Assembly: GCF_040362765.1 (NCBI RefSeq)
Contig: NZ_BAABWK010000002.1
Location: 682,001 to 746,000 of the forward strand
Reading direction: 5' to 3'
From: Pyruvatibacter sp. HU-CL02332
Lineage (GTDB): Bacteria; Pseudomonadota; Alphaproteobacteria; CGMCC-115125
DNA length: 64,000 bases
Below the pieces are notes generated by a model. The model was given only the letters and a program-made list of their open reading frames with translations. It did no database searches and had not been told where the DNA came from. Position numbers and translations under genes: made by a program. Positions 1 to 64,000 of this stretch are shown one piece after another (positions within the stretch are counted from its first letter, which is position 1; each line of letters opens with the position of its first letter).

Positions 1-185
1 TCATGAGCCGTATGGCGGAACTCATTGAAGTCATTTCCGATGCTCTGTGCGCCGAAGAACGCAAATCCGCCCATAAAGGCTGCCAGCAGTAAAACGGCGC
101 CAAACCCGCCGTAAATTTTTGCAGAGAGGCCCAGCGTAAAACCGCCGTCCGCCGCTGTGCCAATGCTCTTAAATTTACCCAACAT
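1..185 (-). CDS. Methyl-accepting chemotaxis-type protein, N-terminus only
   Basis: The gene is cut by the left window edge; only about 61 codons from the ATG at 185 are present. A purine-rich ribosome site (GGGGGAT) lies a few bases upstream of the ATG. The visible protein begins with a short basic/polar stretch (MLGKFKSIG), then one strong hydrophobic segment (GAVLLLAAFMGGFAFFGAQ, about residues 27-46), then a soluble stretch with the pattern F..FR..A that usually follows the first membrane helix of chemoreceptors. This fits a membrane-anchored chemoreceptor whose periplasmic sensor and signalling domains lie outside the window. A sensor kinase with the same kind of N-terminus is possible. 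The family call is inference from topology and residue pattern. Confidence 0.5.
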   Translation of the reverse strand, partial: MLGKFKSIGTAADGGFTLGLSAKIYGGFGAVLLLAAFMGGFAFFGAQSIGNDFNEFRHTAH

Positions 186-419
186 GGTATCCCCCATTAA
201 TCGGCATTCAAAAATAGAATGTGATTAAATATGAAGCGACTTACATAAAATTCGGTTAACGGGTTTTGGGCCGTTTGGGCAGCTGTCGCGGGCACAGAGC
301 CGGTGACACGTTGAAACCAAAAAACCATGGTTTTGCCTAGCGTAAAGGATACAGACAGGCGGAAAGACCGCCAAACAGGCGACGCTCACCCAAAAAGACA
401 CCGGGCAACACACGTTCAA

Positions 420-434
420 TTAACGCGCTGTTAA
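420..434. promoter_or_regulatory. Predicted CtrA binding site (TTAA-N7-TTAA)
   Basis: The sequence is an exact match to the full alphaproteobacterial CtrA consensus TTAA-N7-TTAA (spacer CGCGCTG). It sits in the 341-base gap between the leftward chemoreceptor-type gene and the rightward small gene at 527. CtrA is known to control motility and chemotaxis genes, which suits the neighbour. An AT-rich inverted repeat, CTAAT-N3-ATTAG, follows at 462-474. I see no other gene in 186-526. Confidence 0.5.
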
Positions 435-526
435 GAACGCCGATCCTACAAATGTTATTGTCTAATATAATTAGCCGCAGCGGGCGCGAAAGCGCTTGGC
501 GTCTTTGACACTTGAGGGGAACTGTC

Positions 527-751
527 ATGATAGATCAGGCCACCATTCAGACTCTGTTGGAAGAAGCGGATCGCGTTGCCGAAAAGGCGATTGCATTCGG
601 ACCCTGCGATGACATCAGGCCAGTGGATGTCCGCCATGCCCTTGACGACATCGTCAAGACCCTGCCCAACAAGTCGGAGCAGTTGGCGCTTCTCTCGCAT
701 ATCTCGGAACTTGTCGCGTTCAGGCGGGCACTCAATAGGGCCACAGCCTGA
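527..751 (+). CDS. Small helical protein of unknown function (74 aa)
   Basis: I do not recognise this protein. The ATG at 527 is preceded by GAGGGGA with a six-base gap, which is a better start than an in-frame TTG at 512. The product is acidic to neutral and predicted mostly helical, with regular leucine/alanine spacing (TLLEEADRVAEKAIAF, HALDDIVKTLP, ALLSHISELVAF) and no membrane segment or signal peptide. It lies between a chemoreceptor-type gene and a signal-transduction cluster, and a CtrA box lies about 90 bases upstream. A role as a small adaptor or regulator is only a guess. The ribosome site and the tight spacing to the next gene support it being real. Confidence 0.5.
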   Translation: MIDQATIQTLLEEADRVAEKAIAFGPCDDIRPVDVRHALDDIVKTLPNKSEQLALLSHISELVAFRRALNRATA

Positions 752-815
752 GTGCTGTTGCACAGCGGTCACGCAAACGACCCGCGCTTTCTACCTGTTC
801 GAGGAAAACTCTGTC

Positions 816-1019
816 ATGTCTAACGTGGTACGTCTCAACCGGACGCATTCACCCGCCGTCCGCCCCACTGGTACCGATGCGGTGACTGATGCCGTCGTGC
901 CGATGGAGCTTCTTCAACAGCTAAAGGTCCTGTCGAAGAGACTGGTCAACGAAATGGAAGCTCTGAGCGACGTCCTTGTCGAGGAACGCGATGCCGCGTC
1001 CAAAGACGACGCGTGCTAG
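816..1019 (+). CDS. Small protein of unknown function (67 aa)
   Basis: I do not recognise this protein. The ATG at 816 has GAGGAAA eight bases upstream. A longer reading in the same frame from 576 overlaps the gene at 527 and has no ribosome site, so I reject that start. The N-terminal third is polar and probably disordered; the C-terminal half is a likely amphipathic helix (PMELLQQLKVLSKRLVNEMEALSDVLVEERD) ending in an acidic tail with a terminal Cys. It follows the 74-aa gene by 64 bases and is probably co-transcribed with it. Its stop codon lies inside a CTAG that also holds the stop codon of the convergent MarR gene. Confidence 0.5.
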   Translation: MSNVVRLNRTHSPAVRPTGTDAVTDAVVPMELLQQLKVLSKRLVNEMEALSDVLVEERDAASKDDAC

Positions 1020-1504
1020 TCAAACATTTCAGAGTCGGTCACGATGAGGGCTGTGAGCCCGGCTACCAAGCCATCAAACTGGTCCCGGTCAAGCGTCAAC
1101 AGCAGTTCGGCCACTGATGCTGCGGGATCTGACTTGAGCAGTTTACGCCCAGCATCGGTGACAACAACCTCACAGCGGCGCCGATCTTCCGGGGGGCGTT
1201 CATAGGCCACCAGGTCCCGTTGCCGCAGGCGAGAGATAGTTTGCGATGCGCTTGAGGGAGACACTCGAAAAAACTCGGCGAATTCCCCAATCGTATTGCG
1301 GGCAGAAGCATCTGCAAAGAACCGCAGCGCCAACCATTGAGTACTGGTCAAGTCGGTGCCGTCACTCTTCTGAGCCAACAGCCGCGCTGCCACTTCCATA
1401 AGATCGACGGCCGCAAGCGCGGCACGGCGATCACGCACGGCCCGCGTTGATGCTTTGGTGTGCACACCGTTGCGGATCGTTCGTTCCGTACGGGCAACGT
1501 CCAT
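1016..1504 (-). CDS. MarR-family transcriptional regulator
   Basis: The 162-aa product carries a winged helix-turn-helix of the MarR type: a helical dimerisation region (residues 20-60), recognition region TIGEFAEFFRVSPSSASQ, and wing RDLVAYERPPEDRRR followed by VVVTDAGRKLL, a typical MarR wing and post-wing sequence. The ATG at 1504 has GGAGG seven bases upstream; the GTG at 1513 is too close to that ribosome site. MarR proteins are dimeric repressors that usually respond to small phenolic or oxidative ligands. It is divergent from the pseudokinase/receiver gene across about 490 bases that hold two inverted repeats, so control of itself and of that gene is a reasonable inference. It ends on the same CTAG as the opposing small gene. 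Confidence 0.85.
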   Translation of the reverse strand: MDVARTERTIRNGVHTKASTRAVRDRRAALAAVDLMEVAARLLAQKSDGTDLTSTQWLALRFFADASARNTIGEFAEFFRVSPSSASQTISRLRQRDLVAYERPPEDRRRCEVVVTDAGRKLLKSDPAASVAELLLTLDRDQFDGLVAGLTALIVTDSEMFD

Positions 1505-1756
1505 ATGAAGCACCCTCCAAATTCAGGTGAGCCGGAGTACCGACGACTGGCGCAGTTCCGGGTGGTCACACAAACCGGTATGCCCAAATTGGAAACAGAG
1601 CATGACCAAGTAACTTAACAAAGTGAACAATCTACTAACACATACTGTGCGGAGCTAGCGCCTAAATGACCGGGCCATTCTTTTTGCCCGGAGACACATC
1701 GCGTCTCCTGTAAATCCGTCCTCTGGAACACAGGTTAAGCGCGATTCTATATAATT

Positions 1757-1777
1757 GATACAACTTTTGATTGTATC
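1757..1777. promoter_or_regulatory. Inverted repeat in divergent intergenic region (GATACAA-N7-TTGTATC)
   Basis: Perfect 7-base arms with a 7-base spacer lie in the gap between the MarR gene and the pseudokinase/receiver gene. A TATAAT hexamer at 1750-1755 abuts the left arm. The size and symmetry suit a dimeric wHTH repressor such as the neighbouring MarR protein, but this is inference. Confidence 0.35.
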
Positions 1778-1919
1778 GACGTGTAAGCGCTTCCCAAGAC
1801 ATAGGTCAACCCTTGCCACGAGCGTCAGACCAGCTACTCTGACTCAGAGTCATATTTTGGAACACCAGAAAACAGCCTAGGTGGAAGACACTAATTTGAT
1901 GTCGTTTTGTTAATTCAAT

Positions 1920-1937
1920 AATGTAATATTTTACATT
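1920..1937. promoter_or_regulatory. Inverted repeat upstream of receiver-fusion gene (AATGTAA-N4-TTACATT)
   Basis: This is a perfect 18-base palindrome-type element, 7-base arms around TATT, ending 61 bases before the ATG at 1999. The position fits an operator or activator site for the downstream gene. It differs in sequence from the other inverted repeat at 1757-1777. The rest of 1505-1998 shows no gene. Confidence 0.4.
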
Positions 1938-1998
1938 AGAATCACTTCGTCGAGGGTCAATTGCTGGCTAGTAAGCCGGTAGCGCTAGGGACTTGAAG

Positions 1999-3123
1999 AT
2001 GCCTACAGAAGCTACCCAGAGCATTGATGCCCTGTCTGATGCCCTGTCTGGACTCGGTTTCGACTTACGGACGCTGCTCAGTGAGCTGACCGTGGTGCTG
2101 AATAAAACCTATGTGGACGACACGATCAGCGCTCCTCCGCCAGACATCCGGCACAGGGTCGAAACTCTCTCAACCGAACTGGAACTGAAGGTCTGCGACC
2201 TGCTCGACCTGAGCACCATCGCGGCAAACAGCTTTGAACCGGAATGGGACGACCTATCATTGCAGGATCTGTCTGACCTGATCCTAGGCTCCATGCCAAG
2301 CACCATCCACGTTGATGCAGATCCAGTCTTGCTTAAGAACGGGAGCACCCGCGTTAGTATTGATGGACGACGCGTCAGCCGTGCTGTCGCCATGCTGACG
2401 GAGGACTTGTCCAGGCAGCATATGCCAGGCACGAGATACACACTTTCCTGGGCCGTCGACACTGTCCCGGACATGCTGCTGATGACCGTCACGCCAAATG
2501 AAGCGCCGGATGCGGTAGTGCCCGCCGAACCGAAAATTGATACTTCAGGGGCACTCCGCGGACTGGCCAACCTGCTTCTGGAAGGTATTGGCGGGAAGCA
2601 CCATGATGGCCACGAGACCAGCGGCTCCTCGGGAGTTACCATTGAGATCCCGGTCAAGTCTTTAACGCGCTCACATGGCGAAGCACCGACGCACGATGCG
2701 AGTGATGCAGACGCGATACTGCATATCCTTATTGTCGACGACAACTCAGCCAACCGTCTGCTGCTTGAGCGCATGGTGACGGCGCTGGGGCATCAATCGG
2801 AAACTGCCAACGATGGCAATGCGGGTCTCAGCGCGTTCGGCAGGTCCAATTTTGACGTTGTCCTCATGGACATCATGATGCCGGTCATGGACGGTGTGGA
2901 ATGCATGAAGCTTATGCGCCGACTGAACCGCGACACACCTGTGGTGGCGTGTACGGCCCACGCCATGCCTGGCGACAGTGATCGCTTTCTCGCTGAGGGG
3001 TTCGATGACTACCTCAGCAAGCCGATCGCCATGCCTCATCTGTCCAAGATTCTTGCCCGCTATGCGTCGAGCATGGATCGGGTGGCTCCTGATGGCCATG
3101 CCGGCCGCGAGTCCGACAACTAG
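1999..3123 (+). CDS. Pseudo-histidine-kinase fused to C-terminal receiver domain
   Basis: The 374-aa protein has a clear receiver domain at residues 245-365: acidic pocket LIVDDN, phospho-acceptor D291 in VVLMDIMMPVMDG, conserved Thr/Ala near CTAHA and the Lys in LSKPI. The first 230 residues read like a worn-down kinase core. GFDLRTLLSELTVVL sits where SHEIRTPL would be, with no His; DADPVLLKN...RRVSRAVAMLTEDL resembles the N-box region without its Asn; and ALRGLANLLLEGIGG...GVTIEIPV resembles the G2 box and end of a HATPase domain without the glycine loop. It probably cannot phosphorylate itself and may receive phosphate from a partner kinase. The start is the ATG at 1999; an in-frame TTG lies two codons earlier. 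The receiver call is firm; the pseudokinase reading is my alignment by eye. Confidence 0.8.
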   Translation: MPTEATQSIDALSDALSGLGFDLRTLLSELTVVLNKTYVDDTISAPPPDIRHRVETLSTELELKVCDLLDLSTIAANSFEPEWDDLSLQDLSDLILGSMPSTIHVDADPVLLKNGSTRVSIDGRRVSRAVAMLTEDLSRQHMPGTRYTLSWAVDTVPDMLLMTVTPNEAPDAVVPAEPKIDTSGALRGLANLLLEGIGGKHHDGHETSGSSGVTIEIPVKSLTRSHGEAPTHDASDADAILHILIVDDNSANRLLLERMVTALGHQSETANDGNAGLSAFGRSNFDVVLMDIMMPVMDGVECMKLMRRLNRDTPVVACTAHAMPGDSDRFLAEGFDDYLSKPIAMPHLSKILARYASSMDRVAPDGHAGRESDN

Positions 3124-3149
3124 TGCAACAGGCCGCCGCGAGGCCTACG

Positions 3150-3164
3150 GCTAATAATATTAGC
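3150..3164. promoter_or_regulatory. AT-rich inverted repeat before the CheY-like gene (GCTAATA-N1-TATTAGC)
   Basis: Seven-base arms around a single A lie 60 bases before the ATG at 3224, in the 100-base gap after the receiver-fusion gene. A related element (CTAAT-N3-ATTAG) lies upstream of the small gene at 527. It could be an operator; too little GC for a strong terminator and no T-run follows. Confidence 0.25.
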
Positions 3165-3223
3165 GAATTATATAGATGTTCTGAATAGCCTTGTACCCGT
3201 CATAGACTAGGGGACTAAGGCAA

Positions 3224-3715
3224 ATGGCAGGCGAAATTACCAGATCCAGCGTGCTGATTGTTGATGACAATCTTCACATGCTCCGCATTCATGAAGCGAT
3301 ACTCAGAGCCGCGCGGTGCAGAAGCGTTGTCGCTGTTCGTGACCCCGTTATGGGGCTAGAGCGGATGCGCCAGAATCCCTTCGATGCGATTATCGTTGAT
3401 TTAAACATGGAACCCATCGATGGCATCGAGTTCATTGAGATGGTTCGCAAGGCTACCGACATCCAAACCACACAAATCCCGATCGTCGTCTGCTCGGGCC
3501 ACTCAGAAATCTGGCGCATCAAGGCAGCGAGGGATGCCGGGTGCAATGAATTCGTTGCCAAGCCAGTTAGTGCTGAGAACCTGCTCAACAAACTGAATAC
3601 GGCACTCTCCAAACCGCGGCATTTCGTGAGCGAGGCCAAGTACAAGGGACCGGACCGACGCCGGACCGGCCATACTGACCGCGAGGTCGACGAGCGTCGT
3701 GCCCAAGAGCACTGA
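3224..3715 (+). CDS. CheY-like response regulator with GPDRRR tail
   Basis: The 163-aa protein is a single receiver domain: LIVDDN acidic pair near the N-terminus, phospho-acceptor D59 in AIIVDLNMEPIDG, Ser/Gly in VVCSGHSE, and Lys in VAKPVSAENLL. After the receiver comes a charged tail with YKGPDRRRTGH. This Y-x-GPDRRR motif is common at the end of alphaproteobacterial single-domain regulators. There is no DNA-binding output domain, so signal output must be by protein contact. It lies between the pseudokinase/receiver gene and the BLUF gene, all reading right, and could take phosphate from either hybrid kinase nearby. The ATG at 3224 follows AAGGCAA. Confidence 0.9.
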   Translation: MAGEITRSSVLIVDDNLHMLRIHEAILRAARCRSVVAVRDPVMGLERMRQNPFDAIIVDLNMEPIDGIEFIEMVRKATDIQTTQIPIVVCSGHSEIWRIKAARDAGCNEFVAKPVSAENLLNKLNTALSKPRHFVSEAKYKGPDRRRTGHTDREVDERRAQEH

Positions 3716-3787
3716 GCAGGCTCCTTCAGCTACACACACAGTTGGTCATTGCGGAAACACCAAGCCACAGCTGGGGGAGCTGTAACG

Positions 3788-4249
3788 ATGACGATGACCT
3801 TGTCCGGACCGGTACGGCGTCTTGTTTACACTTCCAAAGCCATGCCCGGTCTCGCAGAAGATGATCTGGCGGCCATCCTGGAGACATCCGATTTGCACAA
3901 CACGGCAGCGGGTATCACCGGTGCGCTGGTATTCCACATGGGTTGTTTTGTGCAGGTGATAGAGGGTGCACCCTTGTCTATCGAAGCACTTATGGAATCC
4001 ATCACCCATGATCGCCGTCACCGTGACATCGTGATCCAATGTGATGTGGCCGCGGACCGAAAACACTTTGACCGCTGGGTGATGTCGTTTGTCGGGATGA
4101 CACAACGTAACAGCTCATCTGCTATCCTGGTGCGAGACGCAAATGCAACCCGATGCCTCGTGGAAGGCGAAAACATAGAATCGCTGGCTGGCCAGCTGGA
4201 CGACCTGTTCCTCGCAACATACAGGGCAAGCCCTGCCGCCATTTCCTGA
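3788..4249 (+). CDS. BLUF-domain blue-light sensor protein
   Basis: The 153-aa protein has an FAD-binding BLUF domain over residues 9-105. The photochemical residues line up with AppA: Y14 (AppA Tyr21), N38 (Asn45), Q56 in FVQVIEG (Gln63), W97 (Trp104) and M99 (Met106), with the same spacings, so the photocycle should be intact. The remaining 50 residues form a short C-terminal tail with no known output domain, so this is a short BLUF that likely signals through a partner protein. I start at the ATG at 3788, which has GGGGGAG eight bases upstream; a longer reading from a TTG at 3749 would run through that site. It sits between a CheY-like regulator and a hybrid kinase with LOV-like PAS domains, which suggests joint control of one response by blue light. 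Confidence 0.92.
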   Translation: MTMTLSGPVRRLVYTSKAMPGLAEDDLAAILETSDLHNTAAGITGALVFHMGCFVQVIEGAPLSIEALMESITHDRRHRDIVIQCDVAADRKHFDRWVMSFVGMTQRNSSSAILVRDANATRCLVEGENIESLAGQLDDLFLATYRASPAAIS

Positions 4250-4352
4250 ACTATTCAAACACCAACCCGACCGGCCTGATCCTTCTCTTAAAATTGCATC
4301 GTCATGGGTGCTCGTGCATTCGTCATTCACGCGATTGCATGTAACATATGCG

Positions 4353-4367
4353 TTAATGTGGAAGTAA
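4353..4367. promoter_or_regulatory. Near-match CtrA site upstream of hybrid kinase
   Basis: TTAA-N7-GTAA matches seven of the eight defined bases of the CtrA box and lies 60 bases before the ATG at 4427. A one-base mismatch makes it weaker evidence than the site at 420-434. The gap 4250-4426 shows no gene. Confidence 0.25.
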
Positions 4368-4426
4368 CTTAAAGACTCCACAGTTGGATATGCCTGGGCA
4401 GGGCGATCAATTAGGGGACGAAGGCC

Positions 4427-6796
4427 ATGCAGCTTGATGCTGTAATCAGCAGCCTACCGTGGCACATGCGCGATGCGGTAATCATCGCCACCACAGAATC
4501 AATCGATCATCCTGGCCCTAGGGTCGTGTGGTGCAACGATGCCTTCACCGAAATGACCGGCTACAGCCGCGAGGAGATCGTCGGCAACTCGCCCCGAATT
4601 CTGCAGGGCGCGGATACCGACCTGGAAACAAAACATCGCATCCGCGATGCGCTTACCAATTGGTCCAGCATCCGCGAAGAAATCCGAAACTACAGGAAAG
4701 ATGGGACAGAGTTCTGGGCCGAGCTCGACATTCGTCCGGTTGCGGATGAATCCGGCTGGTTCCACTACTGGGTGGCCATCCAGCGTGACGTCACCGTGCG
4801 TAAACGGCAGGAGCAGGAAATCACCCGCAGGATGGATCTGCTGGCAAAGGAAAAAGCCGAACTTGCCAAGCGAGAAGGTGATCTTCAGCTGCAGAGCCTT
4901 GTCGCGCGACACACCTCAGAAGCGGTTGTCATTACGGATGCTGATGGCAAGACTGTCTGGGTCAATGACAGCTTCACTGCGCTGTCAGGGTATGACATGT
5001 CCGACATGATAGGCCGTTCCCCCGGCGACGTATTGCAGGGGCCCAATACAGCCAGCTCCGACATCGAACAAATCCAGCATGGCCTTAACTCGAAGGAAAG
5101 CTTCTCTTTTCGAGCTCTGAACAACCGCAAAGACGGCAAGGAATATTGGGTTTCGGGTCGTATCTCCCCCGTGTTCAGTCGCTGCGGCACGCTCATCAAC
5201 TATATTGGTGTGCAACGTGACATCTCTGAATTCGTGACCGTCAGCGAAGAGCGCCGCAGGTTGCTGCATCGCCTCAAGATCACCACGGAAGTAGCTGGCA
5301 TCGGGATTTTCGAGCTCAATACCACAACTGGATCGCTTGACTGGGACGAAAACCAGATGACGATCTACGGGATGGACCCCAGCGAGTTCAGAGGGGTGGT
5401 GAACGACTGGCTCGACCATGTTCATCCAGATTCAGTTGAACTGGCAACTCACGTACTGGAGCAAACGATCGCGACTTGCCAACCCTTCGACCACGAGTTT
5501 CAGATTGTCCGGGGCGACGGAGAAGTGCGTTACATCCGCGCGTTTGGAACGGCCGAAAAACTGGAGAATGGCGACACCATAATGGTGGGGGCCAATCTGG
5601 ACGTCACAGAACAAGCTCGAATGTTGCAGCGCGAATCCGAGGCGAACCGCCTCAAGAGCGAATTCATCGCGAATATGAGCCACGAAATCAGAACGCCGCT
5701 TAACGGCATGCTGGGCATGGCACAACTGCTCGAGCTTTCAGACTTAACCTCGGACCAGACTGAGATGCTGCGTATACTTGCGTCGTCAGGCCAATCTTTG
5801 TTGGCAATCATCAACGACGTTCTGGACCTTTCAAAGATCGAAGCAGGGATCGAGGAATGTATCCTTGAAACCTTCGCGCCTGAGGAGGCCATGGCAACTG
5901 CCGTAGCGTCCATCGAGTCAGCTGCAAAATTGAAGGGTCTGCGGATCATACATGAGGCCAAAGGCTGCATGGGACGAAGGATGGTGGCGGACCGAAAGAG
6001 GATAACCCAGGTCCTTACAAATTTGGTCGGCAATGCGGCCAAATTCACCAACCAAGGCGAGATCCGCATCACAGCAGATTTCGTTGCCGGCGCTGAAATC
6101 GAATTCAGGGTCACAGACAGCGGACCTGGGATTCCCAAGGGTCAACTAAACGAAATTTTCGAGCGTTTTTCACAGGTCGATGGGTCGGCCACACGTAGTC
6201 ATGGCGGCACCGGTCTTGGCTTGGCCATCTCGAGAGAATTTGTGCAAAAGATGGGTGGCAAAATCGGCGTCGACAGCGTTGAAGGCAATGGCGCTACTTT
6301 CTGGTTTCGGGTCCCTGTTGAGGTCCGGACTGAGACAGCTCAGCGCAACCACTTATCAGAAACAGCACACGTGCCAGACGCCACAAATGCCACCCAGAAA
6401 TATCGGGTGCTTCTTGTTGATGATGATGATGTCAGCGCCGACGTCATCGCGCGTGCGTTTGCACATCGGTCTGACCTTGCAGTGACCCGACTGAATCGCG
6501 GAGGGGACGTCATTCCTGAGCTTGAAAAGAGCTACTTTGACATCTTGCTGCTGGACATAAACATGCCAGGACTGTTGGGCACGGAAGTGATCGCTCAGGT
6601 GCGTGCAAGTAACGCTTGGTATGCGCACATACCAGCGGTTGCCTTGACTGCAAATGCGCTGACAGATCATACCCGACAATATCTGGCCGCCGGTTTTGAT
6701 GAACACATTAGTAAACCGGTAGATCTACAGAACCTTCTGGTTGCAATCGAACGACTAACTTCTGAGACGTCGGTTGCCAAGATTGGCGCTCGTTGA
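4427..6796 (+). CDS. Soluble hybrid histidine kinase, three PAS domains plus receiver
   Basis: The 789-aa protein has no membrane segment. Order: LOV-like PAS1 (about 10-125), short coiled coil (125-155), PAS2 (155-275), PAS3 (285-400), HisKA with H419 in [12 protein letters not shown], HATPase with N-box [16 protein letters not shown] and [10 protein letters not shown], then a receiver with D710 in [12 protein letters not shown]1 resembles LOV closely ([16 protein letters not shown]), but the flavin-linking Cys of NCRFLQG is Pro56 here (GNSPRILQG), so normal LOV adduct chemistry is excluded. PAS2 has the same loss. It may bind flavin or another ligand for redox sensing. It lies directly after the BLUF gene on the same strand and is the likeliest kinase partner for the nearby stand-alone receivers. 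AGGGGACGAAGGCC precedes the ATG. Confidence 0.93.
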
Positions 6797-7131
6797 CGCG
6801 CCTACACTGCCAAAACCAGTCCTGCAGCTACATCTAAACGTTCAACCGCGCTGCTTGTGATGGACAAAACAACGGCAGTATCCGACCAATCGGTTGGCAC
6901 GCCGCCATCACAAGTTGGTGGTGCGAGCAAAGTACCGTCTGCCCCGGACATGTCATGGCCATGAGCCGCTGGCGCCTTTGGCTGTCTCACGGCAGACTCG
7001 GCGTCCACGATTTGGAGTATCCCGCCTTATCAACCTCCCCTGCAGGTGATTCAAATGACCACCGAGGAGGTGGTCGCGTCGCCTGGGGCCAGTCAATGGG
7101 TCGAGTGGGAGGAGCAACAATCAAACGGCGA
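6797..7131. other. Gap between convergent hybrid kinases, no gene seen
   Basis: This 335-base stretch separates the two convergent hybrid kinase genes. Short open frames on both strands lack ribosome sites and recognisable motifs. I see no strong hairpin with a T-run. Confidence 0.4.
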
Positions 7132-10035
7132 TCAAACCGATAGCGCCTGTTCGGCTGGCGCAACACTTTCGTACTGACTTACGCATTTCAACAGGCGGGC
7201 CGGATTGATCGGTTTGGATACGTAGTCGGTCATACCAGCCTGAAGATATCGCTCGCTGTCACCAGCCATTGCATTTGCAGTCACTGCAATAATTGGAATA
7301 TCGATCCCAAGAGCCCGAATTTCCCGCGTCGCGGAGATGCCATCTTGAACCGGCATATGCACATCCATCAACACTAGGTCGAAGTCACCTGACTTGATTG
7401 AGTCAACAGCTTCGCGACCATTTCCTACCAAGGTGATGTTATGGCCCGCTGCCTCCAATACGAGGTGAAGCAGGCGCTGATTGACCTGATTGTCTTCCGC
7501 AGCGAGTATTTTCAATGGACTGCGATCTGGATCAGGCACCGATTTTTCGGGCTTGGTCGCTGGCATGTCTTCTTTTTGAGCGGCAGCCACTTCGGTTGGC
7601 AAAGAAAACCAGAACTGGCTTCCCTGTCCTTCGACGCTCTCGGCTCCGATCGCACCGCCCATAGCTTCCACCAAATGCTTGCATATGGACAGGCCCAAGC
7701 CGGTGCCGCCGAAGCGTCTGGTTGTCGTGCTGTCAGCCTGAACAAACCGGTCAAACAGTTTAGGGACCGCGTCGCTGGAAATCCCGATGCCAGTGTCCGA
7801 TACCTCAAACCTGATCGTCGGAATTTTATCATCAGATATGTAGTCCACGCGCATGCTGACTGATCCATTCTCGGTGAACTTGACCGCATTCCCGATGAGA
7901 TTCAGCAATATCTGCCTGACACGAGTAGAATCGATAACAAGACACTCAGGCATGTCAGCGTCGCAGAGGACTTCAAAAGCCACACCCTTATCCATCAGGG
8001 GATCGCGAAAAAGTAACTCGACGTCGTGCAGTACATTTCTGACATCAGTCGGCAACAACTCGAGCGAGACCTTCCCTGACTCAAGCTTTGACAGATCAAG
8101 AATGTCGTTGAGCAAATCCAAAAGCGCATCGGCCGAGTACAAGGCTGTTTCTGCGTATTCGAGTTGACGTTCAGAAAGCGGCGTCTTGATCAACAAATTG
8201 AGCATACCGATTACACCATTCATGGGTGTGCGGATTTCATGGCTCATGTTTGCAAGGAACTGCGTCTTGGCGGCGTCGGCCCTGATTGCGCGTGCACGAG
8301 CGTTCTCCATGCTGACAATGGAAGTTCGCAGTGTAATTCCCATTGATAAGACCGAACTGATGCGCTGCAAAAACAGGGTATATGGCGCAAATATGCACTC
8401 GTGCGTTTCTGCCTGAATAAGGATCGCGCCAAGAATATGCCCACCATCAAGCACCGGTATGGTTACGGAGTCGGCCTGATTTTCCTGAAGTGACCCGCAG
8501 ATTCTGTGGCAGTTTTCGGTTCGTTGATGTGGAGCATGTTTCGCGCAAATGTTCTGGTCCGGAGCAGAAACCAGATCGCGACCGACGTAGCTGGGAAAGC
8601 TGGGTTGGGAGGCGAATCCGCTAACGGCAGACGCCTGGAGTAGCATTCGATCAGGCTGTTGTTCTGCATCGCTCATATAGAGTCCGACTTTTACCTGACC
8701 CTTCAGCCAGGGGATCTTTCGGAGCAGCATGTCCGCGTAAGCAGCAAAATAGTCTTCGATATCGCTCTCCTGAAAAGCGAGCTCCAATAGACTGGTGATA
8801 CAGGCTTCTTCAATGGCCATACGATCAGAGAGCGCGGTGCTTCTCTGCAACTCCAGTTCCTTCGATTCAAGTTCATGGACCTTGTCGGTGAGTTCCACAC
8901 CGATCTGTTCAAGGGCTTCGGCTTTCTCTTCAACGGCTGCGCGCGACGCGATCCGATCCGTGACATCAAACCGGATTGAAACAAACTGGGCCGGCTCACC
9001 ATCGGATGACCTGATGGGGACAATTGTTGTCTGCACCCAGTAGAAGTCACCGTTCTTGGCCCGATTGCAGATATCGCCATTCCAAATACGACCCGCTGCA
9101 AGCGATTGCCACATTTCAACGAAGAAAGCCTTGGAATGGGTCTGCGAATTGACCACACGATGATTGGCGCCGATCAATTCTTCCCGTGAGTAGCCCGATA
9201 TCTGGCAAAAGGCGTCATTCGCATGGATTATCCTGCCTCGACGATCCGTCACAGAAACGATTGCAGCTTTCTCCACACCTTCTACATATTCAGCTAGCCC
9301 AGACACAGCCTCATCCCGGTCGACCAGGGCCGACTCAAGCTGCGCACGGATGGAAACAAGCTCAGTCTCGCGATCCTTCAGGGATTGTTGTGCCTTCAGG
9401 CTTGCAGTTAGTGCCGACTCTGCTTCGGTAAGACCTGTTTCCACCGTCTGTGTATGCTTACTGAGTTGGTTGGCGAAGGCGTAGGATACCAACAACGCTG
9501 CAATCGTCAGGACGATGAGCATTACGGCTTGTGCCAGCCTGACGGTTTCCGGGTCAAAAGGGTTTTGCTGCACCAGCCCGTGTGTTTCAGCGACAAAGAG
9601 GAGCAGAATCGACAGTGCGGACAATGCGCCATAAAGCATGGCAGTCCTTGGGCCCAGGAAGAACGCCGCGCAAAGTGGCGCAATCACAAAGACGGGAGCT
9701 AGACTACCGTCTGCACCCCCAGTCGCATATGAACCAGCGATACTGAGCACCAGCATGCCCGCCAGAAAGACATGAGCAAGCGGGCCAATGTTCTGGCTTA
9801 TTCGGGCGCGTACACCTAAACCCACAAACAGCAACCCAACCACTATGGCCATTATGATGCCAAGCCTTGCCGTCCCGTGCAGCGAGTAAGCCACAGCTGC
9901 TTGAAATAGTATGAGACCTGCAAAGCCAAAGCATGCGGTCACAAATGCGCGCTGCAACGTCTTTGACTGCTTTGTCTTCTGATCAGACACCATGACCAAA
10001 TACCCACGTGATTGAGACGCAGATTTGTAATACAT
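7132..10035 (-). CDS. Membrane hybrid histidine kinase (TM-PAS-GAF-HisKA-HATPase-REC)
   Basis: The 967-aa product starts with about six hydrophobic helices (residues 30-195), then a coiled coil, a PAS domain (about 245-365; [21 protein letters not shown] ending), another coiled coil, and a GAF-like domain (about 400-575). HisKA follows with H599 in [12 protein letters not shown], then HATPase ([34 protein letters not shown]) and a receiver with D891 in VLMDVHMP. All catalytic motifs are present, so it should phosphorylate itself and pass phosphate to its own Asp. The start is uncertain: an ATG at 9993 (MVSDQ) gives a normal N-terminus too, and neither has a strong ribosome site. It converges with the PAS hybrid kinase and probably belongs to the same sensory network. 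Confidence 0.92.
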
Positions 10036-10724
10036 ATTAGTGAATAAACTATTTGTACGCTGATCTTCGATCAGAGCCGCTGGCGCGCTGGATGACGCAA
10101 TCGCCTATTGTGTAGCCATGCCAGCAGTGCGGTTGTTAGGCTCATCTGCCTTCAAGACATTTCAACCTTGAGTAGTCAAAATCTGCATTCCGGGGGTTAG
10201 TTCACGGGCAAACCTGCTAAACACGAGTAATTCACCTCTCTGAACAGCATTTTTGCCACTGCCTTTGTCGGCCTGTCCCAGGTTTGCCACTGTCTACTTA
10301 CCTTTTGGCGGGTAATGCACGTTCGTAGGGGCACACGGATTGGCCGGGGGATTGGCCGGAGGATTGGCGTGAGCAAATACGCATACGAGAGCGCTTGAGT
10401 GCATAGGTCGCCCTGCTGCTTTTTGATGGTTATCTCAGGCCACTTCCTTCCGACAACACGGCACACCGGCGGACAACTGACTTCGCCGCGCAGTCAATCG
10501 CACACAAACCCTTACCGCGTTCCAGTCGGTCGCATGTTCTTCGAGGGAACCACGCACCCTGAAGAACCACTACACTCATTCCAAACCTGAAGAATGGTAT
10601 CCCTGATTGCCATGTCGCAGAGGATTTGAGCTGGCAGGACGGCGTTTACAGCCAAGACCTTTTTCAATTTCCAGGTTCGCCGAAAATATGCGGGGCATGT
10701 CTGCAGCTGCAAAAAGCGGGTCGA
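10036..10724. other. 689-base gap without a recognisable gene
   Basis: Short frames exist on both strands but none has a convincing ribosome site or a family motif. The gap holds a small perfect hairpin at 10060-10074 (CTGATC-TTC-GATCAG) just upstream of the kinase start, and a 12-base tandem repeat at 10337-10372. It may hold decayed sequence or an unrecognised RNA. Confidence 0.4.
10337..10372. repeat. Three tandem copies of a 12-base unit
   Basis: The units are GGATTGGCCGGG, GGATTGGCCGGA and GGATTGGCGTGA, back to back inside a gene-free gap. The first two differ at one base and the third at three. Read on the minus strand in one frame they encode a proline/arginine-rich run, but no supported gene covers them. 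Confidence 0.7.
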
Positions 10725-11126
10725 TCAGGCCGCCTTGGCGTGGACGCTGGCCAGTTCATTCAGCAGGCCATCCCACGCGCTTTGCATGTCTGGCGTCCAG
10801 TCGTCACCGATCAGATCCTTGAAGGTGTCCTGGATCGTCTTGAAGAAGCTGATGAACAAGTCGGACTCGACGCCATATTCAGTGTGACGCTGGCATTCAG
10901 ACGGGATGACACTGCTGCACAGGACGCCTTCTCCGGCAATGTCGAATATGCAGTCAAAGCACTGCTGCAGCATGGAGCCACGCACACCGGCGTCAGCATC
11001 CATAAAGAACATCTCTTCAAGGTCAGGCCGTTCCTTGAACAGGCGTTCGTAAACCAGCGGTGCCGGGTCGCCAGCTTTTTCTACAACCAGTTCCAGTGTC
11101 TGCGTGATGACGTCACTTTTCGTCAT
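10725..11126 (-). CDS. Small globin-like protein
   Basis: The 133-aa product fits a single-domain globin. An N-terminal helix leads to VYERLFKERPDLEEMF, the usual B-C-D region pattern. RHTEYGV gives the proximal haem ligand H81 with the typical Gly-Val after it. The G-H region DLFISFFKTIQDTFKDLIGDDWTPDMQSAWDGLLNEL ends with the W-T-x-x-x-x-x-AW pattern common in bacterial flavohaemoglobin-type globins. No reductase domain follows. The ATG at 11126 has GAGGA seven bases upstream; the longer frame to 11225 lacks a site. It probably binds haem and acts in O2 or NO sensing or handling; the position beside sensor kinases suggests a sensory link. It is divergent in sequence, so the role is uncertain. 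Confidence 0.72.
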   Translation of the reverse strand: MTKSDVITQTLELVVEKAGDPAPLVYERLFKERPDLEEMFFMDADAGVRGSMLQQCFDCIFDIAGEGVLCSSVIPSECQRHTEYGVESDLFISFFKTIQDTFKDLIGDDWTPDMQSAWDGLLNELASVHAKAA

Positions 11127-11258
11127 GGTCGATTCCTCGTCGCTCTTAGCCCGCCCCAGCCTACACCACCCTTTGGGTACTACGCCAAGAAACGCTTTGC
11201 TGGCGGATGATGTGGAAACCAGCAAGACTGGTCACGGAAAACGGGGAGGACAGATCAG

Positions 11259-12512
11259 GTGATCGACATACGCATCGTAACCAACGCGGCCAGAACTGCG
11301 TTGTTGTCGCTGTTTTTTCTGCATCCAGGCGCACCGGCATTTGGCGCAGAGGACCTGATTGAAATCGTTGTCGTGGGCGACACCGGCTTCAATGGTGCAG
11401 GCGCAAAAGTGTCCGCCCAAGGGGGATACAAGCACGGTCGGCGCTTACTCATTGACGACGCGATTGCCGGCATCCGACATGAACTGCCCGCCGATATTTC
11501 CCTGGCCAATCTGGAAACGGCCGTGACTGCAAACAATGCCATTGGCGGGACGTCAAAACGGTTTTCATTCCGCACCCACCCGGACGCAATCAAAGGATTT
11601 TTGGCGGCCGGACTGAACGCATTTTCCCTCGCCAACAATCATGCACTGGACTACCGGCAGGCTGGTGCAGGTGACACGCTGCGTCACCTGAATGATCTGC
11701 GACCCGCGGGCCTGCTTGCCTATCCCGGGCTGGGACGGTCTCGTGCGGACGCAGTTGCACCACATATGGTGGACATTCACGGAACTGCCGTCGCGCTGTC
11801 ATCAATCGGCATTGGCGGCTGGGGCGTCGTGGCGCCTCCTGGCAAGGCTGGCATGCTTCAGTACCCGGATGATTTTGAATTCGTTCAAGATGCGCTTCGG
11901 GAGACACCCGCCGATATCAGAATTCTCTCCGTTCACTACGGCAAGGAGTTTCAGCCGGAGACGCCACGGTCAACGCGTCGGCAGTTTCGGCAGGCCATTG
12001 CCAATGAGGGCTTCTCTCTCATTGCCGGACATCACAAGCATGTGGCCAACGGCATTGAGCTGATTGAAACCGCGTCGGGGCAATCCGGGTTGATCTTTTA
12101 CGGGCTGGGGAATTTTCTGCATCTCGGCATGCAGAACATGGGTCGACACGACCTATGCCACGATTTTGGCCTGCTTGGTCGGATCACGCTCAAGAAGCAG
12201 GATGATGGGACGCTCAGTCTTGTATCCGTGCGGGTGGTGCCCCTCACCGACATGCACATTGCGACAAAACCACAGCCGCCTGAGAAAGCGATGACACGTA
12301 TTCACGTCATCAACCATCTTTCGGGTCAGTTGACCGATGCGGATGCAGGCGCACAGGGCCTGGCATTTACACCACAACCTGACGGCTCAGGATTATGGTG
12401 CAATCCTGCCGATACGTCGGGTCACTGCGATGCAGGTGACCCCGCTCCACCGCCCTCAAATGCCCTTGCAAACAAGATCACAAAGGCCTGCAGTCGGGTC
12501 CTTCGGAGATAG
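11259..12512 (+). CDS. CapA-family (PGA_cap) exported protein
   Basis: The 417-aa protein matches the CapA fold, a metallophosphoesterase-like domain found in poly-gamma-glutamate capsule proteins: VVVGDTGFNG, SLANLETAVT, SLANNHALDY, LSVHYGKEF and IAGHHKHV appear in the family order. An N-terminal hydrophobic segment ending in APAFGAED is a likely signal peptide, so it is probably periplasmic. It starts at a GTG with GGGGAGGA eight bases upstream. No CapB or CapC partner is present, so a true capsule role is doubtful; solitary CapA-like proteins of unknown substrate are common. The C-terminus has a Cys- and Pro-rich tail (NPADTSGHCDAGDPAPPP). It ends one base before the convergent hydroxylase gene. 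Confidence 0.85.
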   Translation: MIDIRIVTNAARTALLSLFFLHPGAPAFGAEDLIEIVVVGDTGFNGAGAKVSAQGGYKHGRRLLIDDAIAGIRHELPADISLANLETAVTANNAIGGTSKRFSFRTHPDAIKGFLAAGLNAFSLANNHALDYRQAGAGDTLRHLNDLRPAGLLAYPGLGRSRADAVAPHMVDIHGTAVALSSIGIGGWGVVAPPGKAGMLQYPDDFEFVQDALRETPADIRILSVHYGKEFQPETPRSTRRQFRQAIANEGFSLIAGHHKHVANGIELIETASGQSGLIFYGLGNFLHLGMQNMGRHDLCHDFGLLGRITLKKQDDGTLSLVSVRVVPLTDMHIATKPQPPEKAMTRIHVINHLSGQLTDADAGAQGLAFTPQPDGSGLWCNPADTSGHCDAGDPAPPPSNALANKITKACSRVLRR

Positions 12513-12513
12513 T

Positions 12514-14007
12514 CTAGGCTGCGACACCATTCCCGGTTTCGAGATATCGGACATAGGAGGCCAACAGTTCATTGGCTTTGCCGGTTCCAAAAATGATCTT
12601 GTCGGGTCGGGCGAGAAGCGCGTCTGCGTCAGCGAGCTGCTCGGCAAGCAGGCCGTCTGGATCATGCAGAGCTCCTTCGCCTTCAAGCCACGCTACATGC
12701 AGTCCGGGCACTTTGCTTGCGCCCGCGTCATCTGGAGCGTCTTCCTTTGATCGCACAATCAGGATTGGCTGATAGACCGCTGCTGCATCCAGGCCTGGGT
12801 CTTTTGCAAGCGGCAGGCCTGCATTGAGGGTTTCTGCGCCGCCGGACTCTACCGGTGGCAATCCGGGCATGCCGGAAATGCGGTCCTCGCGCGGACCCGC
12901 GCACATCTCTGCGTCGCGTGCGCGCGCAATTTCAGGATCATGGGTGCAGACCACCTGCCCCATGCCGATGGCTGTCTCGGTAATGAAACGGATCTGCGGC
13001 TCGCGTTCCGGCTGCACCGTGTCGAGCAGTGCGTCCGACGCATGACCTGACAGGATCGCGTCCAGTTTCCAGGCCAGATTGGCGGCATCCCGGACACCAG
13101 AACACAGGCCCTGCCCCATGAACGGAGGCATCTGATGAGCTGCATCCCCGGCAATCAGCACCCGGCCGTCGCGCCACCGCTCAGCAAACACACCATGGAA
13201 TGTGTAGACGGCGCTGCGCTCCACCTCGATATCGGCCATGGTGACGCCATCGGGGAGCTGAGGTGCAATGAGGCTTTCCAGCTTCTCTGGCGCAGTCATG
13301 TCCTGGTCGACTTCATCATGGAGCAGCATAAATTCCCAGCGATGCCGCCCATGGCCGATGGGAATGGAAGTGACGGGGCGCTGGGGATCGCAAATCTGAC
13401 GACTGGCCTTGTGCAGCACGTCCATGCCCTCCTTCAGGAGCACATCGACCACCACCCATGGCTCATTGAAGTCCAGATCGTCCATTCCGATTCCGGCCTG
13501 CCGGCGCACGAGCGACCGGCCACCGTCGCACCCGACGAGGTACTTCGTCTCAACGGGATTTTGCGGGTCATCGGAAAATGTGACGCGGACACCATCTGAT
13601 CCGCTGTCGTCGTAGGACACAAACTCCACCCCAAGACGGACTTCGACATTCGGGTGGCGGGCAACATCGGCACGGATGGCTTTTTCCAACGTTGGCTGAT
13701 GAAAAATGCTGCTCCATGGGTAGCCCGTCGGGGCCAGTTCCAGCGGCGGCACAAACCCCATCAACAGGTCACCGTCGGCTGTTTCAAAGTCGTAGCTGGC
13801 GGTCGGGCGACTGATCGCCATGACCGCCTCATCCGCATTGACCAGGCTGATCAGACGGAAGACCTCATGATCCATGTGCACCGCGCGCGGCAGTGGGTAG
13901 ATGCTCGTATCGCGCTCAACGACAAGAACCTTTCGGCCCTTTGCGCCAAGCAGTGCTGCGAGCATGGCCCCAACCGGGCCGTACCCGACGATTGTGACGT
14001 CGTACAT
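12514..14007 (-). CDS. FAD-dependent aromatic hydroxylase (MhpA/PheA-type)
   Basis: The 497-aa protein is a class A flavin monooxygenase. The dinucleotide motif VGYGPVGAMLA is at the N-terminus, the DG motif appears as GCDGGRSLVRR (about residue 160), and the GD motif as LIAGDAAHQMPPFMGQG (about residue 290). Proteins of this kind add an OH group next to an existing phenol OH using NAD(P)H and O2. MhpA, which hydroxylates 3-(3-hydroxyphenyl)propionate, is the nearest named relative I recognise, but the substrate here cannot be read. It is the last gene of a three-gene leftward operon (dioxygenase, hydrolase, hydroxylase), nine bases after the hydrolase. GGGGG precedes the ATG. Confidence 0.9.
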   Translation of the reverse strand: MYDVTIVGYGPVGAMLAALLGAKGRKVLVVERDTSIYPLPRAVHMDHEVFRLISLVNADEAVMAISRPTASYDFETADGDLLMGFVPPLELAPTGYPWSSIFHQPTLEKAIRADVARHPNVEVRLGVEFVSYDDSGSDGVRVTFSDDPQNPVETKYLVGCDGGRSLVRRQAGIGMDDLDFNEPWVVVDVLLKEGMDVLHKASRQICDPQRPVTSIPIGHGRHRWEFMLLHDEVDQDMTAPEKLESLIAPQLPDGVTMADIEVERSAVYTFHGVFAERWRDGRVLIAGDAAHQMPPFMGQGLCSGVRDAANLAWKLDAILSGHASDALLDTVQPEREPQIRFITETAIGMGQVVCTHDPEIARARDAEMCAGPREDRISGMPGLPPVESGGAETLNAGLPLAKDPGLDAAAVYQPILIVRSKEDAPDDAGASKVPGLHVAWLEGEGALHDPDGLLAEQLADADALLARPDKIIFGTGKANELLASYVRYLETGNGVAA

Positions 14008-14016
14008 GGCAGCCCC

Positions 14017-14886
14017 CTACCCGATGAAGGTTTTTGTATCTTCGGCCACCAGGGTGTTGGTGATCGATCCAAGTTTTTCGATTTCTATGGTGACCTTGTC
14101 GCCGACCTTCATGAACCGGGGTGGCTTCATGGCAATGCCGACGCCACCGGGTGTACCGGTGAAGATGATGTCGCCGGGCTCCAGGGTCATGACCTGTGTC
14201 AGCTGAGCGATCTGGTCGAAGCAGTCATAGATCAGATGCTGGGTGTTGGAGCTTTGCATCTCTTCACCGTTGACGAGACACTTGATGTCGAGGTCGTGGG
14301 GATCACCCACTTCATCAGATGTTGTGAGCCATGGGCCGATGGGGCCATGGGTGTCAAAGCTCTTGCCGATGGTGAATTGCGGTGAGTGGAACTGCCAGTC
14401 ACGCACGGAGATGTCATTGCCACAGCAATACCCAGCAACGATCTCATGGGCACGGTCGCGTGGGACATTGCGCGCGCGCTTGCCGACGACCAGAACGAGT
14501 TCAGCTTCCCAGTCGACCATGTCTGACACGGCGGGCTTGAGAACGTCAGCACCCTCGCCGACGCAGCCTGTGGGTGACTTGGTGAACCAGATCTGGTTTT
14601 CCGGTGTGTCGAGGCCTGACTCTTTCACATGGTCGCCGTAATTGAGGCCGATGGCCATGACCTTGCCGGGCTTCATGATCGGGGCTTCGAGGGTCACATC
14701 ACTCAGCGCGATTGCGTCGGCCGAGTCGGCCTTCTGCGCTGCGGCCATGGCCGCGTCACCGGCGGCAAGAAAACTGATCATGTCGGTTGGCAGTGACGGA
14801 TCGGCCTTGGACAGATCAATGATCTTGTCGTCTACGACTTTGCCGATGCGTGTTGTTCCACCATGGGTGAATGTTGCGAGCTTCAT
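14017..14886 (-). CDS. Fumarylacetoacetate hydrolase (FAH)-family protein
   Basis: The 289-aa product carries the FAH-family C-terminal domain: metal-binding Glu residues in VDWEAELVLVVG, an Asp in GYCCGNDISVRDWQ, and the GDIIFTGTPGGVGIAMKPPRFMKVGD signature near the end. Members hydrolyse or decarboxylate diketo acids, often ring-cleavage products of catechols. It lies between the extradiol dioxygenase and the aromatic hydroxylase, the place expected for the enzyme that processes the ring-opened product. Hydratase or decarboxylase activity is an alternative within the same fold. AAGGATA lies eight bases upstream of the ATG. Confidence 0.9.
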   Translation of the reverse strand: MKLATFTHGGTTRIGKVVDDKIIDLSKADPSLPTDMISFLAAGDAAMAAAQKADSADAIALSDVTLEAPIMKPGKVMAIGLNYGDHVKESGLDTPENQIWFTKSPTGCVGEGADVLKPAVSDMVDWEAELVLVVGKRARNVPRDRAHEIVAGYCCGNDISVRDWQFHSPQFTIGKSFDTHGPIGPWLTTSDEVGDPHDLDIKCLVNGEEMQSSNTQHLIYDCFDQIAQLTQVMTLEPGDIIFTGTPGGVGIAMKPPRFMKVGDKVTIEIEKLGSITNTLVAEDTKTFIG

Positions 14887-14922
14887 GCTGCGTATCCTTG
14901 AATTGAAATTGAAATAGGGGTG

Positions 14923-15849
14923 TCAGGAGCCAAGCGTGGGCGGCGGCGGCGGCCCCCACTGGACACCAAGCAATGTGTCTATGCCCTGCATGTTGGGTGG
15001 CGTGTCACTGGTGAAGAGATCACCGTCGGTCCAGTGCTCCACGGTGTGGCCCCATGGATCGCGCCAGTAATCAAAAATCTGACTGCCGAGGAAATGACGC
15101 CCGACACCCCACTCATGGGTGTAGCCCCTGGCTTCCAGATGGCTGTTGCCGGCCATCAGATCATCCACATTGGCCACTTCAAAGGCTGCATGGTTGAAGC
15201 CGGCAGTGCCGGTTCCCAGCAAGAACAATGTGTGGTGGTCGACGGGCTTCTCGCCCTGATCGCAGCGCATGAACGCGCCAATGGACATGTCTTTTTCGAT
15301 TTCGATTTCGTCTGACGTAACCAGACCAAAGCGTTCCTTGTACCAGGCCTCGCTCTGGCGGAAATCGACGACATTGAGCACGCAATGGCCAAGACGCATA
15401 ACCTGCGCCGGGCCTTCGCCCGAACGCAGCGGCACGTCAACGCGCTGGCTATCGGTCGCTTTGTTGTCCGGCGTGTTGCGCCGTACGGGCAAAGCTGGAA
15501 CCAGCTCGCGGTCAGCCACGACTTCGACCTTGTGACCATTGGGGTCCACAAATCGGACGCGCTTGCCGCCGCCGGGCTCGGTGATGTCTTCAACCGGGCT
15601 GGCACCTTCCATGGCGGCCAGAACCTCAAGGTCCGCCACGCTATCTGTCAGAAATGCTATTCCCGCGAAGCCTGCCTCTCCCTTGTGGGTTACATGCACG
15701 AAAGGGTCGCTGCCGGCACCGCGCATATACAGCGCGTCATCCGTTCGAGACGCCCTCACCAACCCGAAATCAGACAGGAAGGTTTCCATCTGATCCAGGT
15801 CCGGCGCCTGAAACCGGACGAATGCAACATCAGACACTCGAATACCCAT
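14923..15849 (-). CDS. Two-domain type I extradiol ring-cleavage dioxygenase (VOC fold)
   Basis: The 308-aa protein has two VOC modules (residues 5-115 and 150-280). The Fe(II) ligand triad reads H155 (LGHCVLNV), H220 (FNHAAFEV) and E271 (HTVEHW), with the spacing seen in BphC-type enzymes. H205/H206, H252 (GRHFLG) and Y261 sit where catalytic residues are expected, so an active catechol-cleaving enzyme is likely. The C-terminus has a run of five prolines. The ATG at 15849 has GGAGG five bases upstream. It is the first gene of the leftward operon and is divergent from a TetR gene across an 81-base gap containing a 16-base inverted repeat. Confidence 0.88.
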   Translation of the reverse strand: MGIRVSDVAFVRFQAPDLDQMETFLSDFGLVRASRTDDALYMRGAGSDPFVHVTHKGEAGFAGIAFLTDSVADLEVLAAMEGASPVEDITEPGGGKRVRFVDPNGHKVEVVADRELVPALPVRRNTPDNKATDSQRVDVPLRSGEGPAQVMRLGHCVLNVVDFRQSEAWYKERFGLVTSDEIEIEKDMSIGAFMRCDQGEKPVDHHTLFLLGTGTAGFNHAAFEVANVDDLMAGNSHLEARGYTHEWGVGRHFLGSQIFDYWRDPWGHTVEHWTDGDLFTSDTPPNMQGIDTLLGVQWGPPPPPTLGS

Positions 15850-15855
15850 CACGAC

Positions 15856-15922
15856 CTCCAATAAACTTGTTATGTGTCGAACTTAGTGGTATTATTTTTG
15901 TTATTCAACAAGTTTATTGGAG
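15856..15922. promoter_or_regulatory. Divergent operator: perfect 16-base inverted repeat
   Basis: CTCCAATAAACTTGTT at 15856-15871 is the exact reverse complement of AACAAGTTTATTGGAG at 15907-15922, with a 35-base spacer. Each arm ends in the ribosome site (GGAG) of one of the two divergent genes. The left arm also overlaps the likely -35 box of the TetR gene. The arrangement suggests binding by the TetR protein at both arms, shutting both directions; which bases it contacts is inference. Confidence 0.65.
15867..15895 (+). promoter_or_regulatory. Predicted sigma-70 promoter for the TetR gene
   Basis: TTGTTA at 15867-15872 and TATTAT at 15890-15895 are separated by 17 bases. Transcription would start near 15902, about 30 bases before the GTG. 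The -35 box overlaps the left arm of the inverted repeat, consistent with autorepression. Confidence 0.5.
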
Positions 15923-15930
15923 TTGATCGC

Positions 15931-16581
15931 GTGCCAGTATCCGAAATTGTTCCCGCAAAGTCAGATTCACCCCGCCGCCGCGCCCCACAAAAGCGGGCAG
16001 AAGAAACGCGCGAACTGCTGCTGGATGCAGGTACCGAGCTCTTCTCGTCCATCGGCTTTGACGGCGTATCCGTGCGAACGATTGAAAGCCATGCGGGGGT
16101 TCAGCGTGGGCTGGTCGCCTACCACTTCGACACGAAGGAGGCCTTCTGGAAGCAGGTAGTGGATGGGGTGTTTGCCCAACTCGTCGAACGATTTTCTCAG
16201 GTGATCGACCTGATGGAATCACTGCCCCTACGGGAACGGTTGAAGCTGTATGTGACCATGTTTGTGCGCTTCAGCGCCGAAGTACCGCAGCTCAATCGGC
16301 TGATGGTTCAGGAAGGCAAAGCACCTTCCTGGCGCATGGACTACATCGCTGAAAAATACATCATCCCAATGCAGGCAGACACGTCAAAAGCGCTGGGTGT
16401 CGATATCGACCCGCACGGGTTCTACCTGCTGGTCGGCGCGGGCGCTTTTGTGTTTTCCGTTGAGCACGAATGCAAAAAGGTTTTCGGGATTGATCCGCGC
16501 TCAGATGAATTCATCACCGAGCATGCCGCCATCGTGGCCGACGTCATGGCCAGCCGCCTGGAAGCGGTTGCGTCCAAATAG
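15931..16581 (+). CDS. TetR/AcrR-family transcriptional regulator
   Basis: The 216-aa protein has a basic N-terminal arm (SPRRRAPQKRAEETRE), then a TetR helix-turn-helix: LLLDAGTELFSSIGFDGVSVRTIESHAGVQRGLVAYHFDTKEAFW. The 'Y-H-F-x-x-K-E' ending is diagnostic. The C-terminal domain (residues 70-210) is helical and fits a ligand pocket. I choose the GTG at 15931, eight bases after TTGGAG; an upstream ATG at 15874 would lie inside the operator and promoter. It is divergent from the ring-cleavage operon and followed by a sulfatase-like gene and a GST gene on its own strand, so it probably controls both arms in response to an aromatic compound. Confidence 0.9.
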   Translation: MPVSEIVPAKSDSPRRRAPQKRAEETRELLLDAGTELFSSIGFDGVSVRTIESHAGVQRGLVAYHFDTKEAFWKQVVDGVFAQLVERFSQVIDLMESLPLRERLKLYVTMFVRFSAEVPQLNRLMVQEGKAPSWRMDYIAEKYIIPMQADTSKALGVDIDPHGFYLLVGAGAFVFSVEHECKKVFGIDPRSDEFITEHAAIVADVMASRLEAVASK

Positions 16582-16613
16582 TCCAGACAAAAATGCCCTG
16601 GGGAGATGACATA

Positions 16614-18338
16614 TTGAAGAACATTTCACGCAGAACTGCGCTTATAGGTGCCGGTGCGATTGCGGCTGCCTACGGGGCATATCGTATCGCGCGGCCCGGA
16701 AACGCAGGACGACCAAGAGTAGCACTTGATACGCCATCCGGGCGCAGGCCGAATATTCTGCTGATCCTCACCGACCAGGAACGCGCCCGACATCTGATCC
16801 CGAGTGAAATCTCCCTGCCCCACCATGATCGCCTGATGGCTGGAAGCACCGTCTTCCGCAATGCCAGCACCGTTAGCAATCTGTGTTCAATGGCACGCGG
16901 CATCGTGTACTCCGGGCTGCACCCACAGCAAAACGGTCTGTGGGAAAACACTCCCCTTCCCTATTCCGGCGGTTTCCGCAAAGACATCCCTACCTTGGGG
17001 ACGATGATGCAAGACGCGGGGTATACGACCGGGTATTTCGGCAAGTGGCACCTCAGTCATTTTGGTGTCGATGATGCAGTTGGTCCACGGACAATAGCCT
17101 CAACATTCGGCGGCTTTGGTTTTGAGCATACAGACCAGGACCGCGAGCGTGACGGAGCACAGCATGGCTGGAAGTATGACCCACTGAGCGCTGCCAGTGC
17201 AGCCAGCTTCATGGCAGAGCAAAAAAGTGGCGACAAACCATGGTTCGCCGCGGTGAATTTCGTCAATCCGCATGACATCATGTTCTTCAAGACGAGCGAG
17301 CATCAGCAGCAGAGCCGTCTGAACGAGTTTCCAGACGTTATTCTCCCAGCTCCTGAAGACCCGCTTTATGCGAAGGATTGGGGAATTGATCTGCCGGATA
17401 CATTTGGTGACGCCACGCTGGAAGGCAAACCGCCCGCACATCGCGAGATGCAGAAAGTCATGGGGTTGGCTTTGGGCGAGATCCCCCTTGATCGAACCGA
17501 CTACTGGCGCGCCTACAACAACTATTACTTCAACTGTCTCGCCGACATGGATCGCAGCCTTGGCTCTGTTCTCGATGCCCTCGAGGCAACCGACCAGGAG
17601 CAGGACACCATTGTAATTTACCTGGCGGATCATGGTGAGATGGCTGGTGTTCACGGGTTGCGTGAAAAAGGCGGCAATGTCTATCGAGAAAACCAGAACA
17701 TTCCATTCTTCATCCGGCATCCTGAAGTGCAAGGAGGCAGGGAGGTTCAGGCTCTAGCGTCGCAGTTGGACGTCGTGCCAACCCTTCTGTCATTTGCAGG
17801 CATTGACGCCACCACCCGCCAGGAGATGTACCCGCTTCTCTCAGGTCATGACCTTTCACCCGCCCTGACAGCGAGCGGCATTGCTGTGGCGGATGGCCCC
17901 CGCACAGGGACACTCATGCAGTGGACCAGCCTGGTTCACATGTCGGAAAAAAGCGTCCGCAATTTTGCCGCAGTGCAGAACGCCGCAGGTCCCTTTGCCA
18001 AGTTCAACGCCATGGACCTTCGAGAGTTCTTCGGAGGATTCAAAAATCGCGGCCATATGCGGGGGATTGCTGACGGTCGTTACAAGTTCGCGCGATACTT
18101 TTCGCCATTTGAACACCATCAGCCCACCACCCTGGCTGATCTGTCCGCCAGCAACGACCTTGAGCTCTATGACACGCTCACCGACCCCGCTGAAGCCGTG
18201 AACCTCGCCAATGATCTGCAACGATATGAGGACACCATTCTTGGCCTGAACAGTCAGATGAATGCTCTCATTGCAGATGAGATCGGCATAGATGACGGGT
18301 CCTACCTGCCTGGCCCCTCCTCAATCTGGACCGCATAG
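16614..18338 (+). CDS. Tat-exported sulfatase-family (alkaline phosphatase superfamily) protein
   Basis: With a TTG start at 16614 (GGGGAG eight bases upstream) the 574-aa product begins KNISRRTALIGAGAIAAAYG, a clear twin-arginine signal; the ATG at 16593 has no ribosome site. The sulfatase fold is shown by NILLILTDQERAR, TGYFGKWHLS, and YLADHGEMAGVHGLREKGG. In the activation motif Cys is present, but the sequence is C-S-M-A-R rather than C-x-P-x-R, so maturation to formylglycine is not assured. It could hydrolyse a sulfate, phosphonate or phosphate ester in the periplasm. It follows the TetR gene by about 30 bases and precedes a GST, suggesting release of an aryl group that the divergent operon then degrades. 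Confidence 0.85.
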   Translation: MKNISRRTALIGAGAIAAAYGAYRIARPGNAGRPRVALDTPSGRRPNILLILTDQERARHLIPSEISLPHHDRLMAGSTVFRNASTVSNLCSMARGIVYSGLHPQQNGLWENTPLPYSGGFRKDIPTLGTMMQDAGYTTGYFGKWHLSHFGVDDAVGPRTIASTFGGFGFEHTDQDRERDGAQHGWKYDPLSAASAASFMAEQKSGDKPWFAAVNFVNPHDIMFFKTSEHQQQSRLNEFPDVILPAPEDPLYAKDWGIDLPDTFGDATLEGKPPAHREMQKVMGLALGEIPLDRTDYWRAYNNYYFNCLADMDRSLGSVLDALEATDQEQDTIVIYLADHGEMAGVHGLREKGGNVYRENQNIPFFIRHPEVQGGREVQALASQLDVVPTLLSFAGIDATTRQEMYPLLSGHDLSPALTASGIAVADGPRTGTLMQWTSLVHMSEKSVRNFAAVQNAAGPFAKFNAMDLREFFGGFKNRGHMRGIADGRYKFARYFSPFEHHQPTTLADLSASNDLELYDTLTDPAEAVNLANDLQRYEDTILGLNSQMNALIADEIGIDDGSYLPGPSSIWTA

Positions 18339-18359
18339 CGGCTTATCTGGAAACACGCC

Positions 18360-19373
18360 ATGACACCCTTCACCATTAGTCTCTCGGCACTGGCCACATT
18401 ACTGTTGATATGGTTTCTGATTGAAAAGTCACGCCGCCGCACACACCCGGTCACAGGTGGGCTGCAAGAGAACATAACCCTGCCGCATACGGATGAGTTT
18501 GAGCTTTATGCCAATGCCTTTTCGCATTGTTCCCGCAAGACGCGACTTGTCATGGCGGAAGCGGGCGTGCCTTACAATTATCACCAGATCGATCTGATCG
18601 AGACCGGCAAGTACGAAACGATTGGGGCGGCGTATCTGAAAGTGAACCCTTCGGGTCTGGTGCCAACGCTCGTGCACAATGGCCACCCGATTTATGAATC
18701 GGACGACATTCTGGCCTATGTGGCGGATCATGCAGCGCCCGGTGCGGCTTCACTGGTTCCAACAGATGCGGCGGATCGCGCGGAGATGGATCGCTGGCTT
18801 GAGAGTGGTGTCATCTCAAGTGATGACCCGATGGCAAACATGCAGACGCAGGCGGGCAGCTGCATTCCCGGACTGACTTTTCCGGTCTTCGTCACCGCCA
18901 TCCGCTACGTTCCCTTGCGACGGATTTTGGTCGGTTTCCTGTTTCATCCTGACAAGAAACGGCCAGCTTTCTTCACTGCGTCACGCATTTTCGGCCTGCG
19001 GACCATGCTGTCGCAGAAGCCACTTCAGAAGATGATGCATGCCAGCCGCGATCACATGCGCAGGCACCTGGCTCACCTGGCGCAGAAGCTTGAAAGTACA
19101 GAGGGCCCGTGGATTCTTGGCGAGCAGTACACGTTGGCGGATGTCACCTGGTCCTGCATTCTGCTGCGCGTTGATGAGACCGGGTGGCTTGACCATTTTT
19201 TGCAGGATGCGGACCTGGCTCCGATCCGGACCTATTACAGCGCACTGAAGAACCGGGATAGCTGGAGAGCGGCCATCACCGACAAGGGTCATCCGATTGT
19301 CGAGAAGGCTGAAGCCGATCTGAAACAGGCGATCGCCACGGATAGCAAGGTCGCCGAGGCGCTGTACGGCTAG
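18360..19373 (+). CDS. Membrane-anchored glutathione S-transferase-family protein
   Basis: The 337-aa protein starts with one hydrophobic helix (ISLSALATLLLIWFLIEK), then a basic cluster, then a GST fold. The thioredoxin-like domain covers about residues 45-120: ELYANAFSHCSRKTRLVMAEAGVPY, the cis-Pro in NPSGLVPTLVHNG, and the glutathione-binding ESDDILAYVAD. An all-helical C-terminal domain (125-325) ends with LGEQYTLADVTWS, the GST N-capping region. The catalytic residue may be the Ser or Cys in SHCS. It is 21 bases after the sulfatase-like gene and likely in one operon with it and TetR. The anchor is unusual for a bacterial GST and would place it at the inner membrane, facing the cytoplasm because of the basic residues after the helix. 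Confidence 0.85.
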   Translation: MTPFTISLSALATLLLIWFLIEKSRRRTHPVTGGLQENITLPHTDEFELYANAFSHCSRKTRLVMAEAGVPYNYHQIDLIETGKYETIGAAYLKVNPSGLVPTLVHNGHPIYESDDILAYVADHAAPGAASLVPTDAADRAEMDRWLESGVISSDDPMANMQTQAGSCIPGLTFPVFVTAIRYVPLRRILVGFLFHPDKKRPAFFTASRIFGLRTMLSQKPLQKMMHASRDHMRRHLAHLAQKLESTEGPWILGEQYTLADVTWSCILLRVDETGWLDHFLQDADLAPIRTYYSALKNRDSWRAAITDKGHPIVEKAEADLKQAIATDSKVAEALYG

Positions 19374-19382
19374 GGCAAAAAG

Positions 19383-19973
19383 TCAGCGTTGTGCGTTCGT
19401 GGCAGCTTCAATGAAGGCATCTACCGGCCCGTAGAAAGGCACGCGCAGTTTTTCAAGATCCGCGTCTGTCCAGTCCCACCATCTGAGACTGAGCAACGCC
19501 GCAATCTGCGTGTCGTCGAACCGCTTGCGGATTTCGCGTGCAGGATTGCCGCCGACGATCGCGTAAGGCTCTACATCCTTGGTGACCACCGCACCGGCTG
19601 CCACAATGGCACCGTCAGCAATCGTCACACCTGACATGATGATGGCGCGCGCACCTATCCACACGTCATTGCCAATGGTGATGCCACCCTTGGTGACCGC
19701 ATCCTGATTTGGCTTGTCCGTATCCCAGATCAGGGTCTTGAACGGGTATGTGCTGGGCAGATCAATGGGGTGATCCGCCTTTGAGAAAAACAGCACGTCC
19801 GGCCCGATGGAACAAAACGCTCCCACCTTGAGGGGAGCTTCCATGGAGGCTCCGGCGACCATTCGCCGCGCCAGACCATAGGAATGGCGGCCGATGGAGA
19901 TTTCGGGGCCCAGATCAGGTTCTGATTTGGTCAGCTTACGTATTTTCCGGCGTAGCTGTTTCAAAAAGCTCAT
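19383..19973 (-). CDS. Left-handed beta-helix acetyltransferase (CatB/LacA-type)
   Basis: The 196-aa product shows hexapeptide repeats, GGITIGNDVWIGARAIIMSG followed by VTIADGAIVAAGAVVTKDVEPYAIVGGNPAREIRKRF, typical of trimeric O-acetyltransferases. A His in KADHPID is placed like the catalytic His of the family. I start at the ATG at 19973, which overlaps the stop of the upstream glycosyltransferase gene by four bases (ATGA), so the two are translationally coupled. The pair may build and acetylate a surface sugar. The acceptor cannot be told from the sequence. Confidence 0.88.
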   Translation of the reverse strand: MSFLKQLRRKIRKLTKSEPDLGPEISIGRHSYGLARRMVAGASMEAPLKVGAFCSIGPDVLFFSKADHPIDLPSTYPFKTLIWDTDKPNQDAVTKGGITIGNDVWIGARAIIMSGVTIADGAIVAAGAVVTKDVEPYAIVGGNPAREIRKRFDDTQIAALLSLRWWDWTDADLEKLRVPFYGPVDAFIEAATNAQR

Positions 19974-20863
19974 TTGCCCGCCCCTTCCAGTGACCGGAGC
20001 GCTGATACACCGCGCAGTGCGGCCCATGTGCCCGCACACCTGGCTGCGTCCCGGCGGCCCTGGAAGCCACGAAAGACCACAAAGTTGCCCAGTGCCTTTA
20101 TGCCGTAGCGCAGTGTGTCTCGCAGGGCCAGGCGCGTGGCAGCCACGGTGCCATGGTATTTGCGTTCAATATGAATCCGCGACCAGGCGATGTGCCAGAA
20201 CTTTTCCCAATAGTACGCTGCATTGGGTCTCACCGAGCCGGAATTGAGATGTACGACGACACTGTTCGGCACAACGATGAGGCTGTGTCCGGCGCGGCGG
20301 ATGCGCATGCACATGTCGTCATCCTCGAAATAGAGAAAGACGTCCGGATCGTAGAAACCGATTTCCTTCAGCACGTCCATGCGCACGAGGTTGACCGCGC
20401 CTGAGATGAACTCGACGCAGATATCGCCATCGGGCGGCAGTTCGCCATCGCGCTTGCCGAACAGATGCCGCCGCCACAACTCCACATCATGGCTTGGTTC
20501 AATATGCCCGTCCCCGGCCTTGTGGACCGGCCCGAACATTGCCGCATCGGGATATTTGTCCGCTGCATCGATGAGTGCCTGAATGGCGTCCTCGCTCAGC
20601 ACAGAATCCGGATTTGCAAGCAGGGCCAGCTCCGTTTCAACGGCGTCTAGTCCCCTACTAGCGCCGCGACCATAGCCCTGCCCTATCTCGTTGCGCAGGA
20701 CCGTCGCATCGGGGCGCTTGGCGGACACGATGTCCAGCGTATCGTCGCTCGACGCGTTATCCACCACCACCAGCCGCACGTCACGGGGCAGACTGTCCAG
20801 CAATCCACCGATTACCAGCCCGCCATTATGTGTGACGGTTACGACTGTCAGCCTTGTGTGCAT
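19970..20863 (-). CDS. Family 2 glycosyltransferase (rhamnosyltransferase-like)
   Basis: The 297-aa protein has a GT-A fold: VVTVTHNGG at the N-terminus, VVDNASSDDT for nucleotide-sugar binding, LLANPDSVLS as the metal-binding DxD-type site, and EFISGAVNLVRMDVLKEIGFYDPDVFLYFEDDDMCMRIRRAG, the acceptor/catalytic ED region seen in WbbL/RfbF-like enzymes. There is no membrane segment, so it is cytoplasmic or peripheral. It is coupled to the downstream acetyltransferase by an ATGA overlap. No other polysaccharide genes are nearby, so the pair is an isolated decoration unit. Confidence 0.9.
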   Translation of the reverse strand: MHTRLTVVTVTHNGGLVIGGLLDSLPRDVRLVVVDNASSDDTLDIVSAKRPDATVLRNEIGQGYGRGASRGLDAVETELALLANPDSVLSEDAIQALIDAADKYPDAAMFGPVHKAGDGHIEPSHDVELWRRHLFGKRDGELPPDGDICVEFISGAVNLVRMDVLKEIGFYDPDVFLYFEDDDMCMRIRRAGHSLIVVPNSVVVHLNSGSVRPNAAYYWEKFWHIAWSRIHIERKYHGTVAATRLALRDTLRYGIKALGNFVVFRGFQGRRDAARCAGTWAALRGVSALRSLEGAGK

Positions 20864-20965
20864 ACTGGGTCCGAATAGCGAGATTTACAGATTGCTGGGA
20901 TAGCTTACGGCTGCGCTGCGCACAACCATAGGCCCCAACCCGGCAGGTGACGAGGGAGACGATAC

Positions 20966-21706
20966 ATGGGTGACCTGGTTCTGCGTGCGGACGACAAAGG
21001 TGTTGCGACACTGACGATCAACCGGCCTGACAAGCTGAATGCGCTGAATGTGCCTGTGTTTCAGGAACTCGAAGCACATGTGGCTGACATTGAAGCATCG
21101 CAGGATAGCGTTGGCTGTGTCGTTGTGCGTGGCGCGGGACGTTGTTTTTCTGCCGGTCATGACCTTGGGGACATTGCGACAGGTGAAAAGCTGCCGCGCC
21201 CCAACTATCAGCCGCTGGTGATTGAACGTCTGGCGAACCTGCCGCAGCCGGTTATCAGTGCCGTCCACAGTCATTGCTACACGGGTGCCCTGGAATTGGC
21301 TTTGGCGGGCGACATTGTGCTGGCGAGCGAGAACGCCAAGTTTGCTGACACCCATGCGAAATGGTCGTTGACGCCTGTGTGGGGCATGAGCCAGAGATTG
21401 CCGCGGCGCGTGGGCAAGACCAAGGCTGCTGAAATGATGCTGACCGCCCAGACCTACTCAGGACGCCAGGCGGAAGCCATGGGACTGGCCAATGTGTGTT
21501 ACGCCGATGACGGCTTCTATGACGATGTGGCTGCGTTCTGCGGCACGATGCTGGAGAACTCCTGGTTCTCGCTGCGGGCTCTCAAGAAGCTGCTGCGGGA
21601 GACAGATGGTCTTGATCTGTCGGCCGGGCTGGCGCACGAAATCTACAAGTCCGAGGGCGTTGGCCCGGACATGCAGGAACGGATTGCGGGCTTCGGGAAG
21701 AAGTAG
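20966..21706 (+). CDS. Enoyl-CoA hydratase/isomerase-family protein
   Basis: The 246-aa crotonase-fold protein has the oxyanion-hole sequence RCFSAGHDLGDI and the helix LELALAGDIVLASENAKFADTHAKWSL. The Glu usually found in the 'PE' position (Glu144 of rat hydratase) is His here, while the second catalytic Glu position (KAAEMML) is kept, so the chemistry may be isomerase or another crotonase reaction rather than plain hydration. It converges with a second crotonase gene, one base apart. GAGGGAGA precedes the ATG. It probably acts in acyl-CoA breakdown with the thiolase nearby. Confidence 0.88.
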   Translation: MGDLVLRADDKGVATLTINRPDKLNALNVPVFQELEAHVADIEASQDSVGCVVVRGAGRCFSAGHDLGDIATGEKLPRPNYQPLVIERLANLPQPVISAVHSHCYTGALELALAGDIVLASENAKFADTHAKWSLTPVWGMSQRLPRRVGKTKAAEMMLTAQTYSGRQAEAMGLANVCYADDGFYDDVAAFCGTMLENSWFSLRALKKLLRETDGLDLSAGLAHEIYKSEGVGPDMQERIAGFGKK

Positions 21707-21707
21707 G

Positions 21708-22562
21708 TCAGCCGGCCTTGCTGAGGGTCGGTGCACCGGCCTCGCGGGCGGGCGCATAGTTGGCGTCGCGCTTTTCCAGCTGGGACAGGACGGCTTCGAT
21801 CTGATTGGCACTGCCGATGAGGGCATCCTGCTCAACGGATTCAAGCACCAGGCCTTCTTCTTCGCCTGCATAGACTGCTGCACTCAAAAGGCGCTTGGAG
21901 GCTTCGATGGCCGATGGGCTTTTTGAAGCGATCTCGCGGGCCGTGGCAAGCGCTGCGGCAAGCGGGTCGGCTTCAACGCGGGTGGCAAAGCCGTATTCCA
22001 GTGCTTCTTCGCCAGAGAAGACGCGGCCGGTATATGTCAGCTCGCGGACGATATCTTCGCGGGCGAGATGGCGCATGATCTGGGTGCCTGCCATGTCCGG
22101 CACAAGGCCCCAGCGGATTTCCATGATGGACAACTTGGTGTCCGGTGCGACGTAGCGCATATCAGCCCCAAGGATGACCTGGAAGCCACCGCCAAAGGCA
22201 ACACCGTGAACGGCGGCGATTACAGGCACCGGCATTTCGCGCCAGACGCGGACCGCATATTGCGGGCGGTTGGAGATGCCGTGGGTGCGTTGCTCAAGGC
22301 GCCCTGCACCGCCTGTCGGGGCTGCTTCTTGCGGTTTGGCATCGGCCATCTTGCCGAAATTGCCCATGTCGAGACCGGCGCAGAAGGCGCGGCCTTCGCC
22401 TGAAATGACGATGCAGCGTACATCAGGATTGGCGGCCAGCTCCTGACCGCGGGTGATGAGTGCCTCGAACATGGCATCGTCCAGGGCATTCATCTTGTCA
22501 ACGCGGGTGAGACGGACGTCGGCCACGCCGTTGTCAATTGATACGGAAATGCGGTCGCTCAT
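21708..22562 (-). CDS. Enoyl-CoA hydratase (crotonase) family protein
   Basis: The 284-aa protein has ALDDAMFEAL near the N-terminus, the oxyanion-hole stretch GRAFCAGLDMGNF, VHGVAFGGGFQVILGADMRYV, and LSIMEIRWGLVPDMAGTQIMRHL with Glu and Asp in catalytic positions. This Glu/Asp arrangement resembles ECH1-type isomerases (delta3,5-delta2,4-dienoyl-CoA isomerase). An insert of about 30 residues (PQEAAPTGGAGRLEQR region) lies after the oxyanion site. GGAGG lies upstream of the ATG. It follows a terminator-separated thiolase gene on the same strand; a role in unsaturated fatty-acid oxidation is likely. Confidence 0.9.
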   Translation of the reverse strand: MSDRISVSIDNGVADVRLTRVDKMNALDDAMFEALITRGQELAANPDVRCIVISGEGRAFCAGLDMGNFGKMADAKPQEAAPTGGAGRLEQRTHGISNRPQYAVRVWREMPVPVIAAVHGVAFGGGFQVILGADMRYVAPDTKLSIMEIRWGLVPDMAGTQIMRHLAREDIVRELTYTGRVFSGEEALEYGFATRVEADPLAAALATAREIASKSPSAIEASKRLLSAAVYAGEEEGLVLESVEQDALIGSANQIEAVLSQLEKRDANYAPAREAGAPTLSKAG

Positions 22563-22580
22563 CTGTCTGTCCTCCTGCTG

Positions 22581-22618
22581 ACAAAAGAAAACCGGCGGTG
22601 GCTGCTGCCACCGCCGGT
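22581..22618 (-). terminator. Rho-independent terminator after the thiolase gene
   Basis: ACCGGCGGTGGC (22591-22602), loop TGCT, GCCACCGCCGGT (22607-22618) forms a perfect 12-bp GC-rich stem. On the minus strand it is followed by TTTTCTTTTGT. It lies ten bases after the thiolase stop and would separate the thiolase from the crotonase gene. Confidence 0.85.
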
Positions 22619-22628
22619 GAGTGTCGTC

Positions 22629-23870
22629 CTAGTTCATGCGCTCAACGATGATGGCCGGAGCCATGCCACCTGCAGCACACATGGTCACGAGACCATATTT
22701 CTTGTCCTGACGTTCAAGCTCATCAACCATGGTGCCGATGAGGATAGAACCGGTGGCACCGATCGGGTGACCCAGTGCCATGGCACCGCCATTCACATTG
22801 ACCTTGTCGCGGTCGAGGTTGAGATCGCGAATGAACTTTTCAGCCACAACCGAGAACGCTTCGTTGATTTCGAACAGGTCGATGTCTTCGATCTTGAGAC
22901 CGGCCTTATCGAGAACCTTCTTGGCGGCAGGCACGGGTGCGTTGAGCATCAGTGTCGGGCTGTCACCCATGTTTGCCATGGCAACGACGCGAGCGCGCGG
23001 CTTCAGGCCGTTCTTCTTGGCGTAGTCAGGTGACGCGAGCAGAACAGCTGCTGCCCCATCCACAACGCCCGACGAGTTACCGGCGTGGTGCACGTGGTTG
23101 ATGTCGAGATCCGGGTAGACCTGCTGCACGAGCTTGCGGAAGGTCGTGCCCTTCTCGTCGAGCTCATAGTCGGCGATGCCGGCAAATGACGCCTTGAGGC
23201 CTGCAAGGCCCTCGCGGGTCGTCTGCGGACGGGGGAACTCTTCGTGGTCGAGGGCAACGGTGCCGTCCATGTTGAGGACGGGCACAAGCGCCTTGTCGAA
23301 GTGACCGTTCTTGATGGCGTTGTCGGCGCGCTGCTGGCTGACCAGTGCAAGGTCATCAACGGCTTCGCGGGAGATGCCTTCGAGCGTTGCGATGGCATCA
23401 GCGCACACACCCTGGTGCGGCTGCGGGTGCATGTCGCGCAGGTGCTCGTTGCCACTGTCGAGGAACGGGCTCATGGACTCATGACCGGGCTGACCGTTGA
23501 GGGACATCATTTCTGTGCCACCAGCGATGACCAGATCTTCCATGCCGGACATGATGTTGGCCGCAGCGATGTTCACCGTGGTGATGCCTGAGCCGCAGAA
23601 ACGGTCAAGGGTCATGCCGGAGGAGCGCACGTCATAGCCTGCGTCGAGAGCGGCCATGCGACCAAGGTCACCGGCCTGCTTGCCGCGCTGGGAGGATGTG
23701 CCCCAGATGATGTCGTCAACTTCTTCGGTCTTCAGGCTGTTGCGCTCGGCAACGGCTTTGAGAACTGTTGAACCCAGATGCTGGGGATGCAGTTCCCACA
23801 GGGCGCCTTTGCCAGCCTTGCCGATCGCGCGGGGCGTGCGGCAGGCATCGATGATCCATGCTTCGCTCAT
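22629..23870 (-). CDS. Acetyl-CoA acetyltransferase (thiolase)
   Basis: The 413-aa protein has the three thiolase signatures: the acyl-accepting Cys in GMTLDRFCGSGI (about residue 91), NVNGGAMALGHPIGATGS near residue 365, and the second catalytic Cys in VTMCAAGGMAPA near the end. It forms or cleaves the C-C bond between acyl-CoA and acetyl-CoA in beta-oxidation. The ATG follows GAGGATGAGGAA. It has its own terminator, and lies between a crotonase and a saccharopine-dehydrogenase-like gene, all leftward, which marks a lipid-breakdown neighbourhood. Confidence 0.95.
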   Translation of the reverse strand: MSEAWIIDACRTPRAIGKAGKGALWELHPQHLGSTVLKAVAERNSLKTEEVDDIIWGTSSQRGKQAGDLGRMAALDAGYDVRSSGMTLDRFCGSGITTVNIAAANIMSGMEDLVIAGGTEMMSLNGQPGHESMSPFLDSGNEHLRDMHPQPHQGVCADAIATLEGISREAVDDLALVSQQRADNAIKNGHFDKALVPVLNMDGTVALDHEEFPRPQTTREGLAGLKASFAGIADYELDEKGTTFRKLVQQVYPDLDINHVHHAGNSSGVVDGAAAVLLASPDYAKKNGLKPRARVVAMANMGDSPTLMLNAPVPAAKKVLDKAGLKIEDIDLFEINEAFSVVAEKFIRDLNLDRDKVNVNGGAMALGHPIGATGSILIGTMVDELERQDKKYGLVTMCAAGGMAPAIIVERMN

Positions 23871-23935
23871 TTCCTCATCCTCATGTTGGTGATCGTTTTA
23901 TCGAATTTGTATGTGGTGGTGGTGTACCGGACGCA

Positions 23936-23969
23936 AAAGAGGGATGCGAGTCACTTCGCATCCCTCTTT
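23936..23969 (-). terminator. Rho-independent terminator after the saccharopine-dehydrogenase-like gene
   Basis: AAAGAGGGATGCGA at 23936-23949 and TCGCATCCCTCTTT at 23956-23969 form a perfect 14-bp stem with a 6-base loop. Minus-strand transcripts would end in CTCTTTTG, so it suits the gene ending at 24016. Confidence 0.75.
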
Positions 23970-24015
23970 CCGTTGACGTCGCGTCATCCGTGGTTTTTCA
24001 CGGACGAAATTTTAC

Positions 24016-25194
24016 CTAGGCATCCACGTCGAATGTCAGGCCGGCATTTGCCACCAGACGGTCGACCAGTTTCATGCCCATGGCCGGTGCAGATGTGTAG
24101 ATGCCACCCGCTTCAACCACGTCATCCTTGGCAAGACATACAGCTGCTTCAGCGATGATTTTTGACGTCGAGCCATAGCCCGGATCACGGTCGCCGGTGA
24201 CGGTGACGTTGATCTTCTTGCCGTCCTTGGCTTCGCCGATGAGAAGCACGTTGTACATGCCCTCTTCGCGTTCCTTCTTGGAAGGACCTTCGCCGGGCTT
24301 GGGGGCATCGTCGCTCATCATGGACGTGTCGCCTGCGATCATCTTGGCAACGGCTTCGCCCTGCTCGCCGGGACCTGCCATCATCATTTCGTCATAGACG
24401 AAATCTTCGCCATAGGCATGGCCAAGCAGCATGTTGGAGCGGTGCACGTTACGGGTGTTGATCGGTGCCATCACGAATGGTGCGACCCACATGCCCAGAT
24501 CATCTTCGTGAACCGGCTTGTCACCGGCAGGCTGTGCTGGACCGGTGAAGCCCTCTGCCAATGCAAACGGATTGGTGAGGATCTCGATGACGGAGGGGTC
24601 TGACCCCACGCTGGCCATGGTTGCCCGGAAACTGGCAACCGTACCGCCGGAGAATGTGCCCTTCATTTCGCGCACACGTGTCTTCACGCGGGGCACAACG
24701 CCGCCGAGTGTCTTCTTGGCGTTTTCCTGAAGGAAGTAGACGCCCAGATCGAAGGGAATGGAATCAAAGCCGCATGACAGGACGATGCGTGCGCCGGACT
24801 TCTTGGCCGCTTCACCATGCTCTGCGATCATGGTGTGCATCCAGTTCACTTCGCCACACAGATCCACATAGTCGGTTCCTGCAGCAACGCAGGCAGCAAC
24901 AACATCGCTGCCATAGAGCTGGTACGGACCAACGGTTGTCAGGACGACGCTGGTGCGCTCCGCCATGGACTTCAGGGATGCAGGGTCTGATGCATCAGCA
25001 ACGACGAACGGCACATCTGCGGGTACGCCCATTTCGTCACGCACGGATGCGAGCTTTTCTTCGCTGCGACCGGCCATGGCCCATTTCAGGTCCTTGCCAA
25101 CGCCATATTGCTTGTTGAGGTATTCAGCGACGAGGCGGCCCGTAAAGCCGGTTGCGCCGTACACAACAACGTCGAATTCCCTGTTCTTGCCCAT
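24016..25194 (-). CDS. Saccharopine dehydrogenase-like / trans-acting enoyl reductase family protein
   Basis: The 392-aa protein starts with a Rossmann motif VVVYGATGFTGRLVAEYL and continues with the NAD(P)-binding pattern KWAMAGRSEEKL, VVLTTVGPYQLYGSDVVAACVAAGTDYVDLCGE, and VLSCGFDSIPFDLGVYFL. This is the saccharopine-dehydrogenase NADP-binding family that includes mycobacterial trans-acting enoyl reductases and human SCCPDH. True lysine metabolism is unlikely, since those enzymes have other C-terminal domains. A lipid-linked reductase role fits the thiolase and crotonase neighbours. No membrane segment is obvious. The ATG at 25194 has AAGGACA upstream. Confidence 0.88.
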   Translation of the reverse strand: MGKNREFDVVVYGATGFTGRLVAEYLNKQYGVGKDLKWAMAGRSEEKLASVRDEMGVPADVPFVVADASDPASLKSMAERTSVVLTTVGPYQLYGSDVVAACVAAGTDYVDLCGEVNWMHTMIAEHGEAAKKSGARIVLSCGFDSIPFDLGVYFLQENAKKTLGGVVPRVKTRVREMKGTFSGGTVASFRATMASVGSDPSVIEILTNPFALAEGFTGPAQPAGDKPVHEDDLGMWVAPFVMAPINTRNVHRSNMLLGHAYGEDFVYDEMMMAGPGEQGEAVAKMIAGDTSMMSDDAPKPGEGPSKKEREEGMYNVLLIGEAKDGKKINVTVTGDRDPGYGSTSKIIAEAAVCLAKDDVVEAGGIYTSAPAMGMKLVDRLVANAGLTFDVDA

Positions 25195-25295
25195 ACTCTT
25201 GAATGTCCTTTGTGACGTGCGCGTTTGTTTTAAATAGCTACGGCCGGGTCACACGCCCCCAAGCCTGCATTGTCGATAAGGTCTACGTGTTCAAA

Positions 25296-25838
25296 TCACG
25301 ATTGGTTTGCGGCGAGCTCCGGGACCCGCTTGGCGAACATGCGTTCCAGCGCATGAATTCGCTCATTTTCCGGCAGCTCCATGGCCTGGCCGATGCGCAG
25401 CAGCAGGTCAGCTTCAAGTTCATGGAGCTCACCATCGGCGTAGGCGATGTCCCAGAGATGCTCCATGACCTTGGAGCGTTCTTCGAGACCGGCTTTTTCC
25501 TTGATGGTCTTGGTGAAGAGCCAGTTCGTATAGGCTTCTTCGTGTTTCTCTTCTGCGGTGTTGAGCAATTCACTTGCCTGCTCGAGAGACATGCCGAATT
25601 CGCGCTGCATGATGGAGCAGATGCGGTCTGTTTCACTGCCTGAATAATCCGTGTCCAGACGGGCGACTTCGACCATCAGAACTGCCGCTGCAGCTTGGGT
25701 GCGGTCGAGTCCGTCCAGTGCCGACTCAGTTGTTGCACCGGATTTGCGTGCGTCTGCAATTTTTGAAAATAGACCCGCCAGTGATGACTTCTCGCCGTCC
25801 TGACCCTTAGGCCGTGCGGCAAAGAGTGACTTGATCAT
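25296..25838 (-). CDS. TerB-family protein
   Basis: The 180-aa product is all-helical. The pattern AAAVLMVEVARLDTDYSGSETDRICSIMQREFGMS, followed by LWDIAYADGELHELEADLLLRIGQAMEL, matches the duplicated acidic metal-binding helices of the TerB (tellurite-resistance B) fold. No other ter genes are present, so tellurite resistance should not be assumed; lone TerB proteins are common in alphaproteobacteria and of unknown role. The ATG at 25838 has GGGGAGG six bases upstream; the longer frame to 25925 lacks a site. Confidence 0.85.
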   Translation of the reverse strand: MIKSLFAARPKGQDGEKSSLAGLFSKIADARKSGATTESALDGLDRTQAAAAVLMVEVARLDTDYSGSETDRICSIMQREFGMSLEQASELLNTAEEKHEEAYTNWLFTKTIKEKAGLEERSKVMEHLWDIAYADGELHELEADLLLRIGQAMELPENERIHALERMFAKRVPELAANQS

Positions 25839-26096
25839 GTAACGCCTCCCCAGCGTTTTGATTTGGTGGGCAGGATAGACCTCCCACCCGGCGCGTAAAG
25901 CAGCCTTTTTGAGCTGTTCTTTCAACTATCGTTGCGGATGTGCGCCCCTGCTGCCATCCTAGCGTGCTGAGGGCGTTGCTCCAATGATTAGTGTATGTGA
26001 TCCCTGCGGGACGCTGCGAAAATTGGCTCAGCGTGAGGGATAAGGAAGACTCAAAGATCGCCAAAGAGTGATCCAGATGTCTTCCACGGGGGATAC

Positions 26097-28451
26097 ATGA
26101 TTCAGGCTATTGAAGACTTCCTGTTCGGATCACGCCGTCTGGTGCTGGTGCTGATGGCACTTTTGACCGTCGTCACAGGCTATTTCGCGGTTGCAGGCTT
26201 CAAGATGGAGGCGGGCTTTCTCAAGCAGGTGCCGCTCGAACATCCCTACGTCAAAACCTATTTCGAGTATCAAAAGGACCTGCCCGGCGCGAACCTTGTG
26301 GTCATTGGCTTGCGCAGCAAGACCGGCGATATGTGGAATGTGGACTATTTCCGCAAGCTATATCAGATCACCGAAGAAGCCCGTTACATCCCCGGCGTGG
26401 ACCGGGCCCGGTTGATTTCGCTATGGACGCCTAACACCCAGATTCTGGAGATCCATGAAGAGGGTTTTGATCTGGTAGACGTGGTGCCGGGCAACGTCAC
26501 TGCCGACACGATGACACAGGCGGATGTGGATTCCATCCGTGATCGCGTTCTGACCAGCGACCTGTATGGCGATCTGGTGGCGCTGGATGAAACAGCGTCG
26601 ATTATTCTGCTTCAGCTGCAGGAAGCAGGAGCCGGTGACGGCGACATTTCCAGCACGGCCAATCTGGCCCTGGAAGTCGCTGACATCATGGAACAGAAGA
26701 TCCGTGCGCCGTTCTCTGACGACAAAACAGACGTACTGATCATCGGCTTTCCAAAATTCATTGGTGATATTGCCGAAGGTGCAACCATTGCAGTTGCCTT
26801 CTTCGGACTGGCCTTTGTGCTGACCGGCATCGCCGTCTTCATGTATGTCCGCTCCTTCACCCTGGCTGCCCTTGCCATCGGCTCGTCGCTTGTATCGGTG
26901 GTCTGGCAATTTGGTGTCCTGGGCATGATCGGGTTTGCGCTTGATCCCCTTGCCATTCTGGTGCCGTTCCTGGTCTATGCGATTGGCGTGAGCCACGGCA
27001 TGCAGCAGGTCAATTTGATTGCGACACAGATTGCCAAGGGTACGGACGGCATGGGGGCCGCGCGGGCCACCTTCAGACGACTGCTCGTGCCCGGCTCAAT
27101 GGCCCTGATGACGGACCTTGTGGGCTTTGTGACCCTCTATCTCATCCCGGTGGGTGTTGTGCGGGACATTGCCATTGTCGCGACCATCGGTGTGGCGCTC
27201 AAGATCATCACCAACCTCATCATGCTTCCGCTTATCGCATCGTACATTCCGCGAGACGACAAGCAGGTGCGGCTGTTCATACGTGCCCGAGCCCAACGTG
27301 AGCGGCTGATGAGCTACATTGCGAAGATCGCCCAGCCGCGACCTGCTGCGATCGTCACGGCCATGATGTTTGTTGCCATCGGGCTGGCCTACATGGTCAG
27401 CCGCGAACGGCATGTGGGCGACATTACGCCGGGCGCCTCCGAGCTGCGGGCTCAGTCCAAATACAATCAGGATACGGCCTATATCGCGACTGCACTGAGT
27501 GTGCCCACGGATGTTCTGATCATCATCCTCGAGACTCAGCCGGATGGCTGTATCGACCCCGCCGCCATGAACTATGCCGACAGGTTCTCGCTTTATATGG
27601 GTGGCGTTCCCGGTGTTGTGTCCGTTGATTCATTGCCCTTTGCAGCACGCTACTTCCAGTCCATCGGCGCGGAAGGGAACCTCAAATGGCGCGAGCTGCC
27701 GCCTACGTCGCGTCAGCTCATCGGTGCGACCGCACCTGTGCCGACGACCACAGGTCTGTTGAATGACCGATGCACCATTCTGCCGATCATCGCCTACATG
27801 CAGGACCATAAGGCGACCACCATCGAGACAGTGGTTGCTGCGGTTGAGGCCTATGAGGACATCAACCCGAGCGAGATCGTCAATATCCGTCTGGGCATGG
27901 GTGGCGTAGGCATTATTGCCGCTACCAACGAGGTCATTGAGGAAAGCGAAGCGCCGCTGATCTTGTATGTGTTTGCGACCATCATTGTTCTGGTGTTCCT
28001 GGCCTACTGGGACTGGCGCGCGGTCATCTGCTGTTGCATGCCACTGCTTCTGGCGACGTTCCTGGGCTATGTCTTCATGGTGGTGCTGGGCATCGGGCTT
28101 AAAGTCACCACCCTGCCCGTGCTGGTTCTGGGGACGGGCATCGGGGTGGACTACGCCTTCTACCTCTACAGCCAGATCAAATATTACCAGCGTCAGGGGC
28201 TTGGCCTTGCGGATGCCTATGAGGGCGCCCTCCTCTCGACCGGCATGGCAGTTGTCTACACCGCCATCATGCTGGCGGTCGGTGTGGCCACCTGGGTGCT
28301 TTCGCCGCTCAAGTTCCAGGCTGACATGGGGGCACTGCTGGCCTTCATGTTCCTGATGAACATGGTCGCTGCCATTATTGGGCTTCCGGCCTTTGCTGCG
28401 GTGCTGGAAAGACTGGCACCGCCGCGTGGATCACGGCCTGCTCTAGCGTAG
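26097..28451 (+). CDS. MMPL/RND-superfamily exporter
   Basis: The 784-aa protein has a membrane helix at residues 15-35, a periplasmic loop to about 220, a block of five helices (225-390), a second single helix (about 420), a second loop, and a final block of five helices (620-775). This 1+5+1+5 layout is that of MMPL and HpnN-type RND exporters. AIGVSHGMQQVNLIAT in the first block and LGTGIGVDYAFYLYSQI in the second are the internal-repeat motifs; the Asp-Tyr in the second is typical of the proton path. It has no adaptor gene beside it. Export of a lipid, such as a hopanoid or fatty-acyl compound, is an inference from family and neighbours. GGGGGATAC precedes the ATG. Confidence 0.92.
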   Translation: MIQAIEDFLFGSRRLVLVLMALLTVVTGYFAVAGFKMEAGFLKQVPLEHPYVKTYFEYQKDLPGANLVVIGLRSKTGDMWNVDYFRKLYQITEEARYIPGVDRARLISLWTPNTQILEIHEEGFDLVDVVPGNVTADTMTQADVDSIRDRVLTSDLYGDLVALDETASIILLQLQEAGAGDGDISSTANLALEVADIMEQKIRAPFSDDKTDVLIIGFPKFIGDIAEGATIAVAFFGLAFVLTGIAVFMYVRSFTLAALAIGSSLVSVVWQFGVLGMIGFALDPLAILVPFLVYAIGVSHGMQQVNLIATQIAKGTDGMGAARATFRRLLVPGSMALMTDLVGFVTLYLIPVGVVRDIAIVATIGVALKIITNLIMLPLIASYIPRDDKQVRLFIRARAQRERLMSYIAKIAQPRPAAIVTAMMFVAIGLAYMVSRERHVGDITPGASELRAQSKYNQDTAYIATALSVPTDVLIIILETQPDGCIDPAAMNYADRFSLYMGGVPGVVSVDSLPFAARYFQSIGAEGNLKWRELPPTSRQLIGATAPVPTTTGLLNDRCTILPIIAYMQDHKATTIETVVAAVEAYEDINPSEIVNIRLGMGGVGIIAATNEVIEESEAPLILYVFATIIVLVFLAYWDWRAVICCCMPLLLATFLGYVFMVVLGIGLKVTTLPVLVLGTGIGVDYAFYLYSQIKYYQRQGLGLADAYEGALLSTGMAVVYTAIMLAVGVATWVLSPLKFQADMGALLAFMFLMNMVAAIIGLPAFAAVLERLAPPRGSRPALA

Positions 28452-28560
28452 GATAACTGCGGCCCGCGGACGCTAAGTTCCCGTATTAGTTGAGCTTTAA
28501 CCAGTTTGTGCACTTTATAGTGCAGTTATGGCTTTAGCTTGGCTGGCATAGAATCGGGAA

Positions 28561-29799
28561 ATGGCGAATTTAGCGACCATTAGCAGGACTGACCTTGAGG
28601 CGATGGGGAGAAAAGAATTCCTCCTTTCGCTGCAAAGCATGTCGCCTGAAGCCATCAAGCGTTTCAAAAGCATGCGCAAGCTCCCGGATGAGCACACACA
28701 AACCCTCGAAAGCTATCTCGTTACCGTCACGCGACCGGAAGTACGCTCTGGTGTGGCCAAAAAGCAGGCCCCACGAAAACCCGCCAAGCGCTCTGCTCCG
28801 TCGAAACCGCCAAAGAAAGCGAAGACCAAAGCTGCCGCGGATGACAATTATGTACCGTTCCCGGATCGCTTTAAGGCGTGGTGGAACGGCACCGAGTTGC
28901 CACAGGACAAAGACGCCGCCATTCACACAAAGCAGCACGCACCCACATCGGCGACCAAGGCAGAAGCGGCTGAAGATGTGCCTGCCACCGCACAGGCGGC
29001 TGAAGATGTACCTGCCGCTGCACCGAATGTAGATAGCGAGTGGCTGGAGAAAATTCGTGCCCGCATATGGGGTGAAGATTTTGCACTTCCCGGCGGCGAC
29101 GGTGTGATCATGAACATGGCCAAAGCCGTTGACCTGAAAGCCGGCGACCATGCGGCAGACATTCTGCCCGGCTGTCTTGGTCCAGGACGTGCGCTGGCAG
29201 AAGCCTTTGAAACGCCGATCACGTGCTTCTTCCCGCCAAGCGACATTGAACGCTACGCGGCAGAAGAGAAGCCGGATTTCAACATGTCGGTGCTGGACCC
29301 TGAAGATCCTGACTTTGGAATCCGTGTCTTTGACAAGCTGTTTTGCCGCGAGGTCCTGTGCTTCCTCCCGCGCCGTGAGAATTTTCTAGCAAAGGCCGCA
29401 GCGGGACTGCGAGGCGGCGGGAATTTCGTGTTCAACGACGTGGTCATGATGAACGATGCCGAAGACTGTGCGGCAGTCAAAACATGGCGCGCGGCTGAAC
29501 CGGAAAAACCGATCATGAACACCATGGCGGAATACACCCGGCAGCTCACAGCGGCACGGCTGGAAACGAAGTCCACGGCAAATGTCAGCAAGTCATATGT
29601 GGCTCTCGTGGAGGCCGACTGGCGCCGCCTGATGGAGAGCCTTGAGACAGACCCGCTTCCTCCTGAAGGCGTCGACGCGCTGATGGAAGAAGGCCGCCGC
29701 TGGCAGGCTCGCATTGCGGCCCTCAAGACGGGCCAGATCGCTATTGTGCGGTTTGTGACATCACTGCGGACGATCAGAAGTCTTAGCGGTCCCGCCTAG
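28561..29799 (+). CDS. Methyltransferase-like protein with disordered Lys/Pro-rich N-terminal half
   Basis: I do not recognise the full 412-aa protein. Residues 1-60 are helical (FLLSLQSMSPEAIKRFKSMRKL). Residues 65-100 are Lys/Pro/Ala-rich (PRKPAKRSAPSKPPKKAKTKAA). At 136-155 there is a doubled AAEDVPA repeat from a 30-base tandem duplication (28966-29025). Residues 160-330 resemble a class I SAM-methyltransferase core: HAADILPGCLGPGRALAEAF as a worn motif I, then FDKLFCREVLCFLPRRENFLAKAAAGLRGGGNFVFND as motifs IV to VI. The usual GxGxG loop is weak, so binding of SAM is uncertain. It stands alone between the MMPL transporter and the PadR efflux operon. Confidence 0.6.
   Translation: MANLATISRTDLEAMGRKEFLLSLQSMSPEAIKRFKSMRKLPDEHTQTLESYLVTVTRPEVRSGVAKKQAPRKPAKRSAPSKPPKKAKTKAAADDNYVPFPDRFKAWWNGTELPQDKDAAIHTKQHAPTSATKAEAAEDVPATAQAAEDVPAAAPNVDSEWLEKIRARIWGEDFALPGGDGVIMNMAKAVDLKAGDHAADILPGCLGPGRALAEAFETPITCFFPPSDIERYAAEEKPDFNMSVLDPEDPDFGIRVFDKLFCREVLCFLPRRENFLAKAAAGLRGGGNFVFNDVVMMNDAEDCAAVKTWRAAEPEKPIMNTMAEYTRQLTAARLETKSTANVSKSYVALVEADWRRLMESLETDPLPPEGVDALMEEGRRWQARIAALKTGQIAIVRFVTSLRTIRSLSGPA
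28966..29025 (+). repeat. Two tandem 30-base copies inside the methyltransferase-like gene
   Basis: Two adjacent 30-base units start GCGGCTGAAGATGT and encode AAEDVPATAQ and AAEDVPAAAP. The duplication is in frame and lies in the disordered linker, so it changes linker length only. Confidence 0.8.
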
Positions 29800-29907
29800 G
29801 GCCCGATTGGAGCGGCCAGACGCTCTTTATTGCGCCGAAATAGCGAAAAAACGCCTCAACCTGCCCAGCCATGCAATCCAAATAGGGGTGTCGTGCGTAA
29901 AGCCCCC

Positions 29908-29940
29908 TTGCAGACCGGTATATATCGAACCTATATACCG
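29908..29940 (+). promoter_or_regulatory. PadR promoter with overlapping inverted-repeat operator
   Basis: CGGTATATA (29916-29924), seven bases, TATATACCG (29932-29940) forms perfect 9-base arms. A likely promoter overlaps it: TTGCAG at 29908-29913 and TATATA at 29932-29937 with an 18-base spacer. The 10-base word TGCGTAAAGC occurs on both sides, at 29894-29903 and 29959-29968. The site is about 50 bases before the PadR ATG, which fits autorepression. Confidence 0.6.
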
Positions 29941-29991
29941 ATTATTCACGCGCTCCCTTGCGTAAAGCGGGCTTTTGGAAGCAAAGACGCC

Positions 29992-30552
29992 ATGGATGTT
30001 CGTACTATGTGCCTTGGATTGCTCGCCTTTGGCGATGCATCGGGCTACGAGATCAAAAAAGAGTTCGAGCAGGGCCCCTCGCGCCACTTCATGGATGCGA
30101 GCTTTGGCTCGATTTACCCTGCGCTGACAAAAATGACCGACGAGGGCCTTTTGGCCTGCCGTACGGAGCCGCAGGAAAAACGCCCGGACAAAAAGGTCTA
30201 TTCGCTCACGGCGGATGGCTGGAATGCCCTTGATGCGGCGATCAAACAGCCTGTGAGCCAGGACAAGATCAAATCCGACTTCTCATTTGTCATGATGTTT
30301 GCTGACCGGCTGCCCCGGTCGCGGGTGGCTGACCTGATTGACCGACAGATCGAAGGCTCTCGCGAAGGCATTCGCGAGTTTGAAGAATCAGACGCGCCAC
30401 TCGACAGTGCCGGTGTTTCCTTTGTCCGCCGATATGGCCTTGCCATGCGCAAGGCGCATATCGATTTTCTCGAGCGCAACAGGCACTTCATTGAAGCTGG
30501 TGCCCAGGATGATCCGGTTGAGGAAGAGCCGGTCCCGGAGCCGGTTTCATAA
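29992..30552 (+). CDS. PadR-family transcriptional regulator
   Basis: The 186-aa protein has the PadR winged helix at its N-terminus: CLGLLAFGDASGYEIKKEFEQG, SFGSIYPALTKMTDEGLLACRTEPQEKRPDKKVYSLTADGW. The helical C-terminal part (90-170) fits the PadR dimerisation domain; the tail is acidic and Pro-rich. I start at the ATG at 29992, because the frame before it runs through the operator at 29916-29940. It is followed by an RND adaptor and pump on the same strand, so it most likely represses efflux until a substrate binds. Confidence 0.9.
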   Translation: MDVRTMCLGLLAFGDASGYEIKKEFEQGPSRHFMDASFGSIYPALTKMTDEGLLACRTEPQEKRPDKKVYSLTADGWNALDAAIKQPVSQDKIKSDFSFVMMFADRLPRSRVADLIDRQIEGSREGIREFEESDAPLDSAGVSFVRRYGLAMRKAHIDFLERNRHFIEAGAQDDPVEEEPVPEPVS

Positions 30553-30639
30553 ACCCAGACCACAGCATTTCCACTTGATGCGCAAAACCGCGCACCGACC
30601 CCTTTATTGACCACGAAGACCGCCAGGACCTAACGCCAG

Positions 30640-31746
30640 ATGACCATCAAGAGAAGCTACGTATTGGCAACCGCTATCGCAATTATTCTTGCGGTCTGGA
30701 TCCTGTCCGGCCAGTTCGGGACCGTTGAGGGGGAGGCCGGTTCGGAAGAAACCGCGGCAGCCACCGAAGGTGATGTCCTTGCTGAGAGCCAGGATGTGCA
30801 GACGGTGCGGGCGCGGGTTTTTGAATCTCAGCCGGTGCGCCGTGACATCGTCATTCGCGGACGGACAGAACCCGTGCGTGCCGTTGAAGTGCGTGCTGAA
30901 ACGTCCGGATCGGTAACAAAACTACCTGTTGAAAAGGGCGAATATGTTTCCAAGGGCGACCTGCTGTGCGGGCTGTCCATCAACGCCCGCGGCGCCCGTC
31001 TTGCGGAAGCAAAAGCCCTGCGTGAGCAGCGCTGGTTGCAGTATGACGCCTCGCAGAAGCTGGCCGCCAAGGGCCACCGCTCGGAGACGCAGGCTGCCGC
31101 AGACAAGGCCGGATATGACGCCGCTGTGGCGCAGGTGCGCCAGATGGAAGTGGAGATGAGCTACACGCGCATCAAAGCACCGTTTGATGGCGTGCTGGAC
31201 AATCGCTTTGTTGAAATCGGCGACTTCCTGTCCGTCAGCCAGCCCTGCGCCACCGTGGTCGATCTTGATCCGATCCTCGTGGTCGGTCAGGTGTCCGAAC
31301 GCGACGTGGACAAGCTCTCCATGGGCAGTGTCGGCCAGGCGCGGTTGATCTCCGGCCAGATGCTTGAAGGCGTCGTTCGCTTTATTGCAAAGACCGCCGA
31401 GCAGGAAACACGCACCTTCCGCGTCGAGCTGGCGGTTCCCAACAAGGACAACACGCTGCCTGCGGGGATCACGGCTGAAATCATCGTGGCGGCGGAAGCC
31501 GTGACGGCACATTTGATGTCGCCGGCGTTCCTGGTCCTCAACGACAAGGGTGCCATCGGCGTTCGCATGGTTGGTGCGGATAAGATTGCGCGCTTCCAGG
31601 AAGTTTCGGTTCTTGAAGACAGCAATGACGGTGTGTGGGTCGGCGGCCTTCCCGAGAAGGCAACGATCATCACTGTTGGTCAGGAATTCGTGCGCGACGG
31701 GCAACCCGTCGAGGTCACGATGGAAAATGATGGGGCACAATCATGA
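30640..31746 (+). CDS. RND efflux periplasmic adaptor (membrane fusion protein)
   Basis: The 368-aa protein has one N-terminal membrane helix (YVLATAIAIILAVWIL), then HlyD/AcrA-type domains: a beta-barrel/lipoyl part with RGRTEPVRAVEVRAETSGSVTKLPVEKGEYVSKGDLLCGLS, a helical hairpin (RLAEAKALREQRWLQYDASQKLAAKG), the second half-lipoyl MSYTRIKAPFDGVLDNRFVEIGDFLS, and a C-terminal barrel. It links the inner-membrane pump to an outer-membrane channel. The pump gene overlaps its stop by four bases (ATGA). No TolC-type channel gene is present here, so a channel encoded elsewhere must be used. Confidence 0.93.
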   Translation: MTIKRSYVLATAIAIILAVWILSGQFGTVEGEAGSEETAAATEGDVLAESQDVQTVRARVFESQPVRRDIVIRGRTEPVRAVEVRAETSGSVTKLPVEKGEYVSKGDLLCGLSINARGARLAEAKALREQRWLQYDASQKLAAKGHRSETQAAADKAGYDAAVAQVRQMEVEMSYTRIKAPFDGVLDNRFVEIGDFLSVSQPCATVVDLDPILVVGQVSERDVDKLSMGSVGQARLISGQMLEGVVRFIAKTAEQETRTFRVELAVPNKDNTLPAGITAEIIVAAEAVTAHLMSPAFLVLNDKGAIGVRMVGADKIARFQEVSVLEDSNDGVWVGGLPEKATIITVGQEFVRDGQPVEVTMENDGAQS

Positions 31747-34700
31747 ACCCGCTTGTTGCAGCATCGGTAGGGCGAACACGCACCGTTCTGACGACGATGG
31801 TGTTGCTGGTCCTTGCCGGGATCACGTCATATCTGTCGATTCCCAAGGAAGCTGACCCGGACATCGCCATTCCGTTTTTCTTTGTGTCTATCCCCTATCC
31901 AGGCATTTCACCGGAAGACGGGGAACGTCTGCTTGTGAAGCCAATGGAGACAGAACTTCGGACACTTGAGGGCCTTGAAGAAATCCAGGCGTTTGCCTCG
32001 CAGGGGTTTGCCGGCATCATTCTCGAGTTTGATGTCTCCTTCGACAAGGATCAGGCGCTGCAGGAAGTCCGCGAAAAGGTTGACCTGGCGCGGGCGGAGA
32101 TCCCGACCGAAGCCGAAGAACCGATTATCACGGAGTTCAATGCCAGCCTGTTCCCGGTTCTGGTGGTTGCGCTGTCGGGGGACGTTCCTGAGCGTGCCCT
32201 GCTTCAACGCGCGCGCAAACTGCAGGATGCCATTGAGGCTGTTCCGACCGTTCTTGAGGCCAAACTTGTGGGCGACCGCGAAGAGCTTCTTGAGGTGGTT
32301 ATCGATCCTGTGAAGCTTGAATCCTATGACGTATCGCAGCGCGAACTCATCAATGCGGTGTCACTGAATAACCAGTTGGTCGCCGCCGGTGCGCTTGATA
32401 CGGGCCAGGGCCGCTTTAACGTCAAAGTGCCGGGACTTTTTGAGAACCGCGAAGACGTGATGGGCCTCGCCGTCAAGTCGTCTGGCGAAGGCGTTGTGAC
32501 GCTCGATGATATTGCGGACATCCGCCGCACGTTCAAGGATGCGGACAGCTTTGCGCGGTTCAATGGTGGCCCTGCCATCGTCATTGAGGTGACGAAGCGG
32601 CTTGGCTCGAACATCATCAACACCAACAATGCGGTGCGGGCGATCGTTGAGGAAGAAACAGCGCGATGGCCTAAAGACATCAAGATTTCCTACACTCAGG
32701 ATCAGTCGTCGTGGATCTATCGCTCGATCAACTCCCTTGAAGCTTCCATCATCACCGCGATCAGCCTTGTGATGATCGTGGTGGTTGCAGCGCTTGGCAT
32801 GCGCTCTGCCATCCTCGTCGGCGTGGCCATTCCCACATCCTTCCTGATCGGCTTTTTCCTTCTGGCGTTATCTGGCCTCACCTTGAACATGATGGTGATG
32901 TTCGGCCTGCTGCTGGCTGTGGGCATGCTGGTGGACGGCGCCATCGTGATTGTTGAGTTCGCGGATCGAAAAATGGCCGAGGGGGTAGACCGTGTAGAGG
33001 CCTATGTCTCGGCCTCATCGCGAATGTTCTGGCCCATTATCTCGTCCACCGCGACAACACTGGCAGCGTTCCTGCCGATGTTGCTGTGGCCGGGCGTGAG
33101 CGGGCAGTTCATGTCATACCTTCCCCTTACCCTGATCTTCGTGCTCATTGCCTCTTTGATCACGGCCCTCATTTTCCTGCCGGTTCTTGGCTCCATTTTT
33201 GGTAAGGCGGAAGCGGCCAATCAGGCAACTCTGCGCAGTCTGTCCGGTGCGGAAACAGGCGACGTGCTGGCCCTTGAGGGGATCACAGGTACGTATGTGC
33301 GCCTGCTCAACACGCTCATCAAACGCCCCTTCCAGGTGATTGGTGGCACTTTGAGTGTGCTGGTGGGCATCTTCTTCCTGTATGGCTCGTTCAACAACGG
33401 CGTCGAGTTCTTTGTGAACACTGAGCCTGAACAAGCTGCCATTCTGGTGAGTGCCCGGGGCAATCTCTCGGCGGAAGAAATGCTGCTGCTCGTCAATGAA
33501 GTCGAGAGCATTGTGCTCGATGTATCCGGTGTTGCGTCTGCGTTCGCGCAGACGGGTCCCGGACAAGGTGGCCCGGGTCAGGGTGGCGATGCACCTGCTG
33601 ACATGATTGGCCGCATTTCCATTGAGTTGGCGCCTTATGAAGAACGGCGACCCGGCGCGATCATTCTTGATGAAATCCGCGACCGCACGATGAACCTTCC
33701 GGGCATCAATGTGGAAGTGCGCAAGCGTGAAGACGGTCCACCGACGGGCAAGGACGTGCAGATCCAGCTCTCTTCGCGTGACCCGGTTGCCCTGCGTGCC
33801 ATGACCGAGAAGGTCAGGGATCATTTCGCCAACAATGTTGCGGACCTGATCGACATTGAAGATTCACTGCCTCTGCCGGGCATTGAGTGGGTGCTGAAGA
33901 TCGACCGCGAACAGGCAGGCCGGTTTGGTGCCGACGTAGCGGCCATCGGTGCCACGGTTCAGATGGTCACCAATGGTATTCTGGTTGGGACCTATCGCCC
34001 GGACGATGCGGACGACGAGGTGGACATCCGTGCGCGTTTCCCTGTCTCCGACCGGTCCATTGACCAGTTGGATCAGCTGCGCCTGAGGACGCCTAATGGT
34101 CTGGTGCCGCTTTCCAACTTCATTACCCGCGAGCCGGCGCGGCAGGTGAATGAAATCACCCGCATCGACGGCATTCAGGTCATGGACGTGAAAGCCAATA
34201 CAACCAACGGCGTGCTGGCCGATGACAAGGTAACTGAACTCAAGGCTTGGATTGCCAACGAGGCCAATATTGACCCGCGGGTCAATGTGCGGTTCCGCGG
34301 TGCTGACGAGAACCAGGCTGAATCGGCAGCCTTCCTAGGCAATGCGATGATTGCAGCCCTGTTCTTGATGTTCATCATCCTGCTGACGCAGTTCAATTCG
34401 TTCTACCACTCGGTGCTGACACTCTCCGCCGTGATCATGTCCACCATGGGCGTGCTGCTTGGCATGGTGATTACCGGACATACGTTCTCGGTCATCATGA
34501 CGGGCACAGGCATCGTGGCTTTGGCCGGGATTGTGGTGAACAACAACATTGTGCTCATCGATACGTTCCAGGGCCTGCTGGCACGGGGCATGGACCCGGT
34601 TGAAGCTGTGCTGCGCACCGCAGGCCAGCGTCTGCGGCCGGTGTTGCTGACCACGATCACGACGATCTGCGGTTTGCTCCCCATGGCCACCCAGATCAAT

Positions 34701-34943
34701 GTGGGCTTCTTTGACCGAAGCGTCACCTATGGCGGCCCTGTTGCTGTGTGGTGGGTTCAGTTGTCCACGGCGATCATCTCAGGCCTGAGCTTTGCGACCC
34801 TGCTGACGCTGGTGGTGACACCGGTGATGCTGGCCGCGCCGACGGTAATCCGTCAAAGCTCATTGAACATCCGCGAGACGGTTGAGAACCTGCTGCGCCG
34901 CCGCTCACTGCGTGACCGGCGATATGGCGGAGCGGCCGAGTAA
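31743..34943 (+). CDS. RND-family efflux pump, inner-membrane subunit (AcrB/MexF-like)
   Basis: The 1066-aa protein has the full RND layout: helix 1 (TTMVLLVLAGITSYLSI), a large periplasmic loop to about 330, helices 2-6, helix 7 near 540, the second loop, and helices 8-12 after 860. The helix 4 region reads LLLAVGMLVDGAIVIVEF, where AcrB-type pumps normally carry two Asp (VDDAIV); only one is present. The second loop has a Gly/Gln-rich linker (GPGQGGPGQGG). It works as a trimeric proton-driven exporter with the adaptor encoded just upstream. The substrate cannot be read; phenolics or biocides are possible given PadR control. Confidence 0.93.
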   Translation: MNPLVAASVGRTRTVLTTMVLLVLAGITSYLSIPKEADPDIAIPFFFVSIPYPGISPEDGERLLVKPMETELRTLEGLEEIQAFASQGFAGIILEFDVSFDKDQALQEVREKVDLARAEIPTEAEEPIITEFNASLFPVLVVALSGDVPERALLQRARKLQDAIEAVPTVLEAKLVGDREELLEVVIDPVKLESYDVSQRELINAVSLNNQLVAAGALDTGQGRFNVKVPGLFENREDVMGLAVKSSGEGVVTLDDIADIRRTFKDADSFARFNGGPAIVIEVTKRLGSNIINTNNAVRAIVEEETARWPKDIKISYTQDQSSWIYRSINSLEASIITAISLVMIVVVAALGMRSAILVGVAIPTSFLIGFFLLALSGLTLNMMVMFGLLLAVGMLVDGAIVIVEFADRKMAEGVDRVEAYVSASSRMFWPIISSTATTLAAFLPMLLWPGVSGQFMSYLPLTLIFVLIASLITALIFLPVLGSIFGKAEAANQATLRSLSGAETGDVLALEGITGTYVRLLNTLIKRPFQVIGGTLSVLVGIFFLYGSFNNGVEFFVNTEPEQAAILVSARGNLSAEEMLLLVNEVESIVLDVSGVASAFAQTGPGQGGPGQGGDAPADMIGRISIELAPYEERRPGAIILDEIRDRTMNLPGINVEVRKREDGPPTGKDVQIQLSSRDPVALRAMTEKVRDHFANNVADLIDIEDSLPLPGIEWVLKIDREQAGRFGADVAAIGATVQMVTNGILVGTYRPDDADDEVDIRARFPVSDRSIDQLDQLRLRTPNGLVPLSNFITREPARQVNEITRIDGIQVMDVKANTTNGVLADDKVTELKAWIANEANIDPRVNVRFRGADENQAESAAFLGNAMIAALFLMFIILLTQFNSFYHSVLTLSAVIMSTMGVLLGMVITGHTFSVIMTGTGIVALAGIVVNNNIVLIDTFQGLLARGMDPVEAVLRTAGQRLRPVLLTTITTICGLLPMATQINVGFFDRSVTYGGPVAVWWVQLSTAIISGLSFATLLTLVVTPVMLAAPTVIRQSSLNIRETVENLLRRRSLRDRRYGGAAE

Positions 34944-34953
34944 CCCTCAGGGC

Positions 34954-35832
34954 CTAGTCGCCGGCCTGCTCATCCAAACTGCGATCCCGGGAAGCGCGCG
35001 CAATCTGCGTGCGCTTCTCGAGCACGCGGTGTCGCCAGAACGCGAGTGGCAGAGACACGGCATATAGAGCCGTAATGCCAATAACCGTCATCCACGGATA
35101 GCTGACTGCCAAGGCGGCCACCAATGCCACGCCGAGCAAAAAAGGCAGCGCCTTATCGCGGCGGGTGGAAAGCCTTAAGTGCTTGCCGGAGAACGTTGGC
35201 AGGCGGCTGACCATCAGGAAGGCGACGACACCGATATGGACCGCCACCAGCGACGGCCAGGTGTTGAACGTCGTGATCTGCGTGAAATCCATATAGAGCG
35301 GCAGCATCACCAGTCCGGCGGCGGCTGGCGCCGGTACGCCCACAAAAAACGCGTTCGCCCATGACGGTCGATCAGGATCCTCGGCAGCGACGTTGAAGCG
35401 TGCCAGCCGCAGGGCGCAGGCTACCGAATAGCCAAGGACAGCGACCCAGCCCAGGCCGCCCAACGCATCCAGGCTCCATGTGTAGAGGATCAGGACCGGA
35501 GCCACGCCGAAATTGAAAAAATCGGCGAGCGAATCCAATTCAGCCCCAAAACTTGATTGCGCCTTGAGCATGCGCGCAAGCCGACCGTCCAAGGCATCAA
35601 GCAAGGCGGCAACGAGAATTGCATAGACGGCAAACTCGTATCGGCCTTCCAGCCCAAAACGGATGGCCGTCAAACCCGCACACAAGGCAAGCACGGTCAG
35701 CACATTTGGCAGAAGATTGCGTAAAGGGGCCTGCTGACGCTTCTCGCCAGATCGGCGCATGCGGCCACGCAGGGACTTGCCGGTCAGCTTGTCCTCAATC
35801 TTCGATGGTGCGGACTCGTGGTCTTTGGTCAT
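34954..35832 (-). CDS. pssA: CDP-diacylglycerol--serine O-phosphatidyltransferase
   Basis: The 292-aa membrane protein has the CDP-alcohol phosphotransferase motif DG-x2-AR-x8-G-x3-D-x3-D, seen as [28 protein letters not shown]. About eight hydrophobic helices follow and precede it. It joins serine to CDP-diacylglycerol, giving phosphatidylserine, which the next gene's product decarboxylates. The gene overlaps psd by four bases. The N-terminal 35 residues are charged and cytoplasmic. Confidence 0.94.
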
Positions 35833-36530
35833 GAGCGACGTCCGGGGCGATGATCGTCATGCACGTGATGATCCGCCAGCACGGTTTCGCCACCGACGCT
35901 GGTTTGTCCAACGCACACGAGAGGGTCCAGCCCCTTGGGTAGGTAAACGTCCACACGGCTGCCAAAGCGGATAAGGCCGATGCGGTCACCTGCCTCAAGG
36001 TGATCATCCTGATTGACGAAGGGAAGAATGCGGCGCGCGACAAGGCCTGCAACCATCACCACGCAATATTCACGACCACCGCCCGTGCGCAGAAGCACGG
36101 AGGAGCGTTCGTTTTCCTCTGATGCCTTGTCCAGGGACGCATCAAAGAACTTGCCGGGGCGATAGGCTGTGCGGATGGCAGCGGCTTCAACCGGGGAGCG
36201 AATGATATGAACGTTGAACACATTCATGAAGACGCTGATGCGCGTCAGGGGTTCGTCACCCAGTCCCATTTCAGGTGGCGGCACGGCTTCTGCAATCATG
36301 TTGATGACACCATCAGCGGGCGCGATGACAAGACCCGGACGATCCGGCGTCACGCGCTCAGGATCACGGAAGAACCACGCACACCAAACCGTGGCGATAA
36401 CACCTATCCACCCGAACGGCTGCCAGACCCAAAACAGCACAAGCGTGATTGCTGCAAAGATGAGCACAAAACGCCGGCCTTCGGGGTGCATGGGCGGAAC
36501 AAATGCCAAAAGATCGCGCATGAGAACCAC
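35829..36530 (-). CDS. psd: Phosphatidylserine decarboxylase proenzyme
   Basis: The protein (about 233 aa) is the short bacterial form of PSD. Near the C-terminus [11 protein letters not shown] holds the Gly-Ser pair where self-cleavage makes the pyruvoyl group. Two hydrophobic helices lie at about 20-55. It converts phosphatidylserine to phosphatidylethanolamine. The start is uncertain: GGAAGGA is followed by a GTG at 36530 (used here) and an ATG at 36521. It is coupled to pssA, and a GFA-like gene and an Atm1-type exporter lie upstream on the same strand. Confidence 0.92.
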
Positions 36531-36553
36531 AAGTCCTTCCAAACTAACTGTTA

Positions 36554-36955
36554 CTAAGGCCTGCCCTGGTCAAAGTGTTCCTGAGCCACACTCATATCCA
36601 CCCAGTCGTGGCAGGATTGTTCCCACACTGACCGTTGTGGTTTCGGGAAAGCCGGGTCGGCAAACGCGCCGACGGCTATGCCGATGAGACCGGGGTTTTT
36701 GTCAGACCACCAGTAGAGGGTTGTACCGCATTTCGGGCAAAAGTGCTCGTGGAATTGATTGCCGATGGCTGTCGGCCGGGAGAAGGCCGTTGCCTCCCCG
36801 GTGATCTCCACATCGGCCTCCAGATAGTAGGCCCCGACACCAAAGACCGAGCCGGTCCGGCGCTGGCAACCTGAGCAATGACAGGCGACGATGCCTGCGG
36901 GGTCAACACGGGCTTTTGCCGAAAGGGCGCCACACTGGCAACTGGCCGTTTTCAT
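36554..36955 (-). CDS. GFA-family zinc protein (glutathione-dependent formaldehyde-activating-like)
   Basis: The 133-aa protein shows the zinc ligands of the GFA/CENP-V fold: CQCGAL at the N-terminus, [12 protein letters not shown], and [17 protein letters not shown]. Members resemble glutathione-dependent formaldehyde-activating enzyme, but most have no proven activity. I start at the ATG at 36955, seven bases after CAGGAG; the frame to 36991 has no ribosome site. It lies between psd and the ABC exporter and is probably an independent small gene. Confidence 0.9.
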
Positions 36956-37014
36956 GCTCACTCCTGTTTTGTCTGGAGCAGAACATAGCATGTGAGGCGA
37001 AGTTTGGCGGGCGC

Positions 37015-38940
37015 CTACTTGGCGGGAACCAGACCCTCGTCGCCGACTGCGCTGGCCACCAAAGTGCCCTCGGTTTCAGCCACTTCCTGAAGAATCTCCT
37101 CAGCACGCTGGGCTTCCTGCTGGCGCTGCCACATGGCGGCATAGGCGCCATCCTTGGCCAGCAGCTCGCGGTGCGTGCCGCGCTCACAGATTTTGCCATG
37201 GTCGAGCACGATGATTTCGTCTGCATCCACCACGGTGGAAAGCCGGTGCGCGATAACGAGGCTGGTCCGGTCCCGTGAGACGATGGAGAGCGAGGCCTGA
37301 ATTTCCTTCTCCGTGTGGGTGTCCAGCGCGGAGGTTGCTTCATCCAGCAGGAGAATTGGCGGGTTCTTGAGGAGAGTACGGGCAATGGCCACGCGCTGCT
37401 TTTCACCGCCGGACAGCTTGAGGCCACGCTCGCCGACCTGGCTGTCATAGCCCTCCGGCAGGCTTTGAATGAAATCGTGAATCTGCGCCATGCGGGCGGC
37501 TTCTTCGACTTCGGCGTCGGTCGCATCCGGACGGCCATAGCGAATGTTGTAGCGGATCGAGTCATTGAACAGGACCGTGTCCTGGGGAACGATGCCGATG
37601 GCGTGGCGCACACTGTCCTGGGTCACGTCACGGATGTCCTGGCCGTCAATCAGAATGCGGCCGGCGGTTGCATCATAGAAGCGGAACAGAAGACGCGAGA
37701 TGGTGGACTTGCCCGCACCCGACGGGCCGACGATGGCAACCATGCGCCCGGCAGGTACCGTGAAATCCACGCCCTTGAGAATCTTGCGCTCGGGGTCATA
37801 GGCAAAGTCGACATTCTCAAAACGGATTTCGCAGCTTGATGCCGCAGCGCTCTTGGCGGCCAGTGGTTTGGCGTCCGGTTTGTCTTCAATTTCAGCGCCA
37901 ACACCGAGCAGAGCGAACATGGTCTCCATGTCCACCAGCGCCTGTTTGATTTCACGATAGACGAAGCCAAGCAGATTGAGCGGCTGGTAGAGCTGGATCA
38001 GCATGGCATTGACCAGCACAAAATCACCAAGGGTCATGGTGCCATTCTTGACGCCCATGGCAGCCATGATCATCAAGGCTGACAGACCAATTGCGAAAAT
38101 CGCCGCCTGCCCGGCATTGAGCCAGGACAGTGACTTTGTCGAGCGGACGGCGGCGTCTTCATACCGCGCCATGGAGCGGTCAAAACGCTCAGACTCATGG
38201 GCTTCGTTGCCGAAATATTTCACGGTTTCAAAGTTGAGCAGGCTGTCGATGGCTTTCGAGTGGGCGCGCTCGTCTGACTGGTTCATGGACCGGATGAAGC
38301 CGATGCGCCATTCAGTCACTTTGAAGGTGAAAAGGATGTAGCTGCCGACGGTTGCCAGGGTGACGACCGCAAACCAGATGCCGAAGTTCCACCAGAAGAT
38401 GCCTGCCACCAGAACAAGCTCCAGCAGCGTCGGGCCGATGTTGAACAGGGTGAAGCGCAGGAGGAACTCGATGGCTTTCACACCGCGCTCGATGACACGG
38501 CTGAGGCCACCAGTCCGGCGGCTCAGGTGGAAGCGAAGTGACAGGGCATGGAGGTGCCGGAAGGTCCGAAGGCCGACGGCCCTGACGGCATGCTGACCAA
38601 CCCGGGCAAACAGGCCATCGCGCAGCTGCGCCAGACCGATCATCAGTATGCGGGCAACCCCGTATGCCCCGATGAGCGCTACCACGGACGCAATGACAAT
38701 CAGCTCTGTGCCCTGTTTGTCGAGCGCATCAACGGCGGCGCCATACAGGAACGGCATGTAGAGCGTCACGGCCTTGGCCAGCACGAGCGCAATCATGGCA
38801 AGGACAACTCGGCCTCTGAGGTCCGGGCGGCCCTTGGGCCACAGAAAGGGCAGCAGGTCGCGGATCGCTTCGCGGTTGCTCCGGCGATCGACGTCAAGCG
38901 TCGTTTGCTGGCCTGCGGCTGTGCCGAAGCGTGGTGACAT
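37015..38940 (-). CDS. Atm1/ABCB7-type ABC transporter (fused permease and ATPase)
   Basis: The 641-aa half-transporter has six membrane helices (about 45-350) and one ATPase domain (385-620): Walker A GPSGAGKST, signature LSGGEKQR, Walker B ILLLDEATSALD and the switch His in IAHRLSTV. NEAHE in the loop KYFGNEAHESERF is typical of Atm1-like exporters, which move glutathione-linked sulfur or metal compounds; the bacterial homologue NaAtm1 is an example. It would work as a homodimer in the inner membrane. The C-terminal 40 residues are Glu/Ala-rich. GGGAG precedes the ATG. Confidence 0.93.
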   Translation of the reverse strand: MSPRFGTAAGQQTTLDVDRRSNREAIRDLLPFLWPKGRPDLRGRVVLAMIALVLAKAVTLYMPFLYGAAVDALDKQGTELIVIASVVALIGAYGVARILMIGLAQLRDGLFARVGQHAVRAVGLRTFRHLHALSLRFHLSRRTGGLSRVIERGVKAIEFLLRFTLFNIGPTLLELVLVAGIFWWNFGIWFAVVTLATVGSYILFTFKVTEWRIGFIRSMNQSDERAHSKAIDSLLNFETVKYFGNEAHESERFDRSMARYEDAAVRSTKSLSWLNAGQAAIFAIGLSALMIMAAMGVKNGTMTLGDFVLVNAMLIQLYQPLNLLGFVYREIKQALVDMETMFALLGVGAEIEDKPDAKPLAAKSAAASSCEIRFENVDFAYDPERKILKGVDFTVPAGRMVAIVGPSGAGKSTISRLLFRFYDATAGRILIDGQDIRDVTQDSVRHAIGIVPQDTVLFNDSIRYNIRYGRPDATDAEVEEAARMAQIHDFIQSLPEGYDSQVGERGLKLSGGEKQRVAIARTLLKNPPILLLDEATSALDTHTEKEIQASLSIVSRDRTSLVIAHRLSTVVDADEIIVLDHGKICERGTHRELLAKDGAYAAMWQRQQEAQRAEEILQEVAETEGTLVASAVGDEGLVPAK

Positions 38941-39080
38941 GGGGGCTCCCGGGAATGCATGAGGCGATGGACCGCGAAGTGCGTGCCCTCTTATGCCCCA
39001 AAACCACCGGCGCGTGGCGGTTTAAGTACCACCTTACATAGCCATTCCCTCATCCAAGACAAGGTTTTGGTCGGCGGTAG

Positions 39081-40061
39081 CTACTGGGTGTAGCCCGGTG
39101 TTTCAAAGACCTGACCGGGATAGATCAGGTTCGGGTCACGGATATCATCACGATTGGCCTGATAAATGACCGTGTACTGGTAGCCTGATCCATACAGCTT
39201 CTGGGCGATGTTCCACAGATTGTTGCCGGGCTGAATGACCACCTTGCCATCCTGAAGCACCATGGCGACTTCTTCAGCCGTCGCGCGTTCAAACGGCGCT
39301 TCAAGGCGGGCCAGCACCATGCCCTGGGCATCGATCTGGTCCACGCGCAGCTCATGGACGCCGGGCTCGATCGGGCGTATCGCTGTTACCACCCAGCGAC
39401 CTTTTGCGTCTGCGGTCGCATCTCCCGCAGCCTTGTTGTCCACATAGATGCGTACATTGCTGCCAACAGGCGCGCGGCCGGAGAAGATGACGTCGCCGCC
39501 TTCGCCGTAATCCACCGTATCAAGAGTGAGAGCGCCGCCATTGGCTGCGACGCCTGTTCCCTGCAGGACCTTGCTGGGCTCATCAGGCTTTTGCAGAACC
39601 ACCAGGGCTTCGGCTTCGGGATCCTCGGGCACCGATATGGAGACTACCTGTTCGGAGTTCAGCAGCGTGCCATCGGGCAGCTCTGCTTCCAGCCGCAACT
39701 GACGGTCGCCGGTGGGCAGGGGATCATCGAGAACAATCACCCACTCACCGCGGCTGTCGGCTTCCGCTTCGGCAATCACCGTGCCGTTGTCGATCAATCG
39801 AATTTTCGAGCCGGGTTCTGCACGTCCAGCAGCAACCGTCTGGCCATCGCGCTCAACACGGACGATGTCAAAGGAGGGACCTTCGGGCTCATCGGCTTCC
39901 GGCTGCGTTGCATCAGTCGACTCGGTCTCGCCTGTTTCAGCGACCGTGCCGTCCGTCAGCGTCGGGTCAGACGCCTCGCCTGCAAACAGGAAAAAATAGG
40001 CCAGGCCCAGAACCACAAGTGCGGCTGCCAACCCGCCGATGATGGCAATGCCTCGCGACAT
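39081..40061 (-). CDS. Single-pass membrane protein with Ig-like repeats and C-terminal LysM
   Basis: The 326-aa protein begins with one membrane helix (GIAIIGGLAAALVVLGLAYFFLF), then an acidic Thr/Glu-rich linker (40-65), then two Ig-like modules (IVRVERDGQTVAAGRAEPGSKIRLI, and VIFSGRAPVGSNVRIYVDNK). It ends in a LysM domain: VIQPGNNLWNIAQKLYGSGYQYTVIYQANRDDIRDPNLIYPGQVFETP. LysM binds peptidoglycan, so this is a cell-wall-facing anchor protein in the periplasm. Proteins of this build are common in alphaproteobacteria and little studied. GGGAG precedes the ATG at 40061. It is divergent from the LOG gene. Confidence 0.9.
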   Translation of the reverse strand: MSRGIAIIGGLAAALVVLGLAYFFLFAGEASDPTLTDGTVAETGETESTDATQPEADEPEGPSFDIVRVERDGQTVAAGRAEPGSKIRLIDNGTVIAEAEADSRGEWVIVLDDPLPTGDRQLRLEAELPDGTLLNSEQVVSISVPEDPEAEALVVLQKPDEPSKVLQGTGVAANGGALTLDTVDYGEGGDVIFSGRAPVGSNVRIYVDNKAAGDATADAKGRWVVTAIRPIEPGVHELRVDQIDAQGMVLARLEAPFERATAEEVAMVLQDGKVVIQPGNNLWNIAQKLYGSGYQYTVIYQANRDDIRDPNLIYPGQVFETPGYTQ

Positions 40062-40203
40062 GTCGCCGGCTCCCTAATTTTGCGCATCGCAAATTTGCGA
40101 CCGCACCCCTTGCGCAGAATTTTCGTATCCTGAGAATATGGCATCGACGCGACCGCGTCCGCTTTTAACCGATTTTTGCGTTAATTGCTGCATTGCAGGA
40201 TAT

Positions 40204-40773
40204 ATGCACTCCGTGACGAACATACCGCGTTCTATTACCGTTTTTTGTGGCAGTGCAGCAGGAGATAATCCTGCCTATGCACAAGCAGCCCACGATCTGG
40301 GCGTCCTGCTTGCCAATAACGACATCAAACTTGTTTATGGCGGCGGCGGCATTGGCCTGATGGGCATCCTCGCGCGCGCCGTCGATGATCATGGCGGCGA
40401 GGTGGACGGCATCATCCCTGAGTTTCTGACGGTGCCTGAAGTCATGAAGGACGCACCGGGCAATCTGGAAATCACCGAAAACCTCCACGACCGGATGCAG
40501 AAAATGGCCGCCAAGGCGGACGCCTTTGTCGTTCTGCCCGGCGGCATCGGGACCATCGCAGAGCTCGTCGATATCCTGACCTGGAAACAGCTTGGCCGGC
40601 ACGACAAACCCATCATTGTTCTGGATATCGATGGCTACTGGTCACCGCTGGCGGCCCTTCTTGAGCACATCGTCGATCGAGGTTTCTCCCACGGCGACCT
40701 GTCGGCAATGTTCCGTATCGTGAGCAGTGTGGATGAATTGATTCAGGTCTTCGATATCCCCCAGCCTGTTTAG
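40204..40773 (+). CDS. LOG-family protein (TIGR00730-type nucleotide phosphoribohydrolase)
   Basis: The 189-aa Rossmann-type protein has ITVFCGSAAGDNP at the N-terminus, LVYGGGGIGLMG, and the signature PGGIGTIAELVDILTWKQLG that forms the active site of LOG enzymes. These cleave the ribose phosphate from nucleoside monophosphates such as AMP or cytokinin nucleotides. I start at the ATG at 40204, just after AGGA; a start at 40138 would add 22 residues not typical of the family. Its stop overlaps that of the convergent rarD gene by four bases. Confidence 0.92.
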   Translation: MHSVTNIPRSITVFCGSAAGDNPAYAQAAHDLGVLLANNDIKLVYGGGGIGLMGILARAVDDHGGEVDGIIPEFLTVPEVMKDAPGNLEITENLHDRMQKMAAKADAFVVLPGGIGTIAELVDILTWKQLGRHDKPIIVLDIDGYWSPLAALLEHIVDRGFSHGDLSAMFRIVSSVDELIQVFDIPQPV

Positions 40774-41657
40774 CGGCTGCGCAACGCATCCCAGGCAAAG
40801 ACGGCGAGGCCGAGCCAGATGCCTGCGAATGTAAGGGCGTTGGCGAAAGCGAATGGCTCACGGAAGTGCAGGACTGCAATCAGGAACATGATGCTGGGGG
40901 CGATGAACTGGAGGATGCCGACGGTGGCAAGGCTCACGCGGCGGGCACCGGCTGCAAACAGTAGCAGCGGGATGGCGGTGAATGGGCCTGTGCCAAGCAG
41001 TAAGGCCATTGTCAGAATGTCCACTGCACCAAAGCCCAATAGCGGGCCACCCGATATCACGAGATAGCCCACCATCAAGGGGGCAAGCACCGCCATCTCG
41101 ACGAACAGGCCATCGATGCTTTCAACATTCACTGTCTTGCGTAGATAGCCATAAGCGGCAAAAGAGCTTGCGAGGAAAAGCGCAATCCACGGCACGTCGC
41201 CGAGCAGAATGATTTCGTTGAGAACGCCGAGGGCCGCCAGAGCAATGGCGATCTGCTGAGCCCTGTTCAACCGTTCGCCCAGCAGGACAACACCAAGTGC
41301 CACGCTCATGAGCGGGTTGATGAAATATCCAAGGCTTGCGTCCAGCACCAGATCATTGGCCACCGCATAGATGAATCCACCCCAGTTGCTGGCGATCAAT
41401 ACGCCGGTGATTGCCAGAATACCGAGACTGCGTCGATTGGCTACGGCCGCCCATACCAACGACCACCGCCCCAGAACGGTGACGATGAGCGCCACAAAGG
41501 CAAGCGCCCACAATCCGCGATGGGCCAGCACGTCAAGCACCGACACGTGGTCCATTTCGCGGTAGTAGAGGGGCAGAAAGCCCCACATGAGGTACGCGCC
41601 GCCCGACAGCGCCACACCCAGCCTGGCCGGGTCTGGGGTCGGCTTGCTATTCACCAC
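40770..41657 (-). CDS. rarD: RarD-type EamA-family transporter
   Basis: The roughly 295-aa protein has ten hydrophobic helices and the RarD N-terminal pattern GGAYLMWGFLPLYYREMDHVSVLDVLAHRGLWA. RarD proteins belong to the drug/metabolite transporter superfamily; substrates are not settled. The start is uncertain: a GTG at 41657 lies just after the cimA stop, while a GTG at 41687 would overlap cimA by 29 bases. No clear ribosome site supports either. It is probably co-transcribed with cimA. Confidence 0.88.
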   Translation of the reverse strand: MVNSKPTPDPARLGVALSGGAYLMWGFLPLYYREMDHVSVLDVLAHRGLWALAFVALIVTVLGRWSLVWAAVANRRSLGILAITGVLIASNWGGFIYAVANDLVLDASLGYFINPLMSVALGVVLLGERLNRAQQIAIALAALGVLNEIILLGDVPWIALFLASSFAAYGYLRKTVNVESIDGLFVEMAVLAPLMVGYLVISGGPLLGFGAVDILTMALLLGTGPFTAIPLLLFAAGARRVSLATVGILQFIAPSIMFLIAVLHFREPFAFANALTFAGIWLGLAVFAWDALRSR

Positions 41658-41658
41658 C

Positions 41659-43275
41659 CTACCGTTGAGGTTCAGCAGCAGGCGCACCGTCGCGCAGCAG
41701 CTTGTAGGTGATCGAATCCATCAGCGCCTGAAAAGAGGCATCCACGATGTTGGGCGATACGCCGACCGTGGACCATCGGGCTCCGTCACCATCAACGCTC
41801 TCAATCATTACGCGGGTCACAGCCTCTGTGCCACTTGTCAGGATACGGACCTTGAAATCCGCCAGACGTAAGTCCTCAAGCCATGACGAGTATTTACCAA
41901 GGTCCTTGCGAAGCGCCTGATCCAGCGCGTTGACCGGGCCATTGCCCTCCCCTGCACTCATGATGGTGGCGCCATCGACGGCCACTTTCACCGTTGCTTC
42001 GGAGACGGTCACCAGTTCGCCCATGGCGTTGAAGCGACGTTCCACGAGAACGCGGAAGCTCTCCACCTCGAAATAATGCGGCACTTCACCCAATGCGCGG
42101 CGCGCCAGAAGCTCAAACGAGGCTTCTGCGCCATCATAGGCGTAGCCGAGAAACTCCCGTTCCTTGACCTCGTCCACCAGCCGCTTGATGCGCGGGTCCT
42201 GCGCGTCGACCTCGATGCCGGCAGCTTCAAGCTGTGCCAGCACGTTCGAGCGACCTGCCTGATCCGACACCAGAATGCGGCGCTTGTTGCCCACCGCTTC
42301 CGGCGGCACGTGTTCATAGGTCGCCGGGTCCTTTTGAACCGCGGAGACATGCAGCCCGCCTTTATGGGCAAAGGCTGATGCCCCCACATAAGGCTGATGA
42401 CGATTGGGAGACCGGTTGAGAATTTCGTCCAGCAGCCGGCTCACATGGGTGAGCTGGTTCAAATTCTCTACCGGCACGCCGGTTTCAAACCTGTCGGCAT
42501 AGTCCGGCTTCAGCAGCAGCGTCGGCAGCAGCGACACCATGTTGGCGTTGCCACAACGCTCGCCCAGACCATTGAGAGTGCCCTGTATCTGACGCACACC
42601 GCCATTGATGGCGGCAAGCGTGTTGGCGACAGCATTTTCCGTGTCGTTGTGGGTGTGGATACCCAGATTGTCTCCGGGCACATGCTCTGCCACTGCACGA
42701 GTGATGGCTTCCACCTCATGGGGGAGCGAGCCGCCATTGGTGTCACACAGCACCACCCAGCGGGCGCCTGCAGCAAGTGCTGTCTTGGCGCAGGCAATGG
42801 CATAGTCCGGGTTGGCTTTGTAGCCGTCGAAGAAATGCTCGCAGTCGATCATGGCCTCGCGGTCATGCTTGGTGATCGCGCGCACGCTGTCTTCAATGGC
42901 TTCAAGGTTTTCATCAAGCGAGCACCCCAGTGCCAGTTCCACCTGATGGTCCCAAGTCTTGGCGACGAGGCACACAGCATCCGACTCAGCGTCAAACAAG
43001 GCCGCAAGTCCCGGATCATTGTCGGCCGACCGCCCCACCCGCTTGGTCATGCCAAATGCGGTCATGGTTGCTTTTTTCAGGCCGCGCTTCTCGCTGAAGA
43101 AAGCGCTGTCTGTCGGGTTTGCTCCCGGCCAGCCGCCTTCCACATAATCAATGCCCAGGGCATCCAGGGTTTCCGCAATGCGGATCTTGTCGTCGACGCT
43201 GAAGTCCACACCCTGCGTCTGCGCGCCGTCGCGCAGCGTGGTGTCGAACAGGTAGAGACGTTCTTTGGTGCTCAT
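41659..43275 (-). CDS. cimA: (R)-citramalate synthase
   Basis: The 538-aa protein is of the CimA/LeuA-like family: YLFDTTLRDGAQTQGVDFS at the N-terminus with the catalytic Arg-Asp, HNDTENAVAN with the metal-binding His-x-His region (GIHTHND), and a C-terminal regulatory LeuA-type domain (about 400-520). The start and the YVEGGWPGANPTD region are typical of TIGR00977 citramalate synthases, which join pyruvate and acetyl-CoA toward isoleucine without threonine. The C-terminal domain usually gives isoleucine feedback control. GGGGACG precedes the ATG. It follows cysS on the same strand. Confidence 0.9.
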   Translation of the reverse strand: MSTKERLYLFDTTLRDGAQTQGVDFSVDDKIRIAETLDALGIDYVEGGWPGANPTDSAFFSEKRGLKKATMTAFGMTKRVGRSADNDPGLAALFDAESDAVCLVAKTWDHQVELALGCSLDENLEAIEDSVRAITKHDREAMIDCEHFFDGYKANPDYAIACAKTALAAGARWVVLCDTNGGSLPHEVEAITRAVAEHVPGDNLGIHTHNDTENAVANTLAAINGGVRQIQGTLNGLGERCGNANMVSLLPTLLLKPDYADRFETGVPVENLNQLTHVSRLLDEILNRSPNRHQPYVGASAFAHKGGLHVSAVQKDPATYEHVPPEAVGNKRRILVSDQAGRSNVLAQLEAAGIEVDAQDPRIKRLVDEVKEREFLGYAYDGAEASFELLARRALGEVPHYFEVESFRVLVERRFNAMGELVTVSEATVKVAVDGATIMSAGEGNGPVNALDQALRKDLGKYSSWLEDLRLADFKVRILTSGTEAVTRVMIESVDGDGARWSTVGVSPNIVDASFQALMDSITYKLLRDGAPAAEPQR

Positions 43276-43287
43276 TTTTTCGTCCCC

Positions 43288-44664
43288 TTACGTCGCGACC
43301 GTCCAGGTGGTGCCGTCGGGCCCATCCTTGATCTCGATGCCAAGTGCTGTCAGTTCATCACGGATGCGGTCTGCTTCCGCAAAGTCTTTTTCGTCGCGTG
43401 CCTGCTTGCGGGCTGCGATCAGGCCTTCGACCTGTGCATCATCCACGGTAGATGTTGCCGGACGCCAGGCCGCCCACTCTTCAGCAGTGTGGCCAAACAA
43501 ACCTATCAACTGGCCGGATGCCTTGAGCGCTCGGGCAGCTTCTGCACTGCCCTTCTGGCTTTCGCTGCACAGCTTGTGCAGGGCTGCGAGCACTTGCGGG
43601 GTATTGAGATCATCCAGCAAGGCGGAGGTTACACGTTCCGGCACATCATCCGCGGTCACCTCTCCCACGTCAGCGGTTGAGGCATACCATCGATCCAGAA
43701 TGCCTTTGGCCTCACGGACGCCTTCGACAGTCCAGTTCAACGGCTGACGGTAGTGGGTCATGAAGAGATGCAGGCGCAATGCTTCGCCCGGCCAGTCGCC
43801 CAGAAGGTCGTGCACGACAAGGAAATTGCCCAGAGACTTGGACATCTTCTCGCCTTCGACCTGCAAAAAGCCGCCATGCATCCAGTAATTGGCCAGCTTC
43901 GCGCCGCCATGAGAGCAGCTGGATTGCGCCAACTCGTTTTCGTGGTGCGGGAAGGAAAGGTCTATTCCGCCACCGTGGATATCAAATGTCTCACCCAGCA
44001 GATGCTCACCCATAACGGAGCACTCGATGTGCCACCCGGGGCGGCCCTTGCCCCATGGGCTGTCCCAGCCGGGCATGTCCTCGTCACTGGGCTTCCACAA
44101 CACAAAATCGGTGGCGTTGCGCTTGTAAGGAGCAACCTCGACGCGGGCACCGGCGATCATGTCGTCGAGCGAACGGCCGGACAGGCTGCCGTAGTTCTTG
44201 TCTGACGAGACATCAAACAGCACATGACCTTCGGCCTCATAGGCATGGCCAAGATCAATCAGCTTTGAGATCATCTCGATCATGCCGTCCACATAGTCAG
44301 TGGCGCGCGGCTCATGGGTGGGCGGCAGCGAGCCAAGACCCGCCATGTCTTCCTGATAGACCTTCGCCGTGCCGTTGGTCAGCTCACGGATAGTGACGCC
44401 GTCGCGTTTGGCGCGGGCCATGATCTTGTCTTCGATGTCGGTGATGTTGCGCACATAGGTCACGTGGTCATCGCCATAGACATAGCGCAGCACACGAAAC
44501 ACCAGGTCGAAGGTCACAGCTGTGCGGCCGTTGCCGATATGGGCAAAGTCATAAACCGTAGGACCGCAGGCATAGAGGCGCACATTGGCCGGATCAATGG
44601 GCTCAAACACCCGCTTCGTGCGGCTGGACGTATCGTGCAGGCTGAGGGTCACAGGGCGTGCCAT
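43288..44664 (-). CDS. cysS: Cysteinyl-tRNA synthetase
   Basis: The 458-aa class I synthetase shows YACGPTVYDFAHIGNGRTAV (HIGH-type motif and first zinc Cys), CSVMGEHLLGETFDIHGGGIDLSFPHHENE with zinc ligands, and EKMSKSLGNF (KMSKS). The C-terminal domain has AARKQARDEKDFAEADRIRDEL. It charges tRNA-Cys. A TTG lies one codon upstream of the ATG at 44664, but ATG is preferred; AAGGA lies about nine bases before. It stands 12 bases before cimA and is probably in one transcript with it. Confidence 0.97.
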   Translation of the reverse strand: MARPVTLSLHDTSSRTKRVFEPIDPANVRLYACGPTVYDFAHIGNGRTAVTFDLVFRVLRYVYGDDHVTYVRNITDIEDKIMARAKRDGVTIRELTNGTAKVYQEDMAGLGSLPPTHEPRATDYVDGMIEMISKLIDLGHAYEAEGHVLFDVSSDKNYGSLSGRSLDDMIAGARVEVAPYKRNATDFVLWKPSDEDMPGWDSPWGKGRPGWHIECSVMGEHLLGETFDIHGGGIDLSFPHHENELAQSSCSHGGAKLANYWMHGGFLQVEGEKMSKSLGNFLVVHDLLGDWPGEALRLHLFMTHYRQPLNWTVEGVREAKGILDRWYASTADVGEVTADDVPERVTSALLDDLNTPQVLAALHKLCSESQKGSAEAARALKASGQLIGLFGHTAEEWAAWRPATSTVDDAQVEGLIAARKQARDEKDFAEADRIRDELTALGIEIKDGPDGTTWTVAT

Positions 44665-44800
44665 CAAACAAAGTCCTTCGTTAACCCGGGCAAAAATATC
44701 CCGATCAAGGCCTGCTGGCCTCGTGGCTTATACGTCTTGTCTGATGTCCAGGAAAATGACGAACGGCCGCGAGCCAGCGTTGTGCGCTAGCTAATAATAA

Positions 44801-44819
44801 TGGTGCAGCAAATGCACCA
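44801..44819 (-). terminator. Possible terminator after gltX
   Basis: TGGTGCA-N5-TGCACCA forms a perfect 7-bp stem. On the minus strand it is followed by TTATTATTAG, a broken T-tract. It lies 86 bases after the gltX stop and before cysS. The stem is short, so this is tentative. Confidence 0.4.
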
Positions 44820-44904
44820 GATGGTTGCGGCGGTTTTCATGAGCCGGACTTTGGGCGGAATGTCTTAAAAAATCAACCCGCGTTTTGATCTTCGGATCTG
44901 ACGG

Positions 44905-46236
44905 CTACCCAGCAAGCCGTGCCAGAACCTTGTCGCGGCCGATCAGGGGCAGCAGTGCCTTGAGTTCCGGGCCATGGTCGAGCCCGGTCAATGCTTTACG
45001 CAAAGGCATGAACAGACCTTTGCCCTTGGCCCCGGTCTCAGCCTTCACCGCATCCGTCCAGGTCTTCCACGTTGTCTCATCCCACGGGCTTGCGGGCAGA
45101 ACGGCCGCAGCCTTGGCTGCAAAGTCCGCGTCTTCGATGATCGGCGTGATTTCGCCATCCGCCACCTGCACCCAGATAGCGGCATCAGACAGTCTTTCCA
45201 GATTGCCGCGAATGGCCAGCCACAGGTCTTCGCTGATCGTAAGGCCGAGTCCGTCCAGGCGCGCGGTCACGTCCGCGAGGGAAGCTGTGTGCAGCAGGTC
45301 CGTATTCAGCCGGCCCAGATCTGCCACGTCATAATGTGCTGGGGCACGGCCGAACTTTGAAAACTCGAAACCCTCGATCAGATCATCAAGGCTTGCGGCC
45401 TTTACGTCATCTGATGTGCCCAGATGCGCCAGATAGCTTGTGAGGGCACCCGGCTCAAGGCCCCGCTCGCGCACGTCCTGCACGCTGGCCCCGCCCTCAC
45501 GCTTGGAGAGCTTGGCACCGCCAGGTGCAACCATAAGCGGGAAATGGGCAAACGCTGGTAGCTGTGCACCAACAGCCTGCAGCAGTTCGATCTGGGCTGC
45601 CGTATTGGTCACATGATCTTCGCCACGCAGCACATGGGTAATGCCCATTTCTGCGTCATCAACGGATGACGGGAGCATATAGGTGTATGTGCCGTCCTCG
45701 CGGATCAACACCGGATCGGAAACGGATGCGGTCTCGATGGATTGCGGCCCGCGAATGAGGTCATTCCACATGACTTTGGTGCCGGAGAGCCTGAACCGCC
45801 AATGGGGTGTTCTGCCGTCTGCTTCCAGCTTGGCGCGGTCATCGTCGGTCAACTCAAGAGCGGCCCTGTCATAGACGGGAGGTTTGCCCTGCGATAGCTG
45901 GCGCTTGCGGCGACGGTCCAGCTCAGCGGGGGTTTCGTAGCAGGGGTAGAGCAGACCGACTGCCTTCAACGTGCCAGCAGCGGCGTCATAGGTGGCAATA
46001 CGGTCTGACTGACGAGTAATTGCATCAAAGGTCAGTCCGCCCCACGCGAGGTCTGCCTCAATGGCGTCCGCAAAGGCGCGGGTTGAGCGCGCCGTGTCCG
46101 TATCGTCAAAGCGCAGCACGATCTCGCCACCCATCTTGCGGGTGTACAGCCAGTTGAGTAAGGCCGCGCGCATATTGCCCACATGCAATGTGCCTGTGGG
46201 GCTTGGCGCGAAGCGCGTCTTGACGTTACTGGGCAT
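44905..46236 (-). CDS. gltX: Glutamyl-tRNA synthetase
   Basis: The 443-aa class I synthetase has TRFAPSPTGTLHVGNMRAALLNWL at the N-terminus (HIGH-type HVGN) and GGAKLSKREGGASV (KMSKS-type). The catalytic core includes LRFDDTDTARST and VLRGEDHVTNTAAQ. The C-terminal anticodon-binding part is helical and short. Alphaproteobacteria often have two GltX-type enzymes, one of them serving tRNA-Gln by mischarging; which one this is cannot be told here. It overlaps the end of nadE by 11 bases. Confidence 0.95.
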   Translation of the reverse strand: MPSNVKTRFAPSPTGTLHVGNMRAALLNWLYTRKMGGEIVLRFDDTDTARSTRAFADAIEADLAWGGLTFDAITRQSDRIATYDAAAGTLKAVGLLYPCYETPAELDRRRKRQLSQGKPPVYDRAALELTDDDRAKLEADGRTPHWRFRLSGTKVMWNDLIRGPQSIETASVSDPVLIREDGTYTYMLPSSVDDAEMGITHVLRGEDHVTNTAAQIELLQAVGAQLPAFAHFPLMVAPGGAKLSKREGGASVQDVRERGLEPGALTSYLAHLGTSDDVKAASLDDLIEGFEFSKFGRAPAHYDVADLGRLNTDLLHTASLADVTARLDGLGLTISEDLWLAIRGNLERLSDAAIWVQVADGEITPIIEDADFAAKAAAVLPASPWDETTWKTWTDAVKAETGAKGKGLFMPLRKALTGLDHGPELKALLPLIGRDKVLARLAG

Positions 46237-47887
46237 CGCGGAAGCCGTTCGTTATCGGGTAGCGGCGATCGCGGCCAAAATTCTTAAGGCCGATTTTCAC
46301 GCCCGGCGCCGACTGGCGACGCTTGTACTCAGCGATGTAGAGCAGGTGCTCAATGCGCTTTACTTCCGCCGCATCATGGCCACGCGCGATTGTTTCTTCA
46401 GCGCTGCGCTCGTGCTCCACGAGGCTTTCAAGAATGTCATCAAGCACCGGATAGGGTGGAAGGGAGTCTTCGTCCTTCTGGTCTTCGCGCAGTTCAGCAC
46501 TTGGCGGCTTGGAGATGATCCGCTGCGGTATCACCCTGCCCTCAGGCCCAAGGGCACCTGCCGGGTGGTTCTGGTTGCGCCACTCGCACAAAGCAAAGAC
46601 CTGCATCTTGTACACGTCCTTGATGGGATTGAAGCCGCCATTCATGTCGCCATAGAGCGTCGCGTAGCCTACAGACATTTCAGACTTGTTGCCGGTCGTC
46701 AGCACCATGTGGCCAAACTTGTTGGACAATGCCATCAGCAACAGGCCGCGGGCACGGGACTGAATGTTTTCTTCGGTGATGTCGGGCTTGCGGCCTTCAA
46801 ACAGCGGCGCAAGTGCACCTTCAATGGCGTCCACACTTTCGCTGATCGACACAGTGTCGAGCTGCGTGCCAATCAACCGGGCGCACTCCTCCGCATCATC
46901 CAGGCTCTCCTGGCTGGTGTATTTGGAGGGCAGCATCACGCAATGCACTTTGTCCGGACCCAGCGCATCAGCTGCCATGGCAGCGCAGATGGCGCTGTCG
47001 ATACCACCGGACAAGCCAAGCACAACGCCCGGGAAACGGTTCTTCGTAACATAATCGCGCAGACCCAGGACGCAGGCGCCATAAATGGCTTCCAATCCTT
47101 CGGGGTCGGGCGCCGTCTCGCCCTGAGCACAGCTCCAGCCATTGTCGCCACGTGTCCACTCGGTCATGACACAGCTTTCAGAGAAAGCCGGCAGGCTGAG
47201 TGGCATGCTCAGATCGGCGTTCATCACAAAGGACGCGCCATCAAACACAAGTTCGTCCTGGCCGCCCACCTGATTGACATAGGCCAGCGGCAGTCCGGAT
47301 TCACTCACCCGGGCGCGCACATGGTTCTGTCGGGCACCGTGCTTGGTGGCTTCAAAGGGAGAGCCATTGGGCACAATCAGAATTTCGGCACCCTGATTGG
47401 CCAGATTGGCAACCACGTGGTCGTGCCAGATGTCCTCGCATACAGGGACGCCAAGCGACACGCCTTTGAAAGGAATGGGTTTGGGGTCGGGCCCGGACTC
47501 AAAGACCCGCATCTCATCGAACACGCCATAGTTCGGCAGCATCTGCTTGTGGCGGATCTCCGCAACCTTGCCGTCTTCAAGCAGCGCCACAGAATTGTGC
47601 AGGAGGCCTGCGTCGCGCAGAGGCACGCCAATGAGCACCGCCGGGCCGCCATCGGCTGTGTCCCGCGCAAAATCATCCAGCACCTCACGCGCGGCATCCT
47701 GAAATGCGGGTTTCAGCACCAGGTCTTCGGGTGGATAGCCGGTGATGTAGAGCTCAGTGAAGACGATGAGGTCTGCACCCTGCTTGGCGGCTTCCGCGCG
47801 GGCTTCACGGGCACGGGCAATGTTGCCTTCGACGTGGCCAACAATCGGGTTGAGCTGCGCAAGGCAGATTTTGAGCGTATCCGTCAT
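46226..47887 (-). CDS. nadE: Glutamine-dependent NAD+ synthetase
   Basis: The protein (553 aa) has an N-terminal nitrilase domain (1-260): Glu in IVFTELYITGYPPEDLV, Lys in AEIRHKQMLPNYGVFDE and Cys in GVPVCEDIWHD form the Glu-Lys-Cys triad. The C-terminal synthetase domain has the P-loop GLSGGIDSAICAAMA, and TTGNKSEMSVGYATLYGD. The enzyme takes ammonia from glutamine to amidate deamido-NAD. I start at the ATG at 47887 (MTDTLKICLAQLNP), a normal family start; a longer frame reaches 47923. It lies between the Gfo/Idh/MocA gene and gltX. Confidence 0.96.
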   Translation of the reverse strand: MTDTLKICLAQLNPIVGHVEGNIARAREARAEAAKQGADLIVFTELYITGYPPEDLVLKPAFQDAAREVLDDFARDTADGGPAVLIGVPLRDAGLLHNSVALLEDGKVAEIRHKQMLPNYGVFDEMRVFESGPDPKPIPFKGVSLGVPVCEDIWHDHVVANLANQGAEILIVPNGSPFEATKHGARQNHVRARVSESGLPLAYVNQVGGQDELVFDGASFVMNADLSMPLSLPAFSESCVMTEWTRGDNGWSCAQGETAPDPEGLEAIYGACVLGLRDYVTKNRFPGVVLGLSGGIDSAICAAMAADALGPDKVHCVMLPSKYTSQESLDDAEECARLIGTQLDTVSISESVDAIEGALAPLFEGRKPDITEENIQSRARGLLLMALSNKFGHMVLTTGNKSEMSVGYATLYGDMNGGFNPIKDVYKMQVFALCEWRNQNHPAGALGPEGRVIPQRIISKPPSAELREDQKDEDSLPPYPVLDDILESLVEHERSAEETIARGHDAAEVKRIEHLLYIAEYKRRQSAPGVKIGLKNFGRDRRYPITNGFRDAQ

Positions 47888-47926
47888 AGAGTCAGACCTA
47901 ATGTGCTGCGCTGTGCTTGCCAAGCC

Positions 47927-48919
47927 TTACGCTGCGGGTTCCTCACGGGTGATAGGGCCGATGGCGGCATCAATCGCCAATGCTGTTTCGAGTGCCCGGC
48001 GGGCATCCTGACCACTGACACGCGGGCGGGCGCCTGTCGCCACAGCATTTACAAATCCGCCGATTTCTTCGGCCAGAGGGTCCTGAGACACCAGTTCATC
48101 AATGACGGGCAGGCCATCCACCTCATTGGGGTCCATGATCCGGCGGTCGCCATTGGCGCCTTTTTCAGTCAGCTCGAACTGCCTGTTGGCAAAATCAATC
48201 ATGATTTCGCGGTCCTTGCAGATGATCCGGACCGAGCGTTCCAGCTTGTCACCGACGCGGCTGGCAAACACGCGCACGGTCTTGCCGTCTTCCGTCGTCA
48301 CGACAGCGTCAATCTCATCTGCGAGGTCACCGTGAACAGCACGGGCGGTCGCTTCGACCTTAGATGGCTTGTAGCGCAGAATTTGATGGCTGATGTCGAG
48401 GTCGTGGATCATCAGATCGAGGATCGCACTCACATCTACATTGCGCCCGGTAAACGGCCCTGCCCTGCGGCAGATCACTTCGACCGGGTCTGAGACCAAG
48501 GACGGCAGATCAAAACGCGAGAATACGTAGCGCTCCTGATGGCCCACCTGGATAACCACCTGCTTGTCGCGGGCGATCTTTATCAGTTCATCCGCGTCTT
48601 CCAGCGATGTTGCGATCGGCTTTTCGATGAGGACGTGAATCCCTGCTTCCAGAAATGGCTTTGCCAGCTCGTAGTGGAAGGTTGCCGGCGCTGAAATAGA
48701 GACTGCGTCCACCTTGCCAATGAAGTCATCCGGGCTAGCCATGACGGCACAGTCAAACTCATCTGCCACTTCTTTGGCGCGGTCTGGATTCAGATCGAAC
48801 ACGCCGACAAGATCCACACCGGGAATGGAGGCATATTTGCTGACATGCAGTCGGCCGAAATACCCGGTGCCAAGGACACCGGCACGCACACGTGAAAGCT
48901 TGGGACGGTTATAGGGCAT
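47927..48919 (-). CDS. Gfo/Idh/MocA-family oxidoreductase
   Basis: The 330-aa protein starts with a Rossmann motif VRAGVLGTGYFGRLHVSKY, then VDLVGVFDLNPDRAKEVADEF, and the conserved EKP motif in HVLIEKPIATSLEDADEL. A downstream VQVGHQERYVF and the metal/substrate region LMIHDLDISHQIL fit sugar or UDP-sugar dehydrogenases. The substrate is not clear; in alphaproteobacteria such a gene often lies near lipid A genes, which are not seen here. The start is uncertain (ATG at 48919 or GTG at 48943). It lies 39 bases before nadE. Confidence 0.9.
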   Translation of the reverse strand: MPYNRPKLSRVRAGVLGTGYFGRLHVSKYASIPGVDLVGVFDLNPDRAKEVADEFDCAVMASPDDFIGKVDAVSISAPATFHYELAKPFLEAGIHVLIEKPIATSLEDADELIKIARDKQVVIQVGHQERYVFSRFDLPSLVSDPVEVICRRAGPFTGRNVDVSAILDLMIHDLDISHQILRYKPSKVEATARAVHGDLADEIDAVVTTEDGKTVRVFASRVGDKLERSVRIICKDREIMIDFANRQFELTEKGANGDRRIMDPNEVDGLPVIDELVSQDPLAEEIGGFVNAVATGARPRVSGQDARRALETALAIDAAIGPITREEPAA

Positions 48920-49147
48920 TGAGGGAAACTGCTGCTCCGGCACGGGTCAGGGATACATGTTGGTTTTCGGCCCGGAAGCTAGGCGATCCGGCGCTTTAGG
49001 CCAAGGGGCGGTTATGCCGCTCTGATCTGCAAAACCAGTCCAACTGAGCCTGGTCGGCCACCTGTTGGGCCCTTGCCAGCCCCCTAAACCCCCGTGTTAA
49101 CTCCAATCCGGCTTCCCTCATGCCAATTATTCCCCGGAGTTTGCCTG

Positions 49148-50161
49148 ATGACCGCGTCCGAATCCCGCCAGATTACCCTTACAGAATCGCCTGCGGGCAA
49201 GCTCTTAGCCTCCAATTTCGGCCTTGAGACCGTTGCCGTACCAACGGCTGGAGACGGAGAGCTGCTCATTCGGGTGCTCTATATCTCCATTGATGCGGCC
49301 AATCGGGCCTGGATGCAGGGACGCACCTATCGCGATCAGGTGTTGCCGGGAACCAAAATGGCTGGTGGCGCACTTGGCGAAGTTGTTGTTTCCAACGATC
49401 CGGCCTTTGCTCCTGGAGACATTGTGGAAGCGGATATGGGCTGGTGTGACTATGTTGCCCTGCCTGCAAGCCAGGTACAAAAACGCAAGCAGCGGGGCCC
49501 GCTTACCCATCTGTTGTCCATTCTCGGCATTACCGGCAAAACGGCCTATTTCGGCATGCTGCACATCGGCAAACCACTTGCGGGTGAGACAGTGGTTGTA
49601 TCTGCTGCCGCCGGCGCTGTCGGTTCCGTTGCCGGTCAGTTGGCCAAGACGCGCGGTGCGCGCGTTGTCGGCATCGCCGGCTCAGACAAGAAGTGCAAAT
49701 GGCTGACAGACGAGCTCGGCTTCGATGCGGCCATAAACTACAACAACGAACCGGTCATGAAGGCGCTCAAGCGCGATGCGCCTGATGGTGTGGATGTTTT
49801 CTTTGACAATGTGGGCGGAGACATCTTTGAAGGTGTCCTGTTCCGTATGAATACGCACGGCCGCATCGTGTGTTGTGGTGCTGTTTCCCAATACGATACC
49901 GACACGCCCACGCACGGCCCGCGGGGTGTGCCCGGGCTGATCGTGACCAAGCGCCTGAAGGTCGAAGGATTCATTGTGATGGATTTTGACGGACAGGCTG
50001 AGGCAGAAGCCGAGCTTGCCGGATTTGCAGCACAGGGCAGCATCAAAGTTGCCGAAGACATTGTAGACGGCCTCGAAAATGCCCCGCAGGCCCTTGTCGG
50101 ACTGTTGAGCGGCGAGAATTACGGCAAGCGTCTGGTCCATGTGGCAGATCCGCAGGGCTGA
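49148..50161 (+). CDS. Zinc-free MDR-family NADP-dependent oxidoreductase (1)
   Basis: The 337-aa protein is a medium-chain dehydrogenase/reductase of the zinc-independent, leukotriene B4 dehydrogenase/CurA-like group: ISIDAANRAWMQGR, GITGKTAYFGMLHIGKPLAGETVVVSAAAGAVGSVAGQLAK (NADP motif) and VDVFFDNVGGDIFEGVL. No zinc-binding Cys cluster is present. It should reduce alpha,beta-unsaturated carbonyls with NADPH. I start at the ATG at 49148, eight bases after CGGAG. It is followed after 88 bases by a paralogue, suggesting tandem duplication. Confidence 0.92.
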   Translation: MTASESRQITLTESPAGKLLASNFGLETVAVPTAGDGELLIRVLYISIDAANRAWMQGRTYRDQVLPGTKMAGGALGEVVVSNDPAFAPGDIVEADMGWCDYVALPASQVQKRKQRGPLTHLLSILGITGKTAYFGMLHIGKPLAGETVVVSAAAGAVGSVAGQLAKTRGARVVGIAGSDKKCKWLTDELGFDAAINYNNEPVMKALKRDAPDGVDVFFDNVGGDIFEGVLFRMNTHGRIVCCGAVSQYDTDTPTHGPRGVPGLIVTKRLKVEGFIVMDFDGQAEAEAELAGFAAQGSIKVAEDIVDGLENAPQALVGLLSGENYGKRLVHVADPQG

Positions 50162-50249
50162 CCAACTGCGCCAACCAGAACGCCACCAAGAATTGCTATC
50201 GAACTCAAGAACCAACCAACCCAAAACCAACCAATAGGGAGAAGACCCA

Positions 50250-51278
50250 ATGTCAAATGTCGTTTCTAAGGAAGTGCAGCTTGCACGGCGCCCGGAGGGC
50301 ATGCCGAAGATCGAAGATTTTCAGGTAAAGGAAGTGGACATCGCAGCGCCTGGCGACGGCGAAGTCCTCGTGCGTAACATCTGGATGTCCGTGGACCCTT
50401 ACATGCGTGGCCGCATGTATGATCGGGAAAGCTATGTTCCGCCATTTCAGATCGGCGCACCGCTTGAAGGCGGTGCCATCGGTCAGGTGATTGCATCCAA
50501 TTCCGACAAGGCCGCCGTCGGCGACTACGTGCAGTCCATGCTTGGCTGGCGTGAGTATTTTGTCGCCAAAGGCGAGGAAGTTCAGAAGGTCGATACAAGC
50601 TCCGGCGTGCCCATTCAGGCTTTTCTTGGCACGCTAGGCATGCCCGGCATGACGGCCTATGCAGGCCTGTTGCGCGTCGGTGAACTCAAGGATGGCGAGA
50701 CGGTGTTTGTGTCTGCCGCGTCCGGCGCTGTCGGTGCCATTGTGTGCCAGATCGCAAAAGCCAAGGGTTGCTTCGTTGTTGGCACCGCAGGCTCTGATGA
50801 AAAGTGCAAGTGGCTGGAAGAAACAGCCGGCATCGACAAGGCCATCAACTACAAGACATGCGGTGATCTCACAGAAGCCGTGCGTGCGGCCGCTCCCAAG
50901 GGTGTGGACGTGTATTTTGAAAATGTGGGTGGCGAGCATCTCACGGCTGCCCTTGAGAACATGCGTCCGATGGGGCGCCTCGCCATGTGTGGCATGATCT
51001 CCCAGTACAATGACACTGAACCGACACCTGGCCCCAGCAACCTGATCTACATGGTTGGCAAGAGCCTCAAGATGCAGGGCTTCATTGTCTCCAACCATTT
51101 TGATCTGCTGCCGGACTTCATCCGCGACATGACCAAGTGGATTGGTGAAGGCAAGATCAAATGGGAAGAAACGGTGGAAGATGGAATTGAGCGCGCACCC
51201 AACGCGTTCCTCAACCTCTTCACCGGCGGCAACATGGGCAAGATGCTGGTCAAGGTCGGCCCGGACAAAGCCATCTAG
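50250..51278 (+). CDS. Zinc-free MDR-family NADP-dependent oxidoreductase (2)
   Basis: The 342-aa protein has the same fold as its upstream neighbour: MSVDPYMRGRMYDRESY, LGTLGMPGMTAYAGLLRVGELKDGETVFVSAASGAVGAIVCQIAK, GCFVVGTAGSDEKCKWL, and VDVYFENVGGEHLTAALE. Relatives include CurA and prostaglandin/leukotriene reductases. GGGAGAAGACC precedes the ATG. It probably removes reactive enones or acts in a lipid or secondary pathway. A bidirectional terminator lies 24 bases downstream. Confidence 0.93.
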   Translation: MSNVVSKEVQLARRPEGMPKIEDFQVKEVDIAAPGDGEVLVRNIWMSVDPYMRGRMYDRESYVPPFQIGAPLEGGAIGQVIASNSDKAAVGDYVQSMLGWREYFVAKGEEVQKVDTSSGVPIQAFLGTLGMPGMTAYAGLLRVGELKDGETVFVSAASGAVGAIVCQIAKAKGCFVVGTAGSDEKCKWLEETAGIDKAINYKTCGDLTEAVRAAAPKGVDVYFENVGGEHLTAALENMRPMGRLAMCGMISQYNDTEPTPGPSNLIYMVGKSLKMQGFIVSNHFDLLPDFIRDMTKWIGEGKIKWEETVEDGIERAPNAFLNLFTGGNMGKMLVKVGPDKAI

Positions 51279-51302
51279 ACCCTCCGCACCACACGATTGC
51301 AA

Positions 51303-51332
51303 AAGGCCCCGCCGAACCATCGGCGGGGCCTT
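51303..51332. terminator. Bidirectional rho-independent terminator between convergent genes
   Basis: AAGGCCCCGCCGA (51303-51315), loop ACCA, TCGGCGGGGCCTT (51320-51332) forms a 13-bp perfect stem. Plus-strand RNA continues TTCTTGTT after it; minus-strand RNA continues CCTTTTGC. It serves the reductase gene ending at 51278 and the hydrolase gene ending at 51373. Confidence 0.85.
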
Positions 51333-51372
51333 CTTGTTGCAGCCCAGAAAACCTGCATGAGCTTCCGCTGAT

Positions 51373-53385
51373 CTAACCGACGGCGGCAAAGAACCCCTGC
51401 CACCACAACACGCCCAACACCAGCCCACAGCCAATGGCCAGAACCATCAAGGGTGCGTTGGCCTTTGTGTTGGCGCCGCCCCGGGCCAATGCCAGAAAAA
51501 GCATCACGATACCAACCGCAAATGCTGCAAGTGCGGCAAGTGGCAGGAGCAGCAGCCATCCGCTTTCAGCTGGCAAACCCAAGGCCAGGATGGCAGGTGT
51601 CAGACCCGCCCCCGCGTCGGCAATCGTCAGTGTGAGGATTGCCGTAAAGGTTAGCAGCAAAACGCCGGACAAACCTGAAGACCCAGCCGATGCCAGCGCA
51701 ATGGCTGATGGACGCCTACCGTGCTGGCTGCGACTTACAGCTGTCAGCATCCAGATCATGCCGATCACGATCAGAAATCCGCCGATTGCCAGAGAGACAA
51801 GCAGAAACGGACTTTGCATCTGCAGCACGCCCGCGGCGAAGGGCAATGCCCCCCGGGACAGCGCAACCTGCGTGACAAAAGGGATCGGCGTTATGTCTCC
51901 AACGCATCCATCGCGCACCAGTGCACGGGGATCATCAAGAAAGGCCGCCGTGATTTCTCGTACACAGAGATGGGAGCGGTCTACGCCGTGACCCGTGTGA
52001 GGCACATGCACGTACTGGCCAGCCGGGAACCGCCGGAACGTTGCAAGCGTGTTCTCGGGCGGCGTGATCGGGTCATTCGCTCCAGAATAAAAAATGGCCG
52101 GTACAGGTGACGACACCGGGGCATTGAAGTCCGGATCGGAGAATTGCGGGGCCCAGTCATCACACAGGACATCTTCTGTATCGAAAATCGTCAGGCTGCG
52201 GCGCAGGAACCGTTCAAGCCGGTCCATACCAGTCAGATTGCGCCCCGGGGTCAGCCATCGCTCGCGACATTCGACGGACAGCCGGGCTGTCAGATCAATG
52301 CGCTTTGCCAATGGTCCAAGAATTTCCACCAGCCCCGCCAACGCCTCAGCCTCTCCACGGGCGGCAAGGTCAATGACCTTGGGCACGAGTGAAATGGTGG
52401 CCTTGCCGTAGAGCATCTGGTGGATGATCGACGTGAAATCCTGAGCATTCATGTAGAACACACCGGACGGCACAAGACTTCGATCAGACACAGGAACGGC
52501 CAACGGCTTCCGCTCAAGGGCAATGACCGTCGCAAGATATGAGGTTTCCAGACCGGGATAGGCGCGGCGGCACTCATCATCCCTACGGCAATCCACATAG
52601 AGCTGCTCAAGAGCACGCGCGAAGGACCGGGTAGCCGCGTCGCCTCCAGACGCAAAGGACGGCGGATAGACGCTGTCCATGACCAAAGCACGCGTGTGCT
52701 GGGGATGCATGCGCACATAGTCCAGTCCTACGGTGGTGCCATAAGAAACGCCCATGACATTCCAGCTTTCCACCCCAAGTGCCGCGCGCAGCACCTCCAT
52801 GTCGCCGACGGTTTCACGGGTCCCGTACCCGTCAAGGTCGGCTCCTTCGTTGATTATCCGATCGCGGCACGCGCTTTCGACGTTTGCCTGGCGCGCTGTT
52901 GATGTCTTGGCATCAAGGTCAGCAGCCAACATTTCCAGATAGGCCGATGATGCTTCGGGACAGTCGATGGGCCGGGACAAGCCTGACCCGCGCTGGTCAA
53001 ACAGAATGACATCACGGGTCTTGTTCATTGGATGAGAGGCGAACTGGCGCGCGGCATTTACAATGGCGCCACCGGGGCCGCCATGGAGAAAGACCACCGG
53101 CTCCTTGCCTTGTGACCCGTCAACTGCGGCGACCACCGCGACGGCAAGGTCGAGATCGCGCCCCTGAGGCGTCTCTTTTACGGCCAGATATCCACAGGTA
53201 ATTCGAGGGTGATCATAGCCAATCAACTCGTCGCACGTTGTTTGGCTCAATGGGCCCTGCTGCGCAGATGCCTGATTGTCTGGCGCGCTCAAGTCCTGAG
53301 CCAGCGATGCCGATGCCACGGACAACATCGCACCGATAAGCGCGGCGGCCCCTAGAAGTCTTTTTGAAACTGGTTTTTTAGGCAC
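51373..53385 (-). CDS. Exported alpha/beta hydrolase (peptidase S33-like) with C-terminal membrane tail
   Basis: The 670-aa protein starts with a signal peptide (LLGAAALIGAMLSVASASLAQ) at a GTG that follows GGGAGG. The alpha/beta-hydrolase part (about 50-490) has the oxyanion region VVFLHGGPGGAIVNA, ILFDQRGSGLSRP, the nucleophile Ser in NVMGVSYGTTVGLDY, a likely Asp in YSGANDPITPP and His in VPHTGHGVDRS. A TAP-like C-terminal segment is seen, typical of prolyl/tripeptidyl aminopeptidases. After residue 500 come about five hydrophobic helices (LLVSLAIGGFLIVIGMIWML onward). A membrane tail is unusual in this family and would anchor the enzyme on the periplasmic face. Confidence 0.88.
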   Translation of the reverse strand: MPKKPVSKRLLGAAALIGAMLSVASASLAQDLSAPDNQASAQQGPLSQTTCDELIGYDHPRITCGYLAVKETPQGRDLDLAVAVVAAVDGSQGKEPVVFLHGGPGGAIVNAARQFASHPMNKTRDVILFDQRGSGLSRPIDCPEASSAYLEMLAADLDAKTSTARQANVESACRDRIINEGADLDGYGTRETVGDMEVLRAALGVESWNVMGVSYGTTVGLDYVRMHPQHTRALVMDSVYPPSFASGGDAATRSFARALEQLYVDCRRDDECRRAYPGLETSYLATVIALERKPLAVPVSDRSLVPSGVFYMNAQDFTSIIHQMLYGKATISLVPKVIDLAARGEAEALAGLVEILGPLAKRIDLTARLSVECRERWLTPGRNLTGMDRLERFLRRSLTIFDTEDVLCDDWAPQFSDPDFNAPVSSPVPAIFYSGANDPITPPENTLATFRRFPAGQYVHVPHTGHGVDRSHLCVREITAAFLDDPRALVRDGCVGDITPIPFVTQVALSRGALPFAAGVLQMQSPFLLVSLAIGGFLIVIGMIWMLTAVSRSQHGRRPSAIALASAGSSGLSGVLLLTFTAILTLTIADAGAGLTPAILALGLPAESGWLLLLPLAALAAFAVGIVMLFLALARGGANTKANAPLMVLAIGCGLVLGVLWWQGFFAAVG

Positions 53386-53449
53386 GAGTCCCTCCCCACA
53401 CCACGCTATGGTAGCGGGTGTGGGGCAAGGTAACTACGTCTTTATGCAG

Positions 53450-54829
53450 CTAGCCGGCAGCAGCGACACTGTCACGCTGCTGGCGTTCTGCCTTGAGGCC
53501 TTCTGCAATCATGAAGGCCAGCTCCAGCGCCTGGTTGGCGTTGAGGCGTGGGTCACAATGGGTGTGATAGCGGTCAGAAAGACTGTCCTCAGTCACTTCA
53601 ATGGCCCCGCCCAGGCATTCGGTCACATCCGAGCCGGTCATCTCAAAGTGGACACCACCGGCATGGGTACCTTCAGAACGGTGTACCGCCATGAAGTCCT
53701 GCACTTCCTTCAAAATGCGATCCACGGGACGAGTCTTGTAGCCATTGGACGCTTTGATGGTATTCCCATGCATCGGGTCACATGACCACACAACCTTCTT
53801 GCCTTCACGCTCCACCGCACGAATGAGGGGCGGTAGGCCGTCGCCTACGTTCTCGGAGCCAAAGCGCGCAATCAGCGTCAACCGACCCGGCTCGTTGTCC
53901 GGGTTCAGCGCATCACACAGGCGTACCAATTCGTCCGGCTCAAGCGACGGACCGCACTTCATGGCGATCGGGTTTTTGATACCCTTCATGAACTCTACAT
54001 GCGCTTCATCGGGATGACGTGTCCGGTCACCGATCCACAGCATATGTGCAGAGGTGTCGTACCAGTCGCCCGTCGTTGAATCGATGCGCGTCATCGCCTG
54101 CTCGTAGCCGAGCAGCAGGGCTTCATGACTTGTGTAGAAGTCAGTTGCCTGCAGTTGCGACGTCGTGTTGGCATCAATACCGCAGGCCTTCATGAAATCC
54201 AATGTCTCGGAAATCCGTGTCGCCAGTTCCTCGTAGCGATGGCCCTGAGGGCTGTCAGCAACGAAGCCCATGTTCCAGCGGTGCACGAAATTGAGGTCCG
54301 CATATCCACCCTGTGCGAAAGCACGGAGCAGGTTCAACGTCGACGCCGCCTGAGAATAGGCGCGCAGCTGACGTTCGGGATCCGGCACACGCTGGGCGGC
54401 GTCAAACTCGATACCATTGATGTTGTCGCCGAAGTAACTCGGCAATGTCACATCTCCCTGTGTCTCCGTGGGAGCAGAGCGCGGCTTGGCGAACTGGCCT
54501 GCAATACGCCCGACCTTCACAACCGGGGATCCGGCAGCGAATGTCAGCACAACAGCCATCTGCAACAGCACACGGAACGTGTCGCGGATATTGTCCGGGT
54601 GGAACTCGGCAAAGCTCTCGGCGCAGTCGCCCCCCTGCAGCAAAAAGGCGTTGCCTTCCGCTACTTCAGCAAGGTCCGCCTTCAGCTGGCGAGCCTCACC
54701 TGCAAAGACCAGCGGCGGATAGCCGGCAAGGGTCTTTTCCACATCCGCAAGCTTTCCAGCGTCCGGATAGTCGGGAATATGCTTGGCGGGCTTTTCCCGC
54801 CAGGACTGGGGCGTCCAGGTATCGCTCAT
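53450..54829 (-). CDS. Class II DAHP synthase (3-deoxy-7-phosphoheptulonate synthase)
   Basis: The 459-aa protein is the plant/mycobacterial-type DAHP synthase: [19 protein letters not shown] at the N-terminus, [38 protein letters not shown], and [12 protein letters not shown], with the metal and PEP-binding residues. It joins PEP and erythrose 4-phosphate in the first step of the shikimate path. The ATG at 54829 follows GGAAG; an ATG-type start three codons earlier is less likely. It stands alone between the S33 hydrolase and glutathione reductase. Confidence 0.96.
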
Positions 54830-55002
54830 TACTTCCACTCACAAAATCTGCCGCCGGGACGCCCTGAAAACCGCCACAACCTCAAGGTTGGAGCCAAATT
54901 TTGTGCATCAGGGACCCGGGGACGAGGCGTCTATATACGCCCGACCGGCGGCTGATTCCACCCCTGCCCTGGCATGGGTGGTTAACACCTGAGCCCAGCC
55001 TC

Positions 55003-56385
55003 TTATTCGGCTGCTACAGCCTCAGGCTGAGGCTCGGGCGTTTTCATGGTCACAAGTTCTTCGGCAGCTGTTGGATGCACGGCAACTGTTGCATCAAACT
55101 GAGCTTTTGTTGCGCCCATCTGGACTGCAATACCCACCGCCTGAATGATCTCACCGGATGCCGGCCCGATCATATGGACACCCAGGACCCGGTCAGATGC
55201 CGGGTCGACGATGATTTTCATCATTGTCTTCTCATCGCGGCCAGACAGCGTGTGTTTCATGGCACGGAAGGTCGATTTGTAGATATCGACCCGGCCAAAC
55301 TGCTGGCGCGCCATTTCTTCACTGATGCCGACGGTGCCAATTTCAGGGGTAGAAAATACTGCCGTGGGAATGCAGGAGTGATCCACCGCAACAGGATTGT
55401 TGTTGAACACTGTCTCTGCGAACGCTGCACCTTCACGAATGGCAACCGGTGTCAGGTTGGCGCGGTTGGTTACATCACCAACCGCATAGATATTGTCCAC
55501 ATTTGTCTTTGAATAGGCATCGACCTTGATCGTGCCGTTGGGCTCGAACTCGACCCCGGCATTTTCCAGACCCAGGCCCTTGCTGTTCGGGTTACGTCCA
55601 ATCGCGAACATCACCGCATCGGTGTTGATGACGGATCCATCGCTCAAGGTGACAGCCAGGCCATCATCGGTCTTGTCAATCCGTTCAAAGACAACCCCGG
55701 TGCGAATGTCGACGCCCTTCTTATCCATCTCGGCATGCAGATGCGTGCGCAGATCATCGTCAAAGCCACGCAGGATTTCTTCGCCGCGATAAACCAGCGT
55801 TGTGTCGGAGCCCAGACCGTTGAAAATGCCCGCGAACTCAACGGAGATGTATCCGCCGCCCGCGACAACAACCCGCTTGGGCAACTCATCAAGGTGGAAT
55901 GCTTCGTTTGAAGTAATGGCAAGCTCGTGGCCTGGCACTTCGTGGATATTGGGCGTAGCCCCGGTCGCGATGAGAATGACCTTCGCGGTTACATCACGGT
56001 TCTGGTTCACCAGGTGGATCGTGTGTTTATCCTTGATGATCGCCCGGTCTTCGATGATTTCCACATCCGAGCCTGCAAGGTTGCGAATGTAAATCCCATT
56101 CAGCCTATCGATCTCTTTGTCCTTGTTGGCAATCAAGGTCTTCCAGTCAAACTTCGCGCCTTCGACGGTCCAGCCAAAGCCTTCAGCATCTTCGATGTCT
56201 TCAAGAACGTGACTTGCATAGACAAACAGCTTCTTGGGCACGCAGCCACGGATAACGCATGTGCCGCCGACGCGGTATTCTTCGGCCACGGCCACCTTGG
56301 CGCCGTGAGAGGCGGCCATACGAGAGGCCCGCACGCCGCCGGAACCGGCGCCGATGGTGAAAAGGTCATAATCATAGTCAGCCAT
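55003..56385 (-). CDS. gor: Glutathione-disulfide reductase
   Basis: The 460-aa flavoprotein has the FAD motif LFTIGAGSGGVRASRMAA, the redox disulfide GGTCVIRGCVPKKLFVYAS, the NADP-binding VVVAGGGYISVEFAGIFNGLG, and the C-terminal catalytic His region AVGIAVQMGATKAQFDATVAVHPTAAEE. The redox motif 'GTCVIRGCVPKK' marks glutathione reductase rather than lipoamide dehydrogenase. It keeps glutathione reduced using NADPH. The last residues are Pro/Glu-rich. AAAGG precedes the ATG. It lies upstream of no clear partner; rpiA and gabD follow the same strand about 95 bases before it. Confidence 0.95.
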   Translation of the reverse strand: MADYDYDLFTIGAGSGGVRASRMAASHGAKVAVAEEYRVGGTCVIRGCVPKKLFVYASHVLEDIEDAEGFGWTVEGAKFDWKTLIANKDKEIDRLNGIYIRNLAGSDVEIIEDRAIIKDKHTIHLVNQNRDVTAKVILIATGATPNIHEVPGHELAITSNEAFHLDELPKRVVVAGGGYISVEFAGIFNGLGSDTTLVYRGEEILRGFDDDLRTHLHAEMDKKGVDIRTGVVFERIDKTDDGLAVTLSDGSVINTDAVMFAIGRNPNSKGLGLENAGVEFEPNGTIKVDAYSKTNVDNIYAVGDVTNRANLTPVAIREGAAFAETVFNNNPVAVDHSCIPTAVFSTPEIGTVGISEEMARQQFGRVDIYKSTFRAMKHTLSGRDEKTMMKIIVDPASDRVLGVHMIGPASGEIIQAVGIAVQMGATKAQFDATVAVHPTAAEELVTMKTPEPQPEAVAAE

Positions 56386-56480
56386 AATGCCGGCCTTTCT
56401 TGTTCGTATGCGCCCTAGATGGCACCGGCACGTCCGGTTCCCAAGGTGTTTTCACGATAGCTTGATGAGGGGCCGACAAC

Positions 56481-57197
56481 CTAACTGCGCAGCGTCTCAA
56501 CAGTGCCGTCGGCCTTGCCGACAAGGGCTGCATGGGCAATGCCCAGAAACAGGCCATGCTCTACGACGCCGGGCAACCGTGCCAGATAGTGACCAAGACC
56601 CTTGGGATCGGGAATTTCACCCAGCGCCCAGTCAAAGATGAAGTTGTTGCTGTCGGTGCAAAAAGGTTCGCCGAACTCATCCGTTCGCATTGAGATCGCA
56701 CCCTCGCACCCAAACAGTTTGCCCGATTCAAGAATGCGGGTGCCAGTGGTCTGGGCACCGAACGGCACCACCTCAACAGGCAGCGGGAAATTGCCAAGCA
56801 CAGGGACGACCTTGCTCTCATCCGCAATGACGATCATTTGAGTAGAAGCAAAGGCCACGATCTTTTCGCGCAGCAAAGCCCCGCCACCTCCCTTTATGAG
56901 GGTCAGGTGCTTGTCCAGTTCATCTGCGCCATCGACCGTCACATCAAGATGTGGCTCATCATCGAGGGTCACGACCTTAAGGCCCACATCCGCTGCCTGC
57001 GCTGCTGTCGCTTCAGAGGTCGGGACGCATGAGAGTGACAACCCTTCCTCCTTTGCCTTCCGGCCCAGGGCGGTGACGAAGTGTGCCGCCGTTGACCCCG
57101 TGCCAAGACCGACTTTCATGCCGTCCTTCACATAGGCCAGAGCTGCCTCTGCGGCGATGCGCTTTTGATCGTCCTGCGAAAGATGTATGTCGCCCAT
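56481..57197 (-). CDS. rpiA: Ribose-5-phosphate isomerase A
   Basis: The 238-aa protein has the RpiA motifs VGLGTGSTAAHFV, VDGADELDKHLTLIKGGGGALLREKIVA and the C-terminal EHGLFLGIAHAALVG. It interconverts ribose 5-phosphate and ribulose 5-phosphate. Its ATG overlaps the gabD stop by one base (TGATG), so translation is probably coupled to gabD. Glutathione reductase follows 95 bases later on the same strand; NADPH supply from the pentose path may connect the three genes. Confidence 0.96.
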   Translation of the reverse strand: MGDIHLSQDDQKRIAAEAALAYVKDGMKVGLGTGSTAAHFVTALGRKAKEEGLSLSCVPTSEATAAQAADVGLKVVTLDDEPHLDVTVDGADELDKHLTLIKGGGGALLREKIVAFASTQMIVIADESKVVPVLGNFPLPVEVVPFGAQTTGTRILESGKLFGCEGAISMRTDEFGEPFCTDSNNFIFDWALGEIPDPKGLGHYLARLPGVVEHGLFLGIAHAALVGKADGTVETLRS

Positions 57198-58678
57198 CAG
57201 CTGTTCTCTCCATCAAGACCACCAAAGGTCATGTATTTGGGTTCGAGAAATTCCTCGATACCCCATTTGCCGCCTTCCCGGCCAATACCGGATTCTTTCA
57301 CGCCGCCAAAGGGGGCTACCTCGACGGACAGCAAGGCTTCATTGATGCCAACAATCCCAAACTCCAATGCTTCACCTACTCGCCAGCAACGACCAACGTC
57401 GCGGGAGTACACATAAGCCGCCAGGCCATAGTTGGTGTTGTTGGCCATCTCGATTGCTTCATCCTCCGACCGGAACCGGAAAACAGGTGCTACGGGTCCA
57501 AATGTCTCCTCGTTGGCGATGCGCATGTTGGCTTCCGCATCAATAAGAACCGTCGGCTCGTAGAATGTGCCGCCGAGGGCGTGGCGATTGCCGCCGGTTC
57601 CAATTTTTGCGCCTTTTTCCAACGCGTCGGAGACGTGCCCTTCAACTTTCTCCAGAGCCGCCTTGTCTATCAGCGGCCCGATCTGGGATCCGTCTTCAGT
57701 GCCATGACCAACTTTGAGCTTGGCGACGGCGGCAGACAATTTTTGGGTAAATACGGCGTATACAGAGTTTTGCACCAGAATACGGTTCGTGCACACGCAG
57801 GTCTGGCCGGTGTTTCGATACTTTGAGGCGATGGCCCCTTCCACCGCGCGATCAATATCAGCGTCGTCAAAAACGATAAACGGCGCGTTGCCGCCAAGCT
57901 CCATTGATGTCTTTTTCACTGTACGGGCAGACTGCTCCATGAGCAGTTTTCCGACCGCGGTCGAGCCCGTGAAGGTCACAACCCTCACATCATCATGGGA
58001 CGTGTAAACACCACCAATCTCTACTTCATTGCCGGTGACCACGTTGAAGCACCCTTTGGGAATGCCTGCGCGCTCTGCCAACTCACACAGCGCCAAAGCC
58101 GACAACGGCGTTTGAGGAGCGGGTTTGCATACGACCGTGCAGCCAGCAGCCAATGCCGGTGCGACTTTGCGCAGGATCATTGCATTGGGAAAATTCCATG
58201 GCGTGATGGCCGCCACCACACCAATGGGCTGCTTGGCAACCACGATACGCCGGTCGCCAAAATGTGTCGGCACGGTGTCGCCATAAACGCGCTTTGCTTC
58301 CTCAGCGTAGAACTCGGTAAAGGCTGCGCCATAGCGTATCTCAGCCAGCGCTTCGGGCAGCGGCTTGCCCTGTTCGAGCGTCAACAGCAGCGCAAGATCA
58401 TCTTCATGCTCTGTCATCAGGTCGAACCAGCGGCGGACAACCTGGGAGCGTTCCTTGGCGGTGCGCTTGGACCATAGGACAAAAGCCGTCTGTGCCGCTT
58501 CAACCGAGCTGGTTGCTTCTGCTCGCCCCAGATTCGGGACCTGAGCCACAAGGTCGCCATTTGCAGGATTTGTGACGTCTGTGACGGAGCCCGCCTCATG
58601 GCGGCACCATTCGCCATTGATGTAAGCATCCTGGCGAAAAAGGCCTTCATCTTTAAGGCCTGTCGGCGCGTCTGCCAT
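57197..58678 (-). CDS. gabD: Succinate-semialdehyde dehydrogenase (NAD(P)+)
   Basis: The 493-aa aldehyde dehydrogenase has AAITPWNFPNAMILRKVAPALAAGC, VTFTGSTAVGKLLMEQ, catalytic Glu in TSMELGGNAPFIVFD and Cys in RNTGQTCVCTNRILVQ. The GQTCVC sequence with a second Cys and the C-terminal EFGIVGINEALLSVEVAPFGGVKESG, EGGKWGIEEF match GabD-type enzymes. It oxidises succinate semialdehyde to succinate. The ATG at 58678 has GGGGAGACAGGG upstream; an ATG at 58693 is also possible. It is followed by rpiA with a one-base overlap. Confidence 0.93.
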   Translation of the reverse strand: MADAPTGLKDEGLFRQDAYINGEWCRHEAGSVTDVTNPANGDLVAQVPNLGRAEATSSVEAAQTAFVLWSKRTAKERSQVVRRWFDLMTEHEDDLALLLTLEQGKPLPEALAEIRYGAAFTEFYAEEAKRVYGDTVPTHFGDRRIVVAKQPIGVVAAITPWNFPNAMILRKVAPALAAGCTVVCKPAPQTPLSALALCELAERAGIPKGCFNVVTGNEVEIGGVYTSHDDVRVVTFTGSTAVGKLLMEQSARTVKKTSMELGGNAPFIVFDDADIDRAVEGAIASKYRNTGQTCVCTNRILVQNSVYAVFTQKLSAAVAKLKVGHGTEDGSQIGPLIDKAALEKVEGHVSDALEKGAKIGTGGNRHALGGTFYEPTVLIDAEANMRIANEETFGPVAPVFRFRSEDEAIEMANNTNYGLAAYVYSRDVGRCWRVGEALEFGIVGINEALLSVEVAPFGGVKESGIGREGGKWGIEEFLEPKYMTFGGLDGENS

Positions 58679-58901
58679 GCCCTGTCTCCCCATAGTGTCC
58701 TGAACCGGACAACGGCCAGGTACTTGCTGTTGACTGCGTTTCTACCGGTTGAAGCCCCCCGGTGCAAAGCCAACCGTCGACTTGTCCACCAGCTTTAAAT
58801 CGACTCTTGGCGAATCCACTACCCGGCGCTGATAATGCATCTGAAAAGTAAGCTGCCTCGTCACCTCTCCACCCACGTAAAACCCAAGTGAGAAATCTGT
58901 T

Positions 58902-60026
58902 GTGAGTCCTGCCGCTTCTCCATTTTCCGGCAGCTACCACGAGGCGCGCGAGAAGTTTCTACTTGCGGCTACCAACGCATTTGCTCGCGTTACGGCCATT
59001 GAGCATCCGCTCAGCGGCCCGGCGGGCGAAACACTGGCTATTGATATTGGCTGGCTGGGGCCCGAGGACGCGTCCACTGTACTGCTTTGTCTCAGCGGCG
59101 TTCATGGTGCGGAGGGGTATGCAGGGTCAGCAGCGCAGATCGCCTGGTTGAACAGCGCGGCACCACAGAACCTGCCGCAAGATCTCGCGGTCCTCATGGT
59201 GCATGGGGTCAACCCTTGGGGTTTTGCCTACGGTTTGCGGGGCACTGAGGACAACATCGACATCAACCGCAACTGGCTCGATCATTCGAGGCCCCATCCC
59301 GCAAATCCGCTCTACGAACAGATACATGCGGTTCTATGCCCCGATGACCTGTCGGCGAGCAGTGTGGACGCGATGCTTGATGCCGGAGGACGGTTCGTCG
59401 AGCAGCACGGGCAATGGGCGCTGGAAGATGCAATCAGCCGCGGGCAATACACTCATGCGGATGGATATCACTTCGGCGGAACGTCCCTTTCATGGTCCAC
59501 GCAACAGCTCCAGCACATCGTGGCAACCTATCTTGGCCATGCTAAAAAAGTTGCCTATGTCGACTTTCATTCCGGGCCTGTCGGCAACGGTGAAACCATT
59601 TTTCTTTGTTTCAGTGAACCGACCAGCGCCGCTCACAAGCGAGCCGGCTTATGGTGGGGCCAAGACGCCCTCATGCCTGCCAATGTAGAAAAACAATGGG
59701 GATCACGGCGCCCGACACGCCACGGCATTGTCTTCTGGGGACTGGAGCAACTGCTGAAGGACCACGCAAACGTCACGGGCGCGGTCGTAGAATTTTGCTC
59801 AGCAAAATCGCGCTCGGACGTGCGGTATGTCATGCGGGTCCCAATGGTGGAGCGGTGGATGCGCTTTGTGGGTGGTCTGGATGGACCCGAGGCGCCGGGA
59901 TATCTGCAGGAAATTCGTGAAAACTACGCACCGCAGCGGGGTGACTGGGAGCGCAAGGTGGCTGCTGGCGCAATTGATGTGCTCAACAAAGCCGTCGCCG
60001 GGGCTGGCAAATGGTCTGCTGACTGA
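58902..60026 (+). CDS. DUF2817 (M14-like zinc peptidase fold) protein
   Basis: The 374-aa protein has LCLSGVHGAEGYAGSAAQIAWL (His-x-x-Glu-type zinc site HGAEG), LMVHGVNPWGFAYGLRGTEDNIDINRNWLDH (NxDxNRN, typical of carboxypeptidase-like enzymes), and VDFHSGPVGNGE with a later metal His. This is the DUF2817 family, related in fold to M14 carboxypeptidases. The substrate is unknown. No signal peptide, so it is cytoplasmic. The GTG at 58902 has only a weak ribosome site, so the start is uncertain. It is divergent from gabD and 70 bases before gph. Confidence 0.85.
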   Translation: MSPAASPFSGSYHEAREKFLLAATNAFARVTAIEHPLSGPAGETLAIDIGWLGPEDASTVLLCLSGVHGAEGYAGSAAQIAWLNSAAPQNLPQDLAVLMVHGVNPWGFAYGLRGTEDNIDINRNWLDHSRPHPANPLYEQIHAVLCPDDLSASSVDAMLDAGGRFVEQHGQWALEDAISRGQYTHADGYHFGGTSLSWSTQQLQHIVATYLGHAKKVAYVDFHSGPVGNGETIFLCFSEPTSAAHKRAGLWWGQDALMPANVEKQWGSRRPTRHGIVFWGLEQLLKDHANVTGAVVEFCSAKSRSDVRYVMRVPMVERWMRFVGGLDGPEAPGYLQEIRENYAPQRGDWERKVAAGAIDVLNKAVAGAGKWSAD

Positions 60027-60096
60027 ACGTATTGGAGTCCGGCGCGGTAAAAGGCCACGCCACATCCACATTGCCTAGTGGTCACTGTCATGGCAC

Positions 60097-60795
60097 ATGC
60101 AGACCATGACAGTTACACCAACAATTCTCTTCGATCTCGATGGCACCCTGGCGGATACAGCGCTGGACCTGACAGAAACCATGAATGTGGTTCTGGCAAA
60201 GCACGGGCGGGCCCGTGTTCCCCATGAGCGGGTCCGTGAAATGGTCGGCGGCGGCGCGCGAAAAATCATGGAGCGGGGATTTACATACACCGGCGAACCA
60301 GCCAGCGAAGAACTTCTGGATCAGCTGTTTGAAGAGTTTCTCGACTACTATGGAGATCATCTCGCTGATCACACGCAAATATTTGATGGCCTTGTCACAG
60401 GCCTCGAAACCCTGGAGCAGCGCGGTTACAAACTCGGCGTTGTGACCAACAAAGTTGAGGGACTATCGCTCGAAGTCATCAAGTTGCTTGGTCTTGATAG
60501 ATTCTTCCCGGTCCTGATTGGTGGCGACACCCTGCCGGTACGCAAACCGGACCCCACTCCCATCTTTGAAGCTGTGTCGCGGCTTAAGGGAGATCGCGCC
60601 TCCACTGTCATGGTGGGTGACAGTCCGTTTGACATTGATGCTGCTAAGAACGCTGGCGTCGGATCAATCGCCGTCTCTTTCGGCTATACGGACGTTCCCC
60701 CGGCTGAAATGGGCGCGGACCGTCTAATCGATCACTATGACGAATTCCTGCCCGCACTGGACAGTCTTCTGGCCGAACTGCAATCAGCCCAATAA
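60097..60795 (+). CDS. gph: Phosphoglycolate phosphatase (HAD family)
   Basis: The protein (about 232 aa) has the HAD motifs LFDLDGTLADTALDL (nucleophile Asp), VVTNKVEGLSLEV (motif II), RKPDPTPIFEAV (motif III Lys) and VMVGDSPFDIDAAKNAGV (motif IV). Cap domain of about 65 residues fits the C1 type of Gph. It removes phosphate from 2-phosphoglycolate, made by DNA repair or by Rubisco-like oxygenation. An ATG three codons downstream (60106) is equally possible. The gene ends about 110 bases before tRNA-Val and marks the end of the conserved chromosome before the island. Confidence 0.92.
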   Translation: MQTMTVTPTILFDLDGTLADTALDLTETMNVVLAKHGRARVPHERVREMVGGGARKIMERGFTYTGEPASEELLDQLFEEFLDYYGDHLADHTQIFDGLVTGLETLEQRGYKLGVVTNKVEGLSLEVIKLLGLDRFFPVLIGGDTLPVRKPDPTPIFEAVSRLKGDRASTVMVGDSPFDIDAAKNAGVGSIAVSFGYTDVPPAEMGADRLIDHYDEFLPALDSLLAELQSAQ

Positions 60796-60908
60796 GGGGG
60801 TGAATTGCCTTGCTTGACTTTGCCTGACCACAAATCTAGAACGCCCTTCCCTGCGGTCGGGTCGAGCGATTTGCTCAGTCTCCGTTACACAAGAAAATGT
60901 TGAATACC

Positions 60909-60983
60909 GGGCGCGTAGCTCAGTGGGAGAGCACTGTGTTCACACCGCAGGGGTCGCTGGTTCAATCCCAGCCGCGCCCACCA
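60909..60983 (+). tRNA. tRNA-Val (anticodon CAC)
   Basis: All arms fold. Acceptor GGGCGCG pairs with CGCGCCC; D-arm GCTC/GAGC; anticodon stem CTGTG/CGCAG (one G-U) with loop TTCACAC, anticodon CAC; T-arm GCTGG-TTCAATC-CCAGC. CCA is encoded. The CAC anticodon reads GTG valine codons. A tyrosine recombinase gene starts 118 bases after its 3' end, so the 3' half is a likely attachment site. Confidence 0.95.
60945..60983. other. Probable attachment site at the tRNA 3' end (attL)
   Basis: Tyrosine recombinases of this kind commonly integrate in the 3' part of tRNA genes and rebuild it. Here the T-arm and acceptor 3' strand are intact and the integrase follows directly. The matching direct repeat (attR) must lie beyond the right window edge, so the exact limits are not visible. 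This is inference from gene order. Confidence 0.45.
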
Positions 60984-61101
60984 TTTTTCAAGACTTAAGT
61001 CATTGATTTAATTGATAAATCTTTGTCTCGACCCTTGGAAAGCCTGACCCGGAACCTCAGAAAATCGATGCTGTCACACCTGTGTCACAGCGAGGTTCAC
61101 C

Positions 61102-62079
61102 GTGGCCACAATCAGACAACGCAACAACCGATGGCAGGTTCAGGTCCGCCGTCAGAATTCACCCACCCTGTCAAAGACATTCAGCACACTGAAGGATGCC
61201 AGGGCATGGGCACGCGCTGCCGAGACTAGACTTGATCGGGGAGAGCTCGAGACACTCAGGCCAAGCAGTCACAGTCTTGGGCACCTTCTTGAGATCTACC
61301 GCGACCGTGTTACTCCCGCCCGGAAGGGAGCCGGGCCCGAATCCTATGTACTTGGCAAACTGATGCGAAGCGACCTCGCGAAACTCCAGTTGTCAGCCCT
61401 GAGACCAGAACCATTTGCTCTGTACAGGGACGAAAGACTCAAGGAAGTGAGCGCTGCCACACTCTGTCGCGAGCTCTGGTTGATACAGCACGCCATCCGG
61501 ATTGCACGACAGGAATGGGGCTGGGTCATTCCGGAAAACCCAATCGAGGGCATACGAAAGCCAACCATCCGGAATGCGCGTACAAGACGCCTCACTGGAG
61601 ACGAGGAAGGCCGTCTACTTGATGCGTGCGCACAGGCAAGGAATGAGTGGCTTCTGCCCCTGGTAAAACTTGCTATAGCAACCGCAATGAGACGCGGGGA
61701 ACTTCTCAAGATTGCCGTCTCTGATATTGGTCCGGATCACACAATGGTTTTGTTGCGGGACACAAAGAATGGGCATGACCGTCATGTTCCGCTGAGCCCA
61801 GTTGCCCGCGAGATTATCCAGTCACGCGTGGAGAAACATGAAGGTGCTTTGTTCCCGGTCTCTGCCAATGCCGTGAAGCTGTCGTGGCGACGGGCCACAA
61901 AGCGTTCTGGGATTGAGGACCTGCGGTTTCATGATCTGAGACATGAAGCCATCAGCCGGTTTGCGGAGATGGGCCTGAGTATTCCGGAGATTGCTGCAAT
62001 CAGCGGTCACAGGGATCCACGCATGCTGTTCCGCTATACGCATTTGGAACTAGCCCGCATAATAGAGAAACTTGGGTGA
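61102..62079 (+). CDS. Tyrosine recombinase/integrase of a genomic island
   Basis: The 325-aa protein has an N-terminal arm-binding region (ATIRQRNNRWQVQVRRQ, AP2-like beta fold), a core-binding helical domain (60-160), and a catalytic domain with R197 (ATAMRRGELL), H277 and R280 (FHDLRHEA), H303 (SGHRD) and nucleophile Y312 (FRYTHLE). The set R-H-R-H-Y is complete, so the enzyme should be active. The GTG at 61102 follows CGAGG. It sits just after tRNA-Val in the orientation typical of islands and integrative elements. No excisionase gene is visible before the methyltransferase. Confidence 0.93.
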   Translation: MATIRQRNNRWQVQVRRQNSPTLSKTFSTLKDARAWARAAETRLDRGELETLRPSSHSLGHLLEIYRDRVTPARKGAGPESYVLGKLMRSDLAKLQLSALRPEPFALYRDERLKEVSAATLCRELWLIQHAIRIARQEWGWVIPENPIEGIRKPTIRNARTRRLTGDEEGRLLDACAQARNEWLLPLVKLAIATAMRRGELLKIAVSDIGPDHTMVLLRDTKNGHDRHVPLSPVAREIIQSRVEKHEGALFPVSANAVKLSWRRATKRSGIEDLRFHDLRHEAISRFAEMGLSIPEIAAISGHRDPRMLFRYTHLELARIIEKLG

Positions 62080-62174
62080 GCGGCGGCAAACCGGGATGCC
62101 TGCGCTAGACGCGGCTGCTTCAACACTGCATCGTCAGAGCAAATAACATAAAAGGACGCTGTACGCCTGTAGTA

Positions 62175-62186
62175 ATTGCATGCAAT
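62175..62186. promoter_or_regulatory. 12-base palindrome before the methyltransferase gene
   Basis: ATTGCATGCAAT is a perfect palindrome in the 202-base AT-rich gap between integrase and methyltransferase. It lies 95 bases before the ATG. Such sites can bind dimeric regulators of restriction-modification genes; no controller gene is seen in the window. The rest of this gap holds no gene that I can see. Confidence 0.3.
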
Positions 62187-62281
62187 GTTGATAGAATTAA
62201 GGAAGCAAGTATTCCAGTGTAGATAAAGGCAGCTGATCGCAATGAAGGCCGCAAAATTACGACCAGCTCTGACAAGAAATA

Positions 62282-63847
62282 ATGATAAAGAATTCAGGGG
62301 CTAAGAAGGTCTCATATCCAATAATTGACGTTTTCGCCGGGCCGGGAGGCCTCGGTGAGGGCTTTGCCGCGCTTGGCGATGAAGAAAAGTTGCGCCGTTT
62401 CAAGACAGCAATATCAATAGAAAGAGATGAACATGCGCATAGCACGCTGCTATTACGTCATTTTTTCAGGCATTTTCCCGAAGGCGAAGCGCCCGAAGAC
62501 TACTATGACTATTTGAGCAATCGAATCGACCGCGAAGAGCTGTTTATTCGCCATCCAAAAGCAGCCGACGCTGCGACAAGCAGTGCCGTCAAACTTTCAC
62601 TTGGGCCTGATACCCGCAAGAGGGTGAGTAATCTAATCAATATTGCACTCTCCAAGAGAAAAGACTGGGTCCTTGTTGGGGGGCCACCATGCCAAGCTTA
62701 CTCTCTTGTTGGCCGTTCGCGAATGCAAGCCGACCCCCGCTTCCAACATGATGAACGTCACTTCCTTTATAGGGAGTACCTTCAGATCATAGCCGATCAC
62801 CGACCACCGGTGTTTGTTATGGAGAACGTTAAAGGCCTTCTTTCCGCTCGAGTGCAGGGCGAACTCATGATTGATCGTATTCTTGAAGATCTTGCACAAC
62901 CAGTCTCAGCACTCAGTCGCCGCGGCCATGGTCTTCGATACAATCTCTATTCGCTCTCTCAACCTGACGTTCCAAATGCTGAGCTCGAACCAAGTCAATT
63001 TCTTGTTCGAGCAGAAAAGTACGGCGTTCCCCAGGCGCGACATAGGATGTTCATAGTCGGCATACGTTCTGACATCGACGTCCGGCCTGAGGCACTTAGA
63101 CTGCACACGGCACCAACAGTTAGCGAGACGATTTCAGACCTACCTGAGGTTCGAAGCGGACTGTCGCGCCAGAAGGACAGTTATGAGTTGTGGAGCAAGG
63201 CTATTGATGAGCTTTCGAAAATGGGGCTCGAGAGACAACTCAACGGCTCACCCTTTGCTAAGGATATTGTCCAGCGGATAAATGAGTTGGCCGAAAGCGG
63301 ATACACAACTGGCGGGCGATCATCATCGAAGTACGTATCGCCAAGATCCACCAACCATCCGTCCATTGCGATGCTCACTGATCGGCGACTTGGTGTTCTA
63401 ACGGGCCACGAGGCTCGCTCACACATGAGCTCAGATCTACAGCGTTACGCATTCGCTGCTACGTTCGCAGAAGTTACAGCTCGCAGCCCCAAACTCGGTG
63501 ACTTTCCGTCAAAGCTCCTGCCGGATCATAGGAATGTAGACCAGGGTCGAAATGGCAAAATGTTCGCGGATCGATTTCGTGTTCAGATGCCGGATGGCGT
63601 ATCGACTACTATCACGTCTCATATCTCGAAAGACGGCCATTACTTTATTCACTATGATCCTAGGCAGTGCAGAAGCCTTACAGTTAGAGAAGCCGCACGG
63701 CTTCAGACTTTTCCCGACAACTACAAATTCGAAGGCCCAAGAACTGCGCAATACCATCAGGTTGGCAATGCTGTTCCAGCATATTTGGCGAAGCAGATCG
63801 CTGCGGTTATCGCGAATGTTCTGGACAGAGCCGGAAAAATCACATGA
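62282..63847 (+). CDS. C5-cytosine DNA methyltransferase (Dcm-like)
   Basis: The 521-aa protein has the C5-methyltransferase motifs in order: motif I VFAGPGGLGEGFAAL, motif IV GGPPCQAYS with catalytic C137, motif VI FVMENVKGL, motif VIII GVPQARHRMFIVG, and motifs IX-X RSLTVREAARLQTFPD and QVGNAVPAYLAKQIA. It is longer than the usual 330-420 aa because of an insert between motifs I and IV (about residues 50-125) and a long target-recognition region (300-430). The recognition sequence cannot be read. The ribosome site is weak. It overlaps the vsr start and is visibly more AT-rich than the genes left of the tRNA, which suggests transfer. Confidence 0.93.
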   Translation: MIKNSGAKKVSYPIIDVFAGPGGLGEGFAALGDEEKLRRFKTAISIERDEHAHSTLLLRHFFRHFPEGEAPEDYYDYLSNRIDREELFIRHPKAADAATSSAVKLSLGPDTRKRVSNLINIALSKRKDWVLVGGPPCQAYSLVGRSRMQADPRFQHDERHFLYREYLQIIADHRPPVFVMENVKGLLSARVQGELMIDRILEDLAQPVSALSRRGHGLRYNLYSLSQPDVPNAELEPSQFLVRAEKYGVPQARHRMFIVGIRSDIDVRPEALRLHTAPTVSETISDLPEVRSGLSRQKDSYELWSKAIDELSKMGLERQLNGSPFAKDIVQRINELAESGYTTGGRSSSKYVSPRSTNHPSIAMLTDRRLGVLTGHEARSHMSSDLQRYAFAATFAEVTARSPKLGDFPSKLLPDHRNVDQGRNGKMFADRFRVQMPDGVSTTITSHISKDGHYFIHYDPRQCRSLTVREAARLQTFPDNYKFEGPRTAQYHQVGNAVPAYLAKQIAAVIANVLDRAGKIT

Positions 63848-64000
63848 TGGCCGACCGGATCTCGAAAGAACACCGAAGTTGGAACATGTCCCGCATCCGG
63901 AGCAAGGACACCAAGCCAGAACTAATTCTTAGGTTGCTTCTTCACCGCGCGGGTTTCCGCTATCGACTTCACGACAAGCGGCTCCCGGGAAAGCCCGATA
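63844..64000 (+). CDS. vsr: Very short patch repair endonuclease (Vsr), truncated by window end
   Basis: Fifty-two codons are visible before the right window edge. The reading MADRISKEHRSWNMSRIRSKDTKP continues through ELILRLLLHRAGFRYRLHDKRLPGKPD, which is the conserved N-terminal half of Vsr, with the start of the catalytic PD region at the cut. Vsr nicks T:G mismatches that arise when 5-methylcytosine deaminates, and is normally partnered with a C5-methyltransferase. It starts at ATG 63844 or 63847, overlapping the methyltransferase stop (ATGATG), so the two are coupled. The missing remainder is outside the window, not a defect. Confidence 0.92.
   Translation, partial: MMADRISKEHRSWNMSRIRSKDTKPELILRLLLHRAGFRYRLHDKRLPGKPD

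Follow-up and report, generated by a model that had tools for sequence, protein, structure and literature searches.

Background

Operons for meta-cleavage of aromatic rings are well known. One that resembles the cluster analyzed here is the hcdABC operon of Pseudomonas mandelii 7HK4, which acts on 7-hydroxycoumarin and 3-(2,4-dihydroxyphenyl)propionate, and for which HcdA was assayed in vitro and recombinant cells were used to test HcdB and HcdC (PMC6222606). Both hcdABC and a cluster in the window (the whole 64,000-nucleotide stretch of DNA that was analyzed) encode an FAD hydroxylase, a type I extradiol dioxygenase (EDO) and an FAH-family hydrolase (FAH) on one strand, a likeness of protein families. 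The gene order, going by gene names, is A-B-C in hcdABC and EDO-FAH-hydroxylase in the window, and a sulfatase, a GST and a TetR regulator, all three present in the window cluster, are not mentioned for hcdABC in the portion of the source available here (PMC6222606).

The second point of comparison is family S1, the formylglycine sulfatases. According to the SulfAtlas description, these have the catalytic pattern [CS]-x-[PA]-x-R, with Pro (87%) or Ala as the second residue after the Cys in nearly all members, and a second signature, G-Y-x-[TSCV]-x(3)-G-K-..-H (PMC5066984). The window protein shares with them the fold, the Cys and Arg, and K-x-H, and keeps the second signature as GYTTGYFGKWH (residues 143-153), but where family S1 has CxPxR or CxAxR it has CSMAR, which does not fit the catalytic pattern as given there.

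Gene content and predicted operator

The cluster consists of two divergent arms. On the minus strand are a class A FAD aromatic hydroxylase that is MhpA-like (FMO; 12514..14007; PF01494, 197.6 bits), the FAH-family C-C hydrolase/hydratase (14017..14886; PF01557, 225.2 bits), and the EDO with two VOC modules (14923..15849; PF00903, 54.4 bits; assumed start ATG at 15849, in an open frame that begins at 15861). On the plus strand are the TetR regulator (15931..16581; PF00440, 42.7 bits; assumed start GTG at 15931, in an open frame that begins at 15874), a sulfatase-family enzyme predicted to be Tat-exported (16593..18338; PF00884, 147.9 bits), in which the codons of the CSMAR active-site motif occupy 16884..16898, and a GST with an N-terminal hydrophobic stretch and an S-x-C-S site (18360..19373; PF13409/PF13417). 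FAD_binding_3, FAA_hydrolase, Glyoxalase, TetR_N, Sulfatase and GST_N all scored above the Pfam cut-off in these six ORFs, so that the six genes of the preliminary description were recovered in place with matching domains. No transporter gene is among the six.

The gap between the arms contains a perfect inverted repeat (16/16 bp), with CTCCAATAAACTTGTT at 15856..15871 and AACAAGTTTATTGGAG at 15907..15922 separated by 35 nt. It was identical in the relative G001, and only its core, AAACTTG-N39-CAAGTTT, was kept in G003 and G125, with the spacing unchanged. This conservation in relatives supports the earlier proposal that a shared operator, here a predicted one, links both arms.

Predicted ring-cleavage enzymes

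The FMO exceeded the cut-off of NF004829, the MhpA-type 3-(3-hydroxyphenyl)propionate hydroxylase subfamily (479.3 versus 390 bits), but not the equivalog cut-offs; because it scored far under these, it was not assigned as an MhpA. The best solved relative of the FAH protein was 6v77, a 'putative HpcE', and the maleylpyruvate hydrolase 6jvv was another match.

Residues H155, H220 and E271 of the EDO, which from their spacing we take to be the metal ligands, were invariant across 22 aligned sequences (the window EDO included), as were His/Tyr residues near them, in agreement with the intact metal triad claimed previously. The AF2 model of the EDO (pLDDT 91.9) matched 5znh (Z 34.0, rmsd 2.3, 281 residues) and 1mpy (Z 33.6, rmsd 2.4, 282 residues), and catechol 2,3-dioxygenases were among its top structural matches at Z ~34, tied with 3b59, an annotated glyoxalase. 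The modeled EDO has the two-module fold of catechol 2,3-dioxygenases and is predicted to be catechol-type. A hydroquinone-type (PcpA/LinE-like) assignment was set aside since the His/Tyr pattern and structural matches are catechol-type; that PcpA and LinE structures are missing from the structural matches is treated as no evidence. The meta-cleavage route proposed for this arm is supported by gene content, as a catechol-type extradiol set of FMO, EDO and FAH.

Linkage of the sulfatase to ring-cleavage genes

The preliminary description treated the sulfatase and the ring-cleavage genes as a unit, and a search for co-occurrence showed linkage above chance, but one that depended strongly on the lineage and on the gene used as anchor. 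With the sulfatase as anchor, FAH was found within 10 kb at 24 of the 27 loci of the sulfatase clade and at 2 of the 44 loci outside it, where 22 of those in the clade come from SAR11, a single lineage, the clade counts include four partial SAR11 loci assigned by identity (L062, L071, L072, L073) and one on a 9.2 kb contig (L008), and the 44 include the very distant L074-L078 and four of less than 11 kb. The clade comes from a quick sulfatase tree with SH-aLRT support only, in which long branches, including L010, L011 and L012, were flagged; 89 sulfatase stretches were collected, and 11 rows that were incomplete, redundant or only distantly related were excluded from the tree (L001, L062, L071, L072, L073 twice, L074 three times, L079 and L128). 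Clade sulfatases were also found near FAH and EDO in Myxococcota and Erythrobacter, in differing arrangements. At E<=1e-10, no EDO or FAH match was found near the clade sulfatase of L011, and no FMO, FAH, GST or EDO match near that of L010; a Glyoxalase_4 protein was the only one found near the latter. A search of 245 genomes from the phylum of L009 returned the genome of L009 itself and one distant match (38% identity).

With the EDO as anchor, the sulfatase was beside it in only 2 of 29 EDO-bearing genomes of the same class and not beside it in 27. TetR, GST, EDO and FAH occur without the sulfatase in G003 (FMO present) and G125 (no FMO seen nearby), and G003, from the same genus, has a collinear cluster from which the sulfatase alone is missing. 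The module can therefore do without the sulfatase, which is not adjacent to the EDO in 27 of the 29 genomes and is cleanly absent in G003. These same observations, together with the nine PF00884 genes in the window genome, would be expected if the ring-cleavage operon stood alone on a free phenol and the sulfatase were a co-regulated passenger with another substrate. We consider this unlikely, as the same sulfatase clade recurs near FAH, FMO, GST and VOC genes in SAR11 and near FAH and EDO in Myxococcota and Erythrobacter, in varied arrangements. Our reading is instead that the link between the sulfatase and the ring-cleavage module is real but optional: the proposed unit holds as a recurrent linkage in these three groups, but not beside the EDO in most genomes of the class nor in G003.

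A sulfatase-family gene in G125 (L120) was considered as a case of convergent recruitment and rejected after the neighboring translations were read; the locus looks like a phosphonate cluster, because one of its neighbors resembles a phosphonoacetaldehyde hydrolase and the other is taken to be an FAD oxidase. In L123 and L130, frames for distant sulfatase-family members lie over 5 kb away from the EDO. Plasmid records contained 48 relatives of the EDO, every one below 60% identity; in the four neighborhoods that were read, an annotated FAH was nearby in all four and an MhpA-type hydroxylase in two, with no named pathway. Ten plasmid relatives of the sulfatase were found, and the single neighborhood read was without ring-cleavage genes.

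The SAR11 counterpart

The clade sulfatase was found in 39 of 297 SAR11-order genomes, or about one in eight. In all 39, FAH was on the same contig as the sulfatase and divergent from it, and the gap between the two was 71-74 bp in 34; in G457 the gap was 81 bp from the first piece of a split sulfatase frame and 733 bp from the second. FMO, FAH, GST and CMD were present at all 22 SAR11 sulfatase loci, and a VOC gene at 19, the contig ending at the sulfatase in the other three. The resulting Pelagibacteraceae cluster, GST-CMD-FMO-FAH / sulfatase-VOC (for example L047), resembles the window cluster in having FAH divergent from a sulfatase of the same clade, and also in encoding an FMO, a GST and a VOC protein of extradiol type. 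However, the SAR11 VOC protein is single-module whereas the window EDO has two modules, CMD is extra, and TetR was found at just 3 of 22 loci. The SAR11 sulfatase motif also differs, having Pro (CSPAR, once CSPSR) where the window protein has CSMAR.

Sulfatase-family protein

Alignments of 10 and of 20 members showed that C98, R102, K151, H153, H227, D346, H347 and K359 are invariant, while S-M-A between C98 and R102 is not. Tat export, as first proposed, is suggested by a twin-arginine start visible in the sequence; the SAR11 relative L047 passes the Tat model TIGR01409, but the window protein itself gave no match in the Tat model search. Choline and glycan sulfatases made up most of its best solved structural relatives, and phosphonate monoester hydrolases ranked lower.

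The departure from the S1 pattern raises the question of whether this protein is a formylglycine sulfatase at all, or instead uses an unmodified cysteine or cleaves another ester, such as phosphate, of an aromatic compound. The window protein and five relatives have Met at the second position after Cys98, where Pro or Ala is near-universal in S1. In addition, a relative of the formylglycine-generating enzyme (PF03781) was found in none of the 39 SAR11-order sulfatase carriers, and TIGR03942 was passed by none of 45 genomes, with three weak matches below the cut-off. Against this, the alignments show no variation at Cys98, Arg102 or the sulfatase-type Lys151/His153, and the second S1 signature is retained; of the 25 clade rows, the 18 from SAR11 have Pro, and outside the clade 9 of 53 rows also have a residue other than Pro (Ser, Ala). 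PF03781 genes are also present in the genomes of L009-L012 and, unlike in the SAR11 carriers, in the window genome, which has three, although membership of PF03781 does not prove formylglycine-generating activity. On balance, a mechanism or ester of this other kind appears improbable.

Proposed function

The best reading of the cluster is a meta-cleavage module that repeatedly, though not always, comes with an entry enzyme for removing an ester group. More fully, we propose, with a probability of roughly one half, a TetR-controlled aromatic catabolic module to which an exported, ester-removing enzyme of the sulfatase family has been added in some lineages. The basis for the core is gene content and the conserved operator-like repeat. 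TetR bound at the inverted repeat would repress both arms until an aromatic inducer arrives. The core would then work like hcdABC: hydroxylation of a phenol by the FMO would give a catechol or trihydroxybenzene, meta-cleavage by the EDO would follow, and FAH would split the ring-fission product. Because the linkage recurs and the sulfatase K-x-H site is intact, we infer an entry step, ahead of uptake, in which the exported enzyme would free the phenol of an ester group that is most likely sulfate. Weighing against this proposal are the 27 class genomes in which the sulfatase is not next to the EDO, the L010 and L011 loci, the CSMAR motif, the absence of PF03781 matches in the SAR11 carriers, the structural relatives of the sulfatase, the lack of a transporter gene in the cluster, and the large share of clade loci that falls to one lineage. 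The pathway interpretation first put forward is thus partly supported, with sulfate release, uptake and the identity of the substrate as its conjectural parts; nothing that was found points to the algal phenolic suggested as substrate.

A literature search found no sulfatase-family enzyme genetically tied to a meta-cleavage operon, which is not proof that none has been published. The association recurs in Alphaproteobacteria, Myxococcota and SAR11 and, if functional, would offer a testable route by which very abundant ocean bacteria could recycle sulfate-capped aromatics. A further question is how the SAR11 enzyme becomes active when no formylglycine-generating enzyme is recognizable. The broader idea, that a cross-phylum clade of Tat-exported proteins with the sulfatase fold unmasks sulfated aromatics for an extradiol pathway without formylglycine, or by way of an unknown maturase, is speculative and we regard it as doubtful.

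Glutathione transferase

The N-terminal hydrophobic stretch is consistent with the membrane GST of the preliminary description, and such an anchored enzyme would conjugate or isomerize a substrate or product. Among curated models the best named were FzlA and maiA, both under their cut-offs, and the maleylacetoacetate isomerase (zeta GST) model TIGR01262 gave 55.9, under its cut-off of 171.05. Gentisate dioxygenase is of the cupin type. A gentisate-like route, in which the GST would isomerize a cis ring-fission product in the style of maleylacetoacetate or maleylpyruvate before hydrolysis by FAH, would agree with the GST alongside FAH at all 22 SAR11 loci and in the sulfatase-free relatives, with maiA among the best GST models and with the FAH match to maleylpyruvate hydrolase, but it is very unlikely given the catechol-type triad and two-module VOC fold of the EDO, which differs from that cupin type, and a GST that passed no isomerase model. 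The sulfatase gene adjoins the GST gene in the window, L009 and L011.

Cluster composition and the dioxygenase

Positions 12514-19373 contain six genes in two divergent arms, as the preliminary description had proposed, and all six proteins exceeded their Pfam cut-offs. ORF and Pfam calls gave, in reading order, an extradiol dioxygenase (EDO), an FAH-family hydrolase/hydratase (FAH), and an FAD aromatic hydroxylase (FMO) on the minus strand, and TetR, a sulfatase-family protein, and a glutathione S-transferase (GST) on the plus strand. The host genome is 3.4 Mb in 3 contigs. FMO scored 479.3 bits against NF004829, the NCBIfam model for an MhpA-type subfamily (cut-off 390), while FAH fell below cut-off in all seven NCBIfam models matched, and GST in all six. 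FAH was close to HpcE-like and maleylpyruvate-hydrolase structures. A PGA_cap-family gene (11259-12512) is convergent with FMO, ending 1 base from its stop, and shortly downstream of the GST arm (20966-23870) are two enoyl-CoA hydratase-family genes and a thiolase.

The metal triad of EDO, previously described as intact, was unvaried: H155, H220, and E271 were invariant across an alignment of 22 sequences, as were H205, H206, H252, and Y261. Their spacing fits that of the residues which, in known enzymes, bind the metal or form its second sphere. The predicted model (pLDDT 91.9) matched catechol 2,3-dioxygenases (Z ~34, rmsd 2.3-2.4, 281-282 residues aligned), and 3b59, annotated as a glyoxalase, matched equally well. 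Together, alignment and model make assignment as a catechol-type extradiol dioxygenase well founded.

Predicted operator

Between the arms lies a perfect inverted repeat of 16 nt (15856-15871 and 15907-15922), which was identical in G001, another genome with both sulfatase and EDO. In the same-genus genome G003 and in G125, from a different family than the host, only the core AAACTTG / CAAGTTT was kept, with a spacing of exactly 39 nt. The symmetry is in part ribosome-binding sequence, because the GGAG ahead of the downstream start falls inside each repeat arm. The earlier proposal of a shared operator has a perfect repeat with conserved core and spacing behind it, and the best reading is a predicted TetR operator common to both arms.

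Sulfatase clade and its neighbors

Scanning named genomes for the sulfatase yielded 71 loci, and a tree of 78 rows, with long branches flagged, placed the window protein in a clade (SH-aLRT 100) with G001, two Myxococcota/Deltaproteobacteria, a Hyphomicrobiales MAG, NORP32, an Erythrobacter, and SAR11. This clade is tied to ring-cleavage genes. Within flanks of up to 10 kb (E ≤ 1e-10), FAH was found at 24 of the 27 clade loci compared with 2 of 44 others, FMO at 23/27 compared with 3/44, and GST at 24/27 compared with 0/44. SAR11 contributed 22 of the 27 loci, and hence the bulk of the signal came from one lineage; counted per lineage, FAH was a neighbor in four of seven (the window genus, L009, L012, and SAR11). 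Among other clade loci, L008 is a short contig, and L011, from Rhodobiaceae NORP32, had FMO and GST near the sulfatase. L010 had no FAH within these limits; TetR, an SDR, a DsbA-like protein, and a Glyoxalase_4 protein were nearby.

The DsbA-like protein of L010 (7887-8507; Pfam DSBA) adjoins the SDR and resembles 2-hydroxychromene-2-carboxylate isomerases. Within 10 kb, L011 (6803-16551) contains two sulfatase-family genes, two GSTs, FMO, and a P450. In two Rhodospirillaceae MAGs outside the clade, L043 (3099-6301) and L044 (7877-12660), a sulfatase-family gene likewise occurs together with FAH and a VOC protein of one module, joined in L044 by a cupin and an alcohol dehydrogenase; this is possibly an independent case.

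In SAR11, CMD, FMO, FAH, and GST were each present at all 22 loci and VOC at 19, the remaining three contigs stopping at the sulfatase. In L047 the order is GST-CMD-FMO-FAH, with sulfatase-VOC on the opposite strand; extra genes, including TetR, lie between FAH and sulfatase in L036, L045, and L060. The VOC proteins are single-module, and all five inspected retain the metal-position residues His, His, and Glu. The order to which the L047 genome belongs, which we took to be Pelagibacterales, was represented by 297 genomes; 39 had the sulfatase and 43 had FAH. All 39 sulfatase carriers also encoded FAH, divergently on the same contig, with a gap of 71-74 bp in 34, 1181-1971 bp in four, and, in G457, 81 bp counted from the first piece of a split sulfatase frame. 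These genomes are related, so a Fisher value for this linkage overstates independence.

Downstream of GST at three of the 22 SAR11 loci (L047, 2622-5936; L050; L054) is a gene that we take from its sequence to be CysN/CysC-like, with a PAPS_reduct-domain protein beside it in L047. This is odd because SAR11 is often described as without sulfate assimilation.

Ring-cleavage genes without the sulfatase

The ring-cleavage core does not require the sulfatase. EDO was found in 29 of 385 same-class genomes (E ≤ 1e-50), and the sulfatase adjoined it in two (G000 and G001). Co-occurrence held for the clade sulfatase with FAH, largely in SAR11, and was rare for the sulfatase beside EDO. Nineteen of the 34 EDO neighborhoods were examined as longer stretches, with ORF calling that can miss genes: FAH was near EDO in 13, FMO in 8, GST in 5, and a window-clade sulfatase in none. 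G125 had EDO, FAH, TetR, and a membrane GST, and FMO was not seen near its EDO cluster. More distant sulfatase relatives in G069, G185, G281, and G358 were located elsewhere than beside EDO. In G185 (L128, 3077-9230), an out-of-clade relative (39%) is ~3.5 kb from an FAH-like gene (40%), with an EDO-FAH-FMO set a further ~20 kb along.

G003 was collinear with the window on both flanks (12581-16556 and 18411-19935) and contained GST, TetR, EDO, FAH, and FMO. No sulfatase was found between its TetR and GST, at a site intact on one contig of a genome 81% complete. At three loci (the window, L009, and L011) the sulfatase adjoins GST, which suggests that the gene was lost from G003, not gained recently.

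Activity of the sulfatase-family protein

Cys98, Arg102, Lys151, His153, His227, Asp346, His347, and Lys359 were invariant in alignments. At Cys+2, where the window protein has Met (CSMAR), the 25 clade rows comprised 18 with Pro, 6 with Met, and 1 with Thr, and the 53 rows outside comprised 44 with Pro, 7 with Ser, and 2 with Ala. For SulfAtlas, this residue is reported as Pro in 87% and Ala in 369 of 4058, with every other residue below 1% (PMC5066984). The window protein departs from the first SulfAtlas S1 pattern and matches the second. Genes of PF03781, the family that includes formylglycine-generating enzymes, numbered three in the window genome and were present in G001-G003 and the genomes of L009-L012; none was found in the 39 SAR11 sulfatase carriers, whose completeness is unstated, and 35 of the 258 other genomes of that order had some relative. 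The anaerobic maturase model TIGR03942 had no match over cut-off in 45 genomes, with three weak matches below. Given these results, we do not file the putative sulfatase under the S1 formylglycine sulfatases. Sulfate removal is the likeliest activity. Among the best solved relatives of the model, at 17-21% identity, choline and glycan sulfatases predominated and phosphonate monoester hydrolases ranked lower; this ranking says little about substrate.

Known counterparts

The three-enzyme core resembles in make-up, and differs in gene order from, the characterized hcdABC operon of Pseudomonas mandelii 7HK4, where hydroxylation by HcdA is followed by ring opening by HcdB, whose product is the substrate of the FAH-family HcdC (PMC6222606). 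In the window, the predicted-exported sulfatase-family enzyme would supply the entry step and uptake would follow; GST may also act in the pathway, which would respond to an inducer. A sample of open-licence literature turned up no SAR11, Pelagibacter, or arylsulfatase cluster with extradiol, FAH, or ring-cleavage genes. SAR86 is reported, in excerpts, to have both arylsulfatases and aromatic genes, not described there as clustered. The window genome, with 9 PF00884 genes, is like that of Ca. Phaeomarinobacter ectocarpi from brown algae, which is reported to have 3.4 Mbp and eight formylglycine-dependent sulfatases.
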